Part shown: piece after piece, positions 1 through 30,549 of the stretch
Layout of the letters: each line of letters opens with the position of its first letter
Position numbering within the stretch: position 1 is the first letter of the stretch
Virus record (IMG/VR): IMGVR_UViG_3300029286_000180
Span: 1 to 30,549 of that record
Source: a virus
Strand: one strand, 5' to 3'
DNA length: 30,549 nt
The notes under the pieces: model-generated
The model's input: the letters and a program-made list of their open reading frames with translations, nothing else
Told to the model about the DNA's origin: nothing
Database searches by the model: none
Made by a program: the position numbers and the translations under genes

Positions 1-361
1 CGAGAATATCTTTCAAATCATAAGTCATATCACATCGTTCTTGAGTTATAGGGCAAGTTAAGGCGTTACAAGTACCACAATCTTGTTTCTGACAATATTT
101 ATATATCAATCCCCTTATCCTCTCCAACTTCTCAATAGCTCGCTGGCCTTCTGTGACTTGTTCCATTAATTTATATTGCTCTTGTAGAGATTTTTTATTA
201 CCTTCTTTGAATCTATAGGCGAGGGCTTTCAGCTGTTCCACTTCCTTCTCCAACTCCTGCACCCTTGCGAGGCGGGAAAGGAGTTCGTCTCCTGCTCTAA
301 GTTGTGGGTCTTCACGCATGTATATCCTATGTAGCAATTCCTCGTTACTTAGGTCTTTCAT
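1..361 (-). CDS. Coiled-coil protein, paralogue A (3' end off the window)
   Basis: I translated this gene by hand from the ATG at 361; it is open to the left edge, so the C-terminus is missing (about 120 residues seen). AAGGAGG lies just upstream of the start, inside the end of the neighbouring gene, with a 17-base overlap. The N-terminus reads MKDLSNEELL, followed by ELLSRLARVQELEKEVEQLK, a heptad-like helical region. A later segment AIEKLERIRGL is followed by a cysteine cluster (CQKQDCGTCNALTC). The same start and end blocks occur in the genes at 823-1371 and 1368-1676, so this is one of three paralogues. The cysteine cluster is unique to this copy and could bind a metal. Function unknown. 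Confidence 0.8.
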   Translation of the reverse strand, partial: MKDLSNEELLHRIYMREDPQLRAGDELLSRLARVQELEKEVEQLKALAYRFKEGNKKSLQEQYKLMEQVTEGQRAIEKLERIRGLIYKYCQKQDCGTCNALTCPITQERCDMTYDLKDIL

Positions 362-632
362 CTTTTTCCTCCTTATGCTCCCTACACCATTCGACTGCTG
401 CCTTGAGTAGTTTGTCTTTTATAAGTATATAGTCAAGATGAATCATATCTTCCACATAGTCACCGTATAATGACTTCATAAAGTCAATCCAATCTTTGCG
501 AAGTATCATCACTTCCAGAATAGAGGCAGCATCGGAGAAGGTGCATTCCTTTCCGTCTAAATAACCGTGACTTCCAGTACACGGTATCCCATTCAGTTCG
601 CTAAACTCTCTTGCTAGTTGGTCGTGTGTCAT
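345..632 (-). CDS. Small protein of unknown function (95 aa)
   Basis: The gene begins at an ATG preceded by GAGGAGGAAGT, a strong ribosome binding site, and ends inside the start of the next gene downstream. The protein is mostly helical and charged, begins MTHDQLAREFSELNGIPCTG and ends with a lysine/glutamate-rich tail (EHKEEKDERPK). There is no signal peptide, membrane segment or recognisable catalytic motif. It sits in the leftward cluster of small accessory genes, where phages commonly carry host-takeover genes; that role is an inference from position only. I do not recognise the family. Confidence 0.75.
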   Translation of the reverse strand: MTHDQLAREFSELNGIPCTGSHGYLDGKECTFSDAASILEVMILRKDWIDFMKSLYGDYVEDMIHLDYILIKDKLLKAAVEWCREHKEEKDERPK

Positions 633-641
633 ACTTCCTCC

Positions 642-821
642 TCAATCCAATTTTCCTAATAACAAGTCTGTTTTGCGTCTTAATTCCATTAGCCAATCAG
701 CACCAGCAACACAACTTGGGGCAACATCTTTAGAGAACTCCAACCAACAATCCATTACTTTCTTCATATCCTCAATTTGCTGTTCAAGTTCTATAATTAA
801 TTTATGTTCAAAGTCACTCAT
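642..821 (-). CDS. Small helical protein of unknown function (59 aa)
   Basis: The start at 821 (MSDFEHKL) is chosen because GGAGGGATAGG precedes it at good spacing. A longer frame to 854 would start inside the upstream gene without a better site. The stop codon of the upstream gene ends one base before this ATG, so translation is probably coupled. The N-terminal half (IIELEQQIEDMKKVM) is an amphipathic helix likely to form a coiled coil. The C-terminal half contains two cysteines and a Leu-rich end. No family recognised. Confidence 0.7.
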   Translation of the reverse strand: MSDFEHKLIIELEQQIEDMKKVMDCWLEFSKDVAPSCVAGADWLMELRRKTDLLLGKLD

Positions 822-822
822 C

Positions 823-1371
823 CTATCCCTCCTCTGCGAGAATCTTCTCAACATTATAAAAGTAATTATAATAAGGTAATTCCCTTATCCTCTCCAACTT
901 CTCAAAAGCTTTTTTCCCCGCAATACTTGATGCGTTTAAGGCGCAATTCATTTCTCGCAAGACGGAGTTCTCGGCTTCCAACTCTTTTATTCTATCAAGT
1001 CTTGTATTAGAATCTTCAATCTGCATAATAAGTGCCTCATTTTGGTCATTAACAACTTCGCAAGTTTTCTCCAACTCACTTACCCTTTGCAGAAGTTTGT
1101 CTCGCTCATAATGGTTTACTTCTAACTCACTTACCCTATTAAGGCGGGAAAGGAGTTCATTACATAGTTGATTTGAAAATGGTTCTCCGTGAAAACGGAG
1201 TAGCAGTGTCTCGTTAGTCATTTTGTTCATATCGGTTCCTTCTAAACTTAATGTAAGATAAGTAGGTATGCTGCTTTTAGTGCTGTCCTTACCCTCATAT
1301 CTATTTCCGTCCCTTCCTTCTAAACCCCTACCCTCATATCTATTTCCATCTCCGTAAGAATCGCCTATCAT
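823..1371 (-). CDS. Coiled-coil protein, paralogue B, with possible N-terminal extension
   Basis: The product is 182 residues from the ATG at 1371, which overlaps the upstream stop as ATGA and has GGAGG close by. A second start at 1230 (MNKMTNETLL, with AAGGA upstream) gives 135 residues and aligns with the N-termini of the other two paralogues, so it may be the ancestral or main start. The extra 47 residues contain a duplicated DGNRYEG unit. The shared core has NELLSRLNRVSELE near the start, a long central coiled coil, and KAFEKLERIRELP followed by VEKILAEE at the C-terminus. Function unknown; oligomerisation through the coiled coil is likely. Confidence 0.7.
   Translation of the reverse strand: MIGDSYGDGNRYEGRGLEGRDGNRYEGKDSTKSSIPTYLTLSLEGTDMNKMTNETLLLRFHGEPFSNQLCNELLSRLNRVSELEVNHYERDKLLQRVSELEKTCEVVNDQNEALIMQIEDSNTRLDRIKELEAENSVLREMNCALNASSIAGKKAFEKLERIRELPYYNYFYNVEKILAEEG
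1290..1347. repeat. 19-bp direct repeat inside the N-terminal extension
   Basis: TACCCTCATATCTATTTCC is present at 1290-1308 and again at 1329-1347. The 39-base offset is 13 codons, so the copies stay in frame on the minus strand and each encodes GNRYEG. This looks like a recent in-frame tandem duplication within the upstream part of the 823-1371 gene. Confidence 0.85.
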
Positions 1372-1676
1372 AATTCCTCCAATATTTCTGCCACATCGTG
1401 CCTAAATGGTAGTTTGGCTATTTTCTCCAACTTCTGCATTGCCCTTGCCCCCTCTTTCCAAACCTCTGGCCGTCGCTTGTTGCGCTCAAAATCTATCCGT
1501 TCTTTCAACTCCTCTATCCTTTTATCAGCGTGGTTTAGTCTTGCTGTTTCCTGACGGAGATGTGCTTCCAATTCGCTTACCCTTGCGAGGCGGGAAGATA
1601 GTTCATCGTATATTTCTGGGTAACAGCATTTATCAATGCTTATACTTAATAATTCCTCATTAGTTAGATTTTTCAT
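1368..1676 (-). CDS. Coiled-coil protein, paralogue C (102 aa)
   Basis: The start at 1676 follows GAAAGGAGATT, an ideal ribosome binding site. The protein opens MKNLTNEELLSISID, continues ELSSRLARVSELEAHLRQET, has a charged helical middle (KRIEELKERIDFERNKRR) and closes with AMQKLEKIAKLPFRHDVAEI and LEEL. The opening and closing blocks match the paralogues at 1-361 and 823-1371, while the middle differs in length and sequence. Its stop overlaps the next start as ATGA, so the three genes are probably cotranslated. No catalytic motif is visible; a protein-protein adaptor is possible but unproven. Confidence 0.75.
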   Translation of the reverse strand: MKNLTNEELLSISIDKCCYPEIYDELSSRLARVSELEAHLRQETARLNHADKRIEELKERIDFERNKRRPEVWKEGARAMQKLEKIAKLPFRHDVAEILEEL

Positions 1677-1685
1677 AATCTCCTT

Positions 1686-1829
1686 TCAAAACGGTAATTC
1701 TAATTCAGCCTCTTTATCTTTTAATTTTCTTTCTAATACTTCAACTTGAAGTTCCAGTTTCTTTACCCTTGCTTCCAGTTTGCATATCTCGCAACTGTGT
1801 TTGAGTTGTCCGTGTTTACAATCTCTCAT
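1686..1829 (-). CDS. Short zinc-knuckle plus coiled-coil protein (47 aa)
   Basis: The start at 1829 is set by AAAAGGAGT directly upstream; the frame continues to 1895 without a better site. The N-terminus MRDCKHGQLKHSCEICKLEA has Cys-His and Cys-x2-Cys pairs that could hold one zinc ion. The rest (VKKLELQVEVLERKLKDKEA) is a clear leucine-zipper-like coiled coil. The gene lies in the same operon as the three coiled-coil paralogues, and could partner with them. Function unknown. Confidence 0.65.
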   Translation of the reverse strand: MRDCKHGQLKHSCEICKLEARVKKLELQVEVLERKLKDKEAELELPF

Positions 1830-2160
1830 TCGGTACTCCTTTTGAACAGTAATGTGAGTTTCCCATAAAACGGAAGGAGGATTTCGAATCCGCAATCAAT
1901 AAACATACCCCGTGAAGTAATGTGAGTTTCCCATAAAACGGAAAGAATGAGCCGTCCCGATATATTTCATATCGCAAACTCTTATCCCTAGCCATATATA
2001 TGGTCATTTTTCTTGGATTATAAACGAATTGAGAAGGATTAAACAAATCTCCGATGCGATGATAGACAACGCTGACTTGTTTATATGTTTTTGGGCACTC
2101 AGCCAATGGGCTGCCTTTACCCATAATAGCTTCGATCTTATTATTGATTAAAACTTTCAT
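1816..2160 (-). CDS. Protein of unknown function with a duplicated, frame-altered tail
   Basis: The start at 2160 (MKVLINNKIEAIMGKG) is preceded by AAAAAGGGGGAAATA; the frame also extends to 2229 without a better start. The 114-residue product has many aromatic and beta-prone residues (VSVVYHRIGDLFNPSQFVY) and no known motif. A 28-bp direct repeat near the 3' end places the same DNA in two different frames, so the last 30 or so residues are probably a product of duplication rather than the original C-terminus. The 3' end overlaps the following gene by 14 bases. Confidence 0.6.
   Translation of the reverse strand: MKVLINNKIEAIMGKGSPLAECPKTYKQVSVVYHRIGDLFNPSQFVYNPRKMTIYMARDKSLRYEIYRDGSFFPFYGKLTLLHGVCLLIADSKSSFRFMGNSHYCSKGVPNERL
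1848..1943. repeat. 28-bp direct repeat, offset 68 bp
   Basis: The bases at 1848-1875 are repeated exactly at 1916-1943, beginning AGTAATGTGAG and ending AAAACGGAA. The 68-bp offset is not a multiple of three, so within the 1816-2160 gene the two copies are read in different frames (FYGKLTL versus RFMGNSHYC). Confidence 0.9.
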
Positions 2161-2230
2161 TATTTCCCCCTTTTTCTTTTTGATTTCATCATTTTGGCGG
2201 TAGTTCCAATCTTTTCGCCCGCCCCGCAAA

Positions 2231-2365
2231 TTATCTTCTTACTACCAACCGCACCAACATTCCCAATAGCTCATTGCCCCAATTAAGCGCCAATCCCAAG
2301 ATTACCACAAAGATAATCAAAAGCAATGTTATGTTGGTTATCATCTCTACTGGTTGTTTCTTCAT
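2231..2365 (-). CDS. Single-pass small membrane protein (44 aa)
   Basis: I found this short gene by translating the gap between longer frames. The ATG at 2365 follows AAAGGATTATT and the frame ends TAA at 2231. After a short polar start (MKKQPVEMITN) comes a hydrophobic stretch, ITLLLIIFVVILGLAL, long enough to cross the membrane, then NWGNELLGMLVRLVVRR, a positively charged end. Charge distribution suggests the C-terminus is cytoplasmic. Small one-helix membrane proteins in phages can be lysis, superinfection-exclusion or structural proteins; the sequence does not decide between them. Confidence 0.6.
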   Translation of the reverse strand: MKKQPVEMITNITLLLIIFVVILGLALNWGNELLGMLVRLVVRR

Positions 2366-2374
2366 AATAATCCT

Positions 2375-2779
2375 TTAATTGTGTGGTGCGTAACTTGATC
2401 TTCTTGCACAACCAGGAGCGTATCCTCTTGAGAAACTACCTACATCAATTTCCATGTTCTTAATTCCATTAAAAGCTAAAAAAGCATTGTGGCGTGTAAA
2501 TTTCTCCCCGAATGTTGCATAGAAGTTATACTGGTTCTTGCTAAAATAGTGTATAAATCCTTCCAATTTGTTTCTGTTAGTGTTCTCACCCTTTACAGGG
2601 CGAGTTCCTTTAGAAGGAGTTCTCTTATAAAGAACACAAGTACACATTTTGCAGTAGCCAGAAATACCTATCGTTTGACCTGCGTCTGGGTAGAACTCGT
2701 CTTTAGTCTTATATTTATGGCAACAACTGCATGAATATTTGCTGGGATCGCTTTTGCTTCTACGAGTAGGAGTTCTCAT
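2375..2779 (-). CDS. Zinc-ribbon protein, HNH-like N-terminal signature (134 aa)
   Basis: The start at 2779 (MRTPTRRSKS) follows AAAGGAGGAATCGAA; the longer frame to 2818 is not needed. An N-terminal zinc ribbon is clear: Cys17-x2-Cys20 and Cys43-x2-Cys46, with K-x-EFYPDAGQ between them. This pattern is typical of small phage DNA-binding and HNH-related proteins. No downstream HNH catalytic core can be seen, and the C-terminal half (FSRGYAPGCARRSS) is basic and Tyr/Phe-rich. I infer nucleic-acid binding. It shares an ATGA junction with the upstream small regulator. Confidence 0.65.
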   Translation of the reverse strand: MRTPTRRSKSDPSKYSCSCCHKYKTKDEFYPDAGQTIGISGYCKMCTCVLYKRTPSKGTRPVKGENTNRNKLEGFIHYFSKNQYNFYATFGEKFTRHNAFLAFNGIKNMEIDVGSFSRGYAPGCARRSSYAPHN

Positions 2780-2937
2780 TTCGATTCCTCCTTTTTTAGC
2801 ACTACTGCTTTTATGCAATTTACGATAAACTTATTGCGGGTTATCTTTAACTTGTCTGCTGCTGCTTGGAGCTTCTGCAAAAGACAATTCGTCATGGAAA
2901 TTGAAAAGACTACACTTCCTGTTCCTGGTTTATTCAT
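2776..2937 (-). CDS. Small ribbon-helix-helix-type protein (53 aa)
   Basis: This short gene starts at 2937, sharing one base with the stop of the ERF gene (TAATG), with GGAGGTGAAT upstream inside the ERF coding end. The stop overlaps the next ATG as ATGA. The translation MNKPGTGSVVFSISMTNCLL has the beta-strand plus helix opening of CopG/Arc-like proteins, followed by QKLQAAADKLKITRNKFIVN and CIKAVVLKKE, which fits helix-turn-helix spacing of the fold. A DNA-binding regulator is likely; its operator is unknown. Confidence 0.6.
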   Translation of the reverse strand: MNKPGTGSVVFSISMTNCLLQKLQAAADKLKITRNKFIVNCIKAVVLKKEESK

Positions 2938-3680
2938 TAATTCACCTCCGGTACTACGACATCAAACGGTTCGTCTTTTACTGACATCATGTGATCAAAC
3001 TTCTCTTTTGACTCAATATTGCTGGATATTTCTTTGTAATCGACTTTCTTAATCTGGGCAGAATGTTCGGTATTGTAATACTTCATAAGATACGCTTTTA
3101 CTTGTAAAGGTTCAATCTTGCTCAATGCTGCAAGGGCAAAAAGACGTTTCTGTTGAGGAACTGTGATAAATTCTGACTCAACTTTGGAGCCGGGTACTTG
3201 CTCTTTTATAACTTCAACCAGTTTAGTGGGTTCGTGTATCGGGACATCTGCTTCTTTAGGCTTTATTTCGTGTTTAATCGCTTCAGGTTCAACTTTGTCA
3301 TGTTTGTTAGTACTATCTGCGTCTTTGGTGTCATCTATCAATAGCAATCCGTTTAAACAGTATTTCCGAGCATAAGAGCTAGTAGCTCCGGTTATCTGGC
3401 TTGAGTCCATGCCTTTGCGGATTTCTTCTTCTCTGGCATAAGCTGAATTAGTTATGCTCTGCCCATCGTTGGAAAGTGTGGCAGTTGCTTTGACATAATA
3501 CCGATTTCCGATAAGCACTATTTCATCAGCTATCGTCAAAACTGCACCGGAAAGCAAAGGCTTTACAGCTTCAAGAATATCCTCGCAAGAACGGTAGTGA
3601 TACTTCCCGAAGGCATTGAATTGAGATTTTGGAGCTTTTAACTCCACTTGAATTTTGTTTAATATTTCATATACTGTCAT
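2937..3680 (-). CDS. erf: ERF-family single-strand annealing protein
   Basis: The 247-residue product matches the ERF (essential recombination function) family as I know it: an N-terminal block KSQFNAFGKYHYRSCEDIL at residues 18-36, and a block around residues 90-122 reading DSSQITGATSSYARKYCLNG then LLLIDDTKDAD. ERF proteins form rings that anneal complementary single strands during phage recombination and circularisation. The C-terminal part after about residue 125 is Lys/Glu-rich and ends in a short helical region, probably for interactions. GGAGGAATAAACC precedes the start. The nuclease gene lies immediately upstream, giving the usual exonuclease-annealase pair. Confidence 0.9.
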   Translation of the reverse strand: MTVYEILNKIQVELKAPKSQFNAFGKYHYRSCEDILEAVKPLLSGAVLTIADEIVLIGNRYYVKATATLSNDGQSITNSAYAREEEIRKGMDSSQITGATSSYARKYCLNGLLLIDDTKDADSTNKHDKVEPEAIKHEIKPKEADVPIHEPTKLVEVIKEQVPGSKVESEFITVPQQKRLFALAALSKIEPLQVKAYLMKYYNTEHSAQIKKVDYKEISSNIESKEKFDHMMSVKDEPFDVVVPEVN

Positions 3681-3683
3681 GGT

Positions 3684-4445
3684 TTATTCCTCCCCTAATT
3701 GAGTTTTGGCGTACCAATAAGATTTTAAACTTCTGAACATCTTCCAGCCTTTTTCAATTTCTTCCTTTGAAATCCAAATTATCTTTGCCTCTGCGGAAAT
3801 TGTATTGATATAGCAAATGCCGCACTTTGTTGTTTCGTCCAGACCAAGACCAGCAAGATATGCAGCTAACTGCATGGCGTGTTCTTCCCAAATTTTAATT
3901 CCCTCTAAAGGCTTCTCCGTAGTTTTAAAATCCAATAAGAACAGATCGCAGTAAATATCAGCCTTGCCACCGTAACCGTCCCATGCAAAAGACTCTTCAC
4001 AGCCCCACTTTTGCTCACCACATTCAGCAAGGATAGTATCTCTGGCAGACTCAAAGTACCGGACACCGTCACTGTGAATTTGCTCACGTTCAAAACCACT
4101 CTGTACCCAGCTATGTATAGCGGTTCCTGTTTCACGGGCTTTCTTGCTTTGCTCACCAGCTTCAAGAATTATCCGGTTGATGTAATCCTGTTCAGGTTCA
4201 TCGTCTTTGCGGGTACTGGTTAAAGCAGATAAGAGGACTTGTTCTTGCAACCATCTTTGAAGGCCGGGTTTGTTTGCCATTCCAAGAATTGTGCTGACTC
4301 CGGGTACAAGATTGCTTGTCCTTGCCTGTCTTAAAGTTGTTGGCTTTTCTTCACCCTTCTTGTTTAGGTAAGTGTAAGCTGGTTTGCCGTCTTGTGAATA
4401 CCAATGAGTTGATTCTGCTGAGTGTGCTACTTTTGTTTCTTCCAT
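3684..4445 (-). CDS. RecB/Cas4-like PD-(D/E)XK exonuclease
   Basis: The 253-residue protein carries the order of motifs of phage RecB-like nucleases: GTAIHSWVQ around residue 107 (His111), GGKADIYCD (Asp163), LLDFKTTEKP (Asp172 and Lys174, the D-x-K pair) and MQLAAYLAGLGL (Gln192 and Tyr196). Such enzymes resect double-stranded DNA ends to provide single strands for an annealing protein, here the adjacent ERF gene three bases downstream. The ribosome binding site AGAAAGAAGG is directly preceded by a 12-bp palindrome at 4461-4472. I see no four-cysteine iron-sulphur cluster as in Cas4, so a RecB-type nuclease is the better call. Confidence 0.85.
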   Translation of the reverse strand: MEETKVAHSAESTHWYSQDGKPAYTYLNKKGEEKPTTLRQARTSNLVPGVSTILGMANKPGLQRWLQEQVLLSALTSTRKDDEPEQDYINRIILEAGEQSKKARETGTAIHSWVQSGFEREQIHSDGVRYFESARDTILAECGEQKWGCEESFAWDGYGGKADIYCDLFLLDFKTTEKPLEGIKIWEEHAMQLAAYLAGLGLDETTKCGICYINTISAEAKIIWISKEEIEKGWKMFRSLKSYWYAKTQLGEE

Positions 4446-4446
4446 G

Positions 4447-5145
4447 CTAACCTTCTTTCTGCCTAATTAGGCGATTATTTATATTTTTTGTTACGTCTTT
4501 TCCTGTTTTTACGTCAAATACCTTAACAATTTCTATCATGTCGGCAGATGCCTTGCCATCTGTTGCCCAAGGTTCGTTAATCTTTGCGCCTTCAGGTATT
4601 CTAATTTTCGCCTCTAATGGATGATCTGAATAATTAACGGCACACCATGAACGTGAGGCAAAGTGGAAGCCGGGATGAGAACACATGACTCTTTCATCAT
4701 CTGCAAAGACTTCACCTTCACGGAGTTTATTAATCCCAACATTAAATTGATAATCATTGTTTTTTAGACCAATATCAAATCGTTTCCAGTAATAGTTGCC
4801 GACCTCAACACCCATTAGCTTGACCATATTTTGGGCTTCGGACAGGTCGGCTTCGGACAGGTTGGCTCTGGACAGGTTGGCTCCGGACAGGTTGGCTCTG
4901 GACAGGTCGGCTTTGGACAGGTTGGCTCTGGACAGGTTGGCTCTGGACAGGTTGGCACTGGACAGGTCGGCTCTGGACAGGTTGGCTTCGGACAGGTCGG
5001 CTTCGGACAGGTTGGCTCTGGACAGGTCGGCTCTGGACAGGTTGGCACCACTTTTAACCGCCGCTTCTACACACAACTTAAATGATTGAGTTTCCAGTGA
5101 AAAAATTACATTACCGTAAAATCGTGATTTAATTTCAAATAACAT
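4447..5145 (-). CDS. Pentapeptide-repeat protein with C-terminal domain
   Basis: The start at 5145 ([11 protein letters not shown]) follows AGAAAGGACTTACCG; a TTG-start extension to 5166 would run into the palindrome and is not preferred. After about 38 residues there are 14 consecutive A(N/D)LSx pentapeptides, which should form a square right-handed beta-helix. The remaining 125 or so residues form a separate domain with [20 protein letters not shown], resembling a C-terminal domain often fused to pentapeptide repeats in phage proteins. The role is unknown; gyrase protection, known for Qnr-type repeats, is not supported here. It is the first gene after a strong promoter and leads into the exonuclease and ERF genes. 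Confidence 0.85.
4461..4472 (-). promoter_or_regulatory. 12-bp palindrome abutting the exonuclease ribosome binding site
   Basis: GCCTAATTAGGC is a perfect palindrome within the last codons of the pentapeptide gene, followed on the minus strand by AGAAAGAAGG and the exonuclease ATG. The layout mimics the GCCCAATATTGGGC plus AGAAAGGA arrangement upstream of the pentapeptide gene, but the core differs (TAATTA). It could be a diverged operator or an RNA hairpin that affects translation. Confidence 0.45.
4836..5045. repeat. Tandem 15-bp array (14 units) encoding pentapeptides
   Basis: Units of the type GGACAGGTTGGCTCT are repeated about 14 times with few substitutions, mainly CTCT/TTCG and GTT/GTC changes. 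The uniformity at DNA level, including third positions, suggests recent expansion by slippage or unequal recombination. The array leaves frames open on both strands, and those extra frames are not genes. Confidence 0.9.
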
Positions 5146-5160
5146 CGGTAAGTCCTTTCT

Positions 5161-5211
5161 GCCCAATATTGGGCTTTTCTTCTAATATAGCATATTATAT
5201 TAGGAAGTCAA
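5161..5211 (-). promoter_or_regulatory. Leftward promoter with palindromic operator-like site
   Basis: On the minus strand TTGACT (5211-5206), a 16-base spacer and TATATT (5189-5184) form a good sigma70-type promoter. Nine bases after the -10 lies the perfect palindrome GCCCAATATTGGGC (5174-5161), so it would cover about +4 to +17 of the transcript. AGAAAGGA and the pentapeptide ATG follow. The -35 overlaps the TGA stop of the upstream gene. The same -10 plus palindrome combination occurs at 10634-10660 and 11833-11859. Confidence 0.75.
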
Positions 5212-5408
5212 GGTTTATTTTCATTTATTTTAAAAATAATTTCACCTTGGAATATTCCCCTGCTTTCACATTTGCGAGATTTGCTAATAATATTCGCATT
5301 TATAATGGCATTTTCTTCGTTCTTGTGGCGGCTGGATATAACCCAATTTCCATTTGGATTTTGCTTGTCTATTAAGAATATCTCTACCGTGTAATAGGTT
5401 TTAGGCAT
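5208..5408 (-). CDS. Small protein of unknown function (66 aa)
   Basis: The start at 5408 (MPKTYYTVEIFLIDKQNPNG) follows GGGGGAAATGAA, part of the end of the methyltransferase-like gene one base upstream. The product looks like a small alpha/beta protein with a hydrophobic first strand (YYTVEIFLI) and a Lys/Asn-rich remainder; no catalytic motif is seen. Its stop codon lies within the -35 box of the next operon, so it is probably the last gene of the replication-side transcript. Confidence 0.65.
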   Translation of the reverse strand: MPKTYYTVEIFLIDKQNPNGNWVISSRHKNEENAIINANIISKSRKCESRGIFQGEIIFKINENKP

Positions 5409-5409
5409 T

Positions 5410-5979
5410 TCATTTCCCCCATTGAGAAGCAAAGGCTTCGGCAATTCCCTTGAAAGTAGTTGACCTTAATTTTGCTCTATCCGGTGAAGGTGGAAGTCTG
5501 TGAAGTCTTTGCTCCCTACCCTCTACAATATTAGTCGGTATTAGTTCCGGCAATCCTTTAAGCCATAAACAAGTTGCCTTTGTTTCCCCGTGTCCAAACT
5601 GCCAAGGTTGGATAATCTGGTTGTATTTTTGTCCGATTATCTCCAAAGCGTATTTATGTGGTATGGGATTTTAAATAGCAATCTTTGGAATATCGGTATT
5701 TAAAAGTTTTTTAAAAAAATCTGCGCCATCTTTTAATTCTTTCCATAAATTCCTTTTTTCAAGCCACATAACGCCGGAGTTACAAAGTCTTGTGCAAGGC
5801 GGGTGAGCAATCATTAAATCAAAATTATTCCTAGCTTTTATGAACCTTAAAACATCTCCCTGAAAGTGCTGACCAGGTATTTCAGTCGGCAATAAATCAC
5901 AAGACCAAGCATCATGCCCTTTGGCTTTAAATGCCTCTCTGACTATTCCAGAAAATTCGCACGCAATTAAGACACGCAT
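5410..5979 (-). pseudogene. Cytosine-methyltransferase-like gene with one in-frame TAA
   Basis: Two frames, 5671-5979 (102 aa) and 5410-5646, lie in the same reading frame and together match one phage protein family. The first part has MRVLIACEFSGIVREAFKAK, an SAM-binding-like start, and FDLMIAHPPCTRLCNSG, with the Pro-Pro-Cys catalytic motif IV of C5-cytosine methyltransferases. It ends IPKIAI, then TAA at 5673-5671, then NPIPHKYALEIIGQKYNQII and IQPWQFGHGETKATCLWLKG. In relatives I know, the stop position is Glu of the motif VI-like ENP. A single G-to-T change (GAA to TAA) explains it. Either the gene is inactivated, the base is an error or mixed allele, or the stop is read through. Confidence 0.8.
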
Positions 5980-6470
5980 TTCATTTCCTCTAATATAGAT
6001 TGTAGTCTTTGCTTCCCCGCATTTGTTATTCGTTCAATTCTTTCAGGGTTATCACCGGCAAGCAGTAGAAGTTCTGCCTTGCGTTGTGCCAGTAAGTCCT
6101 GAAGAAAACAGCGTCCAAATTCAGCAACAAGTTTTGAGCTTACTTTTAGTCTGCCAAATTCTTCCGCACCTAGTTTAGCTATCAGCAAGTCCCGCAAAGG
6201 TTCTGTATCGGCTCGTTTTGTTATCTTGAAGGAATGGCATCCAAAACACAAAGGACAGTGGTTGTGTCTATCGTGCCTGACATTGCCATGTGTTGATTTG
6301 GTGAAGAAGTGGTGTATCTGATTAGCCACGCCTCCGCAGAGCATACAAACAAAGTCTGCTTCTATTAAAGCATAGTCAGACTCTATCCTGTCTATTTCAG
6401 CGTGAAGTTTGCCGGTAGTAACTTTTTTAGACTTTTTCTGTTTTACTGGCTTTGGGCAAGAATTAATCAT
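5967..6470 (-). CDS. HNH-type zinc protein, NinG/Rap-like nuclease candidate
   Basis: The 167-residue protein starts after GAGGATATAAA. Cys42-x2-Cys45, His53-His54, Asn70, Cys72-x2-Cys75 and Cys78-His79 form an HNH or treble-clef zinc core (CMLCGG, IHHFFTKSTHGN, HNHCPLCFGCH). The residue order resembles lambda NinG (Rap), a junction-type recombination nuclease, but it could equally be a generic HNH endonuclease. The basic N-terminus (KQKKSKK) fits DNA binding, and the C-terminus is helical. It overlaps the upstream gene by four bases and sits between replication and recombination genes, in keeping with either reading. Confidence 0.65.
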   Translation of the reverse strand: MINSCPKPVKQKKSKKVTTGKLHAEIDRIESDYALIEADFVCMLCGGVANQIHHFFTKSTHGNVRHDRHNHCPLCFGCHSFKITKRADTEPLRDLLIAKLGAEEFGRLKVSSKLVAEFGRCFLQDLLAQRKAELLLLAGDNPERIERITNAGKQRLQSILEEMKCVS

Positions 6471-7006
6471 TTTATATCCTCATCCGAATGTGATATAGAC
6501 AATACCTTCCCGCATACCCCACATTTCTCAAGCAGTGTGATTCGCCCTGTATGGGTACAAAGCTCTTGTCTTGCTACATCATGCCCTTTATGCTCCTTCA
6601 CGTTTAGCTCAAGATGTTTTACAGAATTTGTGGCGGCTTTATGTATCCAGTCAAGTTTTTCTTCTTCGTCCATGTCTTTACAGATAGGGGCAATCAATGC
6701 CAATTTTGAGAAGTCACATGACATAAGCATGTTCTTATCTGTATGATAGGAGTTCTCAAAGGCTATCCATATATCAACCATACGCTGAATGTTTGTCCTG
6801 CGGTATCCTAGCGTGAAATCTGCCCATGAATAGAAGTCAGTCGCTCCTGAGTCATCAAATTTCCAATCCTCACACATTTTCGCATCAGTTAAGAGCTTGC
6901 CGGCGGCAAGATATGCCATGCTTCCTAATTCAACCATTTTAGGAATTAGCATCTTTCGTTTTTTCCAGTCCATTCTTTCGTCTATTACTTTTATAAAGTC
7001 TTGCAT
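6467..7006 (-). CDS. Unknown protein with C-terminal zinc ribbon (179 aa)
   Basis: The start at 7006 (MQDFIKVIDERMDWKKRK) is chosen for GGAAAGGAGCAAT upstream; the longer frame to 7021 is not needed. The body is helical, with Trp/Tyr-rich stretches (DFYSWADFTLGYRRTNIQRM) that look like a helix-turn-helix or all-alpha fold. The C-terminus CTHTGRITLLEKCGVCGKVL has Cys/His ligands for a zinc ribbon. A regulatory or nucleic-acid-binding protein is likely, but I do not recognise the family. A CCAANNTTGG site lies just upstream of its ribosome binding site. Confidence 0.7.
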   Translation of the reverse strand: MQDFIKVIDERMDWKKRKMLIPKMVELGSMAYLAAGKLLTDAKMCEDWKFDDSGATDFYSWADFTLGYRRTNIQRMVDIWIAFENSYHTDKNMLMSCDFSKLALIAPICKDMDEEEKLDWIHKAATNSVKHLELNVKEHKGHDVARQELCTHTGRITLLEKCGVCGKVLSISHSDEDIK

Positions 7007-7017
7007 ATTGCTCCTTT

Positions 7018-7029
7018 CCAACTTTGGGC
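7018..7029 (-). promoter_or_regulatory. CCAANNTTGG site next to a ribosome binding site
   Basis: On the minus strand GCCCAAAGTTGG is followed at once by AAAGGAG, the ribosome binding site of the 6467-7006 gene. It matches the core of the palindromes at 5161, 10634 and 11846, though only the inner arms are complementary. It lies directly after the stop of the gene at 7029-7259; I see no convincing -35/-10 pair here. Confidence 0.5.
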
Positions 7030-7259
7030 TATTCGCTTAATTCTAAAAATAAAGTCTTTAGCACTGCGGCAGCTTCTTCTTTACTTTCACCGAGTGGAAT
7101 CTTTACTGGCATTTTCTTTTTTATCTTGTCTTTGCCCATCTCGAACTCCGCCCACTTTGCGTTGAATTTGCCATCTCTTCCTTCCCAGCCTAGAACAAGT
7201 GCATACTTCCCATTGTAACATTCAATTTCTACTGAATCCCATTTTGTAGTCTTAATCAT
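7029..7259 (-). CDS. Small protein of unknown function (76 aa)
   Basis: The start follows ACAGGAGGCAGT and overlaps the upstream gene by four bases. MIKTTKWDSVEIECYNGKYA begins a likely beta-sheet section with VLGWEGRDGKFNAKWAEFEM, followed by a lysine-rich turn and a C-terminal helix (KEEAAAVLKTLFLELSE). Soluble, with no cysteine cluster or membrane segment. The tight coupling to the helicase block suggests an accessory role in replication, which is inference from position only. Confidence 0.7.
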   Translation of the reverse strand: MIKTTKWDSVEIECYNGKYALVLGWEGRDGKFNAKWAEFEMGKDKIKKKMPVKIPLGESKEEAAAVLKTLFLELSE

Positions 7260-7525
7260 ACTGCCTCCTGTATTTGTGGTTTTTTAACACGATCATCATC
7301 TCTGTACTTTAAATTCCCATCTTTGGTTATTTCCAGTCTATTTAGTGCAAGATCACACTCTTCTTCTGCTGTCATATCTCTCCAAAGGCGATAGTGTCGG
7401 CGGCCTCTTTCATCTTTTTCCATTACTTCTATCTCTGTCTTGATATTTTTCTTCTTATAGAAGTCCCGCCAGGTCTGTAAATCTATTTTTGACGGCAGTG
7501 GTGATGTAACACATACAGGTTTCAT
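7256..7525 (-). CDS. Small charged protein of unknown function (89 aa)
   Basis: AGAAAGGAGACTAC precedes the ATG, which overlaps the helicase stop by four bases. The product is strongly charged (FYKKKNIKTEIEVMEKDERG and RRHYRLWRDMTAEEECDLAL), with a predicted helix in TAEEECDLALNRLEI. No known motif, signal peptide or membrane segment. Its position directly after the helicase in a coupled operon suggests a helper protein, but nothing in the sequence proves it. Confidence 0.7.
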   Translation of the reverse strand: MKPVCVTSPLPSKIDLQTWRDFYKKKNIKTEIEVMEKDERGRRHYRLWRDMTAEEECDLALNRLEITKDGNLKYRDDDRVKKPQIQEAV

Positions 7526-8991
7526 GTAGTCTCCTTTCTATTTGCATATTTAATGAATTTATGAATTATGAATTTTTGCACATCTTCACCAATCGGTTCT
7601 CTTGAATACCAATTTAACTTATTGCCAGGGTTACTTCCGAATTTGTCTTTATAGGTATGGATTGCCCACCCGTAACAACCTCCCCTACCGATTCTCATGT
7701 TTTTACTTGCTGCATAGGTATTTAATTGAGCAAGAAAACTTTGCTTTTGTTCTATCGTGTATTCAGAACGTGCTTTTCTTTTCAGCTTTTCAAGTTCAGC
7801 ATCTTCAACATCAACATCTTTTTTAAATTCTGGTGTAAATCCACAAGCCGGGCAAGTTCTAACTCCAACCGGTTTGATAAAATCACAGGAAGGACATTTT
7901 TTAGGTAAAATTACCGTCTTTTCATATTCTGACTTTTTAGGTTTCTTTCCGGTATCAAGTTTTATAAATTCGTAATCATCTGGAAATCCAAGTCTTTCAG
8001 CATTACCGCCCAAATCAAGTATGTATGCTTTCTCTTTCCCCGGATATATTCGTAATGCTCTCCCCGTTGTTTGTGTCCACTTAATCATTGACTTTGTAGC
8101 TACTGCAAGAACAGCAACTTCTACTGCTGGACAGTCAAAACCTTTTGTAGCTACTTCCACGGAGCATAAAACCATAGTGTTTCCTTCTGTAAATGACTTT
8201 AACGCTTCGTCACGTTCTTCTTCTGTCTGTCTGTAATTTATTTCACAAGCGGAAATTCCTGCTGATTGAAATTGAGTAACTAAATGCTTGATATGAGCAA
8301 CATTTACACCGAAAACAATAGTCTTTCGCCCCGGCGTTATCTTCTGCCATGTCTTTACAACGTCACCAACTATGTCAACTTTGTCGTATGCTTCTGAAAG
8401 AGATTTTTCCGAATAGTCGCCGGCAACAACTTTTAGCTTTGATAAATCTGCTATGCTCGGCCCGTAAATATCAAACGGAACTAAATATTTTTCTTCAATA
8501 AGTTTTTTTACCGGTACAGGTTCAATGTGAAATTCAAAATGTTTCCCTAGTCCTTTCGTGTAAGGTGAAGCAGTTAAACCCAGAACAAAGGCATCTGGAT
8601 TTTCCTGCATTATTTTAATATGTTCTTTATGTAAAACGTGAGCTTCGTCAATGATTATCATGTCAGCTTGAGGACAACCACGGAGTTTTAAAGTCTGGAT
8701 GCTACAAACTTGCGCCCTCTTGTCAATATCAAACCTTTCGTTTTGACTCTGAATAACTCCATGTGGTATAGAATAATTTACTAAAACATCGCTTGTCTGG
8801 TTAGCCAAAACTATTCTATCAACAATAAAAACAACCTTCTTGCCCTTATCTAATACGTTTTTTATTATTTTAGCTGCAATTATGGTTTTCCCAAATCCGC
8901 ACCCGGCTTGTAGGATTATTCTTTTTGATTTTCTCATTGCGTTTCTTGTTTCTTCTAAAGCGTATTCTTGTAATGGTCTTAATTTTGGCAT
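7522..8991 (-). CDS. SF2 DEAD/DEAH-box helicase with zinc ribbon
   Basis: The 489-residue protein shows the SF2 motifs in order: Walker A AGCGFGKT (29-36), DEAH in MIIIDEAHVL (115-118), TAS motif III (140-142) and QTTGRALR motif VI (307-314). A C-terminal zinc ribbon follows, Cys366-x2-Cys369 and Cys380-x2-Cys383, then a basic tail. This layout fits phage and UvsW/RecG-like DNA translocases that unwind or remodel DNA at forks. It lies two bases after the primase gene, with GAGGGAT as ribosome binding site. The replicative role is inferred; a helicase for recombination is an alternative. Confidence 0.88.
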   Translation of the reverse strand: MPKLRPLQEYALEETRNAMRKSKRIILQAGCGFGKTIIAAKIIKNVLDKGKKVVFIVDRIVLANQTSDVLVNYSIPHGVIQSQNERFDIDKRAQVCSIQTLKLRGCPQADMIIIDEAHVLHKEHIKIMQENPDAFVLGLTASPYTKGLGKHFEFHIEPVPVKKLIEEKYLVPFDIYGPSIADLSKLKVVAGDYSEKSLSEAYDKVDIVGDVVKTWQKITPGRKTIVFGVNVAHIKHLVTQFQSAGISACEINYRQTEEERDEALKSFTEGNTMVLCSVEVATKGFDCPAVEVAVLAVATKSMIKWTQTTGRALRIYPGKEKAYILDLGGNAERLGFPDDYEFIKLDTGKKPKKSEYEKTVILPKKCPSCDFIKPVGVRTCPACGFTPEFKKDVDVEDAELEKLKRKARSEYTIEQKQSFLAQLNTYAASKNMRIGRGGCYGWAIHTYKDKFGSNPGNKLNWYSREPIGEDVQKFIIHKFIKYANRKETT

Positions 8992-8992
8992 T

Positions 8993-9802
8993 TTATCCCT
9001 CGTAATATTTACTTGCTGATCTTAAAATAAGTTGAAGTTCTTTTTCTTCCATCACCGGTGAACAGGCAATGGCTTCTTTTCTTGCTTCACTTTCAATATA
9101 ACTCCACGGTACTTTTCTTTTAATCATTCCACAAACACGCTTGAATATATGGACATTTCTCATAGTTGAAGTACCATAAACACTATTAAATTTTAATTCT
9201 GATGATGTATGCGTTTCTAGTTTGTATCTTTTAGCAGACCATTGAGCAACTTTTTCCGGTGGAAACCAATACACAAGTTCTTTATAAGTGAATATGTCCC
9301 CTGAATAACTGTAAATATTTGTTAAAAATGGTTCATATTTCAAGTGTATATATCCAGGTACTCTTAAAACTCTAGGTAAATCATGCACCGATTGATCACT
9401 ATTTAACACCCTGATAATATTCTGTTGAAGTGGTTTAAATGCTTCCAGTGGTACGTCTTTGACAAACCAATAGCAATGGAAACGCCCAAGCGATGATTCA
9501 ACCACTAGAGAGGGTTTATATTCTAAAGCCTTTTCTAATGGCGCTCCGTCCAGATCGGCATAAACTGCCCTGACTTTTATCACGTTAGCAGCAGACCGGC
9601 CTTTTCCGTCTGTTTCATTAACACAAAAGAATATTCCAGCACCTTCACCGTTTAACCATGCAAGATTATCCGCCTCCACTTCCGTGAAAACATCAAAGTG
9701 AAAAATGCTCGTCAAATCTTTTCGTAACTTCTTATCGTCAAAAGTCTGTATTGTTATTTTACCAGGAAAGAAACTGAAAAAGTTAAAATTATTTATTTGC
9801 AT
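8993..9802 (-). CDS. RepB-type (AEP superfamily) DNA primase
   Basis: The 269-residue protein has the primase signature VRAVYADLDGAP (acidic pair Asp83 and Asp85) and SSLGRFHCYWFVKD (His109), followed by DQSVHDLPRVLRVPGYIHLK, which is a block I recognise from RepB-like and bifunctional phage and plasmid primases. The enzyme would make RNA or DNA primers during replication. The C-terminal 70 residues resemble the helical PriCT-type extension (WSYIESEARKEAIAC). It overlaps the DUF4373-like gene upstream by ten bases; the start has only a GGGGGTTATGT site. The helicase follows directly. Confidence 0.82.
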   Translation of the reverse strand: MQINNFNFFSFFPGKITIQTFDDKKLRKDLTSIFHFDVFTEVEADNLAWLNGEGAGIFFCVNETDGKGRSAANVIKVRAVYADLDGAPLEKALEYKPSLVVESSLGRFHCYWFVKDVPLEAFKPLQQNIIRVLNSDQSVHDLPRVLRVPGYIHLKYEPFLTNIYSYSGDIFTYKELVYWFPPEKVAQWSAKRYKLETHTSSELKFNSVYGTSTMRNVHIFKRVCGMIKRKVPWSYIESEARKEAIACSPVMEEKELQLILRSASKYYEG

Positions 9803-10290
9803 ACATAACCCCCACTACTAGTACTACTTATACTGGTGTAACTTTCCTTTCCTTTCCTTTCCTTTCCTTTGCTTGGATTTGCTACATTGCTTGAAGCATT
9901 TGCTTGTTTGCTTGAAGCATTTGCTCTAGTCTTTCCTCCCAAACTACCTGATATTGCACGTTTTATAGAAATATCCTGTCTTAATTGAATATTGCTCTCT
10001 ACACGGTTTGACCAAATATAGGTTCCATCTGACTGTAATAGTTCAGCCGGTGAAATTGCATATTGTATAATTTCAATTATTTGCTTGTTTGCTATAAGCA
10101 ATTGGTTGGAAAGTGATATAAATATATATTCTTTAAGAGGTATTTTATGAGTTGGTTCAGCGTGCAATAGTTCAACAATTCTCCAAAATACACCATAACC
10201 ATTTGCCCCATGTTTGCTTAATAGTGTTTGCATTTTTGGGTCAGCAGCTGCGTCAAAATCATGGGGAAAGTAAAAAGTATTAGCTTTCAT
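9793..10290 (-). CDS. DUF4373 (Lin1244-like) replication-associated protein
   Basis: The N-terminus FYFPHDFDAAADPKMQTLLS and HGANGYGVFWRIVELLHAEP match the Lin1244/Lin1753 N-terminal (DUF4373) family, common just upstream of replication genes in phages and mobile elements and built like a winged-helix origin binder. The C-terminal third is low-complexity and basic, with NASSKQANASSNVANPSKGK then ERKGKES encoded by a pentanucleotide repeat. Slippage there would change the frame of the last 20 or so residues. The start follows GGTGAAGGT. The leader contains a large folded element (10311-10455). DNA binding is expected from the family, not shown here. Confidence 0.8.
   Translation of the reverse strand: MKANTFYFPHDFDAAADPKMQTLLSKHGANGYGVFWRIVELLHAEPTHKIPLKEYIFISLSNQLLIANKQIIEIIQYAISPAELLQSDGTYIWSNRVESNIQLRQDISIKRAISGSLGGKTRANASSKQANASSNVANPSKGKERKGKESYTSISSTSSGGYVCK
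9843..9870. repeat. TTTCC pentanucleotide repeat, five full copies
   Basis: TTTCC occurs five times in a row at 9843-9867, followed by TTT. On the coding (minus) strand it is a GGAAA run read as KGKERKGKE. Unit length is not a multiple of three, so gain or loss of one unit shifts the frame. Confidence 0.9.
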
Positions 10291-10310
10291 TAATCATACC
10301 TTCACCAACA

Positions 10311-10455
10311 AAAACCCCCGCTAGTGGCGAACCCATACCTGGGAGGCATGGCACTAGCGAGGCTAATTGTTGGCTTTGATTTAATTTTAAATTGGTTTTT
10401 TAACATCGGGTTCGCTCCGTTAAAAACATACTATCACGGTTTAAAATTAAATCAA
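10311..10455 (-). ncRNA. Predicted pseudoknotted structured RNA or structured replication leader
   Basis: The gene-free stretch 10291-10470 contains nested inverted repeats. On the minus strand, a perfect 16-bp stem TTGATTTAATTTTAAA (10455-10440) pairs with 10391-10376; inside it an 8-bp stem TTTTTAAC/GTTAAAAA closes a 14-base loop with GCGAACCC. A second 8-bp stem CGCTAGTG/CACTAGCG (10359-10352 with 10326-10319) contains CCATGCCT-CCC-AGGTATGG, which pairs fully only if G-U is allowed, and that pair exists only on the minus strand. GGGTTCGC in this hairpin is complementary to the first loop. GGGG and a T5 run follow. It could be a riboregulator, an attenuator or an origin structure. Confidence 0.6.
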
Positions 10456-10470
10456 TTTTTATTTTGCTTT

Positions 10471-10623
10471 TTATTGATACAATTCCAACTCTGCCTCCAG
10501 CCGGGAAATAACATCTTGCAGGTCATCTATTCTTTCCTCGATGCCTTCTCTTTCGTCTTTTAGTCTTTCCAGTTCTTCCTGTTTTTCTTCCAGGCTTTGA
10601 CGTAAATCTCTGGCTTTATTCAT
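10471..10623 (-). CDS. Short coiled-coil protein (50 aa)
   Basis: Found by translating the gap. The start at 10623 follows AGGAGATATT, placed right after the palindrome at 10634-10647. The whole product MNKARDLRQSLEEKQEELER through RIDDLQDVISRLEAELELYQ is one continuous heptad-repeat coiled coil, with no room for another domain. It would be the first gene of the transcript from the promoter at 10634-10683, ahead of the structured RNA. Function unknown; short coiled coils of this kind are frequent in phage early regions. Confidence 0.65.
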   Translation of the reverse strand: MNKARDLRQSLEEKQEELERLKDEREGIEERIDDLQDVISRLEAELELYQ

Positions 10624-10633
10624 AATATCTCCT

Positions 10634-10683
10634 GCCCAATGTTGGGCTTTTTCTAATATGTTATCTTTTCCAGACTATAACAA
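10634..10683 (-). promoter_or_regulatory. Leftward promoter with palindromic site (replication operon)
   Basis: On the minus strand a -35-like TTGTTA (10683-10678), a 17-base spacer, and CATATT (10660-10655) are followed by AGAAAAA and the perfect palindrome GCCCAACATTGGGC (10647-10634). The -10, spacer and palindrome closely match the element at 5161-5189. The palindrome ends three bases from the AGGAGAT ribosome binding site of the coiled-coil gene. Confidence 0.65.
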
Positions 10684-10717
10684 TAACGATAATTACCAGC
10701 ATGGTTAGTATTTTCAT
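10661..10717 (-). CDS. Possible 18-residue hydrophobic peptide
   Basis: An ATG at 10717, four bases after the stop of the gene at 10721-10873, opens MKILTMLVIIVIVIVWKR and a TAA at 10661. It is almost entirely hydrophobic with a basic end, as in tiny membrane peptides. There is no clear ribosome binding site, and the region overlaps the promoter, so the call is tentative. Confidence 0.3.
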   Translation of the reverse strand: MKILTMLVIIVIVIVWKR

Positions 10718-10720
10718 AAA

Positions 10721-10873
10721 TCACGCTGATAAAACAGTTATTAAGTATGCGATAATTAACCCGGCACCCAATCCAAGCGTTGCCCATGTTAAGCATATGA
10801 CAAGTAGTTCCTCTTTTTTGCCGGAATTTCCTTCTTCAAGCTCGAAGTATTGTTGCTTAATTTTTCTTAGCAT
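10721..10873 (-). CDS. Small membrane protein (50 aa)
   Basis: The ATG at 10873 has CTGGAGGCGACAAA before it, inside the end of the upstream gene (7-base overlap), so translation is probably coupled. A polar, charged N-terminal half (MLRKIKQQYFELEEGNSGKK) is followed by LLVICLTWATLGLGAGLIIA and YLITVLSA, a hydrophobic stretch able to cross the membrane once, or twice as a tight hairpin. Family unknown; a holin-like or membrane-regulatory function is possible but not supported by other evidence. Confidence 0.6.
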   Translation of the reverse strand: MLRKIKQQYFELEEGNSGKKEELLVICLTWATLGLGAGLIIAYLITVLSA

Positions 10874-11040
10874 TTTGTCGCCTCCAGTTCTTTTATTTTT
10901 GCTTCTATATATTGTATCATGTTCAGATGGCGTTCAGCCATGCTCCAGATTATACGGTTTTTAGCGTCTAGGTTGTCCTGCAAGGCATTAATTACGCTTT
11001 GCCTATCGTCTATAGGAGTATCGTCTTTTTTTATATCCAT
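10867..11040 (-). CDS. Small helical protein (57 aa)
   Basis: The ATG at 11040 follows directly on the TAA of the gene at 11041-11250, so the two are likely translated together. MDIKKDDTPIDDRQSVINAL and QDNLDAKNRIIWSMAERHLN followed by MIQYIEAKIKELEATKC form an extended charged helix with coiled-coil potential. The frame ends in TAA seven bases into the next gene. No family recognised. Confidence 0.6.
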   Translation of the reverse strand: MDIKKDDTPIDDRQSVINALQDNLDAKNRIIWSMAERHLNMIQYIEAKIKELEATKC

Positions 11041-11250
11041 TTACGCACCGCCTAATCTTAAAAAAATTGTGTCATTACGTTTTAGAGCTTCTAACACGTT
11101 TTCATAAGCGTTAGCAGCTCCTCTTGCACACAATACCATTTCTTTAGTCTGTGGATTATCGCAGCTCTTGAGATTATTCTCAAAATTGCGTTCTTTTAAG
11201 GCATTGGCTTCGATTAATTCTATTATTTCATTTAGGCGTTCACGTTTCAT
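11041..11250 (-). CDS. Small helical protein of unknown function (69 aa)
   Basis: The ATG at 11250 follows AAAGGGGAAAA. The product (MKRERLNEIIELIEANALKE ... CARGAANAYENVLEALKRND) is helical and charged, with a KSCDNPQTKE turn in the middle and a Gly-rich end. There is no membrane segment. A pair of mutually exclusive hairpins lies just ahead of its ribosome binding site (11263-11289), so its translation may be controlled by RNA structure. Confidence 0.7.
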   Translation of the reverse strand: MKRERLNEIIELIEANALKERNFENNLKSCDNPQTKEMVLCARGAANAYENVLEALKRNDTIFLRLGGA

Positions 11251-11262
11251 TTTTTCCCCTTT

Positions 11263-11289
11263 GCCGGTATATCCGTACCGGCTACGGAT
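11263..11289 (-). promoter_or_regulatory. Two overlapping, mutually exclusive hairpins before a ribosome binding site
   Basis: GCCGGTA/TACCGGC (11263-11269 with 11276-11282) and ATCCGTA/TACGGAT (11271-11277 with 11283-11289) are two perfect 7-bp stems that share bases. On the minus-strand transcript the first-made stem is ATCCGTA/TACGGAT and the second directly abuts AAAGGGG. Only one can form at a time, which is the geometry of a small switch or attenuator, although no ligand is suggested. Confidence 0.45.
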
Positions 11290-11294
11290 TAAGT

Positions 11295-11672
11295 TTATAA
11301 GTTTTTATAATTATTCGCATTGGTAAAATACTTATCATAAATATGTTCACCACATTCTTTGGTTTTAAGCAATTCTTGAATAGTTTTGCCTGTGTCATGG
11401 CGCGCCATTGCATAATTAAAATTAGATAGCACTGAGAAAATCATGTCCATTCCGCAGCCATCTACTTTCAATCCGCCTTTGTCCACGTTATAGGAATAAT
11501 CGGCAATAACTGCTATGTGATAACCGATCCTCTCAAAATCTCCAGCGTAAATTTCAATTCTTCGGCTCATTCCCGAACGTGAAACGCTTTTGACTATCGC
11601 ACCAAATCTCATGCCTCGATAATTATCGATCACTTCATATGCTCTTTTAATTTCTTCTTTAGTGTATTTCAT
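11295..11672 (-). CDS. Conserved phage protein with SVSRSGMSR motif (125 aa)
   Basis: The start at 11672 (MKYTKEEIKRAYEVID) follows AAAAGAGGAATATA; the frame to 11741 is longer but runs into the promoter region. The strongly conserved-looking part is GAIVKSVSRSGMSRRIEIYA and later DGCGMDMIFSVLSNFNYAMA. I remember similar SxSRSGMSR ... GCGMDM proteins in many phages, annotated only as hypothetical. The residues could form an alpha/beta enzyme-like core, but no mechanism is known to me. It is the first gene of the leftward transcription unit next to the divergent control region. Confidence 0.75.
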   Translation of the reverse strand: MKYTKEEIKRAYEVIDNYRGMRFGAIVKSVSRSGMSRRIEIYAGDFERIGYHIAVIADYSYNVDKGGLKVDGCGMDMIFSVLSNFNYAMARHDTGKTIQELLKTKECGEHIYDKYFTNANNYKNL

Positions 11673-11832
11673 TATATTCCTCTTTTCTCTGCGTATCAAC
11701 GCCGCAGCCCGGATTTTGTTTTTTATTTTTATATAAAGCAATTACTGTGCTAATACTACTATATTATATGAGCATTAATTAGATTAAATATAAAACATCA
11801 AGAGATATAAAGAGTTATGATATAAAATATAT

Positions 11833-11859
11833 TATATTAGAAAAAGCCCAATATTGGGC
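11833..11859 (+). promoter_or_regulatory. Rightward -10 element with GCCCAATATTGGGC palindrome
   Basis: TATATT (11833-11838), AGAAAAA and the perfect palindrome GCCCAATATTGGGC (11846-11859) repeat the arrangement of the two leftward promoters. The -35 position (about 11810-11816) is a poor match, so this promoter may be weak or need an activator. It points at the HTH, terminase and head genes. Confidence 0.6.
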
Positions 11860-11874
11860 GATATAGAAAAAAGC

Positions 11875-11906
11875 CACAAAAAGCTGTCAAATTCACAAAA
11901 AGCTGT
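11875..11906. repeat. 13-bp direct repeat, two copies, 19-bp period
   Basis: CACAAAAAGCTGT is at 11875-11887 and 11894-11906. The 19-bp period and the position between the palindromic promoter and the dyad repeats suggest a protein binding site pair, iteron-like, but two copies are few. Confidence 0.6.
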
Positions 11907-11919
11907 TATTATCATCAAA

Positions 11920-11966
11920 CACTTCATATATGAAACAAACCGCAAAGCGGCACTTCATAAATGAAA
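11920..11966. promoter_or_regulatory. Operator-like dyad pair around a CCGC/GCGG hairpin
   Basis: CACTTCATATATGAAA (11920-11935) and CACTTCATAAATGAAA (11951-11966) differ at one base and lie 31 bp apart, three helical turns. Each contains an inverted TTCAT/ATGAA dyad. CCGC-AAA-GCGG (11940-11950) sits between them. The second copy covers the likely ATG of the HTH gene (11961), so a bound protein would block its transcription or translation. Confidence 0.6.
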
Positions 11967-12440
11967 TATCTTGCTTTAAATAACAAAGACTATATAATAT
12001 TGAGCATGCAGAAAATAAAATCAAGATCAGACTGCAAAATTGACAAAGTAAAGGCACTTGAACTAAAGCAAGTTAACGGCCTGAACTATCAACAAATAGC
12101 AAACATTCAGGGAGTATCTAAGCAAGCAGTTCAACAAGCATTAAAGCCACTTATACCACCAAGAGATTTAATCAAACAATACAATGAACACAGATCAGAA
12201 ATAACGTCCTATATCGAACTGCAAGCTGCTAATGCTTACCTGACATTGTCTGAGCATGATCGAAAAGAGCTTACAAAGCGCCGGGGCTTAGTGGATTGGG
12301 GCATTGCAAGCGATAAAGTGCAAGCATTATCTGGATCAGATCGATCGACACAGCCCCTGGTTATTATCAATCGCTTATCAATCAATAACAATACAGTGGA
12401 TCAAGTAATAGAGCTAGAGCAAGCAGTCAATAAGCCTTGA
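11961..12440 (+). CDS. HTH DNA-binding protein, small-terminase candidate
   Basis: The 159-residue product has a clear helix-turn-helix at residues 40-64 (GLNYQQIANIQGVSKQAVQQ ALKPLI). The remaining parts are helical (ITSYIELQAANAYLTLSEHD), with RRGLVDWGIASDKVQALSG, which is reminiscent of small terminase and phage replication-type proteins. It is the first rightward gene and lies two genes before the large terminase, the usual place of a small terminase subunit that recognises the packaging site. A transcriptional regulator binding the dyads around its own start is equally possible. Neither ATG (11961 or in-frame 12006) has a good ribosome binding site. Confidence 0.6.
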   Translation: MKYLALNNKDYIILSMQKIKSRSDCKIDKVKALELKQVNGLNYQQIANIQGVSKQAVQQALKPLIPPRDLIKQYNEHRSEITSYIELQAANAYLTLSEHDRKELTKRRGLVDWGIASDKVQALSGSDRSTQPLVIINRLSINNNTVDQVIELEQAVNKP

Positions 12441-12527
12441 GGAATGCTACGTTACATATCAAGTTTAATGATATTAAATAGATAGGTTTTTCAGTAGGTG
12501 AAATACTGTTAAGGAATGCTACGTTAC
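12440..12527. repeat. 16-bp direct repeat flanking a small hairpin
   Basis: AGGAATGCTACGTTAC is at 12440-12455 and 12512-12527, 72 bp apart. Between the copies is a CAGTA/TACTG hairpin. The repeats start at the stop of the HTH gene. The gene-free stretch 12441-12708 otherwise holds a C-rich run near 12570 and the operator array at 12635-12709. Candidate packaging (cos/pac) or regulatory repeats. Confidence 0.8.
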
Positions 12528-12634
12528 GAAAAGATAAAGTATTGGTAATAGGCGAAAGGGATACCCCATACACCCCCCTACGTCTGTGTTGGTAGTGGCT
12601 ATTCCCAAAATCAGACTTTGTAAAACAAAGCATC

Positions 12635-12709
12635 GTATATACAAATCACTTGACAACGTATATACAAGCTGATAAATGTATATACAAATTTTAGGAGGTG
12701 TATATACAA
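12635..12709 (+). promoter_or_regulatory. Four-site TGTATATACA operator array with promoter
   Basis: GTATATACAA occurs at 12635-12644, 12658-12667, 12678-12687 and 12700-12709; sites three and four are the perfect palindrome TGTATATACA and sites one and two are CGTATATACA. Spacings are 23, 20 and 22 bp, about two helical turns. A promoter lies among them: TTGACA (12650-12655), 17 bases, TAAATG (12673-12678). The fourth site overlaps the space between AGGAGGT and the ATG of the ribbon-helix-helix gene. The layout suggests cooperative autorepression. Confidence 0.8.
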
Positions 12710-12981
12710 TGAAGAAGTTAATAAGTGTTCGGTTAGAAGAAGCTGATTATGCTAGGTTGTTAAAAGAGGCTAAGTCTTTTGGCGGGGTTGGGAAGTGGAT
12801 TACCTCACAGCTTAGTGGATATGTGTATATAGAGAGTAAGGAGAAGATACCAGATAAGATTATTAAGACTAGGCAAGATGCAGTTGAAGCGGCGAAGGAT
12901 TTGGCAAGTAAGGTGTTAAAGAAGGTTTCTCATTCGCCCGGCTGCAAATGTTTAATGTGCAAACCTCCGAAGGCTAAATAA
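12709..12981 (+). CDS. Ribbon-helix-helix regulator with Cys-rich tail (90 aa)
   Basis: The start at 12709 is fixed by AGGAGGT ten bases upstream; the frame to 12676 is only an extension through operators. The first 40 residues MKKLISVRLEEADYARLLKE and AKSFGGVGKWITSQLSGYV fit the strand-helix-helix of CopG/Arc-type repressors, in which ISVRL would be the DNA-contacting strand. A helical linker follows, then HSPGCKCLMCKPPK with His75, Cys79, Cys81 and Cys84, a possible metal site. These proteins bind tandem short palindromes cooperatively; four such palindromes lie in its own promoter. Autoregulation is an inference from that layout. Confidence 0.75.
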   Translation: MKKLISVRLEEADYARLLKEAKSFGGVGKWITSQLSGYVYIESKEKIPDKIIKTRQDAVEAAKDLASKVLKKVSHSPGCKCLMCKPPKAK

Positions 12982-13055
12982 TGGGATAGTTCTTTGTTGT
13001 TTATTTCTTATTTTGGTGATACTTTTTTGGAAGGTTGATTTATGAGCGAGGCTGT

Positions 13056-14639
13056 ATGAGTAAAAAGTCAGATGCTCGTCTTGAGAAGCAGATAGCTAGC
13101 AAACGCAAGGAACTTGATTTTGACAAGGACATTGCGAAATTTACTGAGAGACAGATGGAGGTATGTGCCGCCGTGGACAGCTTTGCATACAAGTATATTT
13201 TGTATGGTGGTTGTTTAGGTGGAGGTAAAAGCTATCTTTTGCGGTGGATTTTAGTTAGGTTGTTGATGGCGTGGTTCTTTGAGAAGGGATTGACATGGGT
13301 GCAGGTGATGCTGGCGTGTGAGGATTATCCTTCGTTGAAGGACAGGCAGTTGACAAAGATAGCTAGGGAGTTCCCTGCATGGCTGGGAAAGAGTTATTCT
13401 GATCACAAGGATTATGGCAGGTGTTTTATATTGGCTCCTGAGTATGGGAATGGGGTTATTTGCTTTAGGAATTTGGATGACTCAAGTAAGTATCAGAGCG
13501 CCGAATTTGGTGCTATTGCGATAGATGAACTGACGAAGAACCCTTTTGATACGTTTAATGATCTCCGGATGCGTTTAAGATGGTCTGGTCTTACAGATAA
13601 TGAGACTCTTTTCTTTGGTGGTACAAATCCTGGTGGTGTAGGTCATGCTTATTGCAAATCGTTCTGGATAGACGGCATCTTCCCTCCGGAATATAAAACC
13701 CCAACAGACTACACAAAGAAATTCAAATTTATTCAATCTAAAGCAGAGGACAATCCGTATCTCGATGCTACCTATTGGAATATGCTTAATACGCTGCCAC
13801 TTCACTTGAGAGCAGCTTTTAGAGATGGTTCATGGGATACATTCATTGGACAGGCCTTTCAAGAGTGGAACAGACATCATCATGTTATTAAACCATTGCC
13901 TGTACCTAAGGATGCACCTTTGTTTATGACGTTTGATTGGGGTTTTGGTGCGCCATTTTCTGTAGGTTGGTGGTGGTTGGATTCAGACGGACGTTTTTAT
14001 AGATTTTCAGAGTGGTATGGTTGGAATGGAACTCCTAATGCTGGGTTAAGACTTTCTGACAGTGAAATAGCAGAAGGAATTAAGGTGCGTGAAGAAGCAA
14101 TGGGATTTAATACTTCTTTTAACAGTGACAATAGAGTTATTTTTAATCCACAGATAACTAGATTTTGCGATCCTACCTGTTTTAATAAGAAACCTGACTA
14201 TAGAGGTGGCGGCCAGGGTGCTTCTACTGCGGATGAATTTAGAATGAAGGGTATTGTTTTAAGACCAGGTGATCCAAGTAGAGTGCTAAAATGGCGGCAG
14301 GTGCATCAAAGACTTTATGTTCCTGTAGAGGATGGTAAGATAACCGGAGTCCCCATGGTGCAGATTTATGAAAACTGCGTTCATTTTATCCGTACTATTC
14401 CAACGTTGGTCGTCAATCCTAACAACCCAGAGGACATTGACAGTTCTGCTGAGGATCATGTGGCGGATGAATTTGCTCTACTCTGTATGGCAAGACCTAT
14501 GCAGATGTCACAATGGAAAAACAGTCTTGATAAAGACACAATAATAGAGAGACCAAAAGATATATCTGGGATAGCTCATATGGAGTTGCAGGAATTTTAT
14601 AAAAATCAAGAAAAGGAAGGGAGTTTATATGACTGGTGA
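13056..14639 (+). CDS. terL: Terminase large subunit
   Basis: The 527-residue protein is the DNA-packaging motor ATPase and nuclease. Walker A is GGCLGGGKS (51-59), Walker B IAIDE (154-158), with a coupling-type FFGGTNPGGVG (187-197). The RNase H-like nuclease domain starts at MTFDWGFGAP (Asp294), followed by DSDGRFYRFSEWYGW. ATP hydrolysis drives DNA into the prohead, and the nuclease cuts concatemers. The start MSKKSDARLE at 13056 is chosen over an in-frame TTG at 13035; the ribosome binding site is only GAGG. It overlaps the next gene by 11 bases. Confidence 0.93.
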   Translation: MSKKSDARLEKQIASKRKELDFDKDIAKFTERQMEVCAAVDSFAYKYILYGGCLGGGKSYLLRWILVRLLMAWFFEKGLTWVQVMLACEDYPSLKDRQLTKIAREFPAWLGKSYSDHKDYGRCFILAPEYGNGVICFRNLDDSSKYQSAEFGAIAIDELTKNPFDTFNDLRMRLRWSGLTDNETLFFGGTNPGGVGHAYCKSFWIDGIFPPEYKTPTDYTKKFKFIQSKAEDNPYLDATYWNMLNTLPLHLRAAFRDGSWDTFIGQAFQEWNRHHHVIKPLPVPKDAPLFMTFDWGFGAPFSVGWWWLDSDGRFYRFSEWYGWNGTPNAGLRLSDSEIAEGIKVREEAMGFNTSFNSDNRVIFNPQITRFCDPTCFNKKPDYRGGGQGASTADEFRMKGIVLRPGDPSRVLKWRQVHQRLYVPVEDGKITGVPMVQIYENCVHFIRTIPTLVVNPNNPEDIDSSAEDHVADEFALLCMARPMQMSQWKNSLDKDTIIERPKDISGIAHMELQEFYKNQEKEGSLYDW

Positions 14640-14874
14640 AATTTTAATAATTATTAGTGTGGTATTTTCTTACACAGTTTTGGGGATATTAATATTTATC
14701 TTGTATTTTGATAAAAAACGGTTACAATACGAACAAAATGACCTCTTAAATCGAATTATGAGTAGAAATTATCAGGAATATGCTCAAATTGAGGCAAAGA
14801 AACTTACAGTAAAAGAGGTAGAAGAGAAAAGTAAAATATTATTTGAAGAAAAAGACGTTTTTCCGGTGGATTAA
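14629..14874 (+). CDS. Small membrane-anchored helical protein (81 aa)
   Basis: GGAAGGGAGTTTAT precedes the ATG, inside the end of the terminase gene. The N-terminus ILIIISVVFSYTVLGILIFI is a membrane segment, with KKR after it placing the rest in the cytoplasm. The remainder is a charged helix (EYAQIEAKKLTVKEVEEKSK). Small anchored proteins between terminase and portal are seen in several phages, but I cannot assign a role. The portal gene starts immediately at its stop codon. Confidence 0.7.
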   Translation: MTGEILIIISVVFSYTVLGILIFILYFDKKRLQYEQNDLLNRIMSRNYQEYAQIEAKKLTVKEVEEKSKILFEEKDVFPVD

Positions 14875-17148
14875 ATGAAATTATCTGAAATATTTCAAAA
14901 AAATAAAGGAAAAGTATCTGATAATGACGTATTAATGGGAGTAAATGAGCTTTTTGATGTCTCCCAGAGAGATTATACAAGAACGATGATGGAGCGAATC
15001 TGGTTCCGGAACGTCCTTTACTACAACGGCGAACAGTACCTAGAGTACGTCAAATCAACACAGACATTCAGACGCAGAATCCTTCCCGACTACATTCCCA
15101 CACCAGTTTCCAATGAAATAAGAGAGTATTGCCGAGCTATCAAAGGGATGATGCTCAATCAGAAACTTGTGGTTAAGGTAGCCCCTAATTCTACGGACAA
15201 AGAGGATATTAAAGCGGCAGAACTTGCCGAAATACTGTTACAGTGGATGGATTTATGCAACGAGGGTGAATTTCAAGATGAGAAGGAACGTGTAGCCTTG
15301 TCACTCCCATTATTCGGCGTAGGCTTTATGCGTACTTTTCCCTATATGGACAATGACCAGTGGGTATTTGATAAGGACGGCAATCCGATTACCACAGGTG
15401 ATGTTGGTGCAGAAAGCATAATTCCCTTCCAAGTATTTGTTGATCTGCTTGGAGACAGACTTTCTAAAAAACGATGGATAGGTATTCAAACCCTCAAATC
15501 TAAGGAATGGGTAGAGGACATATTCAAAGTTAACGTAGATGCTGAAGTAAACGTATCCGCAATAGACTACACCAAGAGACTGATGAAGATGGTCGGTGAA
15601 GTATCCCCATGGAAAGGCGCTGGAGTAAACACTTCTACTTATACGCATGATGATAATGACCTAGTCCTTTTCAGAGAAATTGAAATGAAGCCTACGAAGA
15701 GTTTCCCCGAAGGGCGATATATAATTACCTGCGGGAACAAACTCTTAAAGAGATACGACAGGCTTCCTATTAAGACAGAAGAAGGAAAATGGTATTATTC
15801 ACTGACTGATTTTCACTTTGATTATGTGCCGGGTTGTTTTTGGTCGGAAGCAGGTGTTAATAATCTGATAAGCCCTCAGAACACAATAAATGAAATTGAC
15901 CAAGCCCTTTCTATCAACCGGAAGAGTTTAGCCCGTCCCCGACTATTCTCTCCCGGTGAGATAGGACTAAAACGAGTTGATGAGGTAGGTGGTCTGGGCG
16001 TTGGGATGCTGATGCTCAAATATGATCCACTGTTAACGAGTGGTCAGGCACCCAAGATAGAAGATGGTACGCCTTTGCCCGCACAAGTCCTTGAAGAACG
16101 CAGAATACAGAGAACAGTTATTCAGGACGTATCGGGAGACCCCAAAAACATATTAAGGGGTGAATCACCAGGCTCCAAGGCTTCTGGGATAATGGTTGAT
16201 ATCCTGCGGGAGACCGCAGAAAAAGGTCACTACCCCGATATAGACAGATACGTCCGTTCTATGACTAGGGTAAACAAAAAGAGATTACTTATTGCCAAAG
16301 AGATAATGACAGAAGAACGCATTATGAAACTGGCTGGTAGGGGTAATCAGTGGAAGATTAAGAAATTTAAGGCGGCTGATTTAAGAAACAACACTGATAT
16401 TCGCATGGAACTTGATTCCGGTCTTGCATCTACCAACGCTGGCAAGATGGACATTCTTTTGGATTTCGCCCAAAGAGGAGTTTTGGGAAATATTGCTGAA
16501 GATAAGGAACTAAGACAGGAACTTTTAAGACGTGCTGGTCTTTCCGGATTTACTGAACAGGAAAACCCTGATATGAAACGTGCAGAGATGGAAAATTCTC
16601 TTATGGAATCAGGAGAAGTTCAGAGTATTATGATGTCAGAACCAGACGAAACAGGTGCAGTGACAGCCGATAGTCAGGTTGTAGTTAATGACCCATTCTT
16701 TAAGTATGACGATCACAAGATTCATTACGAATCCCACAGGCGTTGTATAATGTCAGAAGCCTTCCAAGAATGGTCTCCAGAAGGCAAGAGAGTAATGATT
16801 GCCCATATAGACACACACCACATGATGATAGTTGAAGCAGAAAAGAATATGCCTCCAGAACCACACGATCCAAGAGAATTTATGCAGATGGATAAACTCT
16901 ATCCATTACTATCCAGAAAAGAACAGATACAAGTCCTGAAGGAACTGAATATAGAAGCTGATATGGAAGCAAGTATCGTAGGTATGCCGACAATTCAGGA
17001 TAAGATAAAAGAACATCAAGACACAATGAAAATGTTGCAAGAGGAAAACAAAAATGAATTTGATGCCAAAGCAAAAAACCACGAAATTAACATCTCTAAA
17101 CGATCTGATGAAGATAGTGCAGAAGAAGGTGAAACTTCCGAATCCTAA
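14875..17148 (+). CDS. Portal protein (P22-like, 757 aa)
   Basis: Between the terminase and the scaffold and capsid genes, this large protein has the look of a P22-type portal, a dodecameric ring at one vertex through which DNA enters and leaves. Supporting segments are WFRNVLYYNGEQYLEYVKST, IPTPVSNEIREYCRAIKGMM, VPGCFWSEAGVNNLISPQNT and NEIDQALSINRKSLARPRLF, which resemble the stem-wing regions of long podovirus portals. The C-terminal 150 residues are helical and charged (barrel-like), with KEHQDTMKMLQEENKNEFDA. The length, about 750 residues, fits P22-type rather than HK97-type portals. The ribosome binding site is weak. Confidence 0.88.
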   Translation: MKLSEIFQKNKGKVSDNDVLMGVNELFDVSQRDYTRTMMERIWFRNVLYYNGEQYLEYVKSTQTFRRRILPDYIPTPVSNEIREYCRAIKGMMLNQKLVVKVAPNSTDKEDIKAAELAEILLQWMDLCNEGEFQDEKERVALSLPLFGVGFMRTFPYMDNDQWVFDKDGNPITTGDVGAESIIPFQVFVDLLGDRLSKKRWIGIQTLKSKEWVEDIFKVNVDAEVNVSAIDYTKRLMKMVGEVSPWKGAGVNTSTYTHDDNDLVLFREIEMKPTKSFPEGRYIITCGNKLLKRYDRLPIKTEEGKWYYSLTDFHFDYVPGCFWSEAGVNNLISPQNTINEIDQALSINRKSLARPRLFSPGEIGLKRVDEVGGLGVGMLMLKYDPLLTSGQAPKIEDGTPLPAQVLEERRIQRTVIQDVSGDPKNILRGESPGSKASGIMVDILRETAEKGHYPDIDRYVRSMTRVNKKRLLIAKEIMTEERIMKLAGRGNQWKIKKFKAADLRNNTDIRMELDSGLASTNAGKMDILLDFAQRGVLGNIAEDKELRQELLRRAGLSGFTEQENPDMKRAEMENSLMESGEVQSIMMSEPDETGAVTADSQVVVNDPFFKYDDHKIHYESHRRCIMSEAFQEWSPEGKRVMIAHIDTHHMMIVEAEKNMPPEPHDPREFMQMDKLYPLLSRKEQIQVLKELNIEADMEASIVGMPTIQDKIKEHQDTMKMLQEENKNEFDAKAKNHEINISKRSDEDSAEEGETSES

Positions 17149-17194
17149 AGGTTTGAGATTAGTAAAAAAGGCTATTAAGAAAGTAAAGATGTAA
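17108..17194 (+). CDS. Possible 28-residue strongly cationic peptide
   Basis: An ATG at 17108 inside the portal end opens an alternative frame that runs past the portal stop to a TAA at 17194. It reads MKIVQKKVKLPNPKGLRLVK followed by KAIKKVKM, so about 11 of 28 residues are Lys/Arg and most others hydrophobic. The frame changes precisely where the portal ends, so it uses otherwise non-coding DNA. No good ribosome binding site is seen, and chance remains likely. Confidence 0.25.
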   Translation: MKIVQKKVKLPNPKGLRLVKKAIKKVKM

Positions 17195-17253
17195 TAACTT
17201 TATTTGTTATTTTGGTAATTCCAAACTGACAAAATAAACTCAAAGGAGAATTT

Positions 17254-18072
17254 ATGACAGACGAAAAAACCGAAAAGACAGGAGCGGAACCTGTAAAAAA
17301 AGAGGATGTAAAAGCTGACTCATCCACAGTGGACGTAAAAAAGGCTGATTCGTCCGAAGCCGAAGTTCCTTGGCATAAAGATACACGATTCAAGAATGAC
17401 CTTTCGTTATTAAAGACTGCCAAGTCCCTAATGGAAGCAAACGGTCTGGAAGATGTTGACGAACTGAAAGAACTGATTGAATCTGGCAACAAGGTGCGAG
17501 GAAAAAAAATTGATCTTGATAAGATAGATGAGATTGCCAAAAAAGCGGCAACTCTTGATGAGTACCAAAAGTATTGGGATCAACAAAAGGAATTGTCAAA
17601 AAGAAATGAGGAATTACCGGAACAGACTATTGCAAGATTGGAACGGCAGAATCAGGAGATTAACCATAGGGTAACTGCAAGAGAACAGGCAGAGAATGAG
17701 GCAAAACAAGCCAAAGAATCAGTTGCCTTTTATGAAGGAGAAGTAAAAAACTCCTTAGACCTGATGGATGATCTGAAACCGATTGAAAAAGAGTTTGTAT
17801 CCTGGGCAGTAGGAGTTGGTAACGAATGTAATGAAATTACTATAACGGACAGACGGCAAATTAAGAAAGTCCTGAATAGTGGAATTAAAAAATATCAGAA
17901 GTTAGTGGAGGCAATAAAAGAGGAGGCAATAAAGGAATACAGGGCAGGTAAAGCCAGTGTTCCCGCAGTACCCTCCTCCGATGCAGCCGCCGCTACTAAA
18001 CCTGACGCTCCAAAAGGATTAAAAGGACTAAGGTCAGCCTTTATGGAGGCGGTCAGTCGTAAAGGAGATTAG
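17254..18072 (+). CDS. Scaffold-like head protein (272 aa)
   Basis: AAAGGAGAATTT precedes the ATG. The protein is Lys/Glu-rich, almost entirely helical, with a disordered acidic N-terminus (MTDEKTEKTGAEPVKKEDVK) and a long central coiled coil (QTIARLERQNQEINHRVTAR), then a helical C-terminal end with PKGLKGLRSAFMEAVSRKGD. Length, composition and position directly before the major capsid gene fit a scaffolding protein, which guides prohead assembly and leaves before maturation. There is no recognisable protease motif. The family call is from context, not from a domain. Confidence 0.72.
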   Translation: MTDEKTEKTGAEPVKKEDVKADSSTVDVKKADSSEAEVPWHKDTRFKNDLSLLKTAKSLMEANGLEDVDELKELIESGNKVRGKKIDLDKIDEIAKKAATLDEYQKYWDQQKELSKRNEELPEQTIARLERQNQEINHRVTAREQAENEAKQAKESVAFYEGEVKNSLDLMDDLKPIEKEFVSWAVGVGNECNEITITDRRQIKKVLNSGIKKYQKLVEAIKEEAIKEYRAGKASVPAVPSSDAAAATKPDAPKGLKGLRSAFMEAVSRKGD

Positions 18073-18074
18073 AA

Positions 18075-19403
18075 ATGACAGCTTATGCAGATTTAACAAA
18101 TTTAACTAATGCGTTGAAAACCGTCTATGGTGACGGGTTGAAAAACCAGTTCAACGATGAAAAAACAACTTATAATCTTTTCCCTAAGTCGGATAAATCC
18201 CCGAAGGGCAAAGGATACACTTTTGGGCTTCGTATAGCTCGCAATCAGTCAACCGGTGGTCGTGCAGAATCTGCTAAACTGCCTAATCCGATGACTGGTG
18301 TAAAGATCAACGGTACTATTACCCCTGCTTATCTGTATGGTTCACTTCGTATCACTGGCCCTGCTATTGAAGCCGCAAAGGGTAACGAAGCCGCTTTTGT
18401 TGATGGTCTGGCAGATGAAATAGAAGATATTTACCAGAGCATTATTGTTGACATGAACCGTCAGATGCACTGGGATGGTTTTGGTCAGATTGGTCGTGCA
18501 ACTGCTGCATCAAGTGCTTCTTCAAGCGCCACCTATGCAGTTACCTTTGATAACGATTTGGGTATCAGGTACTTCATTGAAGGTCAGTTAGTTGACTTCT
18601 ACGCTTCTGCTGGCGACACGGTTGTTGGTTCTATCAACTCCGCTTGTTACGCACAGAGAGTTTTAAGTGTAACTCCTTCTACCAAGATCGTTACCTTTGA
18701 ATCTAATTACTCCAATTATGCGGCAAATCACCCCACGTTGACCTCTTTGTCAACTGGAACGACTTGCACTACGCCTGTTGGAATGATTGCAGTAAAGATG
18801 GGTGCAAGAGATTTGGCACACGCCTCTACGGATACAGCAAAAGAAATGACCGGTCTTTATGGTATGTTTGATGCTGGAACCCGTCTGGCAGTGTACGAAG
18901 GGATTACCGTTGCTTCTCAGCCGAAATGGGCGGCAAACATTCTTTCCAATTCAAGTGTCAACCGTGAACTCTCTGTTGATCTCATGCTTCAGGCAATAGA
19001 CGTTGTTCGTACTGCCTCTGGCGGCAAGATTGATAAGATGCTCATGGGATTGGGTCAGAAACGTAAGTATGCCAATCTACTTATGCCCGATGTGCGTTTT
19101 GCACCTGGCAAGTTGGTAGGCGGCTACGAAGTCCTGACATTCTCAGGTGGAGATGGTTCAGTTGAGTTGATTGTTGATCCTCTGTGCCAACCTAATCTGA
19201 TCTACTGCTATCCTGACGGTGTAATCCAGAAGTACGAAATGAGTCCTCTGGGATGGGGAAATCTGGATAACAGCCAGTTGCATCAGAGAGCAGGGTATGA
19301 CGAATGGGACGCGTATTTGCGGATTTATTCTCAAGTGGGATGTGAGCAGAGAAATTGTCTCGCACTTATTTCCGATTTGGTGGAACCAAGTCTATACACA
19401 TAA
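18075..19403 (+). CDS. Major capsid protein (442 aa)
   Basis: Preceded by AAAGGAGATTAGAA, overlapping the scaffold stop region. The protein begins MTAYADLTNLTNALKTVYGD, has GGRAESAKLPNPMTGVKING and a long central part with DMNRQMHWDGFGQIGRATAA, consistent with an HK97-fold capsid protein of phages with this gene order. High Ala/Gly/Thr/Ser content and few cysteines fit a virion shell protein. Identification rests on position after scaffold, length and sequence style. No cleavage site or decoration motif is clear. A 13-bp hairpin follows its stop. Confidence 0.85.
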   Translation: MTAYADLTNLTNALKTVYGDGLKNQFNDEKTTYNLFPKSDKSPKGKGYTFGLRIARNQSTGGRAESAKLPNPMTGVKINGTITPAYLYGSLRITGPAIEAAKGNEAAFVDGLADEIEDIYQSIIVDMNRQMHWDGFGQIGRATAASSASSSATYAVTFDNDLGIRYFIEGQLVDFYASAGDTVVGSINSACYAQRVLSVTPSTKIVTFESNYSNYAANHPTLTSLSTGTTCTTPVGMIAVKMGARDLAHASTDTAKEMTGLYGMFDAGTRLAVYEGITVASQPKWAANILSNSSVNRELSVDLMLQAIDVVRTASGGKIDKMLMGLGQKRKYANLLMPDVRFAPGKLVGGYEVLTFSGGDGSVELIVDPLCQPNLIYCYPDGVIQKYEMSPLGWGNLDNSQLHQRAGYDEWDAYLRIYSQVGCEQRNCLALISDLVEPSLYT

Positions 19404-19461
19404 CAAGTACTTAGATAGTGTTTTAGTTCTTTGACAATTTAAAATAAAATACTTCTTGGGT

Positions 19462-19495
19462 GGTTGTGATGAGTGGGATTCCTACCATCACAATC
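19462..19495 (+). promoter_or_regulatory. 13-bp hairpin in the capsid to beta-helix gap
   Basis: TTGTGATG (19464-19471) pairs with CATCACAA (19486-19493), and GTGGG pairs with CCTAC inside it with one G-U pair and one bulged A; the outer bases extend it. No T-run follows, so it is not a normal intrinsic terminator. It may protect or cleave the capsid mRNA. The 175-base gap 19404-19578 also holds a TTGACA (19431) without a good -10, and one more GTATATACA (19522-19530). Confidence 0.6.
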
Positions 19496-19578
19496 ATTCA
19501 AGAGGAGTTAAAGCGGCAGAGTATATACAGAGTTATTAACAAGTATCTCGAAAGAGGGAAAACTAAAGGAGAATTAAA

Positions 19579-20499
19579 ATGATTAAAAAGAGAAATTTAG
19601 ACCCGTCTTTAGTAAGTTATATTGACGATTTAGGTATGGGCGTGGAAGCCCGTGGTGCTATTGGTGGTTCAGTTTACTACGTTGAAAACAACGCTGGTAA
19701 CGACTACTGGGATGGATTAACACCCGAAACGGCTTTTAAAACCCTCGCAAAAGCAATCGCTGTAAGCAATATTGACATAGCAAGGCGTGGGCGTTGGGCA
19801 AAGCGTAATACAATTTATTACTATGCCGATACGGAAACCGCAAGTCTGGTGGCTTTCCCTAATAAGTGCGACATCGTAGGGCAAGGTTCTTATGATGCCA
19901 ATACAAAACCTGGCATAGTTGGGTTCCATGCTCCGGTTAATGCAGCTAATTATGGAACACGGTTCTTTAATGTGTGGTTCAAGGGAACTGCTGCGGCTAA
20001 TCCTCTTGTTACCTTGGCTTCTACTTCAAGTGGTTGCCAGTTCATTGGTTGCACATTTGACGCAGCCGTTGGAACTATCACTTCTGGTATTCTTTCAACT
20101 GCTCATCCGTTCCTGAAAGTAATTGATTGCGAGTTTTTTGGTGCATTTGCCACTTCCTATATTTCTTTTGGAACTGGTATTGCTCATAGTACAAAGATTG
20201 AAGGTAATATTATGACTGGTAGTGCTGGTATCGGAATAATCACCGCTTCTGATACTACTTCAGCCTATCCTAGCGTTGTGAAAGACAACATAATAGTGAT
20301 TACAGATGATAGTCTTTGTATTGATGATGATGCAGATATATTCCATTGTGTAGATAACAGATTAATTAATCAGGGAACTGTTACCGCATGGGCGCATCAC
20401 ACAGCAGTTGCCGATGTTAACGCCGACCTTGCTTGTGGTAATATTTGCACAGGTAGTGCTGGTAATCAGGTAACCCTTGGTACTACAGTTGGTTCATAA
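19579..20499 (+). CDS. Beta-helix (pectin-lyase-like) virion protein
   Basis: AAAGGAG precedes the ATG. After about 30 residues the protein has VYYVENNAGNDYWDGLTPET then AFKTLAKAI, a lead-in characteristic of right-handed parallel beta-helix proteins (DUF1565-type). The rest has many short Gly/Ser/Thr/Asn-rich beta strands (STKIEGNIMTGSAGIGIITA). Beta-helices in phages are usually tail spikes, head fibres or polysaccharide-binding proteins. Position right after the major capsid gene favours a capsid decoration or head-fibre role, but tail use is possible. At 306 residues it is short for a spike with enzymatic domain, and no catalytic residues can be assigned. Confidence 0.75.
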   Translation: MIKKRNLDPSLVSYIDDLGMGVEARGAIGGSVYYVENNAGNDYWDGLTPETAFKTLAKAIAVSNIDIARRGRWAKRNTIYYYADTETASLVAFPNKCDIVGQGSYDANTKPGIVGFHAPVNAANYGTRFFNVWFKGTAAANPLVTLASTSSGCQFIGCTFDAAVGTITSGILSTAHPFLKVIDCEFFGAFATSYISFGTGIAHSTKIEGNIMTGSAGIGIITASDTTSAYPSVVKDNIIVITDDSLCIDDDADIFHCVDNRLINQGTVTAWAHHTAVADVNADLACGNICTGSAGNQVTLGTTVGS

Positions 20500-20501
20500 T
20501 C

Positions 20502-20540
20502 TTTAAAAGTGAGGTCGGCACTATATCCGACCAATTTAAA
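20502..20540 (+). promoter_or_regulatory. Hairpin directly before a ribosome binding site
   Basis: GGTCGG (20513-20518) pairs with CCGACC (20527-20532) over a loop of eight bases, and flanking TTTAAA copies (20503-20508 and 20535-20540) can extend the stem. GGAG of the following gene starts right after. Together with the hairpin at 19462-19495 it encloses the beta-helix gene, so processing or differential stability is possible. Confidence 0.55.
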
Positions 20541-20549
20541 GGAGTCATT

Positions 20550-20714
20550 ATGGAATGTCCTTTTTGTAAGAGTGATAATTTTGAAGGGAATAGGTGTCTT
20601 ACTTGTGGGATGAATAAAGACTCATTCAATCCACCGCCTAGCCCAACGTTGGAAAAAGAAGCCAAGATTGAAAATAAACCCGAAGTAAAACGTAGTCACA
20701 AAAAGAAAGGATAG
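20550..20714 (+). CDS. Small zinc-ribbon protein (54 aa)
   Basis: Found by translating the gap. The ATG at 20550 follows AAAGGAGTCATT. The product starts MECPFCKSDNFEGNRCLTCG with Cys-x2-Cys and Cys-x2-Cys pairs of a one-zinc ribbon, then a Pro-rich linker and a basic tail KRSHKKKG. It lies between two virion-type genes and probably binds nucleic acid or another protein. The CCAACGTTGG palindrome at 20643 lies within its coding region. Confidence 0.7.
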   Translation: MECPFCKSDNFEGNRCLTCGMNKDSFNPPPSPTLEKEAKIENKPEVKRSHKKKG

Positions 20715-20716
20715 TT

Positions 20717-21115
20717 ATGATTTCACCCGAAAGAGGATTTATGCGTAGGCTCAAGGCTCTTGACCGCCGCCTAGATTGTGTATTCAGACCGGAACATTCG
20801 CACTTTGTAATCACTTATGACCGAGGATACGGACAACCAGTCAACCTCCTGTTGGTGAAGGGGGAGGATGGTAGTTTCAGACAACCGGATATGAGGGAGA
20901 TTGCCATCCTCTCCGAAGGAGATTTAGAAAGACAAAGAGTCCAAGATAGACTGGCTAGAACAGTTAAGTATATGCAAGACGTAAGAGAAAAAGACGATAA
21001 AGACCGTAAAGAAATGATACGGAACAGAACCAAAGATGACAGAATATATTTAAGGAATAAGTTTCATAAGATGACTGGTGCGGGTAAAAACATTCCTGCT
21101 TACAGACCAATATGA
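20717..21115 (+). CDS. Phage protein of unknown function (132 aa)
   Basis: AAAGAAAGGATAGTT precedes the ATG, two bases after the zinc-ribbon gene. The N-terminal part (MRRLKALDRRLDCVFRPEHS) and HFVITYDRGYGQPVNLLLVK are followed by KGEDGSFRQPDMREI, then a long very charged helix (DVREKDDKDRKEMIRNRTKD). I recall similar FRPEHxHFVI proteins near capsid genes of other phages, without known function. The 3' end overlaps the methyltransferase gene as ATGA. A minor structural or assembly role is inferred from its place. Confidence 0.7.
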   Translation: MISPERGFMRRLKALDRRLDCVFRPEHSHFVITYDRGYGQPVNLLLVKGEDGSFRQPDMREIAILSEGDLERQRVQDRLARTVKYMQDVREKDDKDRKEMIRNRTKDDRIYLRNKFHKMTGAGKNIPAYRPI

Positions 21116-21693
21116 AACGACTTGAAAAATACCTCAAGGAGATACAGAGTACAGTTTATTACGAACCAGAGATTGACTACCACAAACACATTTCTGGAGT
21201 CCTGATAGACCAGATAGAAGAAAACAAATACAAAGATGTTTTAGATATAGGAGTGGGCAAGGGTTATTCGTTAAGGAAGTTCAAAGAACGTGGTTTTAAC
21301 GTAAAAGGCATAACCCTAGACAACAAAGAATGTGACGATTTTAAGGCAGAAGGATTTGATGTATCTATAATGGACATGTCTTTTCTTGACTTTGAAGATG
21401 ATACATTTGATCTTGTTTGGTGCAGACACGCACTTGAACATTCAGTCATGCCGTTCATAGCATTAAAAGAGTTCTGGCGGGTATTAAGAAAAGGGAAAGA
21501 GTTATACGTTGAACTACCAAGTGACAACGTATTCCACATTGAGAACCCGAACCATTACTCACTGTTTGCAGATGCTACTTGGATGTCACTATTTAAAAAG
21601 GCTGGGTTTGAAATATCAAACAGACTTCAAACTCATGTCCACCTAAAACACTTTATAGACATATACTGGCAATATTGGTTGAAGAAAATATGA
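21112..21693 (+). CDS. Class I SAM-dependent methyltransferase
   Basis: The 193-residue protein has motif I VLDIGVGKG at residues 43-51, an acidic strand end (GITLDNK), DFEDDTFDLVWCRHALEH, and LKEFWRVLRKGKELYVELPS, all typical of the methyltransferase-11 type fold. SAM is the expected methyl donor; the substrate is unknown. It is translationally coupled by ATGA to the glycosyltransferase gene, so I infer a joint action on a sugar or glycan, for example O-methylation of a glycosylated virion or cell-surface product. It is not similar to a DNA methyltransferase, as it lacks any (D/N)PPY or PC motif. Confidence 0.85.
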   Translation: MKRLEKYLKEIQSTVYYEPEIDYHKHISGVLIDQIEENKYKDVLDIGVGKGYSLRKFKERGFNVKGITLDNKECDDFKAEGFDVSIMDMSFLDFEDDTFDLVWCRHALEHSVMPFIALKEFWRVLRKGKELYVELPSDNVFHIENPNHYSLFADATWMSLFKKAGFEISNRLQTHVHLKHFIDIYWQYWLKKI

Positions 21694-23321
21694 AAAAAGC
21701 AATTCTGACTATTGTATGTGGCGATAAATTCGAGGCTATCTTTAAAAAGACAGAACCTTACTTCGTAGCTTATGCTGAAAAGTGTGATGCTGATCTTATT
21801 ATTCTTAACGATGCCAGCCAAGTTCCTACCGCTCACTGGCTAAAATTCACCTGCTACAATCTATTAAAAAAGGAATACGATAGAATTGCGTTTATAGACG
21901 CTGATATACTTATCAGAGATGATGCACCTTCTCTGTTTGATGTTGTTCCTGAAGATGAATTTGGGATATTTGACGAAGGGCAGTTCACTCCTAGAAACAT
22001 ATGTATTCGTGAAGTAATGAAAGTCTATAACGTAGAAGGATTTAAGTATGACGGAACTACCTACTACAACACAGGAGTATTCGTTGCATCACGAAGGCAT
22101 AGACACATTTTCAAGATAGTTGAAGAAATAAAGCCTTTGAGAAACTCATTCGGGGAACAGACCTTCCTAAATATGAAGATTATGCTTTCCGGAGAGAAAG
22201 TATTTAGACTTCATTACAATTATAACCGTATGTCAATTATGGACAGGGCAACAGGAATGACAAGACTCAATTCCTACCTTATCCATTACGCTGGTGACGG
22301 TGATAAATTGATGGAAAAGCTGGATAGAGATATTCTAAAATGGCAAGAACCCAATCGCAAATACAAACAGAAAGTATTCGTCTGGTCGTTAGGTGGAATA
22401 GGAGATATTGTCGCTGCTGAACCTGTTATTCGATATATGCGAAATATCGCTTACAAAGATGCTGAAATATGGGTAATGTCCAAAAACTACGAACTCTACG
22501 ACCATATTAAAGGAATTAAATTAAGTGAAGGATATCCGGAAGGTGAATTTGACGCTGTAACAGAGTTCAATACTCACCAGTTGCCTTGGGAAGAATTTGG
22601 CAAATATGTTTCCTTCCACTTCACTCATTGTGTTGATTGGACTTCTTTTCATGTATTAGGACGGCAATTACCTGACGAAGATAAACAGATTCAACTTTCC
22701 TATCATCAAAAACATCTTCAGGAAGTATTAGATATTTGCGAATACCCGGAAAGTCTGGTTCTGGTTCATCCGGGCATAGGATGGGAATCCAAGAATTTCC
22801 CCTTAAAATACTGGCAGGATATAATTGATGGACTTGTTGCCGATGGTCAGAAAGTAGGTATCATAGGAAAGCGTATAAGTGACGCACACGGTGTTTTAGA
22901 AGTAGATGCAACGGATTGTATTGACTTCCGAGATAAGTTGAGCCTGAATGGTCTGGTAGCATTAATATCAAAGGCAAAGACGTTAGTTTCAAATGACTCC
23001 GCACCTATCCATATTGCTGGAGCTTTTGAAAACAATATAGTCTTGATTCCAACCTGTAAACATCCTGATCATATACTTCCCTTTAGACACGGAAACAAGA
23101 ATTACAAAACAAAGGCGCTTTATAAGAAATTAATGGAAGAAGAAAACTCATATTTCGGTGGAGATATAACTGATGTATGGGTTGCTAAATATGTACCTAA
23201 AGGACATAAAATTGAGGAGTATCTTCCCGATGTGGAAGATGTAATTGATGCAGTATCTAACTTTGATGAAACTTGTGAGAAATCCCCAGTTTCATACAGA
23301 CTAATGGAGGCAACACAATGA
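21690..23321 (+). CDS. Two-domain glycosyltransferase, GT8-like plus GT9-like
   Basis: The start at 21690 overlaps the methyltransferase stop (ATGA); a TTG extension to 21675 is not preferred. The N-terminal half (about 1-230) is GT-A: MKKAILTIVCGDKFEAIFKK, with DRIAFIDADILIRDD (DxD motif) and TTYYNTGVFVASRR, similar to GT8 glycogenin-like enzymes. The C-terminal half (about 235-500) is GT-B, starting VFVWSLGGIGDIVAAEPVIR and containing LVLVHPGIGWESKNFPLKYW and LVSNDSAPIHIAGAF, as in ADP-heptose-type heptosyltransferases (GT9). A fusion of two transferases suggests sequential sugar addition to one acceptor. The target is unknown. Confidence 0.85.
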   Translation: MKKAILTIVCGDKFEAIFKKTEPYFVAYAEKCDADLIILNDASQVPTAHWLKFTCYNLLKKEYDRIAFIDADILIRDDAPSLFDVVPEDEFGIFDEGQFTPRNICIREVMKVYNVEGFKYDGTTYYNTGVFVASRRHRHIFKIVEEIKPLRNSFGEQTFLNMKIMLSGEKVFRLHYNYNRMSIMDRATGMTRLNSYLIHYAGDGDKLMEKLDRDILKWQEPNRKYKQKVFVWSLGGIGDIVAAEPVIRYMRNIAYKDAEIWVMSKNYELYDHIKGIKLSEGYPEGEFDAVTEFNTHQLPWEEFGKYVSFHFTHCVDWTSFHVLGRQLPDEDKQIQLSYHQKHLQEVLDICEYPESLVLVHPGIGWESKNFPLKYWQDIIDGLVADGQKVGIIGKRISDAHGVLEVDATDCIDFRDKLSLNGLVALISKAKTLVSNDSAPIHIAGAFENNIVLIPTCKHPDHILPFRHGNKNYKTKALYKKLMEEENSYFGGDITDVWVAKYVPKGHKIEEYLPDVEDVIDAVSNFDETCEKSPVSYRLMEATQ

Positions 23322-23950
23322 TATTTTTATGGAACGCAACAAATGATGATATGGACTTTGGTTACGGCGGGTTGAGTTACACGATACTTGCCGGTAAAAG
23401 AATGAAGGTTGACGAAGCAATGGGGCGGCACGTTCTTAATAACTTAGGTGCAAGAGGATTGACTAAGTTAGTTTTCGATGATGATGGTAAGTCTATCAAC
23501 GAAGAAAAGATCGAAGCAGACGCAAAAGAACGCTGCAAGGAATTTAAAATCCGTCAGATAGTAACCTATAACGAAAGAAACGAAAGACGCAAGGCATCTG
23601 GTCAACCATATGATGTTCCCACCAAAGACGTTAAGAAATACGCCATTGAGTTAGGAATTGACTTGCTTCAACCATATACAATGTCTGATGGTGAAAAAGG
23701 ACAGATAGGGAAATTAAGTCAGGAGAATGCTGAATTAAAAACTCAAATGGCAACCATTATGAACCAGATGCAGACTATGATGTCGAGTATTGCTTTACAA
23801 CCACAAAAAGTAGAAGCAAATAGAAAAGGTATGGTAGAATGTGGTGTATGCGGTGAGTGGCTACCTGAAAACAGAATAAAAACTCATATAAGATTTAAAC
23901 ACAACTTTAATAAGGAAGTGAAAGATGACGCAGAGCCTGTACCAATATAA
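23318..23950 (+). CDS. Structural-region protein with C-terminal C2H2 finger (210 aa)
   Basis: The ATG overlaps the glycosyltransferase stop (ATGA). The N-terminal half is soluble (MDFGYGGLSYTILAGKRMKV and DEAMGRHVLNNLGARGLTKL). A helical region SQENAELKTQMATIMNQMQT is probably a coiled coil. The C-terminus has CGVCGEWLPENRIKTHIRFK plus H, a classical Cys2-His2 zinc finger. Zinc fingers of this kind are unusual in phage structural genes. It lies just before connector-type proteins and may be a DNA-contacting assembly factor, but this is not established. Confidence 0.7.
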   Translation: MIFLWNATNDDMDFGYGGLSYTILAGKRMKVDEAMGRHVLNNLGARGLTKLVFDDDGKSINEEKIEADAKERCKEFKIRQIVTYNERNERRKASGQPYDVPTKDVKKYAIELGIDLLQPYTMSDGEKGQIGKLSQENAELKTQMATIMNQMQTMMSSIALQPQKVEANRKGMVECGVCGEWLPENRIKTHIRFKHNFNKEVKDDAEPVPI

Positions 23951-24776
23951 TAATTGCTATGGTATCCTTGAAGACATAAGGACGGAACTAAACGAATGGT
24001 CAGTAGCATTATCACAGGGAAGTAAAGTAGCATCATATGATAATTCAGATATTGTCAGAAAAATTAATACAGCACAAAGATTTCTGTGGAATATGCTCTT
24101 TATTCGTTTCCCAGAACTCTTTCTCACAACTGCTAACGTAACTGGAACTGCGGGGGTCTATACAAATCCTTCTGATCTGTATAGACTTTCCCACATCATA
24201 GACTCCAGTGGAAACAAAATCAGCAACATCTCAATTAAATTAAAACATCTTAGTAACAACACTGGTTCTCCTTATCTTTATTATCGTTATGGCAATACGA
24301 TAGTCAGAGATAATGGTGGAACTGATACAATAACCTACTACTACTACAAAACAGTCAAGGAAATGACACAGGGTATGTCAAGTGCAGGAGGTGTAAGTTC
24401 TTTAACTCTAGCCACTACTGCCAAGCCTGTTGCTGACTATTATAACGGAATTATCATAGAGAATATTACGAACGGTTGGGCAAGTACCATATCAGATTAC
24501 ACCGCAGCAAGAGTAGCCACACTAACAGGTACGGGTGCAGCTTCCAATTATTATGGGACAGTATCTGAACTTCCAGAATGTTTTCACGACTTAATATCTC
24601 AGAAAGCAAAATTGCTTTTAAGAAGCGAAATAGTCTCCCCTGAAAAACCTACTACTCAAATACAGATGGATTTCAGGGAGAATTTAATAGAAACGATAAG
24701 GGCATTCACTGGTTCTTATTACAGTGATATTCCAATGGATGAACTGTTTTACGACTTTAACTCATATTACAGGTAA
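23925..24776 (+). CDS. Head-tail connector/adaptor-like protein (283 aa)
   Basis: The start follows AAGGAAGTGAAAG within the preceding gene (26-base overlap). The N-terminus is helical (NNCYGILEDIRTELNEWSVA then NTAQRFLWNMLFIRFPELFL), followed by a beta-rich middle (VTGTAGVYTNPSDLYRLSHI) and a helical C-terminus with LISQKAKLLLRSEIVSPEKP. Helix-rich ends with a beta region, and the position between the capsid block and the large hub protein, resemble gp4/gp6-type connector subunits that extend the portal in short-tailed phages. I could not match a domain, so this is a position-led call. Confidence 0.6.
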   Translation: MTQSLYQYNNCYGILEDIRTELNEWSVALSQGSKVASYDNSDIVRKINTAQRFLWNMLFIRFPELFLTTANVTGTAGVYTNPSDLYRLSHIIDSSGNKISNISIKLKHLSNNTGSPYLYYRYGNTIVRDNGGTDTITYYYYKTVKEMTQGMSSAGGVSSLTLATTAKPVADYYNGIIIENITNGWASTISDYTAARVATLTGTGAASNYYGTVSELPECFHDLISQKAKLLLRSEIVSPEKPTTQIQMDFRENLIETIRAFTGSYYSDIPMDELFYDFNSYYR

Positions 24777-24779
24777 ACG

Positions 24780-27623
24780 ATGCCTACTAATTTATCAACA
24801 TTAGGAACTATACCATTTTCTGGAGGGCAGAATACTTACAACGATCCTACCTTATTGCCAAGTGGTTCGCTATCGTCTTCACAGAATATCCGTCACGCCC
24901 ATCCCGGATTTAAGTCCAGAATGGGTATGATCAAGCAACACTCCACAGCAGACGGAACCAACAAGGTGTTGAGTATGTTTCAATTCTCCAAAGGCAAGAG
25001 AACAGAGAGACACTTCTATGCCCAGATGTCCGATGATGATGTTCTGGAAGCAACGACTGCTCCCCCAGGAGTTACTTATGAGACAATGACACTTGATGTA
25101 TCCCCTGCAACTGATTGGGCAGCAGGAGATATAATTACAGGGCAGGCTAGCAATAAAACCTGTATCTGTGCAGTAAAACTATCTGCAACAACTTATAGTG
25201 TCTATGGCAGAACAGGTGCTTTTACTCTTGGCGAAATAGTAGGTGTTACAGGCACTGCTGCAAAACTAGCAGATCAGGGTGCAGCTAATCCTACTTTTGC
25301 GGGAGGTGAATTTGGAACTGAAGTATTCTCAGGTTCTTCAAGTTCCCTCCCAGCCACTTGGTCTGTGTTGAATGACAAACTTATCTTCTCCAACGGTGTA
25401 GATCAGCATCAGATATGTGCTGGAACGGAAGATATAATAAGCAAGTTTATCGTATATGACTCTGACACTAAACTTCCAGCGATACCTTCTGTCGGCACTG
25501 ATTATACATCAGAAGTGAATTATGGTGGTTCAGGTACAGTTGCAGTTCTTGATAGTTTAGGTAACTTTGCAGCAGGAACGGGGACTGTTACTTGTGGAAT
25601 TGGAGGGGTAAGTGTTGTTGGAACTGGAACGGCATTTTTAACAGAATTAGAAGTAGGACAGACAATATATGTTGACGCTGCCGAAAAAAATACTGTGGCA
25701 ACTATAACAAGCAATATCGCCGCAACTGTAACAACAAACTGGTCTGCGGATAGAACAACAAAGACATTTACTAAAACTAATGACTGCATATTAATTTGCT
25801 CCCCAATAATGCCAAATAGGGTTACATTTACCGTTACTGCTGTAAATGGGAATGATTCAGTTGCCGCTGTAGCTTATTCATCAACTACAGGGTGGAAGAT
25901 GGCATCAAGCGTTGTTGACGGAACTATTGCCTCTGCTGGTAAAACTTTATCCGGTTCAGGGGCAATTACTTTTACTCAACCGACAGATGCCGCACCTAAA
26001 TATATGTATGGCAGAAATGGATTCTGGGTGAAGATATCATTTTCAGCCGCTTTAGATGCAGAAGTGGAAGTATCAACAGTAACCTACGGTTCTGGATTCA
26101 CGGCAATTCAAAACGTATGGGATGGTTCTTTAGAAGATGCCATAGAAGCTCAATTCTATAAAAACTCAACTGCTGTCTATTATCTCTACGGCTCTACTTC
26201 AATATCCGTAGGGGCAATGACTACCAGCGACTATGTATATTTTAACACTGCTGATCCCGCACTTGCAGTCCTTATAGACCCCGCTGGAACTCCAAATACC
26301 ACAGCATCTACTACCATTTCAACATTTGAATATCTAAATGCAGCAGGTGCGTGGACTACAGTAGGAACTTATACAGACGGTACTTCTGGTTTAAGTAAAA
26401 TAGGATATGTAACATTTTCCAGACAAACAGATGTTGCCCCTGTTCAATTCAATGGTTCTGTTTATCAGTCCTACTGGTACAGATTCAAAGTTAATAAGAC
26501 ATTAAGCGCAACGGTTAATATAGGTATTCAATATATACCATATTTTGATATAAGTGATTTCGGGGTAGGTCTTTGTAATGCTACTTGGAAAGATAACAGT
26601 GTTTTTGTATTTGATCAAGACCCCTCTTGGATTTATGTATCGGCACCCGGTAATTCACAGGTTCTTTCAAGTATAAATAGTGCAATTTATCAAGCGGGTG
26701 ATGGAAGGGCAAATAAGATTCTTGCTATGAAAGGATTTTATAACGAATTATTAATAGCTCAAGAGGAAAAAGGCAATGCAGGTGGATGTATAACTCTTAT
26801 CCAAGGAACAAAACCAGAGAATTATGGGAAGATTCTTATATCTAATAAGTATGGAGTAATCAGCTCACAAGGGATGGAAGTAGTAGAAACCATAGAAGGC
26901 GGACACAACGCCTATTTTCTATCTAAGCGAGGTATTCTTTTTTCTGACGGCAGAGGGATTGCTTTTATCAAAGGATTTGAACAGATACGAAACTACTTTG
27001 ATCCTACCTTCCCTAATGACTGTATAAGGGCGGGTTACGAAAGCAAGATGTATCTAAAATACGACTCAGTATTCCACATTCTAAAAATAGGGTTGGTTGT
27101 CGGAACTACTGCCACAGAAGTAAACAAAGTCCTAGTTTACAACTTAATTGATAAGAATTTCTCAACAGATGTATATCAGTACGCATTGGCTTCAGAATGT
27201 GAAGTGGAATCAGCCAGCGGAAATGTTCCATTTACTTTATTAGGTGGCGGCCAGGCAGACGGATTCGTTTACATCCAGAATAGCGGGATTGACGATATTT
27301 CAACTGCGGTGGATTCATATGTAACTTTGGAATTTAACGTAAAGGGTAAAATAATCCGTGACAGGGAGATGATATTCCGTTGTAAGGTTCAAACTGCTGG
27401 AGACCTGACAGTAACTCCTTATTACAATGGAGTAGTTCAAACAGATATGGCACAGACACTTTCTATGACTGCGGAAAACTCCGGAGACAGGACACGTAGG
27501 CACAGGATGAATCTCAATTTCAAAGACCAGAACGTAAGTGTAAAGATACAACACAACACCGCAACAGAATCAATGTATCTCCTAGATTACGGTGTAGCTC
27601 TTGAAGACTATGTGGAGCAGTAA
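24780..27623 (+). CDS. Large beta-rich tail hub/nozzle-like protein (947 aa)
   Basis: A 947-residue protein rich in Thr/Ser/Gly/Val, almost all beta. It opens LGTIPFSGGQNTYNDPTLLP and SGSLSSSQNIRHAHPGFKSR, a start I recognise from podovirus tail-hub/nozzle proteins (P22 gp10-like). Later blocks include NDKLIFSNGVDQHQICAGTE, repeated Ig-like or beta-sandwich segments, DNSVFVFDQDPSWIYVSAPG and GFYNELLIAQEEKGNAGGCI, and a C-terminal NRDREMIFRCKV-type strand region. Such proteins close the head-tail channel and hold fibres or spikes. The start has only a weak CAGGTAA site. TAATG links it to the next gene. Confidence 0.75.
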   Translation: MPTNLSTLGTIPFSGGQNTYNDPTLLPSGSLSSSQNIRHAHPGFKSRMGMIKQHSTADGTNKVLSMFQFSKGKRTERHFYAQMSDDDVLEATTAPPGVTYETMTLDVSPATDWAAGDIITGQASNKTCICAVKLSATTYSVYGRTGAFTLGEIVGVTGTAAKLADQGAANPTFAGGEFGTEVFSGSSSSLPATWSVLNDKLIFSNGVDQHQICAGTEDIISKFIVYDSDTKLPAIPSVGTDYTSEVNYGGSGTVAVLDSLGNFAAGTGTVTCGIGGVSVVGTGTAFLTELEVGQTIYVDAAEKNTVATITSNIAATVTTNWSADRTTKTFTKTNDCILICSPIMPNRVTFTVTAVNGNDSVAAVAYSSTTGWKMASSVVDGTIASAGKTLSGSGAITFTQPTDAAPKYMYGRNGFWVKISFSAALDAEVEVSTVTYGSGFTAIQNVWDGSLEDAIEAQFYKNSTAVYYLYGSTSISVGAMTTSDYVYFNTADPALAVLIDPAGTPNTTASTTISTFEYLNAAGAWTTVGTYTDGTSGLSKIGYVTFSRQTDVAPVQFNGSVYQSYWYRFKVNKTLSATVNIGIQYIPYFDISDFGVGLCNATWKDNSVFVFDQDPSWIYVSAPGNSQVLSSINSAIYQAGDGRANKILAMKGFYNELLIAQEEKGNAGGCITLIQGTKPENYGKILISNKYGVISSQGMEVVETIEGGHNAYFLSKRGILFSDGRGIAFIKGFEQIRNYFDPTFPNDCIRAGYESKMYLKYDSVFHILKIGLVVGTTATEVNKVLVYNLIDKNFSTDVYQYALASECEVESASGNVPFTLLGGGQADGFVYIQNSGIDDISTAVDSYVTLEFNVKGKIIRDREMIFRCKVQTAGDLTVTPYYNGVVQTDMAQTLSMTAENSGDRTRRHRMNLNFKDQNVSVKIQHNTATESMYLLDYGVALEDYVEQ

Positions 27624-28738
27624 TGGATTACGGTAGAAGAAAATACGCAACTCCAACCGATAACCAAATTGGGTTTATGAGGGAAAGCACCGACCAATAC
27701 GTTAATAGTATCGGTGGAGATTACTATCCTCACGCAGATACGAGGCAACCATATTTATATTCTGATTATACAGAAATGCTGTATTTATTTAACGGCCCGG
27801 GGTTATCCCCTTACATAAATGACCATAAAGACCCTGAATTAAAACCAGTTAATTGGGGAAAGCCGCCCTCTCCCGGAAACCCCGGTTCACCCGGCAGACC
27901 ACAACCCGGTCAACCCGGAACATTTGCCCCGCCCGGATTTGGCAGTCCCGGTTATGGTTCTCCCAGTAGTGGCTCTCCTAATTATGGAGCTTTTGGCAGT
28001 AGGGGATATGGTGCTTCTGGGTCGGGCAGTGTAGATATGTCACTTGGTGATTTCGGATTAGATGAGGGGCAGGGAGATGGAACTTTTTCTTGGTGGGATT
28101 TATGTGGTGGATTGGGAATTTCATATACAAGTAATTCACTTGGCGCAGATGAGGAAATGTCTATATCTGCTGGAGCTGTAGGAGAAAACATAAATCTTAG
28201 TTGGTCATTAAGTGGAGTGGGTTCATTAAAGAATGAAGATGGCGGGGCATTAACAGAAGATAGAAGGACTATTGTATATACGGCTCCGCATACTAATCCT
28301 GGATGCGATAATCCTATTATTACTTTAAGATGTGAAGGAAGGGTAACTAATATAATAAAGATAGCTGTAAATACATCTACAAGTGGCTCCGCAGCAGCAG
28401 TGGTAAAAACTTGTTATAATGGGTCAGAAACCTGTGCAAAAAACTGCGGATGTTATTCTGTAGCTGGAATTGCATATAAATGCACAGGAGGAATAGTCGT
28501 TGGAGGCAGTTGCGGAACAAGCACTCCGGGGTGTGTTAATTTCGGCCCCCCTCCTTTAACCTATCCCACTTGTGCATTAGCATTTGCTGCCGTTTGTGTT
28601 AATGCAGCGGCAGGACAGTGCAATTCTTGTGCTGCTGCCCTTGCTTTTTGTAGTGTATATGCTGGAGGTTTAGGAACTACAGATTTAAGAACTGCTGAAA
28701 TGATTGCAGATGGATGTTGTCCTTCACAACTTTTATAG
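27623..28738 (+). CDS. Pro/Gly-rich protein with Ig-like and Cys-rich C-terminus (371 aa)
   Basis: Translationally coupled by TAATG. Three parts are visible: an N-terminal soluble part to about residue 80; a collagen-like or disordered Pro/Gly/Ser stretch (PPSPGNPGSPGRPQPGQPGT, then repeated GSPxYG); and a C-terminal region that starts with an Ig-like segment (SISAGAVGENINLSWSLSGV) and ends with 16 cysteines in about 150 residues, including CAKNCGC, CNSCAAALAFC and CC. The cysteines suggest disulphide bonds or zinc, unusual in a virion protein unless it works outside the cell. It follows the hub gene, so a tail fibre or surface-exposed appendage is plausible. Confidence 0.7.
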   Translation: MDYGRRKYATPTDNQIGFMRESTDQYVNSIGGDYYPHADTRQPYLYSDYTEMLYLFNGPGLSPYINDHKDPELKPVNWGKPPSPGNPGSPGRPQPGQPGTFAPPGFGSPGYGSPSSGSPNYGAFGSRGYGASGSGSVDMSLGDFGLDEGQGDGTFSWWDLCGGLGISYTSNSLGADEEMSISAGAVGENINLSWSLSGVGSLKNEDGGALTEDRRTIVYTAPHTNPGCDNPIITLRCEGRVTNIIKIAVNTSTSGSAAAVVKTCYNGSETCAKNCGCYSVAGIAYKCTGGIVVGGSCGTSTPGCVNFGPPPLTYPTCALAFAAVCVNAAAGQCNSCAAALAFCSVYAGGLGTTDLRTAEMIADGCCPSQLL

Positions 28739-28744
28739 GAGATT

Positions 28745-29119
28745 ATGAAACAACTTACTCAGTATGAATTTGAAGAAAGAATGGATGCAATCCAAAGAGC
28801 AAGACGGATATTTATTGAATCTGGACTTACTAAAAATATTACTCACGCCTTTGAGATATATCAGGAAGTATTTGCTGAAAGAGAAAGAGAATTATTTTTA
28901 AGTTCTGTGTTAAACGGGAATAGGGCGCAAACAGTAATGGATAGATACATAAGACCTAAATGCCCTGACTGTCAGTCTGATATGATGTTCAGATTAGTTC
29001 CAGAAAACAAAGAAGGTGTAAAAACTCAACTTGTCTGTTCAGGTTGTCCGTTAGTTCTGGATAGTGAGAAAGATTTAACTGAGTGGATGAGAGCATTGAA
29101 GGTGAAAGATGGAGTTTGA
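28745..29119 (+). CDS. Small protein with zinc ribbon (124 aa)
   Basis: TAGGAGATT precedes the ATG. A helical first half (MKQLTQYEFEERMDAIQRAR and ITHAFEIYQEVFAERERELF) is followed by a zinc ribbon, CPDCQSDMMFRLVPENKEGV and LVCSGCPLVL, with Cys-x2-Cys at both ends. It overlaps the next gene by eleven bases. Nucleic-acid or protein binding is expected from the ribbon; no function is known to me. The position among late genes is odd for a DNA-binding factor. Confidence 0.7.
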   Translation: MKQLTQYEFEERMDAIQRARRIFIESGLTKNITHAFEIYQEVFAERERELFLSSVLNGNRAQTVMDRYIRPKCPDCQSDMMFRLVPENKEGVKTQLVCSGCPLVLDSEKDLTEWMRALKVKDGV

Positions 29120-29303
29120 TTTAAACGAATATTTAAAGTCTTTGCCACGAAAAACAAAGGAAATGGATATACCCGGTACTGTAGAGGCGTATCTGGATGA
29201 AATATGCCCCTTATGCGGGAAACCACTTAAACAAATGAAACCGTGCTGTGGAAGTCCAAACGGATATAAGATGTGTGTATGTGGATACAAAATTATAATT
29301 TAA
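29109..29303 (+). CDS. Small cysteine-rich protein (64 aa)
   Basis: GAAGGTGAAAG precedes the ATG inside the previous gene. After DLNEYLKSLPRKTKEMDIPG the second half contains CPLCGKPLKQMKPCCGSPNG and YKMCVCGYKI, with seven cysteines in about 30 residues arranged as one or two zinc-binding knots. The short acidic and helical start could be a protein-binding tail. No family recognised. Its 3' end overlaps the start of the membrane-protein gene. Confidence 0.65.
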   Translation: MEFDLNEYLKSLPRKTKEMDIPGTVEAYLDEICPLCGKPLKQMKPCCGSPNGYKMCVCGYKIII

Positions 29304-29617
29304 TATTTGTCGGGATACTGACCGAGGCGATTGTCAATCTCCTCTTCACAGGGACTGTGTTGCAACCTTTTAGGGAGTGGGTTATTAAGCACATTCCCTT
29401 GAGAGTCAGGGGAGAGCATTTGCTTGAATGCAAACTATGTACTTCTTTTTGGGTGGGTATCTTGTGTGTAGTTCTTGTAAAATATACAATGGGTGATATA
29501 ATGGCATTAATCCTGTGGGGAATAGTTATTCATAGGGTTAGCAATTATATCCATTTAATTTACAGTATAATAAAAGATTATCAAATGGATATTAGAGTAA
29601 ATAGGGGGAAAAAATGA
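29279..29617 (+). CDS. DUF1360-like membrane protein (112 aa)
   Basis: I place the start at ATG 29279 (MWIQNYNLIFVGILTEAIVN); a GTG at 29273 is an alternative. Two or three membrane segments are visible: NLIFVGILTEAIVNLLF, SFWVGILCVVLV and MALILWGIVIHRVS. The conserved-looking piece LLECKLCTSFWVGIL matches the Cys-x2-Cys-x2-Phe-Trp signature of the DUF1360 family as I remember it. A role in lysis or in the membrane is possible, but the family has no firm function. It overlaps the next gene as ATGA. Confidence 0.65.
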   Translation: MWIQNYNLIFVGILTEAIVNLLFTGTVLQPFREWVIKHIPLRVRGEHLLECKLCTSFWVGILCVVLVKYTMGDIMALILWGIVIHRVSNYIHLIYSIIKDYQMDIRVNRGKK

Positions 29618-30549
29618 GTATTTACACGGCTGGTAGAGATGTATATTCTGGAGGTGGTATAGTAGGTTTATACGATAGAAGTAGATATACACCAGAAGCT
29701 GAATCTGGCGGGGATGATCTTCCTCCAGTTCCTTCTATGCCTAGATATGAAACTCCAGCTCCTTACGTCCCGCCCGGAGCATACACTCCTCCCACTTATG
29801 TTTCACCGGGTAAATATACAGCGCCTACTTATGAAGCGCCGACCCCTTATGAAGCACCTGCTCCATATGTTCCTACTAAATTTAATGCTCCTGCACCTTA
29901 TGTTGCTCCTAAATATAATGCCCCTGTTTATAATGAGGCAAAGGTACAACAACTAACACAGGAAGGAGCTGCCCCTGCAATTAGAGGTTTAAGATCGGCA
30001 ATGAACAGGGTGTCTGGTTCTTCTTTTGATAATCCCAACGTTGGGAAGATGACGCTAAGAGAAGCACTTGCTGGATACGGACAAGGCTTACAGAGTGCTA
30101 TTTCTGGAGCTTCAATTAACGCCAGAAACCAGTATAACCAAGAATACGGAATAGTTGCAGATGCTGCAAAGACAAACTTTGGTTCTGAATCACAGGCATC
30201 TCTCACCAACTACGCTGCAAAGGCAAACGAAGCACTAACGAATTACAATGCTCTTGAAAAAGCTGGTGCATTAAATTACGATGCCAAGACAAAGGAAGCT
30301 CTAACTAATTACGCCAATTTAACCAATAAGGCGTTAATGGATTACGAAGCAAGAACTAAAGAAGCTATGACAAATTATTCATCAAGAGAAAACGCCGCAC
30401 TTACTAATTTTAACGCCCAACAACAAGCGAAACTTTCCAATTATGGGAATGAAGTAGATGCCAGAAAGATAAATTATCAGACAGGTGTTAATACAGCTAA
30501 TTTAAGGTATAGCACTGGAACACAGGCAGCACTGGCACAATACAATGCA
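29614..30549 (+). CDS. Pro-rich and 11-residue-repeat virion-like protein (3' end off the window)
   Basis: I translated this gene by hand from ATG 29614 (AGGGGGAAAAA upstream, ATGA overlap); it stays open to the right edge, 312 residues. Three parts: a Gly-rich start; a Pro/Tyr-rich stretch (about residues 45-110) with YEAPAPYVPTKFNAPAPYV-type repeats; and from about residue 195 a helical array of 11-residue units close to ALTNYxAxxxE, at least ten copies (EALTNYNALEKAGALNYDAK). Hendecad repeats make long, slightly right-handed coiled coils. Position after tail genes suggests a long fibre or an ejection-type internal protein. Function unknown. Confidence 0.75.
   Translation, partial: MSIYTAGRDVYSGGGIVGLYDRSRYTPEAESGGDDLPPVPSMPRYETPAPYVPPGAYTPPTYVSPGKYTAPTYEAPTPYEAPAPYVPTKFNAPAPYVAPKYNAPVYNEAKVQQLTQEGAAPAIRGLRSAMNRVSGSSFDNPNVGKMTLREALAGYGQGLQSAISGASINARNQYNQEYGIVADAAKTNFGSESQASLTNYAAKANEALTNYNALEKAGALNYDAKTKEALTNYANLTNKALMDYEARTKEAMTNYSSRENAALTNFNAQQQAKLSNYGNEVDARKINYQTGVNTANLRYSTGTQAALAQYNA

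Follow-up and report, generated by a model that had tools for sequence, protein, structure and literature searches.

The DNA analyzed in this study, hereafter called the window, is an entire virus record of 30549 bases. Structural genes lie on its plus strand, and its minus strand carries a replication block. In addition to a Lin1244_N/DUF4373 replication-initiation protein, this block encodes a RepB-primase-like protein and a helicase (phrog_16). On the leftward transcript, a gap of 180 nt extends from the stop codon of a 50-amino-acid coiled-coil ORF to the start codon of the Lin1244 gene, and the element described here resides in this gap (Table 1). A Shine-Dalgarno (SD)-like site precedes the Lin1244 start codon, and such sites are found at 13 of the 31 ORFs of the window. 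Positions 4447-5166 encode a protein with tandem pentapeptide-like repeats (ANLSRADLS), as a result of which several frames stay open on both strands.

The Lin1244 gene also carries a repeat, (GGAAA)4-5, at positions 9843-9870 of the minus strand, which encodes KGKERKGKE after the N-terminal domain. Of 80 genes examined, 72 have a GGAAA repeat at this site. Among 53 distinct homologs that carry the motif, its Arg is encoded only by AGG (24% elsewhere) and its Gly only by GGA. Because these codons are invariant, the DNA itself seems to be conserved, and the repeats may be origin iterons within the initiator gene. The KGKERKGKE peptide had been used to collect part of the viral loci, which introduces a bias at the peptide level and not at the codon level. 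In a set collected without the peptide, KERKxKE occurs in 11 of 68 proteins and (GGAAA)3 or more in 7 of 68.

Table 1. Features of the region preceding the Lin1244 gene in the window
Feature	Position	Strand	Basis or remark
Lin1244_N / DUF4373 replication-initiation protein gene	9793..10290	-	PF14297 1.3e-10; phrog_2562 replication initiation protein 6.3e-19
Shine-Dalgarno-like GAAGG before Lin1244 start codon	10299..10303	-	sequence
U-rich tail (GUUUUUGUU) 3' of hairpin 2	10307..10315	-	last bases can pair with CCAACAA 10367-10373
Hairpin 2, terminator-like	10316..10362; arms CCTCGCTAGTG 10352-10362 / CACTAGCGGGG 10316-10326	-	11 bp, GC-rich
Kissing sequence a' (TGGGTTCGC) in hairpin 2 loop	10327..10335	-	abuts hairpin 2 3' arm
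Small competing hairpin CCATGCCT CCC AGGTATGG within hairpin 2 loop	10333..10351	-	MFE structure
Hairpin 1	arms 10418-10426 / 10397-10405, loop 10406-10417	-	9 bp including one G-U
Kissing sequence a (GCGAACCCG) in hairpin 1 loop	10407..10415	-	loop layout 2+9+1
Perfect 16-bp A+T-rich stem enclosing hairpin 1	10440-10455 / 10376-10391	-	no counterpart in relatives

Read along the minus strand, the order of parts is an arm of the 16-bp stem, hairpin 1, a linker of 34 nt, hairpin 2, GUUUUUGUU, GAAGG, and the AUG. The 12-nt loop of hairpin 1 reads GAGCGAACCCGA. Hairpin 2 includes one U-G pair that is possible on the minus strand only, and it could be extended outward by pairing between CCAACAA and UUGUUGG. 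The contact between the two loops comprises eight Watson-Crick pairs and one G-U pair. These parts bear out the original prediction, which had been made from the letters alone, with each of its repeats found at the coordinates given. The perfect 16-bp repeat that it named is present, as are the arms GTTAAAAA/TTTTTAAC (10397-10404 and 10419-10426), which can be refined to the 9-bp hairpin 1 by inclusion of a minus-strand G-U pair, and the arms CGCTAGTG/CACTAGCG (10319-10326 and 10352-10359), which belong to the 11-bp hairpin 2. It had also noted that the loops are complementary, and indeed GCGAACCC at 10327-10334 is complementary to GGGTTCGC at 10408-10415. Three bases of the full contact also belong to an 8-bp inner hairpin (CCAUGCCU/AGGUAUGG), and therefore both can form at once only with a contact shortened to 6 bp. 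On the plus strand, the 16-bp A+T-rich inverted repeat is followed by TTTTTATTTT. This repeat might serve as a pair of operators or as a weak terminator of rightward transcription.

Folding of the region yields MFE z scores of -5.6 for the minus strand and -5.0 for the plus strand relative to shuffled sequences. A descriptor that scores two hairpins plus their loop-loop pairing gives -45.2 for the window, and none of 2000 dinucleotide shuffles is as good (best value -36.8). When both stems are held fixed and only the loop letters are shuffled, the contact energy is reached in 15 of 20000 trials. The element is the top kissing-hairpin match on either strand of the window in one scan, and the region gives a terminator-like match with a U-tract. 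We regard an RNA structure at this site as quite likely. The descriptor was devised after the structure had been seen, and the strength of the case consequently rests on relatives.

Regions before Lin1244 genes were taken from other viral contigs and scored. Fourteen of 51 independent regions have an element whose contact spans 6 bp or more and that is equaled in no more than 1 of 200 shuffles, where fewer than one such region would be expected. When 41 loci were scanned on both strands, fitting elements lay 9-26 nt before the Lin1244 start codon, and chance matches of like score also turned up elsewhere. In addition, 3.9 Mb were searched for two hairpins that carry paired 7-mers and end in a T-rich tail. 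The score took no account of TAnnTTTG, the -7 box of Bacteroidota. Nevertheless, 89 of 110 occurrences of this box near matches (redundant loci included) start 8-16 nt before hairpin 1, which puts the 5' end of the predicted transcript at hairpin 1. The layout shared by many Bacteroidota phages, there too in front of replication-initiator genes, consists of TAnnTTTG, hairpin 1 at the start of the RNA, a linker, hairpin 2 that kisses hairpin 1 through about 7 bp, a U-tract, and an ATG at a conserved distance of 9-13 nt from the stem. Loci from collections of cellular genomes, L490 (Sphingobacterium sp.), L511, L516, and L479, also fit the descriptor. Other matches were set aside. Those in unrelated contigs (L612 and others) were judged to be due to chance, with many located in GC-rich coding DNA, and the same judgment was made for the matches fetched with covariance model R1 from 396 Bacteroidota genomes, which lacked kissing loops.

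Two classes that can be aligned are distinguished among the relatives. Class A elements have 7-nt hairpin loops, a conserved linker (GAACTTATTGCCCTTGA), and an outer terminator stem, GCCCU/AGGGC. In class B, hairpin 1 has 12 bp and a 10-nt loop of which 7 bases are paired (2+7+1), the linker contains the hairpin TTTAGA-GNAA-TCTAAA, and the 7-nt loop of hairpin 2 is fully paired. Loci chosen solely by their linker and promoter, and not by kissing, carry a complement of 7-9 nt in 8 of 8 class A cases and in 6 of 6 recognizable class B cases, with four further pattern matches left out as plainly unrelated. When loci were chosen solely by their class B initiator protein, the element was present in all of L620-L626, with a different allele in L621.

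The class B alignment contains eleven sequences, ten of them distinct, and 99.7% of its 339 pair cells form standard pairs. Two-sided changes are present in 14 pairs, compared to a mean of 6.3 for shuffled alignments, and no value this high was reached in 500 shuffles. Sliding the partner by a single column lowers pairing to less than 50%. Compensated pairs include four of the seven in the loop-loop helix and seven of the nine in hairpin 2. Many cells hold G-U pairs and none holds A-C, and therefore the structure is formed by the transcript strand. The loop alleles GUACGAA, GAGCGAA, GGACAAG, and GGACGAA are orthogonal, each with its own complement, and the loci L623 and L626 differ in little else than their two loops, which have changed together. 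Covariation is also seen in the nested stems of class A. The class A kissing helix was left out of the pair count since MAFFT misplaces the loop of one allele by a single base. Likewise, raw counts of G-U versus A-C among descriptor matches were not used as evidence because the search had allowed G-U pairs. The compensatory changes that the original prediction called for are thus found in other phages with the same layout and place, including changes in the loop-loop helix, and its proposal of a pseudoknotted RNA on the leftward transcript is favored.

Judged from sequence, the genes behind these leaders are initiators of unrelated N-terminal kinds. Predicted products include Lin1244_N proteins (L059, L080, L025, L083, L296, L026) and HTH_36/DnaD-like proteins that match replication-initiation PHROGs (L368, L356, L354, L337, L382), and at other loci an ORF of about 70 codons is followed by the initiator (L265, L246, L271, L065, L074). 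One phage contig, L062, has two elements with different loops, of which one precedes a helicase-methyltransferase gene and the other a Lin1244 gene. The former gene (L062 1501-3684) encodes 727 amino acids that correspond to an SNF2-like helicase fused to an N6/N4 DNA methyltransferase, and it has its own kissing leader. In another contig (L084 6762-9104), a helicase gene bears an intein-like insertion in its DExH motif (..VIDE-CFVGST...AVHN-CHALH..). At class B loci, inspection by eye without a family search reveals, immediately upstream of the leader, a gene for a small protein that resembles the DnaA C-terminal domain. Such genes lie at L265 6075-6467, L246 7099-7491, L296 9010-9372, L059 5497-5880, and other loci, and the protein is a possible partner or regulator.

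The DNA immediately before the start codons differs from that of other genes. The last 12 nt before the start codon of genes with the element are 70% T, and TTTT occurs in 21 of 23. In contrast, the corresponding positions of 251 other genes on the same contigs are 52% A and 26% T, with TTTT in only 18. This comparison used elements that had been filtered for T-rich tails, and 14 loci picked without the filter have the same tails. Because T-rich tails of this kind are unlike the start regions of other genes, hairpin 2 resembles an intrinsic terminator that sits immediately ahead of the gene.

The window shares several features of the class in that its element precedes an initiator gene on the transcript strand and combines two hairpins, a contact of at least 6 bp, and a GC-rich hairpin 2 with a U-tract. 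Its 2+9+1 loop layout resembles that of class B, with no evident sequence similarity beyond the loop. The window is assigned to the class by architecture and position, and not by sequence homology. Several of its details are divergent. The U-tract is short and could in part base-pair with an A-tract upstream of it, and 25 nt separate the stem from the start codon, versus 9-13 nt in relatives. No TAnnTTTG box is found 8-16 nt before hairpin 1. We treat this box as host-specific, belonging to the promoters of Bacteroidota and not defining for the RNA. The sole candidate promoter in the window, TTGATT-16-TAGTAT, was picked by eye, falls below the scan threshold, and would place the start inside hairpin 1. 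Relatives of the window were sought via its primase, helicase, and TerL proteins, and none with this region was found, so the covariation evidence comes from other lineages only. TerL relatives reach 90% identity, and their contigs yielded no Lin1244 gene. Before the genes of the nearest Lin1244 relatives (L004, L451-L454), no element is visible by eye, and a blastn search of the window region and two elements against phages gave nothing useful. Viral loci matching the arm pattern CGCTAGTG..CACTAGCG were not treated as homologs and were reused as background.

Our preferred interpretation, to which we assign a probability of roughly 55% in the absence of transcript data, is that the element is a kissing-hairpin transcription-attenuation leader of the replication-initiator transcript. 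The attenuator-like features noted in the original prediction are favored by the evidence overall. The sequences themselves show the stems, the loop-loop pairing with its compensation in relatives, the place before initiators, the promoter box where the RNA begins (in Bacteroidota phages only), and the U-tract. According to this model, hairpin 1 would fold first in the minus-strand leader. The GC-rich hairpin 2 and its U-tract would form next, as an intrinsic terminator close ahead of the initiator start codon, with the apical loop of hairpin 2 paired to the loop of hairpin 1. Terminated transcripts would be short, compact kissing-hairpin RNAs closed at both ends, and read-through by RNA polymerase would give the initiator mRNA. 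By holding the terminator in a defined fold, the contact may set the share of read-through and hence the supply of initiator. Termination, the effect of the contact on it, and tuning by an unknown factor are inferred. Candidates for such tuning could include a phage protein, with the DnaA-C-terminal-like product seen by eye at class B loci as an example, further copies of the RNA, or the translation of the gene upstream. Ribosomes near a terminator are known to suppress it (PMC4824070). Folding, without a systematic search, revealed no antiterminator pairing, and the folds accommodate all helices together. There is therefore no evident sign of a classical on/off switch. An antisense regulator is also unsupported among the relatives, since an antisense TAnnTTTG is present in 1 of 24 relatives versus 14% of background windows.

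Other explanations can account for some of these characteristics. The element could instead give rise to a stand-alone small RNA, in which case an abundant terminated transcript would act as a sponge, a protein decoy, or a trans regulator and its place before an initiator would be secondary. Its own promoter box, terminator, and compact fold would suit this role, as would the copy at L030:1758-1862, which has the element and terminator with no start codon after it. We consider this possible but doubtful, as in nearly all other copies the start codon of a replication operon follows at 9-13 nt, and the initiators involved are of different types. It has also been considered that the terminated leader RNA binds the leaders of other transcripts through its loops and represses the initiator, such that the alleles define plasmid-like compatibility groups. 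The loop pair would then be a self/non-self code by which initiators of co-infecting or co-resident phages with the same loops are repressed. Both proposals seem unlikely to us, even though the alleles are diverse, L062 carries two elements with different loops, and the near-identical pair L623/L626 differs in coordinated loop changes. The pairing is possible within one RNA, and stepwise compensatory drift with the remainder under purifying selection would also produce such alleles. If true, a code of this type would constitute a phage RNA incompatibility system without any antisense RNA.

The conserved spacing of 9-13 nt between stem and ATG in Bacteroidota phages would also be expected of a 5' UTR element whose fold shields the 5' end of the mRNA or serves as a dock for the ribosome, with the U-tract as part of the ribosome site. 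This explanation is unlikely, given that the start regions of other genes in the same phages are A-rich and not U-rich, and that the window has an SD site and a different spacing. Finally, the element could be a structured replication origin, for which the original prediction had left room, or a protein-binding DNA site. The inverted repeats do adjoin replication genes, and the window has the 16-bp A+T-rich repeat. However, the conserved pairs include G-U on one strand and no A-C, the promoter and terminator are arranged for transcription, and the 16-bp repeat is outside the common layout. A DNA element is thus not supported and is very improbable.

Rfam 15 has no match at gathering score to the window or to 26 relative loci, and permissive Rfam searches of the window, L265, and L368 returned weak matches only. 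One of these, the trpB motif (RF04312) for L265, scored 26.6 bits against a cut-off of 59 and was judged to be a chance match of a generic shape. The trpB motif shares a 5' hairpin and a 3' terminator hairpin with the element, but it has no match in the window, and its small loop leaves no room for a loop-loop helix. No description of such an element was found in the literature searched. Subscription journals were mostly outside this search, and a prior description is not excluded. A covarying loop-loop RNA that is absent from Rfam and lies before initiators of several protein families in many phage contigs points to a shared control of initiator supply, and it would also offer natural orthogonal kissing-terminator parts.

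RNA control of replication initiators is a classic theme of plasmid biology, and to our knowledge it has hardly been described for tailed phages. In ColE1, the hairpins of RNA I and RNA II interact through fully paired loops of about 7 nt that have diversified between lineages. This sense-antisense pairing is intermolecular and controls a primer, whereas the phage element is the leader of an initiator gene. The put-type antiterminator RNA of HK022 acts on RNA polymerase and suppresses later terminators. The leader of repC in pT181, like those of the pIP501 type, has an intrinsic terminator before the initiator gene and kissing hairpin loops, and it is driven by a countertranscript (PMC4878617). 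Its kissing partner is an antisense RNA, whereas the partner loop of the phage leader is in the same RNA and within the terminator itself. Moreover, an antiterminator competes with the pT181 terminator, whereas neither an antiterminator nor an antisense promoter was found in the phage leaders. In the rep leaders of IncI-alpha, IncB, IncK, and IncL/M plasmids, the loop of a 5' hairpin is paired to a downstream element immediately ahead of the initiator (PMC10724649, references 9, 10, 18 therein). The phage leader is unlike these examples in that the partner is the terminator loop and the leader ORFs are short, with no SD seen. In these plasmids, the partner lies next to the ribosome site and the pseudoknot activates translation, with a leader peptide and an antisense RNA also involved. 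With no antiterminator evident from folding and no support for an antisense promoter among the relatives, the phage leader appears to be of neither the pT181 type nor the IncI/IncL/M type, though its proposed job and its place are comparable to theirs.

Follow-up and report, generated by a model that had tools for sequence, protein, structure and literature searches.

Four palindromes two helical turns apart at the promoter of an accessory phage ribbon-helix-helix gene suggest negative autoregulation

The DNA analysed here (hereafter the window) is a stretch of 30,549 nucleotides from the 30.5-kb IMG/VR virus record IMGVR_UViG_3300029286_000180, with positions counted from 1. In the slot between terS and terL it carries a gene for a small protein, P0001, preceded by an array of four sites that share an invariant core, the 8-bp palindrome GTATATAC (Table 1). 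The sites follow each other at 23, 20 and 22 bp, exactly as described in an earlier note made from the sequence, and they overlap a TTGACA promoter and the ribosome-binding region, as the same note had stated. The putative -10 element is weak, matching at three of six positions, and the core of site 4 ends one base ahead of the ATG at 12709. The longer string GTATATACAA is exact at 12635-12644, 12658-12667, 12678-12687 and 12700-12709. The 10-mer TGTATATACA, which the earlier note had assigned to all four sites, is exact at sites 3 and 4 only, its first letter being replaced by C in sites 1 and 2.

Table 1 Features of the array, the ribbon-helix-helix gene and its orthologue
Feature	Position	Strand	Remarks
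Accessory cassette (array and gene)	12631..12978	+	approximate borders of homology to L004
Operator site 1, GTATATAC	12635..12642	.	upstream of -35
Putative -35, TTGACA	12650..12655	+	TTGAC kept in L114, as is its distance to the next site (8 nt between first bases)
Operator site 2, GTATATAC	12658..12665	.	within -35/-10 spacer
Putative weak -10, TAAATG	12673..12678	+	17-bp spacer; tentative assignment
Operator site 3, GTATATAC	12678..12685	.	at -10 / transcription start
Shine-Dalgarno, AGGAGG	12692..12697	+	read from sequence; between sites 3 and 4
Operator site 4, GTATATAC	12700..12707	.	between Shine-Dalgarno and ATG
P0001, 90-aa protein	12709..12981	+	RHH domain residues 1-44, middle helix 55-72, tail HSPGCKCLMCK
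P0001 orthologue	L114:2734-3099		

Exact copies of GTATATAC start at six positions of the window (12635, 12658, 12678, 12700, 19521 and 28274), as against 0.38-0.58 copies expected by chance per 30.5 kb under Markov models of orders 1, 3 and 5. Two copies within 75 bp occurred in 0 of 300 simulated windows at each order, and the probability of a cluster of four in 75 bp was roughly estimated at 2e-10. The four-site array is therefore real and beyond chance.

In the AlphaFold model of P0001, an extended segment (residues 1-10) is followed by helices at 11-24, 27-43 and 55-72, with block mean pLDDT values of 83-95 over residues 1-40 and lower confidence in the region of the C-terminal tail. This N-terminus has the strand-helix-helix order of ribbon-helix-helix (RHH) proteins, the monomer model showing the strand as no more than an extended segment. 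Structural alignment of candidates supplied by Foldseek, where E-values were weak (best 2.2), gave RHH proteins in all 13 matches listed, spanning residues 1-50, with Z scores of 6.1 for Arc (1.6 Å over 44 residues), 5.8 for CopG, 5.6 for PutA and for KacA, 5.4 for AtaR and 4.0 for omega. A profile of the array-adjacent proteins, P0001 included, matched MazE7, Arc, AvtR, ORF56 and NikA in the PDB. An independent RHH profile, built without P0001 and without every three-site locus, scored P0001 at 9.2, as against 6.0 for the best of 1199 background ORFs; it superseded an earlier seed profile that was too weak and drifted on iteration. Pfam gave no RHH family match for P0001, the curated cut-off of RHH_1 (CopG family) not being reached, and no significant match to P0001 was found among annotated phage proteins, nor any match to the window in annotated phage DNA; Rfam families and tRNAs were absent from the window. 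The model, the structural matches and the independent profile support, for the N-terminus, the RHH fold that the earlier note had ascribed to the product. The note's wording 'CopG/Arc/omega-type' is borne out for the fold, but not for the operator layout, since the sites are spaced by 20-23 bp and the omega and RelB arrays are contiguous.

Beyond this domain, the motif HxxGCKCLMC, in a lower-confidence region of the model, is the only possible match in P0001 to a NikR-like C-terminal metal-binding tetramer domain. The tail HxxGCKCLMCK is common to otherwise different small phage proteins (window 12931-12963, L001:6001-6045 and L003:6001-6099), the one in L003 sitting directly behind terL, and Cys clusters also terminate several array-adjacent RHH proteins (L192, L065). 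Another small RHH-like ORF (53 aa) lies at 2776-2937 on the minus strand of the window, with weak matches to the phage repressors phrog_876 and phrog_582. A type II toxin-antitoxin operon was considered and rejected: the next gene on the same strand is terL, with no ORF of at least 50 aa in between.

TerL relatives were fetched and the stretches upstream of TerL were read. In L006/L114, whose TerL is 76% identical to that of the window, a P0001 orthologue occupies the same terS-terL slot; its first 10 residues and the segment GGVGKWIT are identical to P0001, and the Cys residues of the tail are kept. The earlier note had proposed to look for the array upstream of the homologous gene in related phages, and three GTATATAC sites indeed precede the L114 gene. 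As in the window, one site begins 8 nt past the start of TTGAC and the final site stands 1 nt from the ATG, so that the geometry relative to both is kept despite diverged spacers. This was the only P0001 orthologue found in IMG/VR. The closest phage found, L004/L005 (TerL 90% identical), has neither the gene nor the array, and homology to L004 ends at about 12631 to resume in the region of the stop codon at about 12979; array and gene thus behave as one accessory cassette. The idea that the array is a general companion of TerL was discarded, because among the relatives whose upstream stretch was read only L006/L114 has it; other GTATATAC sites in TerL relatives are all single.

We considered the possibility that the array is a functionless promoter-proximal tandem repeat arising by drift of AT-rich repeats. 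Plain tandem repeats do account for many GTATATAC clusters in the collections (L106, L193 and those of Bacteroidales). Yet, the window combines an exact 8-mer with variable spacing and variable sequence between sites, and the promoter geometry survives in L114 next to diverged spacers, which makes this explanation highly improbable.

Two lone copies lie outside the array, a number within chance (P about 0.06-0.12). One belongs to a fifth site, GTATATACA, at 19521-19529 between the capsid and beta-helix genes; the earlier note had correctly seen a site in this gap, though one base off (19522-19530). The other, at 28274-28281 inside an ORF, had escaped its tally of five. A late promoter controlled from 19521, as that note had suggested, is unsupported: no GTATATAC lies in the corresponding gap behind the L114 capsid gene, and the count of lone sites does not exceed chance. 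No second target of P0001 in the phage is evident.

Scanning IMG/VR for three copies of GTATATAC 17-26 bp apart yielded 33 stretches, and 26 were obtained with CTATATAG, a palindrome of equal composition that served as control. With an RHH call defined as a score of at least 6 in the independent profile, 9 of the 64 ORFs adjoining three-site arrays were RHH. The background ORFs of these loci included 1 RHH in 1199, and none of the 36 ORFs at control arrays was RHH. The Fisher P value of 1e-11, calculated before dereplication, is optimistic, as the nine ORFs represent about five independent families; the contrast stands nevertheless. Pfam alone, at a lenient threshold, gave about 4 RHH-type matches in 50 test ORFs versus 0 in 34 controls. 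The phages concerned are unrelated and span about 39-63% GC. Leave-one-out profile scores were good for most array-adjacent families, while L114 and the L076/L078/L200 family were not scored as RHH; the L200 AlphaFold model is of low confidence (pLDDT 53), so that this family is only a candidate for the fold. Four other array-adjacent proteins had no significant match in annotated phages.

Arrays in bacterial genomes are most often 22-bp repeats of Bacteroidales, where none of 203 adjacent ORFs was RHH, indicating that GTATATAC alone is not diagnostic. Many Bacteroidales genomes (contigs L207-L286) carry dispersed tandem repeats, mostly with a 22-bp period, with GTATATAC in every unit and no neighbouring RHH gene. 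AbrB/MazE-like genes also adjoin GTATATAC arrays, at L175:10894-11139 (AbrB-type) and L310:3168-3440; the L175 gene and the Bacteroidales arrays together mean that the palindrome is not exclusive to RHH proteins. No paper tying GTATATAC to RHH proteins was found in the open-access literature searched.

The sites might instead belong to a host regulator such as a GntR repressor of the HutC type, the RHH protein being unrelated to them. GTATATAC occurs within the predicted dre site of NagR, a GntR family member, at S. pneumoniae glmS (PMC5110562), and the link of P0001 to the sites is a prediction from sequence. However, the array travels with the gene in the relative L114 and is missing together with it in L004/L005, and such arrays recur beside RHH genes in phages unrelated to each other and of widely differing GC content. 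This reading therefore appears quite improbable.

Alignment of the promoters of array-adjacent genes gave a common frame, TTGAC(A/T) with a 17-bp spacer, at 9 loci from 7 families. One site starts 7-10 nt and another 26-32 nt past the first T of the -35 element, and the two thus fall in the -35/-10 spacer and at -10/+1. The frame is present in the window, L114, L065, L076, L200, L091, L137 and L068, the -35 being imperfect in L065 (TTGATT) and L076 (TTGACG); L189 has the same spacing with a poor -35, and L192 and L197 are exceptions to the TTGAC rule. The composite motif occurs 16 times in viral loci and not at all in control loci. At L065, L076, L200 and L062 the -10 element lies 12-13 nt before the ATG, which implies a near-leaderless mRNA and places the sites in untranscribed DNA, favouring a DNA operator over a general role as RNA hairpin.

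This geometry bears on the possibility that sites 3 and 4 pair in the mRNA as a hairpin that ends at the start codon, holds the Shine-Dalgarno sequence in its loop and controls translation. In the predicted fold of the window RNA, a 10-bp stem places AGGAGG in its loop region (z -3.3), and a 9-bp stem is possible around the ribosome-binding region of the L114 gene. Yet, any two adjacent copies of a palindrome can pair. Sites 1 and 2, at 51-74 nt upstream of the start codon, lie at or before the putative promoter and so would fall outside the transcript; with the -10 at -36, the 5' arm would itself be largely missing from mRNA made from this promoter, and pairing cannot explain the layout of the near-leaderless loci. 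We consider an RNA role unlikely.

The array stands at the gene's own promoter and is conserved together with the gene. These findings suggest that the accessory RHH gene represses itself, its dimers excluding RNA polymerase from the four palindromes, a reading to which we assign a probability of roughly 0.8; as a prediction from sequence, negative autoregulation is well supported but not proven. P0001 dimers would bind the GTATATAC palindromes, one per site, with the N-terminal strand (residues ~3-9) entering the major groove and presenting the outward side chains of S6 and R8. Placed about two helical turns apart, they would cover the -35/-10 spacer, the -10/start region and the ribosome-binding and start-codon region, presumably keeping P0001 at a low steady level. 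Dimers may bind cooperatively; the spacing of 20-23 bp would put them on roughly one face of the DNA, but across gaps of 12-15 bp cooperativity would need contacts beyond the RHH domain. Bound P0001 may also hamper read-through transcription from terS into terL, and the position of the gene raises the question of whether late transcription can be tuned by small cassettes that repress themselves.

CopG and P22 Arc are small RHH repressors of mobile elements, whose operators are single or paired and closely spaced. Residues 1-44 of P0001 have the same predicted fold, but the protein carries in addition a Cys-containing tail and faces four sites two turns apart. In the E. coli RelB/relO system, four contiguous 6-bp repeats tolerate no spacing, and N5 and R7 of the strand contact bases (PMC2812701). 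The negative autoregulation proposed here resembles it in that RHH dimers act at their own promoter on multiple repeats along one helix face, RelB N5/R7 being comparable to P0001 S6/R8; in contrast to relO, the palindromes of the window have 8 bp and a spacing of 20-23 bp, and the gene is not followed by a toxin gene. The omega repressor of pSM19035 binds arrays of 7-bp heptads, NATCACN (PMC4803016); here too RHH dimers occupy repeated promoter sites, though in heptad arrays rather than on spaced palindromes. The nearest precedent for the spacing is NikR, an RHH protein whose half-sites, beginning with GTAT, lie two turns apart across 16 bp (GTATGA-N16-TCATAC; PMC7055735); unlike NikR with its tetrameric nickel-binding domain, P0001 has only a short helix and the HxxGCKCLMC tail. 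The regulation predicted from the sequence would thus be of a known kind with a new layout, two-turn-spaced palindromes, which departs from the textbook contiguous RHH arrays.

More tentatively, and with considerable doubt, GTATATAC in a fixed promoter frame, with a site in the -35/-10 spacer, another at -10/+1 and frequently a further one at the ATG, may be a recurring operator code of many divergent RHH self-repressors in uncultured phages. Several of these proteins carry Cys-rich tails, which may bind metal and could link dimers two turns apart in a NikR-like manner. The common promoter frame provides a testable rule, in which TTGAC, 2-5 nt, GTATATAC, about 8-16 nt and a second GTATATAC would mark autoregulated phage RHH genes. 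Such a rule reaches phage proteins whose divergence hides them from family databases, and the operator of each is predicted from sequence alone.

Upstream of the array, several TerL relatives share the conserved block at 12545-12630 (CCCATACACCCCCC ... CAGACTTTGTAAAACAAAG), which in them immediately precedes terL or the variable slot and may serve in packaging (cos/pac) or as a promoter element. The slot of the closest relative (L004:345-790) consists of about 450 bp with no credible ORF and no Rfam match, and the TerL of this phage (L004:834-3398) contains an intein that the window TerL lacks, at residues 479-797 (Pfam Intein_splicing, E 2.8e-12).
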